This document shows, piece by piece, positions 1 to 64,000 of a DNA stretch of 64,000 bases. The stretch comes from Sipunculus nudus (taxonomy: Eukaryota; Annelida; Sipuncula; Golfingiida; Sipunculidae). The notes beneath the pieces are model-generated. The model had not been told where the DNA came from. It searched no databases and worked only from the letters and a program-made list of their open reading frames with translations. The stretch spans positions 36,823,840 through 36,887,839 of the forward strand of contig CM049322.1 in assembly GCA_026874595.1 (NCBI GenBank), given 5' to 3'. Made by a program: the position numbers and the translations under genes. Numbering within the stretch: position 1 is the first letter of the stretch; each line of letters starts with the position of its first letter.

Positions 1-1
1 T

Positions 2-119
2 CACAGGCACTCGTTTCCAGCACTACAATGGCCTAGAAACGGTAATCATGTTGAGTATGGGCGATATACCCATTATAAGAGAACTTAAGACATTGTAGTG
101 CTGGAAACGAGTGCCTGTG
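2..119. mobile_element. MITE-like element with perfect 29-bp inverted ends
   Basis: Bases 2-30 (beginning CACAGGCACTCG) are the exact reverse complement of bases 91-119. The 60-base loop holds a smaller inverted motif (TGGG...CCCA around 58-73). Perfect ends over 29 bp mean a young foldback or MITE-type element. Only one base of left flank is in the window, so a target duplication cannot be tested. Confidence 0.7.
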
Positions 120-330
120 GTGGAGCTTGGTGTGTAATGGTTAGTGTTAGTTGTGCCTGGTGTGTAATGGTTACAGTGTTAGTGGAGCCTGGTGTGTAAT
201 GATTACAGTGTTAGTGGAGCCTTGTGTGTAATGGTTACAGTGTTAGTGGAGCCTTGTGTGAAATAATTAGTGTTGGTAGAGCCTGGTGAGTAATGGTTAC
301 AGTGTAAGTTGAGCCTGGTGTGAAATGGTG
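120..330 (+). repeat. 32-bp minisatellite, about 7 units
   Basis: Consecutive units of about 32 bp carry the core GGAGCCTGGTGTGTAATGG followed by TTACAGTGTTAG. Units begin near 120, 150, 182, 214, 246, 275 and 307, and two have lost about 3 bp. The array abuts the hairpin element directly. Confidence 0.8.
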
Positions 331-609
331 TTTTGGCTATGTGCTATTGCTGCACATTGAATCAATGGTTCATTCACCTGTGGTGGACAGAGTAATGGTG
401 AAGGTATTAGTAAAATATGATGATGTAAGCATGTTCATGGAACAGGGTAGTTTAATGGTTTTGGCACCAGTAGACAGCTGTGGTGTCATGGTAAGGGCAC
501 TAGTGGAGAAACTGGACCATAGTGGCGTAAATTAATCATTATTAGTGCAGCATGGTGTTGTAACAATTAGTGTGCAAGTGACATGTGGTGAAATAAATGG
601 TTTTGCTTT
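331..609. other. Degenerate continuation of the minisatellite
   Basis: TGTGGTG, TAATGG and TTAGTG motifs recur at irregular spacing (for example near 380, 453, 504 and 550), suggesting decayed repeat units. No credible coding sequence is seen. Confidence 0.35.
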
Positions 610-800
610 AACTGCAGCATACAGTGGTGGAACGGCCAGGTAGTGTTGGAAATGTGACCACACCACAAAGTTGTAGGTTCAAATTCACACTGGATATTCC
701 TCCATGTTAACATGGCAAAGGTCTTGACCACAAGGACATGCCCTTTCCAGCCAGGAATGGACACAGGTCAAGGCTGGCAGACAAATACAGAAGAAACTAG
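610..800 (+). mobile_element. tRNA-derived SINE, family alpha, copy 1
   Basis: A box-B-like GGTTCAAATTC lies at about 673-683, preceded by TGTGACCACA. The same order (TGTGACCACA then GGTTCA) recurs in the copies near 38.8 and 43.9 kb. The body (CAAAGGTCTTGACCA..., GGCTGGCAGACAAAT) resembles the body of the 38.8-kb copy. The head is RNA polymerase III-type; ends were not defined precisely. Confidence 0.5.
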
Positions 801-1339
801 AGGTCTGCATTCTGCCACATGTTGCATAAACTTATTTGACCCATATTCCTAGGTTTATTTGTGCATCAGTGACTGTACATGTGTGAATATTTCTTTATGA
901 TGTTCCTGAACTTGGATCATATGCCAGATCAAAATCTAAATGATCCTTATTAAAGCCATTCCTAAAGTGCCCTGAAAATTTCATAAAATTCAGGAAATAA
1001 TCTTTCAAGGCCTTTCTTATGGCTGCTTGTGTTGTACAAAAGGCTACACAATGATATATAATTAGCTCTAAAGCCTGGGAGCTTGGGCAAAGACTGATAT
1101 TGCTACAATTACATTCTGACAATAAACTCAGCTTTTAACCTTTTTAGTATACAAACATTAATTATTATCTTTGACTGTGGGAAGGATTTTGTTTTGTTTT
1201 GTCTTTGCTGTGTATCAGATGAGTAGTACAAACATCATTATCTTTTTTCTGAGGGGTGGATACCCTTTCTTTTGTTTTATCTTGGCTATGTAGCAAAAGA
1301 GTGGATTTCTAGGGCGATCTGCTCTTTCAAGGCCATGTA
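801..1339. other. AT-rich DNA, no feature seen
   Basis: No repeat family or convincing reading frame was recognised. Short open frames on the minus strand look like chance. Confidence 0.3.
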
Positions 1340-2050
1340 AAGAACCAGTCTATATTTCATCTCCTGTGAAGCCAGAGATGAGGCCCAGGTTATTGGGACC
1401 GCATTCCTTAGGGATGCCATGTGTCCCGATGCTTAGGTCTCAATCTCATCAACTATTGAGCGAGATGGTATTACTTATTCCCTATCTAGAGTGTAAGCCA
1501 TCAGACAAGATCGGAATCCAGTGCTTACACCCACGAATCTTATACCAACTCCTGTGGTTGCTCTTGTTCCCGAGAGTATCATACCCAAGCCCACGTCTAA
1601 TCTCGATGGGTCCATCAAATATTGGCCGGCTTGTAAACCAGCACAGGCACCGATCTGAGTTGCCATCGATAACCAAAGCTGGTGCCTATTTTCATTCAAA
1701 GGTGCAGTAACCTCTAATTGTTGAGATAGCGGGTTACAGAATGTTCCAATTAGCCCAGGCTTGTAAGAGGTCTAGTCCAGTGGGCCGGCAAATTACTGCA
1801 TTTACCAAATGGTCAGGAAGCTGTATAGATCCCAATGAAACTTGACGGGAGGTGGTTAGCGCTCCGATCCCACGGGGGCTGCTCAACTGATGAGGTGGCT
1901 CCTATGTTACTCTGGTCAACAAGGCATGGATCTCGAGGGAACTCTCAGCTCTTGGGGTTTCTTGCTTATTGATGCTGTAGTAGTTGGAGAGCTCTGCTGA
2001 TCCACCTGAGTACACTGAAACACTACTTGTTGCTGTTCACAGAAAACCTT
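1340..2050. other. G+C-richer unassigned block
   Basis: This stretch is clearly less AT-rich than its surroundings and contains several CpGs. It has an open plus frame at 1366-1710 and antisense open frames at 1475-1699, but no ORF has a recognisable motif and no splice pair is convincing. It may be an old repeat remnant or untranslated exon sequence; I cannot identify it. Confidence 0.2.
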
Positions 2051-2099
2051 CAGTGAGGATCTGTATCATTTAAAGTTTATTTTAGATTTCTTGATTCAT

Positions 2100-2460
2100 C
2101 AGGAGTGACTGACCAACCTTTTATTTAATACATATAATATAATATAATATAATTTAATATAATATAATATAATATAATATAATATAATAGTATATAAAAT
2201 AATAAAATACAATATATAATATATAATATAACATAATATAATATATTATTACTAGCTGATAATGTAATAAACTATACTATGCTATTTTATACTATATTAA
2301 TTATATACCATACTTATATAAATTATTTTATAATATCATAAAATATTATCTTATTCATATGATAATTTATTATGAATAATTATATATAAAAAAAAATTAT
2401 ACAAATATATATACCATTTGATATAATACATATTTTTTATTCTATAATATATTATTTTGT
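2100..2460. repeat. AT satellite with a (TATAA)n core
   Basis: From about 2130 to 2190 the sequence is a near-perfect 5-bp repeat (TATAA/AATAT), then grades into almost pure A/T with many TATA and ATTA words to about 2460. Confidence 0.85.
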
Positions 2461-3977
2461 TTTGTTTTACACACTTGTATATATAAATTTATCCATACAC
2501 AATTTTTGCATTTGGAAAATGATACAGCTATATTAGCATTCAGGTCCATTAAACTGATGGAGTACACAGAATGGTTTAATGGGGAATTCTGACATGCACC
2601 ATGAGCTGTTAAGCAATCTACCAGAAATATCAGAAACTGCAGGTCAGGAATAATTCTTGTTAAGGGCATGCATTTTTTCTATTTACTCCAATCACATCAT
2701 TTTTTCTTAATCATTTGGACATTTTAAGTTCACACTGTGAACAAAGAATAATTAAGAAGCAATTATGAAACCACATGTTTGATAATTAGACCATCAAATT
2801 AATTAATTTATTTATTAGGATGATTGTTAAACAGTCTGATTGCAGCCTCATGATTTCTGAAACGGCCAGCATGCATACATCATGTCAAAAATGTGATAAC
2901 AGAACCCCCCATATGCCATTAAAGAGACAGCATGATTTAATATATTTTTATTATAATTAAATGATCCAATCAATTATTTTTTTTATTAGACTATCATGAT
3001 CAACAATTTGAGCAGTTAAGTAATTATCTAGATTGTAGTCAGCAGAGCACATACCTCCACCAAGGAAAAAAAATTATGTTGGATCTGCTACAGAAAAAGA
3101 CCTTTATCCAGAAAAATTCCAGATCTGCACTAAATTTTAATGAGATATCTTCCCAGGTTCATATGCAACTCTAGTGCAAATTTTCTTGGACATAGGTTCA
3201 ATATATCTGCACACAGCAGTTTTTCCACTTCATTTATTCTATATATCTCAATCCTTCACTTTAACAGCTGCTCTGTATATGAAGTGTTTCAGGGTTACAC
3301 CACCAGGTGGTACCACAGGACCCAGAATTGTAATCATGCGGACCAATGGGTGTAGCAAATTGTGGATCCAACTCTCCAAGTATTTAACCCCTGACACCCC
3401 ACTTTCATTGGTTTGATAACAATTCTTGGCTCTCTACAAATCTGGCACCACCAGTAATGGGTGTGATAAGTGATGCAAAACACAAATATATATAGTGAAC
3501 ACTCCATATGGTTTTTTTATGCTTGATTTTTCAAGCTTCAAACTGTGTTTCTTCTATGTCTTCTTCTTTAATGATTATTCTTTGTGTTGGAGTTGTGATG
3601 CTAGGATTGGACTTATGGTTACATAGTCTTAATTGTAACAGTAAACAGAAACCTGTGGAAAGTGCACGAAATATTTTTTTTATGGGAAGGTGCACCTGTG
3701 CACCACAGCTTATACAACTGGGTGCACAAAGTAATTTCAAGGTGAAGAAATACATTAATGTCATTACAGTTGTGTTAATACAGCTATATTATAATATATA
3801 CACATATTTCAGTGCAGTAAAAAATAAGCTAAGGGTTTAAACCTGGTCAGAATGGAACCTTGAAAAATATCCATCTAAAGAAAAGCTCTGATCACTGGAT
3901 CTATATACATGTAGTGTCTAGTGTGACGTCATGTTTTAGTGTTTATGTGTCCTTGTTTGATGATCTGGGCTGTCAGA
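2461..3977. other. Non-coding AT-rich DNA
   Basis: No gene was recognised. A 13-base palindrome ACCACCAGGTGGT sits at about 3299-3311. Open frames at 3140-3416 and 3508-3840 have no recognisable motif. Confidence 0.3.
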
Positions 3978-4152
3978 TTTTACTTTTGACCCTTTTTGTA
4001 TGTTTTGATAAAAATGTCATATGAGGGAAATTTAGAGCATGAAAATAACAGAATTTTATGGCTAAACAGGTAAAAGCACTACATATCAAAGGAAATCTGA
4101 TCAAAATTATGTTATTTTATCTTCTTGAAAGATAAAATCAAAATAAAAATAT
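3978..4152 (+). repeat. Dispersed repeat, copy 1 (partner at 11.97 kb)
   Basis: Blocks such as ATAAAAATGTCATATGA, GCATGAAAATAACAG and CTAAACAGGTAAAAGCA occur here and, in the same order, at 11,975-12,145. Total length and termini are not defined, and the family is unknown. Confidence 0.6.
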
Positions 4153-4229
4153 TTGGTGGGGGTAGGGGTTAAAATTAATGTGGGCGGTGCCTTTGATACC
4201 TTTTATTTATTTTGGCCTTAGTCAAAATG

Positions 4230-4740
4230 AATAAATAGCCTGAGACCATTGATGTTGTACTTGGGTCCTGACTTGACCGAGTCTGGACTTCAGTCCACCT
4301 TTTTAAGGACTAGGACTTGGACTCAAAGGTCCTGGCCTCAAACTTGTACTAGATTGGACTCAGAGGTAAGGACTCAAGAAATCAGCCTGAGTCCATCCTG
4401 AGTCCAGTTGTCAAGAAAACTGTGTCACAGATTATACAAAGATTGTACACATGGGTGAACTACAAATAGAATATTATAAATATAAAGACTACACATATAG
4501 CTCTGCATCAAAGGCTAAACATAATCAAACATTAAAGTATAAGGCACTTGCAAACTAATTAACATAAAATTTGCATGATAATCTTAAATATCCTTTATAA
4601 TTTTTTTTTAATAAGAAGATTTGACTCGGACTTGAACTCAATGTTCCAAATGACTGAGACTTGATGAAGATTGACTTGAACTCGAACCTCACTTTTACTC
4701 TGACTCGGACTCGAGTAGCCTGGACTTGATGACTATACAT
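4230..4740. mobile_element. Decayed element with GACTTGGACTC-rich inverted arms
   Basis: The left arm (4236-4400) and right arm (4615-4735) are dense in the words GACTTGGACTC and GACTCGGACTTGA and their complements, around an AT-rich centre that lacks them. The arms read as rough inverted repeats of each other. Termini are not sharp. Confidence 0.4.
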
Positions 4741-5089
4741 CGGGGCATGAGAAATTATATACATATAATTGCAGTTTATTATGTACCTTTACTAATACCC
4801 AAACAATATAACATGATAACCTTCACACTATTGAAAGAAAATATCTTTAAAATTAGAAATAAAAAAGGTGATCAGAGACTGAGAGAACAGCACGTTCCTA
4901 CAGCTGGCCTACACAGTGAGCAGAAATCTAATTTTCTTCCACGCAGACCCCAAGGATGCTTTTCTCATTCTTTATAAATATATATATAAACATGATATAA
5001 TTACCAGTTAGGGCAGCGGGAAGGCTTATACACCAATTTAGAAATTATTTAGAAGAAATGAGTGATAGAATCCACGGGATTTCAAAGAA
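4741..5089. other. AT-rich DNA, no feature seen
   Basis: No repeat family or splice-bounded frame was recognised. Confidence 0.3.
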
Positions 5090-5420
5090 CTAAAAGCCTG
5101 TGAAGAAGACGCAAGGTGTGGGTTCAAAGATGACCTCATATGACCTCAAAATGTATCGCCTGCACAGATCAAAAGGGTGAGGGAACCAGTTATTTCCTTG
5201 TCTCCGAGGAAAGACTCGCTGAGGTTGTTGAATAATATCTAGGTCAGTTCTGTTCTGTAAAGACAAGTCTTGGAGTCTGGAACAGTTAAGTGGGTACGAC
5301 GTCAAGCTCCAGAGGTTCAAACATTGCTCCGCCCATACGGTGTTAATGTTACATCTGGGTATTCCAACAGATTCTCCTTCCTGTCTCGATTTCCCAGACC
5401 CCTGTGTGTTACTGTCATCA
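5090..5420 (-). CDS. Coding-like island, candidate 3' exon of unknown gene
   Basis: On the minus strand a possible splice acceptor (TTTCTCTTTTAAAACAG, ending at 5421) is followed by a frame open for about 109 codons to a TAG at 5090. The translation is polar and includes CNINTVWAEQCLNLWSL and PLNCSRLQDLSLQN, whose leucine spacing is loosely like a leucine-rich repeat; that is only a resemblance. The patch is richer in G+C than its flanks. No AATAAA was seen close after the stop, and no partner exon could be joined. Alternatives are untranslated sequence or an old repeat. Confidence 0.25.
5131..5146 (-). promoter_or_regulatory. Perfect DR4 nuclear-receptor-type motif
   Basis: TGACCT occurs at 5131-5136 and 5141-5146, which on the minus strand is AGGTCA-N4-AGGTCA. 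DR4 is a known response-element geometry for thyroid-hormone/LXR-class receptors. Function here is unproven, and the motif overlaps the coding-like island. Confidence 0.2.
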
Positions 5421-6122
5421 CTGTTTTAAAAGAGAAAATGATCTTCATTATGTTATCCAGAAAAAAAAACATCTTTTGCCAGACAAACATGATTACATAT
5501 TGGCTTTAACGTGTAAAAAGTAAATTTTTTTATTTTGTCTGGGTCATTCTTTATATATTTAAGTTTAGAACATACTACAAACTATGGTTGTCTTAAGAAG
5601 ATCAATATAGGGAATAAAACTGTGGATTCAAAATTGTTGACTGGGTTTTTATTTTCATGGATTACATGGGAAGCTTTTATCCATAAAATTAAAATCACCA
5701 CCGTGATCCTTGAGACAAGTCTTTTGAGATATACCCACAAATTTTCACCTACAATTAAGATAAGTGAGCTGATATTTTAGTCATTGTGCTATTGTGCCAA
5801 TATTTTTCCAAGGCCTAACTAGTAAAGATTAATCCACAGAAGTTTTAACCCTAATAAAAATGTTTCATGTCAAAACCGTTAAATTTAAACCCACAATATC
5901 TGCTGAATCTACAGTATACATTGTATTGAGGGGATGCATGTTTCCTGTTTAGACAATCATCAGTCAAACACAGTCAATCTGTCTACAACCGAAGTTAATG
6001 TGAAAAAATCCTGTATTCTAAATATTATTCACGTAACCAGAGAGAAATTAATGGGAGATATAATGCATCCTATAATGTCAGATTTTAATAAAGATCACTC
6101 TAAAATTATGACGTACCACATT
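5421..6122. other. AT-rich DNA, no feature seen
   Basis: Only short chance reading frames were found between the coding-like island and the next MITE. Confidence 0.3.
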
Positions 6123-6559
6123 CTGTGGTTGCCTTTTTGTTCGCGAGGGTTTTAATTTCGCGATATTCGCGAATGGGAAATAATCGTGAAAATGAAACCC
6201 TCGGGAATAATCGGCCAATTGAGAATGTTCTTCTTATTTAGTGTAATCAATACTTGTATGGTAATAGGTTAGAACAGAGAGAATTTTTCAATAAATTACA
6301 TCCTTGCAGGTATAGGGAAATTTAAACCTTAAATTTGAACTAAACCACCTATGCTGTGTGTACTGGCCCATCATTATATAAGAAAATGTCACAAACTCAT
6401 GACCTATTCTCATTTTATAAAACACAAAGGTATATGGTTTTACCAAAGATTTGATATACTAGTAGGTTCTTGTGAGATCGCGAAAATGAAACCCTCGCAA
6501 AACATTAAAAATGGAAAAATCGCGAAATTTCAGCCTTGCAAATATGAAGCCAACCACAG
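6123..6559. mobile_element. MITE family CTGTGGTTG, copy 1
   Basis: The left end CTGTGGTTGCCTTTTTG and the reverse complement of the right end CTGTGGTTGGCTTCAT share their outer bases. Both arms continue with GCGAGGGTTT and TTTCGCGAT words in inverted arrangement. A second copy lies at 43,088-43,507. There is no coding capacity. The TA-flanked second copy points to a Tc1/mariner-like mover. Confidence 0.7.
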
Positions 6560-6708
6560 TAATCTATAATCTCTGCATATTATTTTATTGAACTAGGTCT
6601 TCACTTATAACTTTTTGAGATATCTTATAAATAGGGCAAAAAGGCAAATCAAGCAAAACTCAATGCCTTCTCGCAAACTTGCACACACAAACAAACAAGA
6701 CAGAAGAC

Positions 6709-6900
6709 ATGGCAGATCCATAGGGGGTTCCAGACTCCAGTCTTTTAAGCATAAACAATCTTTTTTCTCAGTGTTTTAAACCAAATTTTTTGGCCTAGAC
6801 CCCTCCCTTTCTGAATCAGGACCCCTCTTTCTTTTAGGTTTTCTTATTATTCTTCCTGGGTTGAACCCTCCCCTTTCCAAAATCCTGGATTCTCCCCTGA
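6709..6900 (-). mobile_element. MITE family GGATCCAGG, copy 1 (reverse orientation)
   Basis: Read on the minus strand this copy gives ATCCAGGATTTTGGAAAGG, then GGTTCAACCCAGGA, then AAAACCTAAAAG, in the same order as the copies at 48.55 and 62.51 kb. Outer ends are purine-rich and roughly inverted (GGATCC/GGATTC). About 190 bp, non-coding. Confidence 0.6.
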
Positions 6901-7699
6901 GACAAGACACTTGATCATGGTTGAAAACGTAACCTCCTTCACACTTTGTTAATATTAAACAGCAACCTAAGTATTGAGGGTTTTCAGTGCACAATTATGT
7001 TCACACTCTCTTTGGGAAATGTCTGTCCCAAAAATATGGTGATATCCCACCCAAAGGATGAAGTGAGTGCACTTTGTTGCCCATGACAGTTCTCCCTATT
7101 GACACTGAGTCCATGGGATGTTATCAATCTTCAGAATCAACTTTGACGGATATGTGGGGTTGAACCAGGTCTACTCAAGTCCAATATATTCTATCACTGT
7201 TCATGCAGCTACAAATGACACTCTGTAGACAGTTGTGTTCCGCCAATTAATTGATTACTATGATGAAAGTAGCTTTCTTTCCTCATTGATTACATTGGTT
7301 GCACCTTTGAATAATCCATCATAAACATGCACATGCAAAGAAGTCATAATTTCTAGTACAAAATATAGCAAACAGCATAAAATCTGAACTTCAAGCAGCA
7401 GACATGTAACAAAAACCTGGCCATCACCTTGAACTTTCAGGATATCTGTATAAATGTGTTAATTCTGGTGGAGTAGTTTTTGCATATAGTCCTCTGTCAG
7501 AGAAACAAATACCAAATAAACACAGGTGAAAGGATAACCTCCTTGGCAATTCATTTTTTATGCATAATTTTTAAACATAATTTCCTGGACTTGCAGGGAT
7601 ATTGGTCTATTTTGCATGCTCTGTGTAAATTCCTCTGTCCTATGCATGAAATGTAAGCTAAAAGGGTTTAAAAGTGGACCTCAAAACATGTTGGTTGGA
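6901..7699. other. Non-coding DNA, no feature seen
   Basis: No repeat structure or convincing exon was recognised. Confidence 0.3.
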
Positions 7700-7722
7700 A
7701 TGCTGGGTCTGAGACCCCAGCC

Positions 7723-8070
7723 CTAGGTGTTCCCTGGGCAACTATAAAGGAAACAGATATGAATCTCAGAAGCTATTGGGACCAGGTTTTTTGTGAGGAG
7801 AAAATTGAAAGATACAAAATATTTCAAGAGTTTTTGCCTTAAGCCAAGTGTATGTGAAAGTAGAATCCAAGCAGCCAGACAACCAGCAACACAACCAGCC
7901 CAAGAGCCAGTCAGAGCGCAATGAGTCGATTCTGATGCACCCATGAAGCCGACAACATCAAATCACCATAGCCACCACATACGGCCCAATTGAGATACTC
8001 AAAGAGAACAGTGTCCTGAGCAGCAAAATTTTGATTGCTTGACATTAATACAGAACTAATATTAATGATA
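7723..8070 (-). pseudogene. Coding-like patch in two frames, possible broken exon
   Basis: On the minus strand, after TTTTGCTGCTCAG (acceptor-like), a frame reads DTVLFEYLNWAVCGGYGDLM and stops near 7911. An overlapping frame then continues TGSWAGCVAGCLAAWILL toward 7723. A frame change between two protein-like stretches would fit a decayed gene fragment, but chance is possible and no family is recognised. Confidence 0.15.
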
Positions 8071-8230
8071 TACAGTAAGAACCCTGAAATTATGACCAAC
8101 AATGGATCTCGATAAAGTGGTCACATTTTTGTGGTGAGCGTCCATAGAGGTCTTATATTAAGAACAAAAAGAATCAGGGACTTGAACAATTAAGTGGTCC
8201 TTATTTTGGGGTGGTCACTTAACTGAGGCA
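8071..8230. mobile_element. Pogo/Tigger-like MITE remnant
   Basis: It starts TACAGTAAGAACCCTGAA and carries internal AGTGGTC and GGGGTGGTCACTTAA words like the complete element at 19,274-19,441. The right end is degraded. Confidence 0.4.
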
Positions 8231-8231
8231 T

Positions 8232-8420
8232 GTGGTCTTCAGACAAGGTTTTAATTACTCTATACTCTAATATATAATCATACATATTCAAATATAAAAT
8301 TAGATCATGTGATTCAAAATAAATGTGGTCTTTAGGCAAGGTTTTAATTACTTTATTCTCTAATATATATTCATACATATTCCCATATATAATTAGATGA
8401 CGTGATTTAAAATAAATATC
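8232..8420 (+). repeat. 93-bp tandem duplication
   Basis: Bases from 8232 (GTGGTCTTCAGACAAGG) and from 8325 (GTGGTCTTTAGGCAAGG) run in parallel for about 93 bp each with scattered substitutions. Confidence 0.8.
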
Positions 8421-9106
8421 TCTGGTTTCAATTTTTTTTTAATTCACATCTTTATTTGCAATCCTGATAATTTCAGAATAACTCATGATATTTTTGGCTT
8501 GATATCATCCATAAATGAGTGCAGCAAATAATAATAAAGCATTTGATAAAGTACAGCAAAACCATAAAAGGAAAATTAATAATTACAAAAATGATGACAT
8601 ATCAGTTATTATAGTACACTGATATATATGGTTACATACATGTACCCGTTCCTTCACTCAGTTGAAGACTGTTCCACTAACAGGACGACACAGATGTATC
8701 CCTATAAAAATTACCAATTTCCTGTGCTGAATTATGTATCTACATCCTTAATTCACAAAGACAGATCTTATCACAGAAATCTTGTCACTTCTGGTAGGTA
8801 CTAATGAGGAGTTAACGAGTTTAATATGATGAGGGTTTTAACGAGCCATATCCATGTCTCTTCAATCCCAGAATTCCACTCTGCTACCATCCTTGCATTT
8901 TTATCAGACAAAAAACATGCAGGTGTTATCAAACCCAGAGATCTGACCAATTAGTCCCATCTGGATATTCTGAGTTGCAGCACTCATAAATCAATAAAAA
9001 TTGCTTGTGATTTTTATAAAGTTCGCCCGAGTGGTAGTAGGCGTAAAATTTCAATAAGGTAATAACAAGGGCCAAACAAGAGTGCATAATAAGTCTGTGA
9101 TGATAC
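8421..9106. other. AT-rich DNA, no feature seen
   Basis: No recognised element or exon. Confidence 0.3.
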
Positions 9107-9235
9107 GGTAAAACTTTGATTAATGACCACTTCGATTTAGTGACCACCTTATAATGACAACCACTTTTTAACAGTCCCAATTCCATTTAGCTCTTTATAT
9201 CTGACCTCGCTTATAGACAACCACCTCAAAAATGG
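9107..9235. mobile_element. Pogo/Tigger-like remnant
   Basis: ACGGTAAAACTTTGATTAA is followed by repeated TGACCACTT and GACAACCACC words, similar to the TIR region of the complete small element at 19.3 kb. Only one arm is clear. Confidence 0.35.
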
Positions 9236-9606
9236 GAAAACTTAATTAAGGTAATTTTGAGATTCCCCTGTACATCAAATTCATGTTGAGTTCTGTATCA
9301 CAGTGACACCACAAAGAAGCTCCATGACCTTTATCCTCAAAAGATATTCACAGAATTTGCCGAGTATCTAAGGTGACATAAAGTAATGGAAAACGCCAAT
9401 AATGAGTTTAATGAAAATTCATCAAGTTCTTGATATGTTAATTATGAAAAGATACACTGTAAGGATTTTGGACGGACAGATCAAATGGATCGACAGACAA
9501 CTGTCCCTGCCATAATAGTTTTGACCACAAATAAGACTATCTATAAGACAGGTATGTAACAAGAACACTGCAAGGGTGCAAATAATACACCTGTCAAATC
9601 TCTCTT

Positions 9607-9619
9607 TGACCTCTGACCT
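9607..9619 (-). promoter_or_regulatory. DR1 nuclear-receptor-type motif inside a repeat
   Basis: TGACCT-C-TGACCT; on the minus strand AGGTCA-N1-AGGTCA, the geometry bound by RXR/HNF4/COUP-type receptors. A second copy lies at 9748-9760 in the next repeat unit, and one at 13,244-13,256 on the plus strand. Confidence 0.25.
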
Positions 9620-9747
9620 CATTAAATATGTGTGAATTTTGCCAAGAATTTTAATTCAGGGGAGAAATCCTTTTTTTAATACTGATGACGAGGTTAACAA
9701 AAATGCATACAATTTCTGGTCAATCATCACAAGGCCACAAAATATGG

Positions 9748-9760
9748 TGACCTCTGACCT
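9748..9760 (-). promoter_or_regulatory. DR1 motif, second repeat unit
   Basis: The same 13-base string as at 9607 sits at the equivalent place in the next repeat unit, so it was copied with the repeat. Confidence 0.25.
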
Positions 9761-9990
9761 ACTAAAATATGCAATGAATTTTGCTGGGAATCAAACTGAG
9801 GTGTAATATTATATTGGTTTATATTTCTCTTGAGTTTCATCAAAATCATTCAAATTCCTGATAATTAAGTTATTGTGGCAAAAAAAATACACTTAGTAGT
9901 AGAGTGAACTCTGACCTCTTTGAATATGCATGGATTTTACCATAATACGTCATATCATAGACATATAATAAAACTTCTCTTTAGATTGTA

Positions 9991-10499
9991 TATGGTATCT
10001 AAAACTTTACCCTATAAGAGATAATGATACACCTAAGAGTGGCATTGGGAGATGTAACAAAAACTTACAGGTTCATTTTCATTTGCAATGATATGTATAT
10101 TAATTCACATTATTAGCTCATTTTGGTTGATACATCAGTTTCCCAGCAAAACTATACTGGCCAATGGGCTGAATATCTCTATCTCACCTGTTTGAAATGT
10201 TGTTGCTGTTCTGTATGTGGGTAAAGAAAGTCCATGTGTGTCTGCCAAAATAATTCAAACACATTCAACAAAGACATCTTGTCACAAGTCAAATGATTTT
10301 CAGTTGGTGACCTTTCAACTTTCACACATATGCAAAAACTACCTTGGGTTATATATTTTATTTTCCTGTTTGAAAATATTGGTGGATGTATTATGTTTAC
10401 TAACAGCCTATATAAAAACAAGCTCATATTTCCATCACAGAGGTACAACTAACAAGGACTTTTCTCAACAGAAATAACCTACAGTTCATTAATATATAC
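9991..10499. other. Non-coding DNA
   Basis: No feature recognised. Complementary short ORFs at 10,179-10,477 have no recognisable motif. Confidence 0.3.
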
Positions 10500-10552
10500 C
10501 CAGAATAGGCTAGAAACCACACAGATTTTAGAGAAAAGTTGGTGTATAGCTG
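10500..10552. mobile_element. Fragment of the TTAAAGG MITE family
   Basis: GAAACCACACAGATTTTAGAG to GGCTTTAA matches the right end of the copy at 44,542-44,897 and lies just 32 bp left of a full copy. Confidence 0.4.
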
Positions 10553-10584
10553 GCTTTAATCAAGTTCTTGGTGGCCATACAAAT

Positions 10585-11054
10585 TTAAAGGTGCCCATTC
10601 ACCTGGTGTTTTAAAATGAATTTATGTAATTTCTGGCTTCCTCTGTGTATATATTTATGATCTCAGGGTAATTCTGGTTATGAAAAGTCTTATAACGCCT
10701 CTGTGAAGGATGTATGTACTTGTTTATCAACAACCTGTTTGTAAACACGGCATTGTTGACAAATGGGAAAAACATATAACCTAAGGTGGTAGGTTGCATA
10801 TATGCAGAGGGACAAAGTGCACTTGTTGCAAAAAGCCATTTGAAAAGTTCTGGCTTATCTGACTTGCCACCAAACGCCCATGTTGAAATTGTTTTGATTA
10901 CATTGGCGTGCTCCCACATATTATAAACACGTTGATATAAATAAAGCAAGCAGTGGTGTACTGTGATATCCAAGTTTTCTGGCCTATTTTTATAAAAGCC
11001 CCAAGGGATTACCAATGGTTTATAAAGGTCAGATAGGTGATTAAGCCCCTTTAA
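10585..11054 (+). mobile_element. TTAAAGG MITE family, copy A (470 bp)
   Basis: The left end TTAAAGGTGCCCATTCACC is matched by the reverse complement of the right end, TTAAAGGGGCTTAATCACC. The interior shares blocks with copies B to F, such as TTTATCAACAACCTGTTTG, AACCTAAGGTGGTAG and TTCTGGCTTATCT. A 202-codon minus-strand ORF crosses this copy but is not kept in the others, so it is not a gene. TTAA/TA lies at both tips, compatible with a TA- or TTAA-targeting transposase. Confidence 0.85.
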
Positions 11055-11974
11055 AGCAAATTTCCATTCAAAATTTCTATACAGTATATTAAAACTTCTG
11101 ATGAAAATGCTAAACATGGGAGACTCCTGTATGTGGACAGATCTGATCAATGTAAAGGGATTCATGTAATATTCATTGATATATCGTTTGTATTGTCGGT
11201 ATATCATCCCAGATGCCACTGTAATCTGACCATTCTGGGACTCTATCCAAGATTTGCTCCTTTGGGACTTGGCTGAATTGTTCTTACAGGGTATATACCT
11301 ACTGAGTTACATCTATTACCAACCGTCATATCCAAGGACACTCCCGGGGATTCCAAAGGTCAGCACCAGCAGATGAGCAACTCGGCAGACTGTGGTCACA
11401 TATACTTTCCATAAACACCAATGTCACCTTTCTTTAACGTTATGTAGATTGCTACTAAATGCTTCGTAACGCATCATACATTTATCAGTAAAAGCTGGAA
11501 ATCCGATATATATGTTGTATATTGTATGATGGTCACTCATATGATGAAAACTGAATATTTTTCTACCCTGTGATCATATCTTCCAAGGGAATCTTTTAAA
11601 CTATGTGACAACATTAAAATGTACGAAATAAATATAGATATACCCTTGTAAAATTTTATGTCTCTGCATTCACTCTAAGTTCATAGTCTGTGTCCTTGAC
11701 TAAGCTCAAACTCAGTAGCAATAAATTTATGCAAGATAAACAAACCAAATTAACTTACACATGAATGAACAAAACTATGATCTACTGGACAGCATCTATT
11801 TTGACAGCTTCAATGAAAACTAATATGAAAATCAATCTGCTTGAGGAAAAAATAGGTTAATTACCAGCATTTGGTTCTGTGGAAGAATAAAATAAAGCTA
11901 GGTATAAGGCCAAAAAAATAAAAAGGTATGGTTCTAAAGCACTTTTTTCAGAAATCACTGCGGGCAGGCAGTAT
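11055..11974. other. Non-coding DNA
   Basis: No recognised repeat or exon. Confidence 0.3.
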
Positions 11975-12145
11975 TTTATTTTTTACCTTTTTTTGGTATG
12001 TTTCAATAAAAATGTCATATGATCAAGGAAAAGCATGAAAATAACAGGTTTTTTTCCTAAACAGGTAAAAGCAATAAATAACAATTGAAATTGTATCAAA
12101 ATTGTATTATCTTCTTGGAAGATGAAAATCAAAATAATAATATAT
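11975..12145 (+). repeat. Dispersed repeat, copy 2 (partner at 3.98 kb)
   Basis: Shares ATAAAAATGTCATATGA, GCATGAAAATAACAG and TAAACAGGTAAAAGCA, in order, with 3978-4152. Confidence 0.6.
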
Positions 12146-12234
12146 TAGCTCTATATTAAAACTTTTAGAAATATTTGTATAAAGGTATGCACCACTACCT
12201 GCATGTGGCAATCATTTTGTACAAAATCATAATA

Positions 12235-13390
12235 TAACTAGAATACGGGTAGTTGACAAGCGACTACGTGTATCCGCCAAAATCAGAGTAGGACGGGTGA
12301 AGTGAGGCATGGATTGAGTGGCAAGGGGAAATAGAGTTACATGTGTTACATATAAGAATGGATCTGTGCAACGTAATAATGATTGTAGGTGGTGCCACCT
12401 GTTATTTGAACGAGAAACTATCCAAGATGTATACACATGCAAAATTTCAGGTGGAAAAGTCAAACCACTGCAGAGATATGAGTGCTTTTAACCCAAGGCA
12501 GACAAACAGATGGACGCTGTGCAAAAATTGCTGCAGGTGGTGCCATCATTTTTGTGTACGTTATAAAGCCATCCAAGGGCTACATTTGTGTAAATTTTTT
12601 TTCCTGATTGGTCAAACGGTTCTAGAGATATAAGCATTAATGTCTGCAGCGTGAACGTGAATGTAGGTGGCGCTACCTGTCATAAAATCAAGAAAGCTCT
12701 GTGGGATGTATACGCATGCCAAATTTCAGGTAATTTGGTCAAACCACTGCAGAGATATGAGTGATTTTAACCCAAGGCAGACAAACAGATGGACACTGTG
12801 CAAAACTGGCTGCAGGTGGCACCACCATTTTTGTGTATGTTATAAAGCTATCCAAGGGCTACATTGGTGTAAAAATTTTTTCCCTGATTGGTCGAATGAG
12901 TCCGGAGATATAAGCATGGATGTCTACAGCGTGAATGTAAATGTAGGTGGCGCCACCTGTCATAAAATCAAGAAAGCTATCTAGGATGTATATGCATGCC
13001 GAATTTTAGGTGAATTAGTCGAACCACTGCAGAGAAATGGGTGATTTTAACCCAAGGCAGATGAACAGATGGACACTGTGCAAACATGGTTGCAGGTGGC
13101 GCCACCTTTTTTGTTTATGTTATAAAGCTATCCAAGAGCTACATTTGTGTAAAAAAATTTTTCCTGATCGGTCAAACGGTTCCCGAAATATGTGGGTTTA
13201 TGTGTGGAAACAGACGCACAAACGGACGCTGGGCAGACAGGAAAGGTCAGAGGTCAAGGCCACTTGGTTAGGCACCAGTTCACATGTGACCCGATAATTT
13301 GTGTAAGTTTCGGAAAAATCCGTCCAGTAGTCTCAGAGGAGTCCTCTGGAAACGAATGCCGTGGCGGCCGAACCCGGTCAAAAACATAGT
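12235..13390 (+). repeat. Dimeric (about 140 + 140 bp) tandem repeat with palindromic core
   Basis: Three major units begin at GTAGGTGG near 12,384, 12,662 and 12,942, a period of about 279 bp. Inside each unit a second GCAGGTGG-type start lies about 140 bp on, and the two halves share order (AAGCTAT, GTCAAACC, AGATAT), so the unit is itself an old dimer. The palindrome AGGTGGCGCCACCT is intact at two half-unit starts and slightly altered at others. A leader (12,235-12,383) and a tail with GACGCACAAACGGACGCTGG bound the array. Open frames across the units are by-products of the repeat. Confidence 0.8.
13244..13256 (+). promoter_or_regulatory. DR1 nuclear-receptor-type motif
   Basis: AGGTCA-G-AGGTCA in the tail of the dimeric repeat. 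Confidence 0.25.
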
Positions 13391-13527
13391 ATCCTTTAAA
13401 CTTCGTTTTGGCAGATACAATTACCAGTAGCCCAGTAATTTCATGCCTAATTGCTTGAAAACTCACAGCTTGAGCTAGAAAGGCTTATCGCATGTTTGAG
13501 CACACTACCTGATCAAACATTGTAAAA

Positions 13528-13760
13528 ATTTCTCATCTGGTTTTAAATAATATGGCATATTATATATAGGTTTGAGAATATAATCCAGATGCAAATTTTA
13601 AATGAGATCTAAAAATTTGTCAGACTGGTTTTGAAATTATGAAATTATACAGGTTTGAGATTACATTCCAGATCTTGTGGATAACTTTTGAATGTGATAT
13701 AAAAATTTCTTCAGACTATCATTTGTTTCTTAAATAATGAAATTATACAGAACTGAATAA
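13528..13760 (+). repeat. Degenerate repeat of about 110 bp, two to two and a half units
   Basis: The order 'TGGTTTTnAAAT, ATTATA(TAT/CA)GGTTTGAGA, CCAGAT, AAAAATTT, CAGACT' is seen twice and partly a third time. Confidence 0.5.
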
Positions 13761-14978
13761 AACCAGTTGATAAGAATAATGAAGAATGTACGTGATAAAA
13801 TCTTAATACTTTCATTTGGTTTTGAGATTAAGTTTGGGGTTTGAGATTAATATATATATTGTGTGTACTGAGGGTATTAAATTCTGGATGTGATGTAACA
13901 GTGAAAAAAGACAGTTGAAATAAACTCCCCGGTGAAAGAATATGGCTTCCTTTGATTACGGGCCATAAAAAGTACCCTTCCTTTCTAATTATATCTTCCT
14001 TGCTTTGTAAAATGGCCATATTGTGTGAAGTTTATGTGTAACCTTTGGAGAGCACTTTAATATTCTTGTCCAATAAAATATGCCTAGCATTTTTAATCTA
14101 GCTTGAACATTGTTTTTTGTCGAGTTAAAATGCAATGACAGTTGCCGCTTGTAGCCCATATGCTGAATTTTATTAGTGTTTTCTGCTGGCAGATGTAGAC
14201 TTAAAAACAGGTGTAAAACACGAGAGCTACAGGTTGCTTGCTATAAAGGAATACTGTAGTAACTTAAACTCTGGGTTTTCATCAAAAGTGCACCCATTTT
14301 TGGTGATAATTTCCACAAATTGTTATATTTTTCACAGAGTTGACAAGATACTCAACGAGGGAGGGACAATTAAACCAATAAAGCATGAAAAATGGCAGAA
14401 TTAAAACCTGTTCATATTTTATAATCTCCGTGGCTCTTTTTTATTACAGTAATAAAACTGACATGTTGATTTTTACATTGTAAATAAGTTACCATCTCTG
14501 ATAAAGCCAGTGCAGATTTTTTTATTGATTTTCATTAACTCATTGAATCAACAATTTTTTTTAGAAAAAACTACAGATTTTAGGAAGAGATAGCAAAACT
14601 GTTAATTTTAACATACATATCAATTAACCCATGTGCAGTATTATTAACTGTGAATTACTTCTTGATGATCCTTGAACAAAACTTTAAGATAATTAATTAA
14701 GGTCCAGAGTTCACTGGATACATCTTGTGATCTATACAGCCAATCAAATTCCCATAATTTTACCAAAGATAGTCTAAACTTAAGTCTTCAAAATTGTTTC
14801 ATATTGTAAAAAAAAACCATAAGATCTGATTTACAGTAATATTGTTTTCTTTTATTCCAATTAAATATAAAAGTTACAATCATTTTAAGAGACATTCTAA
14901 GTGCACATGATTTTATGATCTACAGAATTTGCATGATTTAGGCCTATTTTGATAAAAGTAAAATATGTATTAAAAATA
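13761..14978. other. AT-rich non-coding DNA
   Basis: No recognised element or exon over about 1.2 kb. Confidence 0.3.
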
Positions 14979-15473
14979 TATTGGTGCCCATTCACTTACC
15001 TTTTGAAAAAGAATTTATGTGAATTCTGGCTTCCTCTGTGTATATATTAATGATCATAAGGGTATTTCTGGTTATGAAAAGTTAATCTTTTAACGCCTAA
15101 GTGAAGGATGTATGAACTTGTTTATCAACAACATGTTTGCAAACACATGGAGCTTTGTTGACAAACAGGAAAAACTTGTAACCTAAGGTGGTAGCTAATG
15201 CATATATGCAGAGTTATAGAAAGGTCACTTGTTCAAAAACACTACTTGCAATGCTCTGGCTTATCTCATTGCTGTCAGATGCCCTTGTTGAATTTATTTT
15301 TTAAGTTTTTATGGCCCCACATGTTATAAAAAAATTAAGACATTAATATCAACAAAACAAGCAGCCTGTGTTCACTGATATCCACTTTTTCCAGCCAATT
15401 CTTATAAAAGCTCAAACTCTGAAGGGGTTATCTTTAGTTTACAATGGTCAGATAGGTGATTGGGTCCCTTTAA
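14979..15473 (+). mobile_element. TTAAAGG MITE family, copy B
   Basis: Left end TTGGTGCCCATTCACTTACC (outer bases decayed); right end AGGTGATTGGGTCCCTTTAA. The interior parallels copy A. The reading frame of copy A is broken here by many indels. Confidence 0.8.
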
Positions 15474-16469
15474 GATTTGTCAAAATGTTGAAATACCTCC
15501 TGAGTTTAAAAAAGAATATAAGAAATATGAAAAATGTACAATAAGTAAAAAAAAAATTCAAACAATTAAATCTGAAAAGTTGGCCAGAACAATAAATGTA
15601 TCTTTATTTTGAAATAAACCCATGACATGAACAAACTGCATCAGACCAAAATTGCTGACAAAAAGCATTAACCGAAAAATAGAACTCATGACAATTACTT
15701 AACTGATGTTATTTATATGGTGTTCTTTGGGATCTTCAATGTAGCCGTTTTAAGATTCACTGCAGTTCTGATTTGAAGTCTGCAGCAAAGATTTGAGGTC
15801 ACTAGGTGCATTTTCAAGGTCCACGGGAACTAAAATTAGTCTGGGCACAATTAAAAAAATACCCCAGGGTGCAATTATTCAGGGCGTTCCCTGACGAGAA
15901 TTCTCAGCTGTAAAATTGATGTACAAACGGCTCCTCCCTTTTTTAGCCTTCATATCTCGGAGCCACCACAATATACTGAGCCTTGTCTGTACAGCACGCT
16001 GAACATGTCAGCTAGAGTCAGCGTACTGGATGTATGGTTTATAATAGGTTCTCGCAGGACGACCAGAATCTCGCTCAATTCTCTAAGGACCTATGGCCAC
16101 CCAAGCGAACAGCTGTTAGCAGAGCTTTGAGATCTAAGTATCACATTTGTCCTAGAATGGCCATCAAGGCTATTGACTCTTTTTAAAGTATACAGGCCAT
16201 AGCTGCCTGCAACAATGATACATGACACAATTTATAACTGCTGTTCAAAATTTTTAATCCTTTGCTTCTTTTAACTGAATTAAAATCTTTCAAGAGCAAA
16301 AATTACACATCTTTTCTGTTATAACTGCCATGTGCTCCATTTAAAAGGAATATATCAATTGGTTTACGAACAAATTAAAAATCAGTATTGTATCATGTCA
16401 GTGTCACATTTAATTGCAGTACAGAATTGTTACTATAGCCAATGGGTCATGTGTTTATATATATGTCAA
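15474..16469. other. Non-coding DNA with a G+C-richer patch at 15.89-16.18 kb
   Basis: The patch holds several CpGs (GCACGCTGAAC, CTCGCAGGACGACC) unlike its flanks. No frame or splice pair was convincing. It could be untranslated exon or a remnant. Confidence 0.2.
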
Positions 16470-16838
16470 GGCAGAGACTGCGATCTGGTAGAATCAGAGT
16501 TTCTACTGGTAGAAACTGTGATTGGTGTCTCTGCTGGTAGAAACCACGATCGGAACTGGGGAGAGTTATTTTTCAGACACTCCAAAGCCAATCAAAACCA
16601 AGGCATATCTATTTTTGTTTTGGAGCTGGAGAAAAAAACTTTACAGACAGACACTCCAAAACCATTCCCAGCCAAGGCAGGAATGAGAGCAATCACTGAC
16701 CCAAATTTGAATGAAATCGGATAATATTTAGGGAAGTTATTTCACGGAAACAAAAACCTGACGGACAGACAGCAGAGAGACAAACAGACAAATCCAAATC
16801 AATGTCCCTTGTTCCAGGTAGCAAGGGATAAACTGATA
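16470..16838 (+). repeat. Dispersed repeat with GACGGACAGACA tail, copy 1
   Basis: From about 16,611 it parallels 18,531-18,752: TTTTGTTTTGGAGCTGG, CAGACAGACACTCCAAAACC, AATGAAATCGGATAAT, CTGACGGACAGACA and AAATCAATGTCCC. Upstream (16,495-16,600) are three GGTAGAAAC words and a partial earlier copy of the CACTCCAAAGCC segment. Confidence 0.65.
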
Positions 16839-18099
16839 TCCAGAGAGCTTACAATAATAGCATATCTTTCATATCATATGATAACATTCATTTTCACTTA
16901 AATGAGAACACCATTAACAGGCCATGGACGTTTCCTTAAAGACAAACAAAAAAATAAAATGACTGTCCAAGTATCCATATTTTTCCAATGTAAACTCATA
17001 GGTGACTGATTTATATAATATCTAATAATTAATCTGGAGCACCCTTAGTGTAGATTGTTACAGACAGATGGCACTTTTTTAATGTTTATTACCTCATACC
17101 TGACGCAGTGCTCCAGGCCTGACTGATTTGATGTTACCGCCACCTGTTAATCTGTTTTATAATTAACTCAATTATACTTAAAGCATCAGATTCCAGATAT
17201 AAACACAACATTGGCTGGGCCTCACTGCTAGTCTGGTCCAATAAAAAAAAAGTTGAAACAGAAGTGAAGGGGGAGGCAATTCCTCAAATTAGATGAGCTT
17301 GTTTGCAGTTCTTCACTTAATCCGATATCAAAATTGTAGCCCTTGGGTATATTGCCTGCATTCTGAAGTAATCATATTTAGTTACAGAGAATCAGAGGAA
17401 GTGTAAGTTGGATATATCCATCTCACAAAAATCTTGGACTGAGCAGCGGCTTACTCAGAATCCCTGCTAACAAATCCAATCTAGATGTCAAAGTAATAAT
17501 ATTCCGCAACCTAGTGAAGACGTGCTATGACAATTGTTATGGCACATTTAATCCACCGTTTCAAGCCTGAATGCCTCTCACTATGAATTGACTTTGCACT
17601 AATGGATTTTAAGGATGCATTCAGTTCACACGGATCTCCTGATTCTGTTACCCATATCCTATATATTGAATCCAAAGCCAATGTATTGAATCCAAAGCCA
17701 CAAGTTAATGAGATAGCTTTCAAGTCAGACATCAGCGTCAAGAATTTACTTTTCTTTCTTTAGGTTACCAAATTACACTTGTGCTCGATAGATTCATTCA
17801 AGAGTAAGACATTTGCTTAAGGAATGATTTTTTTGTAACACCTGATTGAAAGGCGTACTTCCAGACAGTTACTTCTGACTACGGCAGAGTTGTCAGATTA
17901 ATATGAACTATCAATTTCCTGTCCTGCTGAAAATATAATATCTGATCCCATCAAAGTTACTTGATAGATGGATCATGAGGGATCATTCAGAGAATCTTTT
18001 CCTCAGGCTGGAGCAACAGGACTACATTTTATGATTATCAGCCTAGTAGTTATGTCAAATATAAACTTGAAAGATGATGGACAACTTGAAATATCGTTG
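16839..18099. other. Non-coding DNA; 21-bp microduplication at 17.66-17.70 kb
   Basis: TGTATTGAATCCAAAGCCA-type sequence occurs twice in direct succession near 17,665-17,700. A minus ORF at 17,511-17,741 covers it but has no recognisable motif. Confidence 0.35.
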
Positions 18100-18190
18100 G
18101 TAGGACATAGCCTTGTGGTTAAGGCATATGAGCTGAAAGTCCAAGGTTCAAAACCAGCCGGTGCCTCAATGGCAAAATGATGAAATCTCA
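18100..18190 (+). mobile_element. tRNA-derived SINE head, family beta
   Basis: TAGCCTTGTGGTTAAGGC fits an A box and GGTTCAAAACC at about 18,147 fits the B-box consensus exactly. Spacing is tRNA-like. It does not fold as an intact tRNA and runs into a short unique tail, so it is read as a SINE. A related head lies at 39,056-39,119. Confidence 0.55.
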
Positions 18191-18530
18191 CGAGTACCTC
18201 AGACTGATTTGCTAATATCTCAATGAAAAACCTGAAATTCAGCAGGATTAATTATAACATATTTTTTATCATTTGTTTTCCCTATATCCTCAATAAACAG
18301 ATAGTGCCAACAACAGGCCAAGGATTTATCCTTAAATAATATCAACAGACCTGTTCCCACATCACTAAGATATATAACATTAACAAGAAAATTTGTGGAA
18401 TTTATGTCCCCTGCTTCCACCTCTTGTTGTCCTTCATACTTGCCCAATCAATATGTTTTATTTTTTATTTTTGCCTGAAGATGTCTCCACATGTCATATA
18501 ATTTTTGGTTGTGAAATGGGAACAACATTT
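18191..18530. other. Non-coding DNA
   Basis: No recognised feature. Confidence 0.3.
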
Positions 18531-18752
18531 TTTGTTTTGTTTTTGGGCTGGTGAGAATAAATTTTCAGACAGACGCTCCAAAACCAATCCCAACCAAGGT
18601 AGGCATGAGAGCAAACACTGTTTGAATGAAATCAGATAATTTTTTGGAAAGTTATCGCAAGGAAACAAAGAGCTGACGGAAGGACAGACAAACAGACGGA
18701 CAGACAGACAAACCCAAATCAATGTCCCATTCCGAGGAAGCGGGGACAATAA
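18531..18752 (+). repeat. Dispersed repeat with GACGGACAGACA tail, copy 2
   Basis: Same blocks and order as 16,611-16,838. The minus-strand ORF across it, with VCLSVRLFVCPSV, is just the translation of the GACAGACA tail. Confidence 0.65.
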
Positions 18753-19273
18753 ACAACACCTGACTTTCAACTCCTCCCCTAAAGTTCTTTAAAATTTTGA
18801 AGAAAAGACAATTTTATTTTATATTTGTTTTTAATTTCTGTAGCAAGGCATTCATGCAAGACTGAAATAATGATGTTTTATTAACAGCAGGAAAGATAAA
18901 CAAGAAACATAAAGTCGCTATTCCTTTATGTGGAGCATGAACTCTGTGTGGGGCATCCCATGTAGCCTCTATTTATGCACTTTGCTGACATCACGTACTG
19001 AAAGCTGCTGCACAGTTCTAGACATTAATTAACTGGATGGCAGGCAATCTGTATATGGATATATATCAGTCATGTCAAACTCCCTGCTCTTATCTCATAA
19101 CCATCACATGTTTACATATTGTAAAGTTTGTTCTTCTTAATTTCTCATGACAATTTTCCCTATAAATTAATGTATAAGGTCCATGGCCTGTAGGTAGCAA
19201 ATACTTTCCACTATATAAGGATGACTGTATGGTTTGATTATACGATAAGAATGATAAGTTATCAAGTTTATCA
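18753..19273. other. Non-coding DNA
   Basis: No recognised feature. Confidence 0.3.
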
Positions 19274-19441
19274 TACAGTGGAACGTAACCCACAATTACA
19301 ACCACCTTGATGACTGACCTAAGTGGTCGTAATTTTGGGATGGTCATATTGTGTAATTCTAAGTCACCTGGATCATATATTCAGAACCAAGAAAAGTGGT
19401 CATAATTTTTTGGGGTGGTCGCAAGATGGGGTTCCACTGTA
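19274..19441. mobile_element. Complete 168-bp pogo/Tigger-like MITE
   Basis: TACAGTGGAAC at the left is matched exactly by GTTCCACTGTA at the right. Subterminal CAACCACC/GGGGTGGTCG words are also inverted. The tips are TA, as expected for a TA-targeting Tc1/mariner-superfamily element. Non-coding. Confidence 0.75.
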
Positions 19442-19447
19442 TATACA

Positions 19448-19451
<4 letters not shown>

Positions 19452-19508
<57 letters not shown>
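19452..19508. repeat. (TA)n microsatellite
   Basis: About 57 bp of uninterrupted TA/AT alternation, starting 10 bp from the MITE end. Confidence 0.95.
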
Positions 19509-19509
<1 letters not shown>

Positions 19510-19510
<1 letters not shown>

Positions 19511-21405
19511 GTCGAGGCCCAGATTAGAATCTGGCCCAATTTAAAACTGGGCCAGCCCAGATCAAAATTTTGATTTAGACCGGCCCAGATCAAAATTCTA
19601 ATCTGGGCCAGACCAGTTTTAAACTGGGCCAGCCCAATTTAAAATTTTGATCTGGGCCAGTCCAGATTACAATCCTGTGGTGATAAATTCAGGATTTAAA
19701 TTTGGTCTGGACTGATTTCAAACTGGGCCACCCCAGATTAGAATTTTGATCTGGGCCGGTCAAGTTTACAATCCTGTGGTGGACTGATTTTAAACTAGAA
19801 CAGCCCAGATCAGAATCCTAATCTAATCCAAGGCTAGCTTCAGTTACACTATATTTACCTAGCTGGCCTTTTAATCAATTCAATGAATTTGTAACACATT
19901 GTAGGTCCATAATAATTAATATTTAATGAATTTATTTCATTTTCTATGAAAATATCATTGGTTGGACTCCTGTCATATTAATTTTGTAATTTTACATCTT
20001 ATGTAAATGTCTAAAATGTAAAAATAAAATATTCATGTTAAACATTGGTATTTAACAGCTTAAAACTACAAATATAGCTTGCTGAACATGTACATTAATT
20101 CAACAAATTAAAACAAAATAATAATTATTAATATACATGTTACTCAGTGTTGACTTGTGATTCAAGACCTGTAAATTCAAAATTTTATTTGTTATTGAAG
20201 GTTATTTATCATAAGTTGGGGGTTTTGGTAAGTGATCCCACCCCCCAGTCACCCCTTAAAAAATGTGCACATATTGTAACATTGGATCTAGAACTTATAA
20301 CATACTACATATTATTATTAAGGAAAGAAGGCACTGAAACATCTGTTAAGACACCTGAACTTACATCATTGAAATTAGGTGACTGAAATTTAGCAAATAG
20401 AAAAATATGTATCTAGTGTACATCAATTAGGTTGATATTGGCTAATTTGTGTGAATCATTAACAAGATCATAATGGATTTAGATAGAACAGTGGGAACAA
20501 TATTCACCAATTATCTCATCATTTTAACTACTGAAGGTAGAGAATATTTGTATTGCATCATTTAACTATCTTCAATTTAGATTAGTTATTAGTTATAAGA
20601 TTAGCTTTGTTTACGTTATTAACTCTAAAGTGAAACCTCCATCATGTTTGTCAACCTCTGTAATAAAATCCTAAATTCAATTCTCGCATGTTCACCTCTT
20701 TTTTTGAGACTGCCAAATGTCAGTAATCATATCATTTTCTCAGCTGTGGATTTTCTGCTATTAAAAATTACAGAAATGGTTTCAAAAACCTCTCCCTAGC
20801 CCCATGTTAGGTCACCCAAATGAGCATGAAGACTGAAAAATTACTTTTGTTCAGTTATAAATGAGTAAAGCTGATATTTAATTATGCATGTATATATTTA
20901 ATATTACACATGTAATTTTGATATTCAGAACATATAATTATCTCAGTTAAGTTGATAATTTTGATCAAGTAAGTTAAGTAGATGTCTCAGAACTGATACA
21001 TATTCTAAACTGTGATTAATTATGGTAGTTAGTTTAGGTGTAGCTGATGTGAACTTGCATGCTTTAAGAATAGATGAAACCAATGAAGCACATAACATTT
21101 GCTTGTTAGCTTTTTCCTCACTAAAATATTTTAAATGATCTTGTTCATTATGTGTTTTGTGCCCTTCAAAATGGTGTATCTTGAATAAATGTTAACTGTA
21201 TTATCTGATTTAAGCTGATAAAAATCAAGCAAGCATAAGATTAGATTAGGAATCTGATCTGGGTAGGCCCAGTTTAAAATCAGTCCACCACAGGATTGTA
21301 ATCTTGACTAGCCCAGATCAAAATTCTAATCTTGGCCAGCCCAGTTTAAAATCATTCCAGACCAGATTTAAATCCTGAAGTCATCACCACAGGATTGTAA
21401 TATGG
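19510..21405. mobile_element. Foldback-type element, about 1.9 kb, with long inverted arms
   Basis: The left arm 19,662-19,829 and right arm 21,239-21,405 are reverse complements over about 165 bp, with roughly one difference per 10 bp by eye. The left side is extended outward (19,510-19,661) by extra units built from the same words. Units are themselves near-palindromic, for example GCCCAGATCAAAATTCTAAT next to ATCTGGGCC. The 1.4-kb core (19,830-21,238) is AT-rich with no credible ORF. The design matches foldback transposons: long, internally repetitive inverted arms around a variable centre. Confidence 0.75.
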
Positions 21406-22468
21406 AATATCTAGGAAATGGGTTTACCTGAATATGGCCATATGAGAATTTGGGGACATTTGGTAACAAGGGACCTATGGGTCACTGTGCTCAGCTGACA
21501 ATAACCTTTAAGGTAAAAATCAAAAATAATATCAAATGGAGATAAAGTGTAAGAGGAAGAGGTAATAAAGGCCATGGTTGGTTTATATGATTGGCTTGTA
21601 TTGATGAGCAAGAAATTGTTGCAAAAAATATTTTGTGACCTGACCATGCATTTACTAATGTTGAAACTAAAGCATGTGAGCAGTTTGTGAACAAATGATC
21701 TGTACTAATACCATGATCATTAGTTGGTTTTTCGATTAACTGTTGACATTTCAGTAGTTTACACATTTTTTCAATTGAATCTATTTTTTTGTATAATATA
21801 AATTATTAAATATATATGTATTTTTTTTATGAAATGTATACAGTTGAAATATAGCTAATTAACAACATAAAACAGGGCAAAAAAAGCCTGATCTCAAATT
21901 CTGCTGAGGCAGGAAAATAATGAACAAATGTTTGTATTAAATCCTCATTTTTTTATCACATCAATTATTTTCTAATTTAAGTTTATATTTCTATACATTT
22001 CCAATTTAACATATATATCTGAATATAAAAGTTGATTCATAATTCTCAATTGCATCATCATAAATCTCAATCTTGTCAGATAACACCACATCATGCATAC
22101 AAATGTTTATTTATTTTTTACCACAAAAATATATTTTTTAAAGCTGCAAAACAATAAATATCTAAAAATAATTCTTGACTTAGATTTCACACTTTTTAAT
22201 TGTGTTTTTATTTATCCATAATGTGCTTCATATTTTATGATAATTTAAGCATACTGATGGGTTCAATTATATTTGTTAAAATCATTTAAAAGAAAAATTG
22301 ATTTCTTTAAAAATGCTACATTACACAACATTGCATCTTCTGGATTACACCTTGAATTTTTTTTTAAAGGAAAGTTTTTGCATATCGGAGTGGAAACAGC
22401 ATTACAATTAAGGAGATACAGTGAAAACAATAACAATTACTGCATAACACTTGGTGGGTTGGATTTGC
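21406..22468. other. AT-rich non-coding DNA
   Basis: AAGGGACCTATGGGTCACTG and TGCTCAGCTGA at about 21,470-21,497 look like the edge of a common dispersed repeat; nothing else is recognised. Confidence 0.3.
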
Positions 22469-22506
22469 GGGGGGGGGGGGGGGGGGGGGTCGGGGGGGGG
22501 GGGGGG
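22469..22506 (+). repeat. Poly-G tract (21 G, TC, 15 G)
   Basis: Two uninterrupted G runs separated by TC. Such a tract can form G-quadruplexes and is prone to length error in assemblies. Confidence 0.9.
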
Positions 22507-22510
22507 TTAT

Positions 22511-23390
22511 TGGGGTGGTGATATGAGAATAACTGTACACCTGTCACAGCAGGGGATCTCCCCCAGTGACTGTAACAAATCAGAAACCCTGGCATAGCTG
22601 ACTTCCAGTGACCAGGAGTGGGACCCTGCATCTGTAATCAAAGCAAGTGACTACAGAAAAAAAATCAATAACTAGCTTAATTTTCAAGCTTTTATTTTCA
22701 AATTTCAGATTTAGACAAACTAAATATTTATGTTTACATGCTGTGAAAATTAAATCAATGGTGCTTACAGGAAAAAAACGTGCCATGGTCAAAGTTGGGC
22801 AAAATTTAAGGAACTAATTTTTTTTTTATGCTAATAACTTAAAAAATTTACAAAATTCAGATCTAATTTTGGGTAAACTATTGAATCTTAATTAAACATA
22901 GTTATATACTTGAGAAAATAGACTCTAGTTTCAAAATTTTTCATGTTAAGTGAGTTATTATTTTTCCTGATTTTTTACAAAATGCATTATGTTTGGACCC
23001 TTAACTTAAAGAATTTATATTTTACAGACTTAATTTCTGGCATGTACATAGGAACTATATACAGGAATATTTATGGTAAATATGAGGAAAAACAGATGAG
23101 TGGTTTTGATATTAGGCAGTCCTGAAGTGTGAAAATAGGATTTTAATAAAAAATTGAGGTTTTTCCTTAATATCTCAAAGGAACAAAGTCGCAAAGCCCC
23201 AATTTTTGGCTTGGTAGGAGATCTTGGGGACATCTAACATTATGCTGGATTTTGGATTCCTAGGTCTTACGGTTTCAAAACGTGCCACATCTACGGACGG
23301 ACGGACGGACGGACGGACAGACGGACGGACGACGGACAATGGACCACGACTATAGCTCAGATGACTTATAGTCAGCTGAGCTAAAAATCA
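22511..23390. mobile_element. Dispersed repeat ending in (GGAC)n and a hairpin
   Basis: The right part runs from AGGAACAAAGTCGCAAAGCC into a (GGAC)n run at 23,293-23,338 and then a near-perfect hairpin at 23,353-23,383 (stem TAGCTCAGATGAC, loop TTATA, one mismatch). A related hairpin is at 59,596-59,622. This tail arrangement is familiar from molluscan dispersed repeats. The left limit is uncertain. Confidence 0.45.
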
Positions 23391-25000
23391 TTAAGTGTCA
23401 TCTATTACTTAATTATATTCAAGCAGATTTTAAAAAATAATCAAAGTCAGTTATAACTTAATTATATTCAAGCAGAAGGTATCATAATTAGTACGGTTTT
23501 AGTCTTGCTTGGTCAAAACACTTCTCAGGCTGGTGAGCCAATGATATCAATCTGTTTGTTAAGGTTATCATAGTGGCAGATTCCCAATCATTAAAACTAT
23601 GAGCAAATCACAATGCTTCAATTTGGTAATGACCCAATCATGAAATAAACTTTCAGACCACTAACTCAAGTGGTATTGCCTATGGAAACAAACCCTCTTT
23701 ACTGTTCCTGCAAAGTAGTGTAAACGAGACATTAGATGGTTATTATTCAAGCCAATAGGTGAAATTGAGACGTTTATAAAACACCAATTAAGGGCAACAT
23801 TTCCCATGATCTTTGAATCAATGAATAAATCAGAGAGCTCTTGTCCTACGGTAAGGATATGCAGTCGTTAGTGAGAAATATCACGGTGTCCGTTGGAGAA
23901 AAACTCCATTTGCACACAAAACGAAATAGCTTCAATCACTGGCTGAGATCCTTGGATTACAAGCTGAGTTGCCAGGTGTTTTTTATATCGTACATAATTG
24001 TTTTATGCCCAAGTTCATTAAATAATGCATTGTCAGCATGCCTAATGATGTCATTGCGATGCAGCCTTAATTTAAATTATGGTGTTTCAGTTTTAAATGT
24101 TTAAGAAGAAGCATTAACTGCTTCTATTTTGGTTCCATGTTGCTGCCTGCATTATTAAATTTTGCTCCTTGCAAATTTGGAAAATGCCAGACATTGAACA
24201 ATAATTTTAAGATCTGATCAAATTAAGTTTTGGATTGAAACATCATATCTTAACTATGGATTTTCTACCAACTTTTCCAAAATTCAATCATTTTAAAATG
24301 AAAAGCAATATTACATGGGTGAATGCCAATAAGCCAATGACATTTCTTCATGATCAATATAAAACCGGTAAAACAAACTCTAGTATCATCGTAAATCCTG
24401 ATCTAACAGCCCAGCCATTTACATGGTTTTCCTGGCAACTGTCTCAATGGCAATATTAAATAGCAAATAAAATGAGACATTTGTTTCCAACTGTGCATGT
24501 TAACAGCTTAAGTAACATTTGAATGCCTTATCACAGGAACAACTTTCAGACAAAACGCTATGTTATCTTGAAATTTCCTTATCATTTTTCAGAAATGATA
24601 AATTATGACAGATCTGTCTTTATATTTGAAGTTCTGCTTAGCTGTCCAAAATTGAATTTTAGATAACATGTTGGTTGAGAATATAAAACTCCTGTCAGCT
24701 TGAAAAGAAGTAATCACATGCTCAGTGCATTGAAAATTTACTAATTACCCTACTTTGAAGTAATGCAAGAGAGAGTATATAATTCTTGTTCCTTTCCTCT
24801 TTTTAATATTGTTTTGCTTATTATATTAAAATGTGTCACCAGCTTACTTTTATTAATCTGGGCTTTAAATATGGAATTTAGCAAATCAGATCCAGTTACG
24901 TGTAAGTAATCTATGCCCCATTTGAATAAGAAATGATGATCATGTTATTTGAAGTATATAAAGAGATACAAATAATGCCAGAGTAGTTACAAAGGTAGAG
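23391..25000. other. Non-coding DNA
   Basis: An imperfect direct repeat TTAATTATATTCAAGCAGA occurs at 23,410 and 23,458. A plus frame at 23,841-24,104 has no supported start or splice pair. Nothing else is recognised. Confidence 0.3.
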
Positions 25001-26682
25001 GAAGCCAGGGAACCTGGAGAAAAAACCACAGAATTATCAGTGTTAACAAAATAGTTTGTTTTCATCAATATTAATTTTGTTTTAATCAAATTTTTTAGGA
25101 GTTTTTTATGTGTGTATAGTATTGGCCTCCTAAATTATTGCCAGGACACCAGTTACGTCCATATTTTTCTTCACTTTCTTCAGCCTCCCACCTTCTACTT
25201 TTTTTTGCTGGCTGATTTTTTAAGCAGCCAGATAAATCTACGAGTCTTCTTTGCCATTTTTTTGTGTGCACATCACCAGATATTTCAGACCATTTCAGTC
25301 AATTAATTAATGTTTCTTCCTCTGGATTGCTATTGCTTTCATAAATGACGAGAGAAAAATAAAAATCAGTCATTTTTTTCCCCAGTTTCATTATCTACTG
25401 AATTCATGACCTTGAAATTGTCAATGAATTTTGAAGCTGATTTTTCCTGCTAGATTTTCTCAAAATCTGCCTGGCAGCACCTGGCTGGTAAAATCCTTTG
25501 TAGACAGAAGGCTGGCTAAAAATAAAATCACCAAAATCCATGGAGACCTTTTAGTGGAACAGACTTTTTATTAATCTTTCCATCCACTGAACCTGATCCA
25601 TTCAAGTTGAAATCTCCTTTAAAAATTGCATTTTATATCAGGTGATAATATTAATATTTATTAAAAATTTCTATAAAAGCTGTAAAAACTATCAAAATGC
25701 CATAAAACTAGTAATGTATTAGAGCACAGACGGATGACTAGGTTCAGAATGACTGACAATGGTGATTATTTTCTTTTCACTGAATACAATACCCATATAT
25801 CAGAGGACCAATCTCCACATGCAAAACTTGCGCGTCTTTCCCTTTAACCCAGTCTCATTAATTCTCAGACCTCTCCATCTTAAAAGGACATCTTCTCTAG
25901 ACATCGCCTCCAATCAAAGTCCAGCATTGATCCGTCTATTGTGACGCCAGTTCATTTTGAACTAAAACCCAACTCGGGGCATCACACAACAAATTTTAAC
26001 ATCTAAATTGACTGTCACTGCCACGGGTGTACCTAAAGAAGCAATTTCTAAACAGAACCAATTATTTTACAGGCCTATTTAATTAAATGGAACAATGGCA
26101 CCAGGGGCTACTAGCTAACTATATGACCTTCAGCTAGCGTCGATCTGACCTTGAGATGTTAACGTTGTAATCAGCTTAATAAACAATGACTCATGTCAGA
26201 ACTTGACCTTTGTGAATCCCAAGGGTGTCACAGATAAACATCTCCCCACCTAATTTATTTCTTGGATTAATCTATTCTCCTACTGGATTAGATCTATCTG
26301 CCTTTGAGGAAAGATATTACAGAACATTTTCCTTTCCTCATTAAGATGAGAACACTATCTGTTCCCAAATAGGTTTTTATCACAGAGATAAGGATCTGAT
26401 GTAACCTTTGTCATTAAATCTGCACAATTTCCCTGGGTGATATAATTGTATGTTACAATTAAGCTCCATGAATATCTTAATACAGAAAGTTCAATGAACA
26501 AATAAAGTTTTTTTCTTCTTTCTGTTTTCTTATAGTTCCTTAATTCTTTACCAATCTGAAAAGCCTGAAGATTGATCCTAGCATCTGAATTCATGCTAAG
26601 TTTCAATATATTTTCCTTCCATACGGCTTAACTGCTTGCCAAAGAAATATAGTTGGACAACTTGTTTTGATCAAGAGCCTTG
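25001..26682. other. Non-coding DNA
   Basis: No recognised repeat family or exon over about 1.7 kb. Confidence 0.3.
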
Positions 26683-26691
26683 CCAGATATT

Positions 26692-27117
26692 TTTTTTTTT
26701 TGGTGGAGGTACCCACCACTTTCTTAATTAAGTATGTAGATCAACAGAATTCCATTCTGGTTTCTGACTAGATGACAGATAGGGCCAGTATCACATGCTT
26801 CCTCTCATTTTATAACCCAGTGTTAACCAGACCCAGTGGCTACTGCACCTGCAGGCTCTGGGTGTGTAATCTACCCAATTGTTGCATTGGTCATACCATC
26901 CGAGAACCGCTGAAAGGCGCACTTGTTTGTCATTTGTGAGTGAAACACGGTTGCATCACATGGCCTTCCCATAAAGACTGCAGAGCGCTCACAATGTGTG
27001 GGAGCCGACCATGAAATATCTCACCTTCTCGTCTGAGATTCAAACTCTTGATCTCTTGGCTTTGAGTCCTGTGCTCTACCTCTAGACCATAGAGACCGGT
27101 TAACTGGCCTAAAATTA
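26692..27117 (-). mobile_element. tRNA-derived SINE, family gamma, copy 1, with 9-bp target duplication
   Basis: CCAGATATT stands at 26,683-26,691 and again at 27,118-27,126. On the minus strand the element starts with a tRNA-like head: A box GGTCTAGAGGTAGAGC and B box GAGTTTGAATCTC. A roughly 300-bp body follows and it ends in a poly-A tract (poly-T on plus at 26,690-26,702). Head, body, A tail and matching target duplication make this a complete SINE insertion. The same body occurs near 33.2 and 58.5 kb. Confidence 0.85.
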
Positions 27118-27608
27118 CCAGATATTAGTAATAATTTTCCTTCTTTTCTTTTGGACAAAATGGACTACCCTTTTAAATATTGCAGCATAAAATATTAAAA
27201 GGCACAATGACACCTAACTGGATAGGACAACTGGATTTTAAATGTGACAAATTTGTTCTCTTTTCAACAAGAAATAGTTATTAATCCAGTTTAGCACTTA
27301 ATTCCAGTGGATATATGTGTGAAAACAAATATGAATCAAAAAGCACTAATCAACCTGGAAATACCTACAAATTTGTATATGAAAAATCTGTTTAACTTCC
27401 TGTACATTCTGCATCTTGGATTTTCTCTGTTCCTTAGAAACTTAAAATATTCCAACCAATTTAAAGGAGTTTACAAAATTATTTCTTCCAAATGTTTGAT
27501 TTTATCTGCTGGAAATATTTTAATATTACAAAGTAATACTTACACATACCATAATAAAGGTCATATGTTCCATTTCATTCTCAACTCAATGCATCCAAAT
27601 TTCTCCAG
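27118..27608. other. AT-rich DNA upstream of a coding-like island
   Basis: A long plus frame opens at 27,307 with no ATG start; no motif is recognised. Confidence 0.25.
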
Positions 27609-27825
27609 CTTGCAATGGCCGACATTGATGTGTATCACTGCAAGAGTGGCATTAGAGTGCTGGCACATGGCCCAAAAAATGCTCCAGCCAGATGGCTTGG
27701 GAACCCAAGTTTTGCCACATTTCAAACCTGCAGTACCTAATCACAAATGTATACTAAATCTTATTTTGGATATAAATGTCACAGGTGGACCAGAAAACTG
27801 AAATAAAGCCAATGTTAAACATAAT
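27609..27825 (+). CDS. Candidate 3'-terminal exon, unknown protein
   Basis: A strong acceptor (CATCCAAATTTCTCCAG, ending 27,608) is followed by a 43-codon frame that includes MADIDVYHCKSGIRVLAHGP and ends at TAA 27,738-27,740. AATAAA follows at 27,802-27,807, with T/GT-rich sequence after it, as expected for a terminal exon. A second plus frame (27,307-27,801) is also open here, so the frame is not certain. No family is recognised and no upstream exon was joined. Confidence 0.3.
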
Positions 27826-28225
27826 GAATATGTCCATGTATTTTTTTGTCTGTAGACATTTCACCAAAACATGACCAAAGCAACTTGTCAAATTCTGTAA
27901 ATGTTGTCTATGCACTTTGTTAATATATTCCATTTAGCATTCAAAAGGAAACAGCTGGTTAAAACTTGAACAATGTCCCCTTTTCCATTAGTTGGCCCAT
28001 AGTGAGCAAATCTTTGACTGATGAAAGTGACAGAGGACCAATCCACAAACCATAGCTGTTCTCGTCTGCAAATTAGCCCTGTCAGTTGTTGTTTTGTTCC
28101 GTCTACATTCTGTTGGTTCTTAACCTCTTCTGCATCTTTTTGAATGATAAGTTGTGACAGAAGTACCTTGGAGATGGACTTTTTCCCTCCGTTTTTTTCT
28201 TTCCCAGAATCAGTCTGTATTTCTC
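27826..28225. other. Non-coding DNA
   Basis: No recognised feature. Confidence 0.3.
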
Positions 28226-28656
28226 AGTATAACTTCACCTATTTGTTTCCCTTAACACATCTTTCTTTCTTTCAATCATTAGACTTTTCTTTTATTCTCC
28301 AATGGCCTGCTAGTAAAATTAATTCTTAACTTTTGTGCCAACAATGATATGCTGCATAAGTTTCACTTAAAGTTGGGGTATTATGGCCCAAAATAAATGT
28401 CACGATCAACATATCACTGGATCCGGATAATATTCAACATCAGTATAATTTCATCTTTTTGTTTCCCTTAACACATCTTTCTTTCTTTTACACATTACAT
28501 TTTTCCGTTATTCTCCAATGGCCTGCAAGTAAAATTTATTCTCAACTTTTGAGCCAACAATGACACGCTGCAAAAGTTTCACTTAAAGTTGGGGTATTAT
28601 TGCCAAAAATAAATGTCACGATCAACATATCACTGGATCCGGATTATATTCAACAT
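28226..28656 (+). repeat. 215-bp tandem duplication
   Basis: Units at 28,226-28,440 and 28,441-28,656 both start CAGTATAA and end near ATTCAACAT. Shared blocks include CACGATCAACATATCACTGG and TTCTCCAATGGCCTGC. Differences are few, so the duplication is fairly recent. Confidence 0.9.
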
Positions 28657-28915
28657 ATATATTTCATGATATTTCAATACCAGCTTAAGAAAAAGTTGCA
28701 TATAATCTTTTTATGCTGTTGTGTCATGTATCACGATTCCTAGTACATATTCATTCAAATATCTATCTGACATAAATTTGTATATTCAAGTGTGTTTAAA
28801 ACTTGGAAGATTGAAACAGTGATTTCATATATTTATCACCAATCACCTATTGATTAGCATAACACTGTACTTAAAAATAGTGAATAAGCAGATCTTAAAA
28901 ACCTGAATAAAAATT
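28657..28915. other. AT-rich DNA
   Basis: No recognised feature. Confidence 0.3.
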
Positions 28916-28937
28916 AAATTAAATTAAATTAAATTAA
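28916..28937. repeat. (AAATT)n microsatellite
   Basis: About four exact copies of AAATT, giving way to AAAAAATC. Confidence 0.85.
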
Positions 28938-28984
28938 AAAATCTCTCTTTATTTCACTGTATCTGTGAGTTTGAATGTGTTGCA

Positions 28985-29215
28985 TGTTGTGTCTGCACAT
29001 ACATAATCTCTCTTTTCTTTTTTTCTCTTTCTCTCATTCTCTCTTTCTTTCTCTCTCTTTCTTTTTGTCTTTTTCTCTTTCTTTTTTCTCTCTCTTTCTT
29101 TCTCTTTCTCTTTCTCTCTCTCTCTCTCTCTCTGAGTATGCTTGACAAATATACCGACAAATGCACATACTTAAATCTCTCCTTCTCTCTTGTTCTCTAT
29201 TTCTCTCCCTGTGTG
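28985..29215. repeat. Polypyrimidine (CT/CTTT)n tract
   Basis: Nearly pure C/T from about 29,007 to 29,133, a second CT-rich patch near 29,178-29,208, then (TG)n. The Arg/Lys/Glu-rich minus ORF here is an artefact of the tract. Confidence 0.9.
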
Positions 29216-29935
29216 TGTGTATGTGTTTGACAAAGGTACAGGCAAATGAAATTAAACATGTTTGGAAACATTAATATATCCACACCTATGTCCTCATATC
29301 TACCCAAATCTGCACAAGTGAACACATTGATTTTTGCTATTTTTATTGACTCTCCTTGACCACTGACAGCTTAATTACTACTCAGAGTCCAGCACACATA
29401 TATATACCTCAATTTTGACAGTGATTACATCAACATCATAAAGTGATTTTTTACACATTTGATCATTTCTCTGAATGTTAATGTGTCCAAACAAACTTTG
29501 AACAGTAAAACATTGTACAGTATTGACACATTTCTCAAAATCACTAGCTCTTTATTTAATAATAATCAATTTATATGTTTTTTTTAAGGATTGGTCTATG
29601 GTCTCATTGTGATTCTATCAAACGAATAAGTCCAACAGTAGGAAATCATTCAAGAAACCTTGGAAGATTTTTTGTACAGATAAAAACAAAACCTAGACGC
29701 ACCTAAAGATTTCAACATACACCTTGAAATACAAGTGAGAAAATTTGCTTGTTAAGGAGTTTCTGTTTGCTCAATGAATAGAAATGCTAATTTATGATTG
29801 TGATGTTCATGAATTGTAAAAGAAATACAAAACTGCACTGGTCAACTTTTTCTAATTGGTGTTTAATACATCCACAGAGTTCACCCTTGGTATGATTTCT
29901 TCAAAGGAAAATATACATGTGCACATGTGCACCCT
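29216..29935. other. Non-coding DNA
   Basis: On the minus strand ATTAAA near 29,861 could serve as a poly(A) signal for the island just upstream. Otherwise nothing is recognised. Confidence 0.3.
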
Positions 29936-30120
29936 CTATTTTGCACCCTGCAAGACCTGCATCATGGACCTTGCACTGGATCTGATCATGACTGCATGTT
30001 CCCTTTCAGGATGGACTCCCAAGTAACAATTCTTTTGCTGTGCCACCATAGTTTGCTGATAAGCTTTATCAGTCTTCGGCAAGAAAATTTTGCTGGCATA
30101 TAACTGTGTGTAAATCAAGA
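29936..30120 (-). CDS. Candidate terminal exon, unknown protein
   Basis: On the minus strand a good acceptor (TTTGTGTCACCTTGTCTAGCCAG, ending at 30,121) leads into a 60-codon frame ending in TAG at 29,936. The peptide is polar and protein-like, for example IFLPKTDKAYQQTMVAQQKN and GVHPEREHAVMIRSSARSMM. A second minus frame (30,069-30,251) overlaps the start and reads into it with a one-base shift, so this may be a frameshifted pseudogene and not an exon. ATTAAA lies about 70 bp past the stop. No family is recognised. Confidence 0.3.
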
Positions 30121-31272
30121 CTGGCTAGACAAGGTGACACAAAAATGGTCGAGCCCACTGGAAACAACTTCTCTATAGTTGCTGCATCAGACACTAAACA
30201 ACACCAGCTCCATTTAGAAGCATTTATGATCAAATATAGAACATACAACAATTAAGGCAGCTTTCATTCTGAGGGCAAAAAATAAATAAGTAATAATATG
30301 GAGAAAGTTCTGTTTGCAAGTCACTATTTGCAGGGTTTTTTTTACGTCAGTGAGAAACAGAAATCAAATGTCTCGGTGCATAATTACAGATTTTAGATAA
30401 TTATTCATAATTCCAATAATTATTATGAGTTAAAATCAATAAATTGAGGAAATACAGCTACAGAGGACTATGTCTGGCTATGGCCCTATGTGCTATGTTG
30501 TTTGCAAAGAAGTACTGGTATAGCTTAATGTAGCATTGCTGTCACTGCATTTCTATTATAAAACCCAAACTATAACTTGTTTTAAATCTATATTAAACCC
30601 ATAAAGTATACATGATTTTAAATCTGTTAAAGTGTTCTTTCTGACTGAATACAAATTTTAAAAAGTTTAATCATTTTCATATGATATTTTAATATTTTAT
30701 TTATTTTAATTTAAACACAGTGTAGAAGCACACAGTATCAGCAAACCCATTTTTAGGGGGCTAAAAGCAATATTTCTCTGTCATGTCTCTATCTACCTTA
30801 AAACTGAATTTTAAATATTGATTCAATAAAAAATTGAAATTTCTTTTATCAACAAGACAGACAAACAGAAGAGGAAAACAAAAAACTACAATTTTGAGAT
30901 ATTGTTATTTAGGTTAATATTAGTCCACAAAAAAGTTAACTTTTACTGGGTGCTTAAAATTTTATAACCTTTTAAACATTTTTTTTTTTAATATTCAAAA
31001 ATCAGTATACCATCAGAGAGAACTCTGTACCCTGTTTAAAATATTGTATAATATATGGGGTTATGATTTTATAGTTATAGAGTTTTTTGCCAATCATGCT
31101 ACCTTAATGACAAGAACACACACTTATCTTATTTTCACTTACACAGATGGTGTTACATATCTTAAGTTACTATTGCCATGGTGACAAGTAAGGCAGTAGT
31201 AACATATACATACAGTGACTGTCTAGAAGCTATTTTACAGAAATGATTGGCATGGTATCTGTATTAACCTGC
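30121..31272. other. AT-rich non-coding DNA
   Basis: No recognised feature over about 1.1 kb apart from the overlapping open frame noted for the previous island. Confidence 0.3.
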
Positions 31273-31633
31273 TTAAAGGGGCCCAATCACCTATCTGACC
31301 TTTAAAAACTAAAGGTAATCCCTTGGAGCTTTTATATAAATAGACCAGAAAATGTGGATATCACCACAAAAAGACTGCTTGTTTTGTTTGTATCAACATG
31401 TTTATAATATTTTGGGGCTGCCAAAATAAAACAAATTCAACAAGGGTATCTGGCAGCAAGAAGATTAGCCAGAGCTTTGAAAACGGGGTTTTGCAACAAG
31501 TGTCCTTTGTACCTTCACATATATGCAACCTACCACCTTTGGTTACATGTTTTTCTCATTTGTCAACATTGCTGTGTTTACAAACATGTTGTTGATAAAC
31601 ACAATTCTTATTCATAAGGTAGGGCACCTTTAA
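31273..31633 (-). mobile_element. TTAAAGG MITE family, copy C (361 bp)
   Basis: Left end TTAAAGGGGCCCAATCACC; right end GGGCACCTTTAA. Interior blocks match copy A in reverse orientation, but about 100 bp near one end is missing. Confidence 0.85.
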
Positions 31634-32374
31634 AATATAATCAGGTAAATACTGTTCTAGCTTGACAAGCTTTCATGCATCAAGACCACGACAATGTCTT
31701 AATATCTCAATTAAACCCTGACATGTGTGAGTATAATTGTAGTTTTTGTACAGTAACTTTAAAAGATTTATAACAATAACATAAGATATATTATTAACAA
31801 GAATTAACATATTATATATATATTAATTATTCTGAGATATTTTAAGAGATAAAAAATTTAAGAGATAAAAAATAATTTAAAGTGTCATGGCTAAACTTCA
31901 GTTAAGTTTTGTTTTCACTGAATGTTTTTGTTAATAAATGATATCCAAAGTTAAGGTCATTATTTCTAGCTGTTAAATAATTTTTCTTTGCATCCATACA
32001 TTTAATGTACTATTTACCATACATATACCATGACAATAAATCCTGTCTAATTAAAGTCTAAAATGATAAAAAAAAAAAGTTTTTACTTTAATTGATTCAA
32101 GAGGGTACTCAATTGAAACCTGTCTGACACAATCACATTTTATGGTCATTATAATCACAGCCAGAATTAAGAACATTTCTGATAAAGACCCAAAAAAATG
32201 TGCCTGCCTGTATTCAACTTAAGTCGTTCTGAAATAACAAGGTTTTGCAGTAATTATTTTCAGAGACAGAATAAATGGAGTTCAGGATTGAGGTGAAAGA
32301 TGCTTGCCTTAGAGAAGGGAAAAATGCTTGCATTTCCAGTGTTTTTCTTTAATATTTTCTTTGCTTTTCCATTG
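31634..32374. other. AT-rich non-coding DNA
   Basis: No recognised feature. Confidence 0.3.
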
Positions 32375-32666
32375 TCATAGATGTTTTAGGGCCTGCAGAT
32401 CATGTGCCAACAGAAAAGAGATATACAGTGCCAAGACATGGAACCCTAAGACTGTAGTGTATTTGTTTCGAGGACGTCCATCTCTTTTGCCCACCAACCA
32501 CTGCTGTCCCCAGCCTTCTATTGATTTCCGACAGAATTCGGGGGGTCTATCCACGCAGAAAATTTGAGTAAGTGTTGCCAGAGTTCTTGACAAGAAGGGG
32601 TCATCGGGGCACCATTTATCAGAGCACAATTCCACACAAATATTACCACCATAGATTAAGGGATGC
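32375..32666 (-). CDS. Coding-like island, candidate exon (minus-strand reading)
   Basis: An excellent minus-strand acceptor (TTGTCCTTTCTGCCTTCAAG, ending at 32,667) opens a 96-codon frame to TGA at 32,375. It includes GGNICVELCSDKWCPDDPFL, six cysteines and QQWLVGKRDGRPRNKYTT. The last segment faintly recalls the W-V-K-DG-PR pattern of the FGF C-terminal strands, but too weakly to name it. The opposite strand also has good splice signals (next entry), so strand is unresolved. The patch is clearly G+C-richer than its surroundings. Confidence 0.3.
32381..32567 (+). other. Alternative plus-strand exon with consensus splice sites
   Basis: TTTTCTTTGCTTTTCCATTGTCATAG ends at 32,380 (shown here only as a pyrimidine-rich AG acceptor) and GA|GTAAGT starts at 32,568. 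The only open frame in this 187-bp block ends in TGA exactly at the donor, so if transcribed it is more likely non-coding or terminal. It competes with the minus-strand reading. Confidence 0.25.
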
Positions 32667-32993
32667 CTTGAAGGCAGAAAGGACAAACTCAAGCGTTTCC
32701 GGGTAACTGAGAAGACAAATCAGTTTGACGGGATGAAAGTATCAGAGACAAAAAAGACACAGTCGCATCGTCTGGATGGACAAGATAGATATATGCTCGC
32801 AAAGTGCCTAGATCGGGGACCCTCAGAGCTAAAACAATACAATGTTTCAAGTCCAGATTTCACCGAGGGACAAGAGAAGAATATCGCCTACGCAACAAAT
32901 GCCACAATTGCAGGGTTCATGTACATTTGTCCAAGGCAAAAACTACCATGGGAACCCTTTGTCTATGGTATCATTGATCCTGAAGAACATTAA
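32655..32993 (+). CDS. Coding-like open frame, unknown
   Basis: A plus frame is open for about 112 codons to TAA 32,991-32,993, with an in-frame ATG at 32,733. It is lysine/arginine-rich then mixed (KDKLKRFRVTEKTNQFDGMK, QKLPWEPFVYGIIDPEEH). No domain or splice site is convincing. It adjoins the island at 32.4-32.7 kb, which suggests one exon-rich or retro-derived block. Confidence 0.2.
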   Translation: MKGCLEGRKDKLKRFRVTEKTNQFDGMKVSETKKTQSHRLDGQDRYMLAKCLDRGPSELKQYNVSSPDFTEGQEKNIAYATNATIAGFMYICPRQKLPWEPFVYGIIDPEEH

Positions 32994-33007
32994 TTTAAGG
33001 ACAAACA

Positions 33008-33211
33008 GTTCATGGCCAAAATTGTTCCTTGTTGCACCATGTACTCTAAAATAAAGGGCATTTCTTTTCTTCAAATGGCATAAAATGTTCTTGGGAAGGT
33101 GGTGGGGGTGAAAATCTTTCTTTCTTGCACCCATGTACTCTAAAATATAAGGCATTTTATTCTTCTGTTCAAATTGCACAAATGTTCTAGTGGTCACAAT
33201 CTGTTTATCGT
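33008..33211 (+). repeat. Tandem repeat of about 85 bp, left part (2.3 units)
   Basis: Units start CATGTACTCTAAAAT at 33,038 and 33,132, after a partial unit. Shared blocks are AAGGCATTTNNTTCTTC, CAAATGGCATAAAATGTTC and GTGGTCAnAAT. Two more units (34,161-34,320) lie on the far side of the SINE. Confidence 0.7.
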
Positions 33212-34160
33212 AGTACCTTCTTTTTTTTTTGTTGGAGGTAACTGCCTCCATATATTAATGCTGACTTGTTTAATTCTTAACCTATGTTAGGTGTGTGTAC
33301 ATTCACAGAGTTTCATGGTCTTTTATTTTATATCTTGATGTCACCCCAGTATGGTGTCTACTACACCTGCAGGACATGAGTGTGATCAACCCAATTGCTG
33401 GGTCATAACACCTAAGAACCTCCCACAGTGAGTGATACATGGCTGTGGGGTACAACCTTCCCATTAAGCCTGTAGAGTGCTAAATCTCAGTGGGGGCGTC
33501 ATATAGATGATGTAGCATCATATCAACCCTCTGGCATTTCAACCAGATTACTTGCACCAGAGTGTCTTAACATGTAAGTCTAAGGAATGTATTTTAAGGC
33601 CTTATGAAGATGCATATGTTTTCGTCATTTCTGACAATGCTTCATGGCCTACAGGTACACTGTCAATCAACATAAACCAGACCAATCGTTAGCATTTTTT
33701 GTGTACTTTCTAATAATACCAAACATGAGTGAGAAAAGTTCCGTTTTAATCCAGCACATTGGTAAACCCCTCGGCATGCTTGTTGAATTTATGACCACAT
33801 GATCACAGGCATGGCTCGCACAGGTTACAAGGTGAAGGCAGCTTGCAGGAGATACAGGAAATGACCTGTGTCTATGGAGATAGTGTTTCAGTTTGGGCTC
33901 ACATCTATACTTTTGTGTTAATTCATCATTCTTAGCATAATATTAAAATTATGGTCTGTTTACAACAATATGAATGCAACCTGATGCAAGCCCACTGCGA
34001 TACATTCCTATATAATACTTGTATCACGACTCAAGTAGGCTTACCAGCCCAATTATCTGATTGCCTACCAAGTCAGGTTGTCAGGGCTAGGGCCTATGTT
34101 GCAAATCTTGCGCAGCTCCTCGGCTGAGATTTGAACTGGAGTCCCTAAACCTCAGAAGTC
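33212..34160 (-). mobile_element. SINE family gamma, copy 2, inserted in the tandem repeat and itself interrupted
   Basis: The poly-T end and body (33,215-33,495) parallel copies 1 and 3 (TGGAGGTAACTGCC, GGTGTCTACTACACC, CCAATTGCTGGGTCATAACACC). The tRNA-like head (GGCTGAGATTTGAACTGGAG) appears only at about 34,120. The roughly 600 bp between is absent from copies 1 and 3 and is taken as a later insertion. Its ends show no clear inverted repeats. The head is truncated at 34,160, where the tandem repeat resumes. Confidence 0.6.
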
Positions 34161-34320
34161 CATCTACTCTCAAATTTAAGGCATTTAGTTCTAATATTCA
34201 AATGGTAAAAATGTTCTCGTAGTAAAATTTTTTGTCCTTGTATCAATGTACTCTATAAGGCATTGCTTATGATGTTCAAATGATAAAATGTTCCAGTGGT
34301 CAAAATTTTTTTCCTTACAC
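34161..34320 (+). repeat. Tandem repeat of about 85 bp, right part (2 units)
   Basis: CATCTACTCTCAAATTTAAG at 34,161 and CAATGTACTCTATAAGGC at 34,244 restart the array seen at 33,038-33,211. Confidence 0.65.
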
Positions 34321-35746
34321 TGAATAATATGTTCTCTAGTACAAATTTATACAATTGTTTGGTTTGTTTTTCTACTGATCTACAGATTGTGATATATACT
34401 CGAAGCAGAAGGGAGGATAACACACATGGTTGGCTTCACATTTGTGAAATTTTGTGAAATTTCCTGTTTTTCTGGGGTTTTTTTGGGGGGGGGGGGGGTT
34501 AATTTCCCATATCAAACTTTAACTATATAAAATGTGCTCATACATAGGAATACAATCTGACTTTTTTTTACTTAAATGTATTTAAACATAGCAGTGTTTA
34601 TACACCATAACTATTAACTCATATTTTTACATTAACTATAACGTGAGCTTTCCCAGGCTATTGGTTCTAAGATATGCAAATTGTTTGGCCAGCAATGATA
34701 GTGATATGACATAATATTGACTGAACCAAAAACCTATAATAGTACACATGTATTCACTCTTTTTACACTATGTATCATAAGTTAATGTGTCTAGTGCGAA
34801 CAAAGTTGAGGAGTTTTATCCACTTAAACTGAAAGTCTTTCAACTCCCATGGAAAAAGGAGCTCTCAGATCAAGATTATAGTTACCAAAGTTTGACAGGA
34901 TAACAAACAATATCAAGGGAAAAGCAGTTACTAATGGAATCAGATTATCTGACAGATTTAACTGACACAAGGTCAATATAAGGTTGTACACAACAAATTA
35001 ATAAATTTATTTTCCTGATCCATTGCATATGATATCTGAAATCATGAAGTCATAGAAGTTATAAATTCTTATTGTAACTTTAGGTTACCTTAAATTCTAC
35101 TTTATATTCAATAGTCTGTGCTACATTCAGCTTACAGACATATCCTTGAAAAAATATCACCACATTTTATCTAACATTTGTGACCATAGTGTCCCTTATG
35201 GGATTTTGTTGATGGATCATCAAAATACTCAGAGTGCGAAGAAGTTGTGATGGTTTATCTGGCAGCTTTGAACTTCTTTTTAACAACCAAAGCAAATGGT
35301 CTAGCATTGGTTGAAACAGAACTAAAAACAATTAATGAAACAACTATCTATCACTAGAATTTCCATAAAACAAGGACTGTTATACCGAAGAATAAACTGT
35401 GTACATGTATAGGGAACTGTAATCTAAGAACTGGAATGAATTAAATATAGTCCTTTTGTGGAATTAAAAAATCAAACAATAGCACTTTGTTTTGGGACAT
35501 AGCATGTCTCTCCCAACTAAGATGATCATCAATCAAATAAAATGCAGATTTCAAAAGATTCAGTGATTAATGGAGGAGATTTAGGCTTGGTCTACATTCA
35601 GTAAATGGTAAATAATGTTGACTTTAGGATCAAATATTTATATAGATCTAGTACATATTTAAGTCTAATCACAAAACAAATTTCCTTTTCTTTAAAAAGT
35701 CAAAGGAAATAATTTTATGAAAAATGATTACTATATTATATTTGAT
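34321..35746. other. Non-coding DNA with a poly-G run
   Basis: 14 G at 34,485-34,498 after a T run. No other feature recognised in about 1.4 kb. Confidence 0.35.
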
Positions 35747-35751
35747 AACTC

Positions 35752-36140
35752 CAGGGCTCAACATTGATGGTCAACTATTTGCCCGGGAAAGTAGAATTTC
35801 CAGAAAATGGTGGTAGGGCAACCATAAAATGGATTCCTATTTACCCAACTAGGCAAATATTTTTTTAAGCAGGAGTGAAGTCATATTGTAATGCCTCTGG
35901 CTTAAATTACTTGCATGTTTCTATCTGTGCAAATGCTAAAGAGAAAAATTATTAACAAACAAACTTTTGAATATATGGATATTGTTGCAAAATAATCATG
36001 TGGATCACATTTTTTGTGGTTGTGGCTAAGATCACTGATTTTTGTGGGACAAGTAAAAATTCACGTAGGGCAAACAAAAACTAGTTGTCACTTAATTGCC
36101 TGACTTGGCAAGTACTTTCAAAAGTAAATGTCAAGCCCTG
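35752..36140. mobile_element. 389-bp hAT-like MITE with 5-bp target duplication
   Basis: Left end CAGGGCTCAACATT; reverse complement of the right end CAGGGCTTGACATT (12 of 14 match). AACTC lies immediately outside both ends (35,747-35,751 and 36,141-36,145). GGGCAA words are inverted inside each end. The terminal CAGGGCTTGA is typical of some hAT groups; a 5-bp duplication is shorter than the usual 8 bp but is known for a hAT subgroup. Confidence 0.75.
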
Positions 36141-37129
36141 AACTCTATTCAATCAATAAACTGCTGGATAAACCACTTTATTCATTTAATTAAAACTGCT
36201 TAGAATTTGGAGTGCGTGACATATATGAGAGATAACTTTTTGTCTGTTTGTACATCAGTCTATAATGAAACACAGGTAGCTAAAACTGGCGAAGGTACAA
36301 TGAAGACAGCTGGGTCTTGTTGTAAGATATATCCGACTAGAATGAGATTGTTTTTGCAAAGCAAAAAATATATATGTCTCACCTCCCTATGGGCCTTCCA
36401 TCCCCAATTTTAAGGGAAAAAATAAGGACTACTTCAAAAGTCAAAGCATTCACAAATAATTTCTATTCTTGCTGATTTGACCTTAATTTTGAAACCTTCA
36501 GAGATTTTTCCAGAAACATTTCACATATCAGATTTCATGAAAATATACTGAGAGGCTCAAATGTTAAAACGTTCACAACAAATTTCTATTTTGGGCTACT
36601 TGGCCTTGGAATCTCAATTTAAACTGAATAGTTGCTTAGAATGGGGCAAGGTGAAGAGCAAGCAGAATTTCAGTTTTAAGTATAATGAGTTTATACCACT
36701 AAATTATTTTAAAAAGGTGGGGAAAAAAGCAATAATTTAAAGCAGACAAATGACAAATGAACTTATAAATATATATATTTCCATTAAAATGTTGCAACTT
36801 TCTACAAAAGATTATTGAAGTATATGCTTGCAACCTTTAGGCAACCCAAGAGAATTCCTATAAACATATACTCTCAAAATGTGAGCCTTTACAAAAAAGG
36901 AATTAGGAGGTGTTACTACAAGAATAAAAAAATATGTTCAGGACATGTTAATTCTGCTGTGTGATTCTGTTGCTTGTTGGTACTTCTATTTCGAACTAGA
37001 CCTTAATCTGAGCCCCGCTTTGTGTTGGTAAAGATAGCATGGAATTAAATTCAATCAGAGTCACAGTGTGACTTGGTTATAACAAGGTCCTCTGAGAGGA
37101 CTTTTTTCTGTAGGTCATGGGCAGTATTT
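36141..37129. other. AT-rich non-coding DNA
   Basis: No recognised feature. Confidence 0.3.
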
Positions 37130-38065
37130 TTTCACTGGTTTAAAGGATAATGTCCTGAAGCATTTTTTTTTATGAAAGCTATGTTCAAAAAATAAGATTG
37201 GAATTTTTTCACTAGATACTGTCCTAAAGGGTTGCTTTTCATGAATGTTATGAACAAACTATTGGAGGATAATTTCTTTAAAAGATACTGCACTGAAGTA
37301 TTTTTCTCTTTTGTGAAAGCTATGTTCAAACTTAGATATTTCTTTATAAGACACTGTACTGAAGTTTATCTTTCATGAAAGATATGTTAGATGGTAATTT
37401 TTTTAATATCGTTACTGTCCTGAACATTTTTTTTTCTTTAAGCTATCAGAGGTTAATTCTTTAAAAGATACAGTGCTGAAGGATTTTTTAATGAAAGCAA
37501 TGTTCAAACTAAGGATAATTTCTTTAAAAGATGCTGCACTGAAAGTTTTTTTTCATGAAAGCAATGTTCAAACTATTAGAGAATAATTTCTTTAAAATAA
37601 TTACTGTCCTGAAGTTTTTTTTTTAAGCTATGTTCAAACTATTAGAGTAGAATTTCTTCACTAGATACTGTCCTAAAGGGTTGTTTTTAATGATAGCTGC
37701 GATCAAACTTTTAGAGGTTAATTTCTTTAAAAGATACTGCACTGAAGTATTTTTCTTTTGGGAAAACCATGTTCAAACTAAGGATATTTTCTTTGATAGA
37801 TACTGTTTTGAAGGGTTTCTTTCATGATAGCTATGTTTGAAATATTAAAGGATAATTTCTTTAAAATATACTGCACTGTAGTATTTTTTTCATGAAAGCA
37901 AAGTTCAAACTACGGATAATTTCTTTAATAGATACTGTTGTGAAGGGTGTCTTTCACGAAAGCCAATATTTGAGGATAATTTTTTTAAAATATACCGCAC
38001 TAAAGGATTTTTTTTTCTTTCAAATTTGGGGAACAAACTATTTGGGGACAATTTCTATGCTATGT
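37130..38065 (+). repeat. Minisatellite of about 65 bp, about 13-14 units
   Basis: The core GGATAATTTCTTTAAAAG followed by ATACTGCACTGAAG and then CATGAAAGCTATGTTCAAAC recurs at about 37,202, 37,265, 37,335, 37,393, 37,451, 37,513, 37,581, 37,647, 37,716, 37,783, 37,850, 37,914 and 37,974. Two unit types (ACTGTCCT and TGCACTG) partly alternate, hinting at an old dimer. Confidence 0.85.
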
Positions 38066-38782
38066 AAAGAATTGTCTATAATATGAGACAAATAAAGTGA
38101 ACTCTATTAGATGAAAGTTGAAGGAACATATAAACAGTGTCACAGTACAGTTATACTAAAGAGTTCCAACACTGTTTGAAAAAAAATATAAGCAAAAAAA
38201 AGAATTAAAAAAATGTTAATAATGTTCATTTTTCTCAATTTAAACAGTTTTATGTATTTTTACAATGTGATTTGGTAGGCCTGATTAATGTTATAAAGGG
38301 AATAAGTGCCATCTTAAGTCCATTATCTTAACTAAAAATTCTTAACTTAAACACCAGTAAACCTAAATAAAGAAAAAAAGAACTTAAAAAAAATTGTAAT
38401 GCTACACATTAACTCCCTGGAATGCAATTTCTCCCTACAGTCACTGAAATCAATTCTACATCCAGTTGGGAGAATGTGCATTCCGAGCTGGTGTCCCTCG
38501 TAGACTGGCAAATTAGTCGTAATGGATACTTACTGTAGGCCCTTTTCCCTAAGACTTCCATGGAAGACCTTCGGGGAATCCTACATTTCATGAGATGTTT
38601 AGTGTAATCTAGTAGAGTCTTAAACTTGGTAAAGCTAAGGAAAGGTCAAGCTAACTCAAACCTTTTTTCTCACTACATCGATTTAAGTGAGTTCTATGCT
38701 TTTTTCCATTCATAGGGCTTTGCAAATCGAGAAAAGCCCCAGTCATTGATATAGAAATCATAAAATATGTTAAATGTTGGCC
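38066..38782. other. Non-coding DNA
   Basis: No recognised feature; a CpG-bearing patch at 38.41-38.59 kb has an open minus frame without other support. Confidence 0.3.
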
Positions 38783-39050
38783 TTTCTGTGGAGCATGGTG
38801 GCATAATGGTTTGAAGTTGGACTTGTGACCACAACATTGTGGGTTCATGTCCCATTCTGACTGCTATCTGCACTAAGACTCCTAGCCAAAGTCTTTACCA
38901 ATAGGTTGTGCTCTCTCGAACCAGGAGTGAATTAGTACTGGTCATGGATGGCAGGCAAATGAAGAACGAATAACTTTCTAACATGTGTTGTGGCTATGTG
39001 GGTTGTATGCTTCCAAGGGAACAAAGAAAAGCTGCAAGAATGAACAGGGG
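38783..39050 (+). mobile_element. tRNA-derived SINE, family alpha, copy 2 (most complete)
   Basis: A box TGGCATAATGGTT near 38,800 and B box GGGTTCATGTCCC near 38,840 have tRNA-like spacing. The body carries TAGGTTGTGCTCTCTCGAAC, and the 3' segment GTATGCTTCCAAGGGAAC to GAAAAGCTGCAAGAA is also found near 45,330. It adjoins a family beta head at once. Confidence 0.65.
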
Positions 39051-39055
39051 AAGGA

Positions 39056-39119
39056 CGTAGCCTCATGGTTAATGTGTTGGTCTTCAGAGCTGAAGGTCCC
39101 CGATTTGAAAGTCAGAAAG
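39056..39119 (+). mobile_element. tRNA-derived SINE head, family beta, copy 2
   Basis: TAGCCTCATGGTTAATGTG and CCGATTTGAAAGTC correspond to the A and B boxes of the 18.1-kb copy, the second partly decayed. Confidence 0.4.
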
Positions 39120-39270
39120 ACTAGAATTTTGCAAAGGGTGTTTTGCAACTTGTGAGCTTTGAACTTCCATATATATATGCAACCAACCATTTTAGGTTAC
39201 AAGGTTTTTATGTTTATCTACATTACTGTGTTTACCAACAGCCTGTTTGTCAACATGTACTTCAAAGAAT
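39111..39270 (-). mobile_element. Fragment of the TTAAAGG MITE family
   Basis: TTTTGCAACTTGTGAGC, CATATATATATGCAACC and GTTTACCAACAGCCTG match interior blocks of copy C in the same orientation. Both ends are missing. Confidence 0.55.
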
Positions 39271-39409
39271 AAACTTGTTGACATGCTAACCACTTCCACC
39301 AAAGCTCACATTGTCTGCTCAGTTGAAAGGATGAGCTTCATCTGTGATTTTCTTGATATCCTGTTTACTGAGGTGTTCCAAATTTTCTGATTCATGAAAT
39401 TAACCTCTA

Positions 39410-39942
39410 TTAAAGCCAGCTGTTTACATGCTTTACTTGTAGAGTATTTGGGATTTCTTGCCTTCTCTGGGTGCATATAAATGAGCTGCATTAAATTTCT
39501 GCTTACAAATATATTTATAAAGGTGCTGTGATGGATTTATTAGCAGTTTTAATTTACAAGCTGTTTGTTAACAGAATCCACATGCTCATGTTGACAAAAG
39601 GAAATACCATGTGACCCAAGGTGGTATACATGTGCACTGGCTGATGTTCTTGAAAGCATTGAAGCAACACAATCTTTTGTCATTTGCAAATCTCTGTTTC
39701 CTCTGATTTGCTGCTAGATGACCTTGCTGGACATGTTTGGATTATGATTGGTGGCCATTTTGCCAAGCCCCCCACATGTTATAAACACATCAGTATAAAC
39801 AAAATGGACAGCCTGTGCCCAGTGGGATCGACACTAATTTTTGGCTTTTACAGGAATTTTATCTTTATTTGTTTGGCTATAAAAGAGATTATCTTTATTA
39901 TTTACTGGTAATACAAGTCAGATATCAGAATACTCCCCTTAA
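39410..39942 (+). mobile_element. TTAAAGG MITE family, copy E (533 bp)
   Basis: The left tip TTAAAGCCAGCTGTTTAC and right tip ACTCCCCTTAA are weakly inverted. The interior parallels copy A (ACCCAAGGTGGTA, CCCCCCACATGTTATAAACAC, GGACAGCCTGTGCCCAGTGG). This is the most diverged copy. Confidence 0.6.
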
Positions 39943-39953
39943 GTACTGGTATA

Positions 39954-39956
<3 letters not shown>

Positions 39957-40007
<51 letters not shown>
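39957..40007. repeat. (TA)n microsatellite
   Basis: About 51 bp of TA alternation, 14 bp past the right end of MITE copy E. Confidence 0.95.
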
Positions 40008-40010
<3 letters not shown>

Positions 40011-40668
40011 CAACGGATTTGGTTTAAAAAATGATTCAAGCTGTGCAATAAATCTGTGAATATATGATGAATCAAAAATGTAAGAAATCTTCACAATAAT
40101 TGGTTTTCTTGCTATATACCAGTCCTGTGGGTGAGTGCTGGCTTTCTGCTGGTGTGACATTCTGACAGTTAACGTGAATGGCTTAAAATATAAAATTTAA
40201 TATTCTTCCCTGTTTAATGGCGCTGTCGTCTTCAATATTAAGCTCAGTTTGAAGTATATGCCTCTGTGAAATTAACTTTTAAGCAAAATCAATGGGAATT
40301 CCTTTTTGTATCTATAATCAGGAAGTTGTGGGACATGTTTGCCGTGCCGTTGTAGAAGCACTAGCTTTTGTAAATTTGATTTTTAACTTTGCCATTCTCA
40401 AATCATGGTGTTTTTACACCTGATAAGTTATTGATTACCAATTAAACTTTGCTTCATTTTTTTTTTTACATTTGCAAGTGCTTCATTACAGAAGGCATTC
40501 AAAAATTATTTTTCAGCATGTTTCTGTTACACACTTTACCAATAATGAGGCAGTAGTTAAAGCTGTTACACTGGACCAAATTTTCCTGTAAGGTTGCTAA
40601 ACATGATATCTAACCATCTAGAAATCACCTGATACAAATGGTTAACATACTGCTTAATTCATTAATAT
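40008..40668. other. Non-coding DNA
   Basis: No recognised feature. Confidence 0.3.
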
Positions 40669-41635
40669 ATGACTGTTGCAGGGCTTCGTCAAATCTCTAT
40701 TAAAGGTTTGTGCTCAGTGAATGTTGTATGCCTAAGCCTACTGAATGCTATAAGCCTTGGCCAAGTGATTGTTGCAGGGCTGACCCTAATGAATGTTGCA
40801 GGGCCTAGTCATATGGGTGCTGCAAAGCTCAGCCTATTGACATTTGCAGGGCAGAGGTTAAAGAATATTGCAGACCTGAGCCAAGTGGCTTTTGTCAGCC
40901 TGAGCCTCGATCATGATTGTTGCAGGGCTGTGCCTCGTGTGGTGCAGGGATGAGCCTCGTGGGTGTTGCAGTGCTGAGCTAATGGATGTTGCAATGTTGA
41001 GCCTCATGTCTGCTGCAGTGCTAAGCCTCCTGACTGTTGCAGTGCTGAGCCTTATGAATTTTGCAATGCAGAGCCTCCTGGCTGTTGCAGGGCTGAGCCT
41101 TATGATTGTTTGTAGGGCTGAGCCTCATGACTGTTTGCAGGGCTGAGCCTCATGACTGTTGCAGGAGTGTGCCTGATGACTGCAGCAGTGCTGAGCCTCA
41201 TGAATATTGCAAGGCAGAGCCTCATGGCTGTTACAGGGCTGTGCCTCATGACTGTTGCTCAGCTGAGCCTTGTGACACAGTTACAGAACTGACCCTCATG
41301 GTTGTTGCAGGGCTGTGCCTCATGTGTTGTGCAGAGCTGAGCCTCATGGTTGTTGCAGGGCTGTACTTCATGTGTTGTGCAGAGCTGAGCCTGATGGGTG
41401 CAGCAGTTTTGAGCCGAATGGCTGTTGCAAGGCTGAGCCTCATAACTTTTGAAGTGCTGAGGTTCATGACTGTTGCAATGCTGAGCCTAATGAATGTTGC
41501 AGTGATGAACCAAATGACTGTTGCAAGACAGAGCCTCATGGCTGTTGTAGTGCTCAGCCCATAAATGTTACAGATCTGAGCCTAATGATGATTGACTGTT
41601 GCAGGGCTGAGCCTCATGACTGTTGCAGAGACTGC
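40669..41635 (+). repeat. 24-bp minisatellite, about 40 units
   Basis: The consensus unit is GACTGTTGCAGGGCTGAG plus CCTCAT. Because 24 is a multiple of 3, frames stay open for long stretches (octapeptides TVAGLSLM or DCCRAEPH on plus, MRLSPATV on minus). Small indels move the opening from one frame to another (40,669-40,953, 40,913-41,146, 41,106-41,564), which argues against a translated repeat protein. Units vary by a few bases. Confidence 0.9.
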
Positions 41636-42078
41636 TGGGTGTAAAGAGATTGTGCCAACAGCATGTGTGTGTGGGTGGTAGAGAGGATCTTAAAATGCTC
41701 TCTCCCGCGGGTCTGAAAAGTCATTACATTCTGGGACAAAAAATATGGCTTCTGAAAGCCAGTTTTATATCTGCTCTGATGGCTTGTTAACATCCAGTCT
41801 ATGAGCTACAGCACCACAAAAAGGCAGTCTTTAAGAACTGGGAGTGTTACTATCCTGGACATTCTAAAAAGAAAGACAACACAAAGCTTACATGACAAAA
41901 AGGTTTAGAAAATTTCTTCTTGAAGTCAATAGGTAACCAGAGGAACACTCTACTGGTAGAGTGCAAGAACCTCTGCCCAGCTTCAACATGTGGGCAATGC
42001 ACACAAAACTTAACAAAAATCCATACAAAATTTTCCAGACATTTTGTACGCTAAGGATAATTAAGACAGATAAAACAA
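41636..42078. other. Non-coding DNA
   Basis: No recognised feature. Confidence 0.3.
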
Positions 42079-42086
42079 TTATATAC

Positions 42087-42948
42087 TAGTGGTGGGAGTC
42101 GGTTCCTTTTTCATAATCGATCATCGGTTTGGGCAAACTGATCGATGATCGATTATTAATCGGTTCAGACAAATATAAAGAAATGTGCAATTATCTTGGA
42201 AACTGTACTCTTTTAACCCAGCCCGCATGTCTCAGGAATTCTACCTGACGAAAAAGAAGTTTTTGCCTTTTTTATACTTTCCTTTTATCACTAAGATGTG
42301 CAATTCAAAGTTTCATTTTAATTAATTATAGTAATCAAGAATTAAATCACAGTCCAGGACATCTACTTGCTGCCCTCATGAATACTTCCGCATAACATTT
42401 TAACTTCTTTACATGCATAATGGTTTCACAGGCCTGCCAGAAAAATTACAGGCCCATTTAATTTTTGGTAACAATTAACAAATAAGTAATTGAAAGTTAA
42501 AAATATAATTACTCATGCGGCAGCGGCACCTGACATCAGTTGAGGCGATTATTTCTAAGAGAATCTTGCAAAATTGGCATAGACCTGGAGCATTATGGAG
42601 TATTTTTACGCCAAACCGCCCATATTTTGCAATGAATATCTCGTTAGAAAACTCTCCGCTAATTCTGCAGCTCCCTGCCAGTCCACAGAAGTAAAATAAA
42701 TACTCCTTTCTTTCATCTACCGTGTCATACTCAGTTATATACGGAGGTTATTTGGGAACACAGACTCATTATATGAAGCGCGGAATGTTGGTTTTTTTTT
42801 ATTATTTTTTTGCCTATACCTTAAAGACATTCTGGTAAAAACAATCATGAGTATGATGTAATCGATAGTTGCCTTTCGTAATCGAGCGCTTGAAAGTCGC
42901 AGCAAACCGACTGACCTCCGAAAAAACTCGATGATCGGCCCACCACTA
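42087..42948. mobile_element. 862-bp non-autonomous hAT element with exact 8-bp target duplication
   Basis: TAGTGGTGGG at 42,087 and CCCACCACTA ending at 42,948 are perfect 10-bp inverted ends. TTATATAC lies directly outside on both sides (42,079-42,086 and 42,949-42,956). An 8-bp duplication and TAGTGGTGGG ends are hallmarks of hAT elements. A subterminal inverted repeat at about 42,114-42,158 (ATCGATCATCGGTTTG against CAAACTGATCGATGATCG) could bind transposase. There is no transposase frame, so it depended on a trans-acting enzyme. Confidence 0.92.
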
Positions 42949-43087
42949 TTATATACCTACTGGTACATCCTGCTAAAAACATTTACACGAGTTCAAGAAA
43001 ATTCATACATTGCTGGTCTTCTTGAGATATGTACTCACTGAAAAACACAAGAATTGAGCTGGAACTGAAAAGAACTAGAGAGAGATA

Positions 43088-43507
43088 TTGTGGTTGCCTT
43101 TTTGTTTATGAGGGTTTCAATTTGACAATATTCTCAAAACATGAATTAACACAAAATAAAACCTACGTGAATAAGAGTCCCATTGTGGAAGGCAATTTGA
43201 AGGGTAAAGGATTGATATTTAACATAAATAATAAGATCTTGTATGTTCAATGATTGCTCTCATAGATTTCAGATCTTTAAAATTACCTGTCATTAAAGAA
43301 AAAATATTTCAACTCTTTTGATGTTCAATTGTCTAATTATTAAGATTTTGTGCAAATATTATTTTATATAATTAATGCAAATAATAATGCTTTATATTTT
43401 GTGTAGGTTTTTCATATCGCAAGATTGCGAAAATGAAACCCTCCCAAAAACACTGGAGCTCTTAAGATCGCAAAATTTTAACCCCGCAAATATGAAGCAA
43501 ACCACAG
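43088..43507. mobile_element. MITE family CTGTGGTTG, copy 2
   Basis: Left TTGTGGTTGCCTTTTTG; right end GAAGCAAACCACAG, reverse complement CTGTGGTTTGCTTC. TA flanks both tips. Subterminal GAGGGTTTCA words are inverted (ATGAAACCCTC on the right). Confidence 0.7.
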
Positions 43508-43550
43508 TATATAAAGAGAAAAAGAGAAGAATATAATAACACACATTAAC

Positions 43551-43556
43551 TTTATT
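43551..43556 (-). terminator. Possible poly(A) signal AATAAA (minus)
   Basis: Minus-strand AATAAA followed by GTTAATGTGTGTTATT, a GT-rich downstream element. It lies directly after the coding-like island at 43,560-43,704. Confidence 0.25.
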
Positions 43557-43559
43557 CAC

Positions 43560-43704
43560 CATGGTGATATGATAGACTTCATCACAGGTGTAATCAGAAA
43601 CAGACCTGTCATAACGAGCCATTCCTGAGTCAGTGGCCCCGGTAGGTGTGAATAGGTGTGTGACAGCAGGAGATTTCAGGCTGCGCTTGTCCTTCATCAA
43701 TAGT
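43560..43704 (-). CDS. Candidate exon, unknown protein
   Basis: On the minus strand an excellent acceptor (CTTTCCAATTATTTCCAAG, ending 43,705) leads into a 48-codon open block that includes LLMKDKRSLKSPAVTHLFTP and MARYDRSVSDYTCDEVYHIT. Possible donors are ATG|GTGAAT at the left end and CAG|GTCTGT inside. The longer open frame (133 codons) runs on into the neighbouring MITE, which argues that coding ends here. AATAAA overlaps the donor region, so a terminal exon or 3' UTR is an alternative. No family is recognised. Confidence 0.3.
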
Positions 43705-43896
43705 CTTGGAAATAATTGGAAAGATAATAGAGGGGCAGCACTGTCTAGTATTAGGCAGGCTTCAGGCTTAATCAGGGACATCAGTGGTAACATTTGTCAC
43801 CAGGGGCAACATTCCCAGCAGACTCTGGGTGATAAGCATGCAGAAAGTCCATTTGGGATTACCATTGCCAATCGACTGGCAGTTTCCAGTCCAGAT
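43705..43896. other. Unassigned, relatively G+C-rich DNA
   Basis: Open frames on both strands, none with a motif. On minus CTGCATGCTTATCACCCAG could be another acceptor. Confidence 0.2.
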
Positions 43897-43985
43897 GCAG
43901 AGAGTCGTGTATGCTTGTTTGAGAACTGGACTTGTCACTTGTGACTCCAAGATTGTGGGTTCAAGTCCTGTTCTGACTGTCCCCC
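43897..43985 (+). mobile_element. SINE family alpha head, copy 3 (truncated)
   Basis: GGACTTGTnACTTGTGACTCC and the B-box-like GGGTTCAAGTCCTG match the head of the 38.8-kb copy. Confidence 0.55.
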
Positions 43986-44541
43986 ATACTTAGAGTTCTC
44001 TAGTAAACCAGTAAAAAGAAGAAGTAGGACAATAGTAGGAATAGAAATGTAGAAAAAACAGGACAAAAGTGAGAAACAGAAGGAAGGAAGGACAAGGCAA
44101 AAGAAGAAATGAAACTACACATATAACAACATTTTTTTAAATATGCTAATTAATAATGCTCATTCTTGATACATGAATGAATGGATAAAATAGTATTATT
44201 GAGATCATATTTAGAAGTTTTATTTGGTATGTAGATAAGGTAAAAGGCCCCATGAGAGAATCTGTTTTTTTAAGTGTTTGATGATGTGGTGCTAATAATT
44301 GCCTACAAAAATATATATAACACTAGCACACTGACAGAGCATTTTGAAAGAACATGTTAAAATTAAAGCCCCCAAAAGCAATTAAAAAACAAGTTTCTTT
44401 AATAAGAAACAAGGAATATAGAGGATATGTCAAAGAAAATACAAAAAGTAAAATTACTGGAAAGCTTTCCTTGGCACTATACTTACAGACAGGCCCAACA
44501 TGACTGGTGTCATCACATAACTGTAGCAATGTGACATTGGC
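43986..44541. other. Non-coding DNA
   Basis: No recognised feature. Confidence 0.3.
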
Positions 44542-44897
44542 TTAAAGGGGCCTATTCCAACATCTGGTGTCTAATAAAACAGATAATCTCTTGAATATTT
44601 TATAAAGATAAGTCAGAAAATGCCAATCCTTCAGCACACAGGCTGTTTGTTTTGTTTACATCTATGTGTTTATAACATTTAGCGGGCCTGCTAAATTAAC
44701 ACTATCATATTCAACAAGGTGAAGGACATCTGGCAGTAAATTTGATGAACCAAAATTTTCCAAAGCATTTTGCAATGAGTGACCATTAAACTTCTGCAAA
44801 TAATTAAGCTGTTAATTAACCTGGAGTTCATTCATATGGTAATTAGCCAGAAATCACACAAATTCTATAGAAAATGTAGGTAAATGGTTGGCTTTAA
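44542..44897 (-). mobile_element. TTAAAGG MITE family, copy D (356 bp)
   Basis: Left tip TTAAAGGGGCCTATTCC; right tip GGTTGGCTTTAA. The interior shares AACAAGGTGAAGGACATCTGGC and GTTTATAACATTT-type blocks with copy C. Confidence 0.7.
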
Positions 44898-45209
44898 AAC
44901 TTTGGGGTAAAATCAGGGTTGCACCAGGATAGATCAGGACAGATTTGAGTGACATCAGAGAAGACATTGAGACATTTTTAAACATTTTAAAAAATGTTTA
45001 AAAGTGGGGTGACACTAGGACTCATCAGGGTGACATCAGAACGCTTTTTTTAACATTGGGATGATATTTAGCCTTGACAATATGACACTCAGGCTTCTGA
45101 AATAAACTGACAGGTCTTCAGTTCATCAAAAATCAACATCATGGGTGGCAGGCAGTTGCTAGATGATATTGTGACAGCACTTGCACAGGAAACACGGAGG
45201 TGAATTCAA
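44898..45209. other. Non-coding DNA
   Basis: GGGTGACAnnAG phrases recur near 44,935, 45,005 and 45,027, a loose short repeat. Confidence 0.35.
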
Positions 45210-45380
45210 TCAGTGATTACTTGTGTGCAAGCCTTAAGAATGTGCCCTCTCAACCCAAGGGTAAAAGGAGCAGAATTATGCAGAATATACCATCTAGCAA
45301 CTATTAATGTATTATGGTTGCTTCATTTGTATGCTTCCAAAGAGCTGAGAAAAGCTTCAAGAACAATTGTAACTTCAATT
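45210..45380 (+). mobile_element. SINE family alpha, 3' fragment
   Basis: TTGTATGCTTCCAAAGAGCTG followed by AGAAAAGCTTCAAGAA matches the 3' segment of the 38.8-kb SINE. Confidence 0.45.
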
Positions 45381-45980
45381 AGATTAACACCATCAGTAAT
45401 ATTAGACAATAATTAAATCCCATATCTTTAATTTTACTTTTACTTCAGCAATCTGACCATTTTAGCTTAATTTCCTTGGTCACCAAATGGGTAACTTGAG
45501 CATTTGTCTATATTTGACCAGATCAAGATAAAACTCACATTAAAGATTTACCTTAAGCTGTAAATTTAACCACACTCAACTAATGTGATGGCATTTATAG
45601 CTATTTCACTTACAGACAGTTGAACTCCATGACCCATGGGTCCCTAGAAACACCATTTTTGCACTGCAACAGATTATAATTTCATTCAAATTGCATAACA
45701 TTTGTTTTTTTTTTTACTTTACTATAAAAGCTGTGTCTTTCAACATGAAGACCAACCATTAAAGGGATTTTGATGGGATATATAGTGTAGATGAACCTTA
45801 TCCTCATGCAACTGAATTACTTGCTTGAGAAAAATGACATTCCCATTCTCCTACCTTTTGATAAAGAATTTATGTGAACATTTTTATCTATCTCTAAACC
45901 TTGATAGCCTCCAGGCAATATGATGGAACATGTATTATATGAGGTATTACATCGACTTCTCTAACTCACTTTCTCCTTGG
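45381..45980. other. Non-coding DNA with a MITE end fragment
   Basis: TTCCCATTCTCCTACCTTTT and AAAGAATTTATGTGAA (45,838-45,880) match the left end of TTAAAGG MITE copy B. Nothing else is recognised. Confidence 0.4.
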
Positions 45981-46310
45981 TCAGTTGGCAAAAAGCATGA
46001 CAGAGGTAAAAATTGAATGCATGGGGGTGGAAACAACCCACAAAAATATGGACTGAGAAAGAGACCATCTGAAAAAGCCATCTCGGTTTTTCAAGATTGA
46101 TGACAATGGCTTCGGGGCAGCCGTCTTCTGCCTGTGTGAAATGGGTTCAGCTCGTGAGTGACTTGATGTTAGAGCCAGCGGCCATGTCTGGAGAAACAAG
46201 GTGGTTCTCAGAGCAAGAGCCAGTCCATGTTTTACGAGGGGACATATTATTACGTTGCTTTCATTGTTGAAAATGTATCTCACATTAACTTGTTTGTGAA
46301 TCCTTGCCAT
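45981..46310. CDS. Coding-like island, strand unresolved
   Basis: A G+C-richer block open on both strands. Minus: an ATG in good context at 46,310 starts a 109-codon frame, with an internal acceptor-like CCACCTTGTTTCTCCAG. Plus: a frame reads KKPSRFFKIDDNGFGAAVFC then LCEMGSA and meets a strong donor GTGAGT at 46,154. A second plus frame is open to about 46,270. The plus reading with a donor looks more protein-like, but no acceptor was convincing. No family is recognised. Confidence 0.25.
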
Positions 46311-46746
46311 GTTGCTGGCAAAACACTGTTTTTCCTTAATAGGATATTTACTTTAAATATGATCTGTTCCTTTGCTATGTTTAATTTAATATCTACCCTT
46401 TTCACTTATCCATTCTGATGTTACAATTAATGGATGTGATTCAACTTAGTCTACCTGATAATATTCTCAAATTTATACTCTGTTATTCATCATATGTTAT
46501 GCTACTTTTAATTAACATGTGTTGTCACCTGATATTTTACTCTTATTCAACAAGGTGTTCCTTATTGTTGGATATTATAGCAAAATTTAACTGTTGTTGA
46601 TCAAATGAAATTTTCATTACATTTAACATTTTATCATTTATAATCATGCTTCTGGTCTACTAAAAGTCTAACATAATCCATTTTTTCCACAATCAACCTC
46701 TTGGTATATGTTTATACATTAATACATTAATACATTATTATATGCC
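46311..46746. other. AT-rich non-coding DNA
   Basis: Short TACATTAA triplication near 46,716-46,740; nothing else. Confidence 0.35.
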
Positions 46747-47191
46747 TTAAAGGTGTCCTTTCATCTACCTTTTTATATGGAATTTATGTGATTTCTGCTT
46801 CCTTTGTATATACTAATGATCTAAGGGTAATTTGGTTGTTTTCATAATGCCTTTTTGAATTATGGATGTTTGAACTGGTTTATCAACATCATGTTTGTAA
46901 ATAGAGCAAACAGGAAAAACCTGTAATCTAAGGTGGTAGGTTGCATATTAATTGCAGAGGTAAAAAAGGTCACTTGTTGCAAAAAGTTGTTTGCAAAGCT
47001 CTGGCTTATCTGTCTTGCTGCCAGACGCCCTTGTTAAATTTGTTTGATTATTTTGGCAGGCCCCCACTTATTATAAACAAACCAAGCAGCCTGTGGGGAA
47101 TGATAACTACGTTTTCTGGTTTATTTTTATAAACATTTCAAGGGCATACCTTTAGTTTATAAAAGTCAGATAGGTGACTGGGCCCCTTTAA
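46747..47191 (+). mobile_element. TTAAAGG MITE family, copy F (445 bp)
   Basis: Left TTAAAGGTGTCCTTTCATCT; right AGGTGACTGGGCCCCTTTAA. The interior is colinear with copy A (ATCTAAGGTGGTAGGTTGCA, GCTCTGGCTTATCTG). Confidence 0.85.
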
Positions 47192-47897
47192 TGATCATCC
47201 TCCTGGTCTATTAGTTTTCATCTAATATCATGGTTTAACTATCATATAACTGTTCCAGTCTACTTGTCATGTTTTACTTTTTATGTTTCATGATGACCTT
47301 TACTTACATCATATGCACTCTCCCTCTCCCATTAACAAAAAAATAATTGCATTTAATTAACCAATTCTTTGCAAGAAAAAGAAGTTCTGAATAAAAAGGA
47401 TGAACTTGGAATATGGTGACAAACGTGACAAATTTCACAAGTTTCACTTTTGTTATGTCCAGAAAAAGTCAGGCGAAGAATTATGTATAGACGCATTGTG
47501 GTGATGCTGGCATCAATGATCATAATATAAAAGCATGTTACAACAACAAGACTGCTTTATGCGACAGCCTCAAGCCAGTCAATGCCATCAAATGTCAGAG
47601 GTTCAATTGCTGGTACAACTCAAAATCACCATGTCCCAAAATACCTCAAATACAGTGTTCCCATCCGTCCAAATGAGGGTATATATACAATCTCCCTTTT
47701 GGGCTTTTACAGTATCTAATGTTACCAGGCCATTCTTGGAGACTATTGAAATTCACAGCAACTATTGCTATAGCCATTGGTGGCAGACTTAACAAGCGTA
47801 ACTGAATCAGTTTGTCAGGGCAAATGAGCAAGTCGGCTTTCACAGGCAAACTCAAGATTTTTCCAAAGACTCCATCTGAACTGGTCTTCAGAATGTG
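47192..47897. other. Non-coding DNA
   Basis: A possible degenerate tRNA-like segment (GAGGTTCAATTGC near 47,600) is too weak to call. Confidence 0.25.
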
Positions 47898-48190
47898 TTA
47901 ATATAGATTTATTCCGCCGTGTAAGCCATAGATATGTCTGATACGATCTTTACTGCCTTGCAAAATGAGTTCCCAACTAACAAAATCCAATATTTGTATG
48001 ACTGATATCGGGGTTTTGCTGACTCCTCCTGGCATGTAGATTGTTTTGGCGAGTATCCGCGACCCGGAACAACCCAGCGGGAGACAGGCTGAGGTCATCT
48101 GGCTAAATTGCTCTCGGAAACTTGTGCGGACTCCAGAGGATGCAGGGCTGTTCTTTCTCCGTTTCTGGCGAATCTTTCACATCTGTACCA
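47898..48190. CDS. Coding-like island, strand unresolved
   Basis: CpG-bearing, G+C-richer block. Minus: from ATG at 48,098 a 66-codon frame (TIYMPGGVSKTPISVIQILD) ends in TAA. Plus: a frame open from about 48,038 includes RDPEQPSGRQAEVIWLNCSR and KLVRTPEDAGLFFLRFWRIF. Both look protein-like; neither has a clean splice pair. A first exon or promoter-proximal region is another possibility given the CpGs. Confidence 0.22.
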
Positions 48191-48552
48191 GTTATCTGGG
48201 CTCCATGTGTAATTTAATCAACAAAAATAACTCAGACTATTATTTTTTCACTTCCACCAAAGAGCAATTGTTTGTTGGACTGTATACATGTTACAGCAAG
48301 ATTTCTCCAAAGAAATTTATATATATATATTTTAATAAACTGAGCAGATATCTGTATAATAGTTATCTTCGCTCCAAGCACTGTAATTAACAGAAATGGC
48401 TCTAAATGGTCTTTTCTGTCTTACTTCTGCCAAACAGCAAATTATTAATTAATTGTTTGTTGAAATGTTTATTTGTAAGCAATTATTAAATCATTAATTT
48501 CTCAAATGTACTTCAATAGATTTTCATAAACTGGGTATGTGGGAACAAATTT
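48191..48552. other. AT-rich non-coding DNA
   Basis: No recognised feature. Confidence 0.3.
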
Positions 48553-48745
48553 ATCAAGGGGGATCCAGGATTTAGAAAAAGGGGGTGTCCAACCAAGGAG
48601 TACTAATGAAAAACCTAAAAAAAAGTCCCCAGTTCTGAAAAACGGGGGTTCCAGGCTGCAAAATTATGTCTGAAACCCTTAAAAAAAAGGTTGCTTCATA
48701 CGAAAAAGAAGGGGTCTGGACCCCTCTCTGGATATGCTTCTGGAT
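48553..48745 (+). mobile_element. MITE family GGATCCAGG, copy 2
   Basis: GGGGGATCCAGGATTTAGAA at the left and GGACCCCTCTCTGGATATGC at the right are roughly inverted. The interior AAAAAAAAGTCCCCAG and GAAACCCTTAAAAAAAAGG match the 62.5-kb copy. Confidence 0.65.
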
Positions 48746-49727
48746 ATGGATAAACCCAATAGATCCAATATGAGTTTTCTTCAAGGATTATGCAGTATGT
48801 CCCCTTCAATGGTATTTCCCCTCAAGAGAACTTTTGTCTCCAATTAGGACCAGTTCCTTTCCCTCCGGCCTGGTTTTCCCTCGAAGACAACTGGTGATAA
48901 ACTGATCTGATGGCAGAGAGAAAAACAAAAAGTACTTTTGGGATATTAACATGTATTTCAATATATATCATTTAATGTATTGCCTATTACAAAGAAGACT
49001 GGTCTTACTAGGCTCTTAGAAAAATGCACATTGATTTTTCTTATAAAAATTCAATAAAATATTTAATATTAATATATGCTACTAAAATCAATGAAAATTA
49101 CAATTACATGTACACCAAAAATATGTATATTTAATTAAAGCAAAACATTATACAAGGTTTAGAGTTACATATATTAATTTAAGAGGGTTTAATTATTATG
49201 AATTGAAACATAGATTTTAAATTAAAGGAGTTTTTTAGGGATTCTACCTTGAAATATCAAATTCTTCTCTGAAAATGGAATACTGGTGAAGTCCTTATGA
49301 TCAGATAACTAAAACAATGTATATGCATTATAAATGTCTAATTTTGCAGCATTATTTGTCAAAGAAGATTATACAGTCCTCTATACCATAAGATGTCCCT
49401 ATACGTATCTCACATGAAGCTTCAAAATTGATTAATCATTTCTCATTCTACTTCTGTTTCATTACTAAATATAGAAATCTGAGTGACTTAATTTATATTT
49501 TGCTAGTCATCATGGTCACATTTAAAGATAATACTGTATATACTTTAGTCATAATTCCACTTGCAGTCAAATATTATGAATTTTGTACCATACCCAAGAA
49601 AACATAATTTCATTTATAATATTTTGAAGTCAAAAAAGGTAGTTTTCAAGGATAAATAAAGTAATACATGCATTTTCTTGAGTAAATATGGTAATTTTTT
49701 TGGTTAAAATGGTAAAATTCTCTGTCC
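48746..49727. other. AT-rich non-coding DNA
   Basis: No recognised feature over about 1 kb. Confidence 0.3.
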
Positions 49728-50120
49728 TTAGTAAAATATCTGAAACACAGCATTTAGATATATATGTATATTAATTTCTCTGGAGACATCTTCATCACAT
49801 ATAACAAGTGTAGCAAAACCCTTGATGGCTACCATACAATAGTAGACTTGATATATGTCCGAACAGTTCCTCGTGTTAATCACCCAATGCGAGGCTTCGG
49901 GATTTATTTCTTTTCCCAATATGGCCGACACTTATGACAAATACGCTCATCGTTGAGACTTCCCAGGCTAGTCTGTCACTGCGGTAGTATTATGGGACTT
50001 TACACAACTACGAACGCCAAACAGCCGGGGACTGATGTCTGTGGATTTATTGATGCGCTACACAAATGCTCAGATGAGACGATACAGAAGATTAATAGTA
50101 TTTTCCACTGAGTGTCATAA
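49728..50120. other. CpG-bearing patch, possible first exon or promoter region
   Basis: Between AT-rich flanks this stretch has CpGs at unusual density. On plus, an ATG in CCAATATGGCCGAC gives MADTYDKYAHR before a stop (or a weak GTTGAG donor). On minus, a 66-codon frame (HWVINTRNCSDIYQVYYCMV) follows a GTG, not an ATG. No decision is possible from sequence alone. Confidence 0.2.
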
Positions 50121-50879
50121 ATTGTTCGCAGGTGCATATCTGACACTGCCTAAATTTTATCTATGGAAGAAATTAAGACAAAATCCCATATAGTCTTAGA
50201 CAAGTTAAATCCTTCTACATCTATAAATTTTTTTTTTTAAATAAATTTTATTGTGGAAAAAAAATTATACAATACACGTTTCATACATTATTGTACACAA
50301 TTACATCAAATACAATGTAAAAAATTTATACAAAGCACATTTCCTGGATAATATTTCAACTGTACTTCAAATTTTAGACTGTGGATTATGTTTCTTAAAA
50401 TTTATGATTATATTTATGGGGATTAAAATATCATTTTGTTCATCTAACTGTAATGACTTTCAATTTTCATTAAAAAATTCTAATGTTATATATTTATTAC
50501 CAACTATATATATATATATCTATAGATTTAATTCTAACAATGGACAAAACATAATTTAATGACCTCATTTCATGTAAACTACTTATTTGTTCTTGAAGTT
50601 CATTTCTTGCAAAGAACTTGATACTTCATTTTAAATAAAAATACTAATATAAGAAAAAAGCATTTTTCAAATCTTTTGAAATTTGAAAATAAAAAATGTA
50701 TTATACCATTCACTTGATGACCCAGAGTCAGTGAAGCCTTACTGTACATGTGAACAACCGAAGGAGATAGGGATGTTCTAGATGGCTACTGGTATGAATA
50801 TGGAATTGGTACAAGCATTAATTATCGCTTCGGTGTACTCAGATCAACCAATATACCTGTACTGAATTAGAGCCAGTTA
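50121..50879. other. AT-rich DNA left of the LTR element
   Basis: No recognised feature. Confidence 0.3.
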
Positions 50880-50883
50880 ATAT

Positions 50884-51599
50884 TGGTACAGAGGTGGGGT
50901 TGGGGATGTCCCCACCTGTATCACATACGGTTGCTGATGCGCGTGGCAGACAATGTTCCAAGACCAGTTTGATGATAGAAGTCTTTATTCAATAGCAAGC
51001 GGTCTGGGACCGTCTCTCTCTCTCTCTCTGACTCACTCTCTCTCTCTGACTCACTCTCTCTGACTCTCAGCGCGCACTACAGATAGTTTTGTTACAGAGC
51101 TTACACGTGACATATGAGATGTACATATCCATATTTCTGCATTTCGTCATAAAAGCTAAACCTTATTTGATGACTCAAAGTAGGTCACAATTACATCAGA
51201 GTTATAAGTGTACCTCCTACCTTCCGTGGGATCTGATTGGACAACAGTTCTATGGAAAATCCCAAGTCTGACCTGACATACATCCAGTTATAGACTGACC
51301 TACAAGTCCTATTTCCAAACTCTATAAACATAATCTGCCTGCCTCATCATAAAAACCAATTTAGAGCTAATTTGTGAGAGTACATTTAGGCTCTACAAAC
51401 ATACTGAATTGCCATTAGATACTTGGTCGTCTGATGAACAGTAATTTCCTTTGGCTCTGTCTGAATATCAGAAAAGACTGAAACCGTAATTGATTTTTAT
51501 TTGTTTCTTGAGTAATTTTAGATCTTAATTAATGAAATATTGAAATATTCCTTTAAATATGTGTTAAGTCACATATACACCCTTTCTTACTCCATAACA
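50884..51599 (-). repeat. 3' LTR (716 bp)
   Basis: In minus orientation: TGTTATGG start; CCAAT at 51,236-51,240; TTATAA at 51,202-51,207; E-box CACGTG at 51,104-51,109; a GA-rich microsatellite at 51,013-51,067; AATAAA at 50,984-50,989; then a short U5 with an 8-bp hairpin stem AGGTGGGG/CCCCACCT at 50,892-50,917. Transcription would start about 30 bp past TATAA. Confidence 0.88.
50902..50913 (-). promoter_or_regulatory. kappaB-like palindrome in LTR U5
   Basis: GGGGACATCCCC on the minus strand contains GGGACATCCC, which fits the Rel/NF-kB consensus GGGRNWYYCC. It is also the loop side of the U5 hairpin. It occurs in both LTRs. Function is unproven. Confidence 0.2.
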
Positions 51600-54495
51600 T
51601 ATCCCTCTGGTATTCAGAATGAGGCTCCAGCCTCATGGGCTAAGTCGGAGAAAATTTAGTTATTGCAAGAAATATAACTGGGATACAGATGACAGAAATA
51701 CATAATGTGTAAAGATCAAGATATACTGCATAAGTCTGAATTAACTGCGAGAACAGTAGTCATAACAGTGGATAGAACTATATATTTAGCTAGCACAAGG
51801 GAAATGTGATGGATATATGTCGGTAGAGAGTAAAGTATTACATCACTGAGGTGTAATAGATTGCACATATCAGTATAGATGTGAAGTACATGAACATATG
51901 TCACAGTTCCAGATGTAACAATGTAAGGAATGAGGAAGTGCCTATTTTAAATGATGTTGGATTACAACAACAGTGCTTAAGCTATCCAATATAAGCTGAG
52001 AAAAAGCATATATAAATCTATAGCTATACCTATATGTTCTAAAGACAATTTTTTTTTGTGAATTGACAATCCTAAACAATATCTAGAAGATAAAATGCTG
52101 ATTTATAAGGAATCAGGAACAACATCGCAACCATGATGACATTATTTGACATCCGAAGATGACAACATCAGATTATATAAGTATGACAGCATCTAAATAG
52201 TATTAATGAATAAACATCTTAATAGATATGATTATAGCATCGTACACAGATTATACAAGTACTGTGCATACTGAATAAGCAAAGGAATAAGTCAAAGTAT
52301 GTGAACCATTCTAGCATACAGTAAGTGATGTTACATAAAGATGTTCTGTCAAACAGTCATGTGCATTTAAAAAAAAATGACAAGCGATTGGCTAACAATG
52401 CCTGACATTAGTCTATACCTGTAGCTAATCAAAATATTTCCACTGAGAAATGGATAATAAATTCCTTATATGACAAGGTGTATATACTCTTGTGCCTAAG
52501 AGTTTAACATATACACATGTACATGACTATCTGCTCTGTGTGTTGATCAGTACCAATGATTCAAAATACATCTTGGCTTTCATACTTACCATTGGGACAA
52601 GTTGACTTGTGAATAATGGAAGGTTGATTTGCTACTCCTTTAGCAAAACACAACTGGTGTACCTTACCAGCGGATAAGTACATGACAGAATGAGGTCATT
52701 CCTAACAATAGAGGAATGTTGTACATATATTCCCATTTATTAGCCAATTTTTGTGCATAAACAAGGCGAAATATATGTGAAAATGTGATGATAATGAAAA
52801 TAATTCTCTGACAGGTGCATGTATCGATCTAGACCATATGGATTTTGATGGTAATTTTATTGTGAGCTCATTATGTGTAAGATCAAACATACATCTGTAG
52901 AGTGATGATTTAAAATAAATGAAAAATGTTAATGTTTGAAATCCTTGTCACTCCACATCTTGGTTAATGGGTTATCAGTATCATGAATGCAGTGACCAGA
53001 ATGCATTTGCTCATGAAACATGTCTGTCATAGTACGCGTAAATGTGAATTCCTATGAGAAGAATTCCTGTGCTAACCTACATATCTTGCCTGGCAATTCC
53101 AGCTATTAATGAGGTTAACCATATCAAACCCTTGTTTGAGGCAATAATGTGACCACAGGTCAGTGCATTATTGACTTTTGGAGTCATCACACTCCCCAGT
53201 TTGTCCAATTCCCTATATATTGGGGGGCTTCCCAAGAACCCGTGTTTGAGGACCAAACTGTAACAATTGAAAATAAGCATCGCATTGTGCATTGGTGACA
53301 CAATGGGCTACCATTCCATTAAATTTATAGCCAAGAGAGCATTATGATAACCATTGATTTGGTATGGAACAACACATGAGAAAATCTCAATATAAATGAA
53401 AGATAACATGCTGATGGTTTTGCATATTGCTCTACTCTAGGTATTCTTGAATGTAAATCAATAGTCATTTGTGACATTGCATATTAACGTCTGAGATAGA
53501 CATTACTGTATCAAATCTAACATTGACAGTTCGACACCTTTTGCTGTGGTCTTGTAAACTTATTCCTAACCATATCAATAAGATAGACACACTATAAATT
53601 ATATCATTTTACAATTATGACACATCAATAAGAGAAAGTTATAGATTACTACACACATATTTTTTTTTGTTTACAACATATACATGCAAAATGTTCTGAC
53701 ATGCCCCAAATTTTACATTGGGCATGTAAAATTCAGAGTCTCTGGTTTTGTTTTTCATTACCTCAGGAAATCATGTCTTCTTTGGGTCTTCTGTGGTCTT
53801 CTCTGCTGACTTCATTTTTTCCTGGAGTCATGGTATGGGAGGTGATGCAGAAGATAGCGGTAGAACGGCAAATCTGCTTCTAGAAGTAGCAGGAACATAG
53901 CGAGGAACTTGTTGTGAGATAACACACAGTGCACGTGGTATGGCCAGTAGTATTGTTGACATAGGCCCAAAGCTGGCTTGTCCTGATATTGATTTTTTTT
54001 TTATGTGGCTGGTCAGGAACAATGATGATCTTAGGTTGAGATATCACAGCACTTTTTGAAGTGAAAAAAGTCATTTTTGCAACTTGAAGTCACGGTTAAA
54101 GCAATATGCTGATTCACAGTGTCCTTTTGGTTTAAAGATACAGAGAGAGTCTTTGATCTTCTTAAGCAGAGTACTGAGAAACTGCAGCCAAGTTAAAGTT
54201 TGAAGAGAGAGTTCTTAGCAAAAGTGTGATACCTTCAGCAGCAGAGATGACATTCTTGATGTTAGGCTGTGATTCTGCAGACATCTAGGTTGAAGTTCCA
54301 GTGCAGTTGTGAGAAATGGGAGACCAGTCAATGGCATCTGTGGCTGTGAGGGGGGGATCCTCATTTTCACTCCAACTGGCAGCATTGTCGGTTTTTCTGG
54401 TGCTAAGTGCTGGAAGTGAATCCTGGTTCATCCACCATAATGATACAGGACCCGGTCTCCACCAAAATGATACGTTACCCGGTTCTCCACCATTA
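51600..54495 (-). other. Internal region of the LTR element, no gag-pol
   Basis: 2,896 bp. The end next to the 3' LTR has the purine-rich tract AGAGGGATA (minus, 51,600-51,608). The end next to the 5' LTR has three direct repeats of about 28 bp (54,413-54,495), each with TGGTGGA and a CC-GG word; the first, TGGTGGAGAACCGGG, lies 3 bases inside the LTR where a primer-binding site is expected. The tRNA is not identified. The longest minus frames are 60-84 codons without motifs. A small inverted repeat ACATGCCC/GGGCATGT is at 53,699-53,727. Confidence 0.75.
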
Positions 54496-55211
54496 TGATA
54501 CAGAGGTGGGGTTGGGGATGTCCCCACCTGTATCACATACGGTTGCTGATGCGCGTGGCAGACAATGTTCCAAGACCAGTTTGATGATAGAAGTCTTTAT
54601 TCAATAGCAAGCGGTCTGGGACCGTCTCTCTCTCTCTCTCTGACTCACTCTCTCTCTCTGACTCACTCTCTCTGACTCTCAGCGCGCACTACAGATAGTT
54701 TTGTTACAGAGCTTACACGTGACATATGAGATGTACATATCCATATTTCTGCATTTCGTCATAAAAGCTAAACCTTATTTGATGACTCAAAGTAGGTCAC
54801 AATTACATCAGAGTTATAAGTGTACCTCCTACCTTCCGTGGGATCTGATTGGACAACAGTTCTATGGAAAATCCCAAGTCTGACCTGACATACATCCAGT
54901 TATAGACTGACCTACAAGTCCTATTTCCAAACTCTATAAACATAATCTGCCTGCCTCATCATAAAAACCAATTTAGAGCTAATTTGTGAGAGTACATTTA
55001 GGCTCTACAAACATACTGAATTGCCATTAGATACTTGGTCGTCTGATGAACAGTAATTTCCTTTGGCTCTGTCTGAATATCAGAAAAGACTGAAACCGTA
55101 ATTGATTTTTATTTGTTTCTTGAGTAATTTTAGATCTTAATTAATGAAATATTGAAATATTCCTTTAAATATGTGTTAAGTCACATATACACCCTTTCTT
55201 ACTCCATAACA
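54496..55211 (-). repeat. 5' LTR (716 bp)
   Basis: Same sequence as 50,884-51,599, shifted by 3,612 bp. In minus orientation it starts at 55,211 with TGTTATGG and ends at 54,496 with TATCA. Confidence 0.88.
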
Positions 55212-55298
55212 ATATATTATTAATCAAATTGGGAATTAAGAATGAGATTAATTTCAGTTATTGCATTTACAGGAATTTGCATGACAACAGACAGTTAA

Positions 55299-55470
55299 TA
55301 CAGTGAAATCTGTGTTAAGAGTCCATCCAAGGGACCGGCCAAAAGCCGTCTTGATTCACAGGTGGCCATATAACACAGGGCAGTTATAATTAATGTGAAT
55401 GCTCCAGAGAGTTTCTTATTAGACAGGTGGTCTTAAAAGACAGGTAGCCTTTCAGACAGGTTCAACTATA
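55299..55470. mobile_element. Pogo/Tigger-like MITE
   Basis: Left TACAGTGAAATCTGTGTTAA; reverse complement of the right end TATAGTTGAACCTGTCTGAA. Imperfect inverted ends of about 20 bp with TA tips. Internal ACAGGTGGTC words recur. Confidence 0.6.
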
Positions 55471-56824
55471 CACATAATGAAGTAATGCTTGAATATTTTA
55501 AAGCAAAGAAAACTTATTTCCCCCACTGAATGTTAACATAATAACTAATGCATTAGAAGATATATAATAATATACATAAGAATACATTATAAGTGCTTTG
55601 GTATATCATATGTTCTTGACATCATCTTGGAAGAAAGGTTTCAGGAGATATTTACTCTTTCCCGGCAGAATATTAACATTGCTTGTAATAATCAAATTGA
55701 TAAAACTGAATAGATAGACAATATGATACATTGAACTGCAGTCCTAGCTTTAAGCAATTCAGGCCTAGGGTACATTTAATTAAACTTGTACGATTAAAGC
55801 CTATGAATTCCCTAAGAGGCAAGTCAAATTCTGTAATCTGAGAACTGAACATTGCTTTTCTGGAATAATCTGGCTCATAAACACATGCAATTTCAGCATT
55901 TAATGTGGTGTTATATGACTTGTCAAGCTTGCAATATCAGGAGTTACTAGCACCATCACATTGCAGCAAATTCATGGTGTTTTTAAGCCTCTAAATGAAT
56001 GCAAACTCCTTCTGATACGTTTTTTTTCCATGAGAACAGTAAAAAATCTGTCGTCCTATAATTTTCCACTAGAAGTGTGTGCCATTAGCAGAGGGAAGCA
56101 TTTGTATAATCCCCCCCGATACTTTTTGCCCTGAACTGGGGGAAGTATAAAACGCTGTGGTGTGGGTCCACAAAATCGTCCTTATTACCCAACAGCCAAT
56201 CAGAGATTAAGCGGGTCAAGAAGAAGAACAGGAAATTGGGCAGTATCAGTGATGCATGATGGGATACATCAGCTGTTCCTATTCAGTCGGAAATTCTCCA
56301 TTCCAGCCCTGCCAATAAGGGACAGAGTGTTACTGTGTCTTGAGTGTGTGGCTTTGAAGATATTAACACCATGGAGAAAAAATCAGACCACTAGTAATAT
56401 GGCTTCCCTATAAATATCTATACATGTACAGCTTAAAAACACCTCCGTTTTCCCCACAAGTGTTAATGCTAGATGGTGGTAAAATCTGCATGACCTTCCA
56501 AACTACAACTGCTTTTACTGTGTACTAAACAATGGTGTAATGCTGAAACAATGTGAGGTGATATCCTCCTGTTTACCACCGCCTAGAGGGATTATTCTAA
56601 AGGTCAAGGTTAGTCTTCTTTCAGTTCTCTACTCTGCCTGGGGCCTCTAATTTCACAGAATTCAATCTACACAGTCTATATAGTCTGACATGTTCCCTGC
56701 AGGTATCTACGACTGGTGTGCCAATTAATCAGTTATATAGATGATTGGTCGTTTTCATTAATTATTGAATATATATATATATATATAATATTGTTTGAAA
56801 TGTCTAAATGTTTTCATAATTAAT
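55471..56824. other. Non-coding DNA with a possible promoter patch
   Basis: At 56,100-56,360 the sequence is less AT-rich. It holds TATAAAA at about 56,147 and an NF-Y-type CAGCCAATCAGAG at about 56,185. The order does not fit a simple promoter on either strand. A plus frame (56,162-56,413) begins at GTG. Short (TA)8 near 56,768. Confidence 0.2.
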
Positions 56825-56985
56825 CAGTGGTGGATCCAGAGATCCCCCCCTTTTTTTTGAGCCACCCTCTTTAGGGTTTTAAACCAATTTTTTACAACTG
56901 GATGCACATGTATATAAAGTCCTCCTGGGTCCAACTCTCCCCAGGCTCCTCTTTCCTATATCCTGGATCAACCCCTTTTTATTAT
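56825..56985 (-). mobile_element. MITE family GGATCCAGG, copy 3 (shortened)
   Basis: CAGTGGTGGATCCAGAGATC at the left tip; on the minus strand TTGATCCAGGATATAGGAAAG from the right. The interior TTTAGGGTTTTAAACCAA matches the other copies in reverse. Confidence 0.55.
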
Positions 56986-57333
56986 ATATGCACATGCCAT
57001 GCAAAGAAGTCATATTATCCAGGATAAAACCTTACTTTGTGAGGTATTTATGTAAGATGTGACGCAAAGTACTGAACAACATTAAAACTGAATCTTGTGC
57101 AGCGAGCAAGTGTCAAGGTCACTTTGACCTTACAGTTTGATTTACAAGTCGGACTGAATTCACTCAATCAATATTATTAGGACGTAAATGTTTACAGCAG
57201 ATTTCATGGTTATATAGAAGTTACATAAAATAAATGATTGATAATTGATAATCATTGGTTTTATCCTTTCAATCATCGAGCATGATTTTAAAACCTATTC
57301 CTAACACTATACGCATGGAAATCAGTAGATTAT
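56986..57333. other. Non-coding DNA with one ERE-type palindrome
   Basis: Apart from the palindrome at 57,116-57,130 nothing is recognised. Confidence 0.3.
57116..57130. promoter_or_regulatory. Perfect ERE-type palindrome AGGTCA-N3-TGACCT
   Basis: AGGTCA CTT TGACCT. This IR3 spacing is the steroid-receptor/ERR class geometry. A second perfect one lies at 59,423-59,437. Confidence 0.25.
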
Positions 57334-57550
57334 TATCTCAAACATAACTCTAATTATCTCAGCCTATCTCCAATAATCTCAAACCTAACTCTTAATTATC
57401 TCAAACCTAAATATAGTTATCTACAACCTAACTCTAATTATCTCAAACCTACCGGTAACTCTGATTATCTCAAACCTTACTATGATTATCTCAATTCTAA
57501 CTATAGTTATCTAAAACCTAACTATAATTATTTCAAACCTAAAGCTAATT
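57334..57550 (+). repeat. Minisatellite of about 21 bp
   Basis: About ten units built on TCTCAAACCTAACTCTAATTA, with substitutions and small indels. Confidence 0.8.
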
Positions 57551-58516
57551 AAACAGTTTGACACTAAAGCAGATGTGGTACCAAAGGCCTAATATATAAT
57601 ATTGGTCCCTTTTTTTGTTTAATATTTTACACATGTATATAGATAACCTTATAATATGTGACATATCCTTATTTCTACCACACTTAATTAAGATAGACTC
57701 GCCCTGATTTCAGGAAAATCTATACAGAAAAGTAAAAACAGGTTCTAACTTCTGATTTGTTTAATGTTGTCCCGAGGTCATATGTATTAAATGAGAACTT
57801 TCTTTTCCAACAAGTTCTCCTAGATTCAACTCAATCTTACAAACACTTTCTTTGAAATAGTAACCATTCAATCCCAAACTTCAAAACAAAAACTAATAAC
57901 AACCTGTCTATATTTTATTCCAGAAAATGAGTCTAGTTGATGTAGCGCCACACACTAAACAAGTTGATTTACATTCACATTCCGTACTCAAATCTCCGAT
58001 ATTAAAGACAAGAAATTAATTGAGATAAATTTGCTTTTGGTGAACCTATCTATCTGCCTTAATCAAATTCTAGATTATCAAATTAGTCTCAGTGGAAGTG
58101 AGAAGCTCACAGATGACAAAAAGACGTATTTTTTCCATTTTCAAAGCTCAAATGCTCTTTATCTTTAAGATCCATGTGTCACTTTGTTAATTAACACATA
58201 AATTAAACCTAATTGATTGTTTGTGGTTACCAGTAGTAAAGCAATGGATGTAATGAAGAGTATCAAAGAAAGCTATTCTGAACATCCCATAATTTAATGG
58301 GTTGCTGTGGCAACTGCCATCATGGCTACCCATTCATTCTCATCTACTGAAATACCTGTTTAAATTTCATAAAAATTGTTTTAGCTGGGGTTAAAAACTC
58401 ACATACGTGAACAGTTAAATTAATTCAATTGGCAAAAATATTGAATTATATAGTATTCAATCTGTCTCTAAAAACCTTGTTTTAATTTAAAATTTGTAAA
58501 AGATGATTTAATAATA
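57551..58516. other. AT-rich non-coding DNA
   Basis: No recognised feature over about 1 kb. Confidence 0.3.
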
Positions 58517-58522
58517 AAACTT

Positions 58523-58903
58523 TTTTTAAATTTTTTTGGTCGGGGTAACCACCTTCATTTTAACATGTGAAGAGTTTCAATTTCTATGTGACAGGGCAGT
58601 AGCACTCTTCTTCTCATTTTTATTTATATCCTGGTGTCATCCAGGCCCGGTGTCTACCACATCTCCGGGTCCTGGTTGTGTAATCATCCCCATTGCTGGC
58701 TCATAACACCGAGGAACCTACCTAAGACACACTCATATGTAAATGATACACAGCTGTGGGGTACAGCCTTACCATTTAGCCTGCAGAGCACTAATCCTGG
58801 GTTGGGGCTATCCGTGAAATTCTTACAGTCCTAGGCTGAGATTTGAACTCGATACCTCCTGGCCTTGAGTCCTGTGCTCTACCCATGAGCCACAGAAGCG
58901 GCT
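58523..58903 (-). mobile_element. tRNA-derived SINE, family gamma, copy 3
   Basis: AAACTT at 58,517-58,522 and 58,905-58,910 is a plausible short target duplication. The body is colinear with copy 1 (GGTGTCTACCACATC, CCATTGCTGGCTCATAACACC). The minus-strand head has GGTAGAGCACAGGACTCAAG (A-box side) and GAGTTCAAATCTC (B box). Confidence 0.75.
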
Positions 58904-59686
58904 TAAACTTACTATATATTTTGCCACAATGTATATTATCTCCTCTGATCAGTTCAATCTAGTATTATAAGCATCCAAGGAAAGCAAACTTGCTAATACA
59001 GTCTCTGTGTCTCTTTTTCTGCCTACACTGGGAGGGTAAGCATCCATACACATTTGTGTATTTGTGTGTGTGTGTTTGTTCAAAACATTATGAATAGAAT
59101 CTCGATCATGAAATTATCAGAATGTTTCAGTAAATGGCCAATGAAGAATCAATAAGATTTTGGTGTGGTCTGGCACATGATCAGGATCCAGTAATATCAT
59201 CATGGAATATTCACAAATGTAAAGTCATTTATGCACCAACGATTCCTTGGAATATATGGGCCGAATAAGTGACTGGTGGAGGCATGCATTCATTAGTATG
59301 CAGATTTCTAGATTTTCGCCTGTTGTACATATGAATTCACCTAGTTCTGTGTGTAGATCACTGCATTCCATGTGTGCCTGCATGTTTACTATTACAAGAA
59401 GGTACGCAATTACTGACAAACAAGGTCAAAGTGACCTAATTTTAGTTTTCTATAGAGAAATATAGCCCTAAGGTCCAGACCTAGCCCAAAGGTACATGGA
59501 TGCCTCATTCGAAGTTAATGCCATCCATGATAACAAATTCTGATCATGAACAGATGGATGAACAAACACACAGATAACAGATAAACAGTAATTGCTTCTG
59601 CTCATCTGACTTAAAGTCAGCTAAGCTTGAAAAAGAGATAAGAGGTGCTTGAGAAAAAGGAATTATGGGACACATCCTTTTATTAC
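58904..59686. other. Dispersed repeat remnant with hairpin
   Basis: CTCATCTGACTTAAAGTCAGC at 59,598 and the preceding ACAAACACACAGATAACAGAT resemble the tail of the 22.5-23.4-kb repeat. The ERE-type palindrome at 59,423 lies within. Left limit unclear. Confidence 0.35.
59423..59437. promoter_or_regulatory. Perfect ERE-type palindrome AGGTCA-N3-TGACCT
   Basis: AGGTCA AAG TGACCT, same geometry as at 57,116 but with different flanks, so the two are not simply copies of one local repeat. Confidence 0.25.
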
Positions 59687-59855
59687 CTCCACAAGTGAAG
59701 AGTATCGTGCTTCCGACAGCAGGTCTAATGTGTAAGATAATATCTGTTACAGGAGGCCAGTTGTTTGATGTTATAACCCGGATTATGTCAGGTGATATAT
59801 CACTTTGTAACAGGCCCTGCCATGTCGTAGGGACATCCATAAAAACGATAGATGA
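59687..59855 (-). CDS. Best exon candidate in the window, unknown protein
   Basis: On the minus strand the acceptor ACTTGGGTCTTATCCTGTAC-AAAG ends at 59,856 and the donor GGAG|GTAATA begins at 59,686. The 169-bp block between is open in one frame (56 codons plus one base) and reads SSIVFMDVPTTWQGLLQSDI, then SPDIIRVITSNNWPPVTDII, then LHIRPAVGSTILFTCG. It has balanced composition and hydrophobic spacing like a folded domain. An 83-codon plus-strand frame (59,665-59,916, ATG in good context, ending NRYIETTFSL) overlaps it and is the rival reading. The family is not recognised and no neighbouring exon could be joined; the exon ends in phase 1. Confidence 0.4.
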
Positions 59856-60169
59856 CTTTGTACAGGATAAGACCCAAGTAATAAACAGATATATAGAGAC
59901 AACATTCTCTTTGTAGTACAGGTATATTATGGTGTCCAACATAAAAACTCCATTAGTCACTTGATAAACCAATAAACAATGAATAACGGGGCAATATTAA
60001 TATCAAAAAAGGACATTTACAAGGATGTTAAATAGGCCTACAGAAATACATACAATCAAATGCATATAATTCAAGGGATGTTGAAAATAATGGGAGTTAC
60101 TGAAAAACAGTCTGGATACATTTTCATAAAACCCTGTAGATACTGTTACTACTTCCATGTATGTTTGCT
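59856..60169. other. Non-coding DNA
   Basis: No recognised feature. Confidence 0.3.
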
Positions 60170-61722
60170 AAATCCTGTAAATACATATATATATAAATCC
60201 TGTATATATACATACAGATAAATCCTCTAGTTACATATAGATAAATATTGTAGATACATCTTCTTAATCTGAAGTTACATATAGATAAATCCTGTAGATA
60301 CATACTAAATCTGGTAGATTCATACTAAATCTGGTAGATACATACAGATGAACACTGTAGATACATCTTCTTAATCTGTAGATACATATAGATAAATCCT
60401 GTAGATACATACTAAATCTGGTAGATACATACTAAATCTGGTAGATACATACAGATGAACACTGTAGATACATCTTCTTAATCTGTAGATACATATAGAT
60501 AAATCCTGTAGATACATACTAAATCTGGTAGATACATACTAAATCTGGTAGATACATACAGATGAACACTGTAGATACATCTTCTTAATCTGTAGATACA
60601 TATAGATAAATCCTGTAGATACATACTAAATCTGGTAGATACATACTAAATCTGGTAGATACATACAGATGACCACTGTAGATACATCTTCTTAGTCCTG
60701 TAGATAGATATAGATAAATACTGTAGACTCATATAGATAAATCATGTAGATACATACAGATAATACCTGTACTAAATCCTTTAGGTACATATAGATAAAT
60801 CCTGTAGATACATACTTAATCCTGTAGATACATAGAGATAAATACTGCAGATACATCTTCCAAATCCTATAGATATGTATAGATAAATATTGTAGATACA
60901 TATGGATAAATCCTGTAGATACATACTAAATCCTTTAGGTACATATAGATAAATCATGTAGATACATACAGATAATACCTGTACTAAATCCTTTAGGTAC
61001 ATATAGATAAATCCTGTAGATACATACTTAATCCTGTAGATACATATGGATAAATCTTGTACATACATATAGATAATTCCTGCAGTGCATGATCAACAGA
61101 TAAATCCTGTAGACACATATAAATTAATCCTTTAGATACATATAAATAAAACCTGTAGATGCATACTAAATCCTGTAGATAGATATAGATAAATACTGTA
61201 GACTCATATAGATAAATCATGTAGATACATACAGATAATACCTGTACTAAATCCTTTAGGTACATATAGATAAATCCTGTAGATACATACTTAATCCTGT
61301 AGATACATATGGATAAATCTTGTACATACATATAGATAATTCCTGCAGTGCATGATCAACAGATAAATCCTGTAGACACATATAAATTAATCCTTTAGAT
61401 ACATATAAATAAAACCTGTAGATGCATACTAAATCCTGTAGATAGATATAGATAAATACTGTAGACTCATATAGATAAATCATGTAGATACATACAGATA
61501 ATACCTGTACTAAATCCTTTAGGTACATATAGATAAATCCTGTAGATACATACTTAATCCTGTAGATACATAGAGATAAATACTGCAGATACATCTTCCA
61601 AATCCTATAGATATGTATAGATAAATATTGTAGATACATATGGATAAATCCTGTAGATACATACTAAATCCTGTAGAAACAAATAGATAAATACTGTAGA
61701 TACATTTAGATTAATAAAAATA
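60170..61722 (+). repeat. 1.5-kb minisatellite with two higher-order repeats
   Basis: The basic units of about 20-23 bp are AATCCTGTAGATACATACTA and CTGTAGATACATATAGATAA. In 60,259-60,690 they form four copies of a 107-108-bp higher-order unit marked by CATCTTCTTAATCTG. In 60,930-61,500 a 263-bp higher-order unit is marked by TGCAGTGCATGATCAAC (61,081 and 61,344). A block at about 60,700-60,901 recurs at 61,438-61,639 (offset 738). Minus ORFs with repeated STGFIYMYLKDL are artefacts; 263 is not a multiple of 3. Confidence 0.9.
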
Positions 61723-62491
61723 TACACTAACAAACAAAAGGCCAATCAAGCTAAATAATAGAAGACTGGTAGTCGCTATAGCTCACCAGACTGAATCAGC
61801 TTGCCTTAGTTACAAATCTCCGACCATGTCCTGTTTTATGATCATTAAATGAAAATGTATCACACAATATATCATACTTTCATAAAATATTCTCAATTGC
61901 TTTTTTTCCCTCACAGAAGTACAAATTTAATCTAAAATTTGAATACAAATGTTATACTTAATTTATTTTATTTTATGGTAGTAAGAATTCTGACAGTATA
62001 CCACATATTTTATAATATATTTCTGCATTTAAAAAAAGATATGACTGCATTGGAAAGTATCCTGGTTGAATGACACTTTAAATCTAATTAAAACTTCATA
62101 AGTAATCTGCCTTCCAGTGATATGTGTCTTAGATAACACTTAAATACAAATTTCTTTTAAAAATAATAGCTTTTATAACTTTCTTACATTATTATCCAAT
62201 TACCAAGCAGGTAATCATTAACTGCGGGTCTTACATTTTGCAGAAAATTACCAGCTTTTAATTAGTCTCTTAGTGAAAACTGATACATTAGCAAAATTGC
62301 TGACACCTTCAGTCTTCAGTATATTAAACTGAAGGTGTTATATTTCAAAGAGGCTTTTGGACTAAGTTTTCATGAATTCCTAACTTAATTACTGCCATAA
62401 TGCTGATATATATCACAATTCTCCCTCCCAAGGCAAGAATGTTACTTAAGCATTTCAGACTACATACCAAATCAGCATTGGTATCCTTGGT
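61723..62491 (+). repeat. Direct duplication, left copy
   Basis: From ACACTAACAAACAAAAGGCC to ACCAAATCAGCATTG this parallels 63,077-63,815. Anchor CTCCGACCATGTCCTGTTTT sits at 61,818 and 63,166, an offset of about 1,348 bp. The copy resumes at 62,756 (GGGTCATTTTTTATACATTAGGGTC) after an insertion. Confidence 0.85.
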
Positions 62492-62755
62492 TATAGAAAT
62501 GTAGTTATAAACAGGGGCAGATATAGGATTAAGGAAAGGAAGGCCGGGGGGGGGGGGGGGGGGGGGGTTCCAACCCAGGAGGATTATAATGACAAAGCCT
62601 GAAAAAAAAGTCCCCAGGTCTGGAAAAGTGGAGATCCAGGCCACAAATATTGGTCTAAAACCCTTAAAGAAAAGCAGCAGCAGCTAAAAAAAAAAAGGGG
62701 GGGGGGGGGTCCGGACCTCTGGATCCATTTCTGATAAGATAAATTTTGATTTAAG
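62492..62755 (+). mobile_element. MITE family GGATCCAGG, copy 4, splitting the duplication
   Basis: Absent from the right-hand copy of the duplication. It contains CAGGGGCAGATATAGGATTA, a 22-G run (62,546-62,567), GTTCCAACCCAGGAGG, AAAAAAAAGTCCCCAGG, a 13-G run (62,697-62,709) and GGACCTCTGGATCCATTTCTG. The element proper is about 62,513-62,735; the extra bases each side are unexplained. Confidence 0.7.
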
Positions 62756-63076
62756 GGTCATTTTTTATACATTAGGGTCAAAGATAATGCATATTCTTCC
62801 CTACAGGAATTTTTGCTAAATCCTGAAATACATTTTAACAGACCTTTGCATACTATACAAATTTATTAACTTATATAGGTACATCTCCTTGCAGAATAGA
62901 ATGTACTTGTTCAGCCAATCAATGTGTGGGGAAATATAATTTGACTACCCGGGTAAAATATTATTACTAATGGCTAAAATTATTAACGCTTTCAGAAAAT
63001 AAAATGTCCATTTGTTTTGATGCTTAAACTTTGTGACCTGAATTTTGACTACAGCTTTTTAATCTCTTACAAATAT
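62756..63076 (+). repeat. Continuation of the left copy, then unique DNA
   Basis: 62,756-62,806 matches 63,829-63,876; the rest to 63,076 shows no feature. Confidence 0.5.
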
Positions 63077-63880
63077 CCACTAGCAAACAAAAGACCAAGC
63101 TAATTAATAAAGAGTGGTAGTCACTATGGCTTGCCAGACTGAATCAGCTAGCCTTAGTTACAAATCTCCGACCATGTCCTGTTTTATAATCATTAAATGA
63201 AAGAGTATCACACATATCATACTTTCATAAAATATTTCTCAATTGCTTGTTTTGGTTAATTTAATCACAAATTTGAATAAAAATGTGATAATTTATTTTT
63301 TTAAGGTTTTATGGTAGTATGAATTCCGACAGTATACCACATATATTAAGATATTTTTGCATATATATAAAGATATGTCTGCACTGGAAAGTATCCTTGA
63401 TGAATGACACTTTAAATCTAATTTTAAATTCATAAGTAAACTACCAAGAATTATTAGGCTTCTTACATTACACCAAAATAGAGATTTCTTTTAAAAATCA
63501 TAGCTTATATAACTGTCTTACATTATTCTCCAACTACCAGGCAGGTTAGCTTTACTGCAGTTGTAACCTCTGCAGAAAATTACCACCTTATAATTAGTCT
63601 CTAAGTTGAAAATGATACAATAGCAAAACTGCTGACATCAGAAAACTACAGCTGGTAAACTTCAGGTGTTACAATTCGAAGAGGTTTTTGGACTTAAGTT
63701 TTAATGAATTCCTAACTTAATTACTGCCATAATGCTAATATATTTTATTTCTCCCTGGAGAGGCAAGCATGGCACACAAGTACTTGCAGCATTTCAGACT
63801 ATATACCAAATCATCATTGAGGGTCAAAGGGTCATATTAATATTCATTAGGGTCAAAGGTAATGGATATTTTCTCCTGAA
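63077..63880 (+). repeat. Direct duplication, right copy (uninterrupted)
   Basis: Colinear with 61,723-62,491 plus 62,756-62,806, with many small indels and substitutions, so the duplication is not very recent. Confidence 0.85.
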
Positions 63881-64000
63881 GTTAATGGTTCAGATAGAAG
63901 GGATCGGCTGATGGACAAATTATATAAAAATTTAAGTCCAATAAATGCATTTAATTTTTATAATGTTGCAGGTTGAACTCCTGTCTATTAGGGTCATCAA
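63881..64000. other. AT-rich edge of window
   Basis: No recognised feature; AGGGTCA recurs at the very end, hinting at another GGGTCA-type unit outside the window. Confidence 0.25.

Follow-up and report, generated by a model that had tools for sequence, protein, structure and literature searches.

A recently inserted LTR retrotransposon of LARD-like size without recognisable genes in a 64-kb stretch of the Sipunculus nudus genome

The window considered here, the whole 64,000-nucleotide stretch of Sipunculus nudus DNA that was analyzed, contains what we take, with a probability of about 0.9, to be one recent insertion of an LTR retrotransposon that is non-autonomous and is transcribed leftward from the LTR at its right-hand end (54496-55211). 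The full element is 4,328 bp long, of which 2,896 bp are interior; its size is LARD-like, and recognisable genes are absent in this copy. It probably borrowed the enzymes of another element. The features are collected in Table 1.

TABLE 1 Features of the element and its borders, by position in the 64,000-nucleotide window
Feature	Position	Strand	Basis
Target-site duplication ATAT, left copy	50880..50883		Equal 4-mers at the outer ends
3' LTR, 716 bp	50884..51599	-	Pairwise identity; outer end has the sole mismatch (50886)
Interior, 2,896 bp	51600..54495	-	No Pfam match; wholly internal open frames of at most 83 aa
Polypurine tract AGAGGGA	51602..51608	-	Two bases (TA) from the 3' LTR
Tandem repeat, 27-base unit, 2.8 copies	54425..54503	-	Tandem Repeats Finder, 78% matches
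Putative primer-binding site TGGTGGAGAACCGGG	54478..54492	-	Three bases (TAA) from the 5' LTR
5' LTR, 716 bp	54496..55211	-	Pairwise identity
Inverted repeat, end of U5	54496..54535	-	Predicted hairpin in short-range fold
AATAAA, likely poly(A) signal	54596..54601	-	Motif in LTR
TATAA, possible TATA box	54814..54818	-	Motif in LTR
CCAAT box	54848..54852	-	Motif in LTR
Target-site duplication ATAT, right copy	55212..55215		Equal 4-mers at the outer ends

Terminal repeats, orientation, and cis signals

The two direct repeats align without gaps and are 99.86% identical. Their sole mismatch, G at 50886 versus A at 54498, is the third base from one end, which bears out the claim of an earlier, sequence-only reading that the LTRs agree except for one position at the edge. 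On the plus strand both LTRs start with TG and finish with CA, and these direct terminal repeats, together with a short target-site duplication (TSD) at the outer ends and a purine tract next to the 3' LTR, are the hallmarks of an LTR retrotransposon that we found here.

The inner edges indicate the direction in which the element is to be read. On the minus strand the CA of the right-hand repeat is followed by TAA and then by a TGG-type putative primer-binding site, of which the first nine bases match what we take to be the complement of the tRNA-Ala 3' end before the match breaks off; no host tRNAs were found within the window. At the other end of the interior, on the same strand, the sequence AGAGGGA-TA abuts the TG of the left LTR. 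On the plus strand, both a primer site and a purine tract are missing from the corresponding inner edges. The element thus lies on the minus strand, and the right-hand copy is therefore its 5' LTR. Tf1/sushi elements prime themselves, and we rejected this mode of priming here because no 8- to 15-base stretch of the first 24 interior bases is complementary to the LTR.

CCAAT, TATAA, AATAAA, and the purine tract had previously been read as standing in the correct order on the minus strand. All four are indeed present, but TATAA and AATAAA each recur in the LTR on that strand, at 54904-54900 and 55113-55108 respectively, so the three LTR motifs are weak evidence, and the purine tract is short, at 7 bases, in an interior that has 11 runs of at least 7 purines.

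Interior

The same reading had described the interior as lacking any gag, protease, reverse transcriptase, or integrase frame, and the profile searches agree. When all six frames of the interior were compared whole with Pfam, with stops entered as X, none of the six matched any family, and the genes of an autonomous Gypsy, Copia, or BEL element (gag, protease, reverse transcriptase, RNase H, and integrase) accordingly went undetected by Pfam in those frames. Of the stop-to-stop frames, 36 reach 40 aa or more, and 20 of these were also run singly; two gave matches below the cut-off, to UxuA (E 0.23) and to a coronavirus viroporin model (E 0.18), which we dismissed as chance, their scores being far beneath the cut-offs. 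A 103-aa frame spanning an LTR edge had no Pfam match either. Thus, no recognisable remnant of gag-pol was detected by Pfam in the six frames or in the 20 of 36 frames run singly. The longest wholly internal frame is of a length expected by chance, since the longest frames in 500 dinucleotide shuffles measured 94 +/- 17 aa and 73% of them reached at least 83 aa, and three-base periodicity in the interior is 0.84 versus 0.77 +/- 0.45 in 200 shuffles.

Structured RNAs were equally lacking among the families searched. Rfam gave no match at gathering scores anywhere in the window, which disposes of a hammerhead ribozyme, and a run on 50700-55400 gave two matches to other families, with E values of 1.1 and 4.2, that are far below gathering scores and look like chance.

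A gene-less interior with ordinary ends could also have arisen once only, if an autonomous element lost gag-pol, filled the space between its LTRs with unrelated host DNA, moved a single time, and founded no family. We regard such a history as rather unlikely while giving it some weight. The window contains no further copy of the LTR, the best other match being a CT-rich stretch at 29087-29135, and the observed/expected CpG ratio of the interior (0.26) is near that of the window (0.29) and below that of the LTR (0.46), as a host-derived filling might show. Composition is weak evidence, however, and the edges of the interior retain an intact primer site and purine tract.

Searches in distant collections were uninformative. 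A 29-base LTR pattern had no matches in contig collections of prokaryotes and of viruses, zeros that say little since these collections may omit the window's own genome. A pattern made of the LTR end and the primer site picked out 18 IMG/VR stretches; the element's top BLAST hit among them, with an E value of 0.037, fell outside the pattern and was dismissed as chance.

Age and target site

One difference in 716 bases amounts to an LTR divergence of 0.14%, which corresponds to about 350,000, 230,000, or 70,000 years at 2e-9, 3e-9, or 1e-8 substitutions per base and year, respectively; these rates are assumed rather than measured in the host, and with a single event the range is very wide. The single mismatch nonetheless supports the earlier view of the insertion as recent.

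Gene conversion or the assembly could have raised the identity of the LTRs. If one set of reads had served for both LTRs, or if conversion had homogenized them, near-identity across 716 bp would follow and the element would look too young. We consider this very unlikely, as the sequences beyond the two repeats are unlike each other and one TSD is common to the outer ends; for the same reasons the insertion itself is real at any age.

Among 59,664 positions compared at the TSD spacing within the window, 392 (0.66%) show equal 4-mers, and a match of ATAT by chance is unlikely but not negligible. A 5-base duplication is unsupported, the outer ends reading AATAT and ATATA. Taken singly, the LTRs have unequal flanks (ATAT/TATC for the left, ATTA/ATAT for the right), with ATAT common to the outer ends only. 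An interior without recognisable genes would also suit host DNA flanked by two solo LTRs or by the copies of a simple segmental duplication, but we reject this arrangement as exceedingly improbable on the TSD pattern, because neither repeat has a TSD of its own while the outer ends share one, and the inner edges bear a primer site and a purine tract.

Tandem unit and U5 hairpin

A tandem repeat runs from the interior into the end of the 5' LTR. On the minus strand its unit consists of the LTR-end sequence followed by TGGTGGA, which resembles a primer site, and this combination is present three times. The sequence TATCATNNTGGTGGA occurs exactly three times in the window, always within this tandem repeat; with up to two mismatches there are 8 matches versus 2.98 expected, a number reached in 1 of 100 shuffles.

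The end of U5 may form a strong hairpin. A 56-nt stretch has a predicted fold of -26.1 kcal/mol (z -4.0), matched in stability by 1 of 200 shuffles, and the hairpin is retained in the predicted folds of two other stretch lengths; a 121-nt stretch that extends over the tandem repeat is predicted to fold differently (z -2.3, 5 of 200 shuffles equally stable). The sole mismatch between the LTRs sits in one arm of this hairpin. The base that allows pairing is retained in the 5' LTR, and the second and third tandem units share TATCA with it, so it is probably the 3' LTR that mutated, once the element had inserted.

The triplicated LTR end and primer site might be a working part rather than debris, offering several landing places for the tRNA beside the U5 hairpin and thereby helping a gene-less element to compete for borrowed reverse transcriptase, but we hold this to be unlikely. 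The outer end of the 3' LTR matches the expectation for use of the first primer site.

Proposed mode of movement

As a young non-autonomous retrotransposon, the element would carry its promoter, poly(A) signals, primer site, and purine tract in cis and would receive its enzymes in trans. Its RNA would comprise R, U5, the tRNA primer site, a long non-coding interior, and the polypurine tract. Priming would be by a tRNA with a tRNA-Ala-like 3' end, and packaging, reverse transcription, and integration would be carried out by enzymes made elsewhere, with the integrase presumably trimming TA(A) bases outside CA and TA outside TG. The donor would most likely be a Ty3/Gypsy-type element, since animal Helenus elements, which give 4-bp duplications, are described as sharing primer-site similarity with Gypsy only (PMC10886601).

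It had been argued that recent insertion requires an active autonomous partner to be present elsewhere in the genome. This is overstated: enzymes are required only at the time of insertion, and their source may since have died, been lost, or share little sequence with the element, so a present-day partner does not follow. Comparable elements have indeed been reported without a related autonomous one in the accounts given in PMC3532108, PMC6934838, and PMC3286476.

Relation to known non-coding LTR elements

Gene-less passenger LTR elements are already known in plants and animals, with comparable non-coding ones described in publications on mosquitoes, ants, bivalves, and plants, and the present element is a further example. 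It is often unsettled which enzymes move such elements, and a young copy whose ends are intact, with a primer site and a 4-bp TSD, narrows the donor candidates and would make a good bait for a partner in the host genome; apart from that, the element is ordinary.

LARDs are larger than about 4 kb and form families of many copies that conserve their non-coding interior; the element, at 4,328 bp and with no coding match, falls within their range in both size and lack of coding sequence. Barley-type LARDs have LTRs of several kb. As characterized in PMC3532108 and PMC1940013, LARDs resemble the present element in having ordinary LTR-element ends and a long interior without coding capability; those described there are plant elements.

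Among animals, 38 non-coding LTR elements (cqUNK) that contain tandem repeats and lack a known master copy have been reported for Culex quinquefasciatus, in lengths of 1,629-14,602 bp (PMC3286476). They are like the present element in having LTRs more than 98% identical, a primer site, a purine tract, a TSD, and no coding sequence, and cqUNK_41 is entered with an Ala primer site (PMC3286476). They differ in coming from a mosquito, in TSDs that are mostly 5 bases, and in repeats that are usually larger and lie deeper inside, a comparison made by description (PMC3286476). The same account describes cqgypsy_1, in which 26 bases of the 5' LTR are duplicated about an unusual primer region (PMC3286476); the triplicated unit at 54425-54503 bears a distant resemblance to this.

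PbTRIM of a harvester ant shares a 4-bp TSD, most commonly ATAT, as well as a non-coding interior, a primer site, and a purine tract, and its autonomous relative was reported as not found; it differs in a total length of 480-781 bp and LTRs of 152-184 bp (PMC3532108). The bivalve biv-TRIM is likewise a non-coding LTR-type element, of molluscs, for which a partner is reported as not found, but its repeats are 202-218 bp, its interior is 77-80 bp, and its primer site is described as unclear (PMC6934838). TRIMs are defined there as less than 1,000 bp long and as having terminal repeats that measure 100-250 bp (PMC6934838), and the present element, at 4,328 bp with 716-bp LTRs, is excluded from them by size.

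Animal members of Helenus are described as giving 4-bp TSDs and as having primer sites that resemble those of Gypsy elements only, as well as a tRNA-like sequence in the LTR (PMC10886601), whereas none was detected in the 716-bp LTR. Rfam and ARAGORN found no LTR sequence derived from tRNA or 5S rRNA, although a strongly decayed one could escape them, and Helenus, Ajax, and Cassandra were rejected on this ground.

Other repeats in the window

The window, with a GC content of 0.347, contains several further repeats. A dispersed family has at least four diverged copies (10578-11306, 14971-15416, 31273-31601, and 46844-47045), one of which holds a 231-aa open frame (10611-11306, minus strand) with no Pfam match at E values up to 1; it may represent a family of genes or a transposon that has no name yet. 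A GGGCCAGCCCAGATCAAAATT-rich repeat is present in direct and inverted copies at 19513-19845 and 21222-21406, with arms of 185 nt that are 86% complementary and have 1,376 nt between them. At 4-117 there is a MITE-like inverted repeat of about 27 bases, with arms about 60 bases apart, which adjoins a 32-base tandem array at 120-329. Other tandem repeats have a 280-base unit in about 3 copies (12313-13178) and a 24-base unit in about 35 copies, the latter a minisatellite at 40676-41628 that encloses a 152-aa open frame on the plus strand and a 111-aa one on the minus strand. A large TAGATACATA-type array at 60169-61715 shows higher-order repeats of 107 and 263 bases, the 263-base ones being 98-99% alike, and a direct repeat with its copies about 1.34 kb apart (61762-62220 and 63110-63554) consists of two blocks that are 91% and 80% alike.
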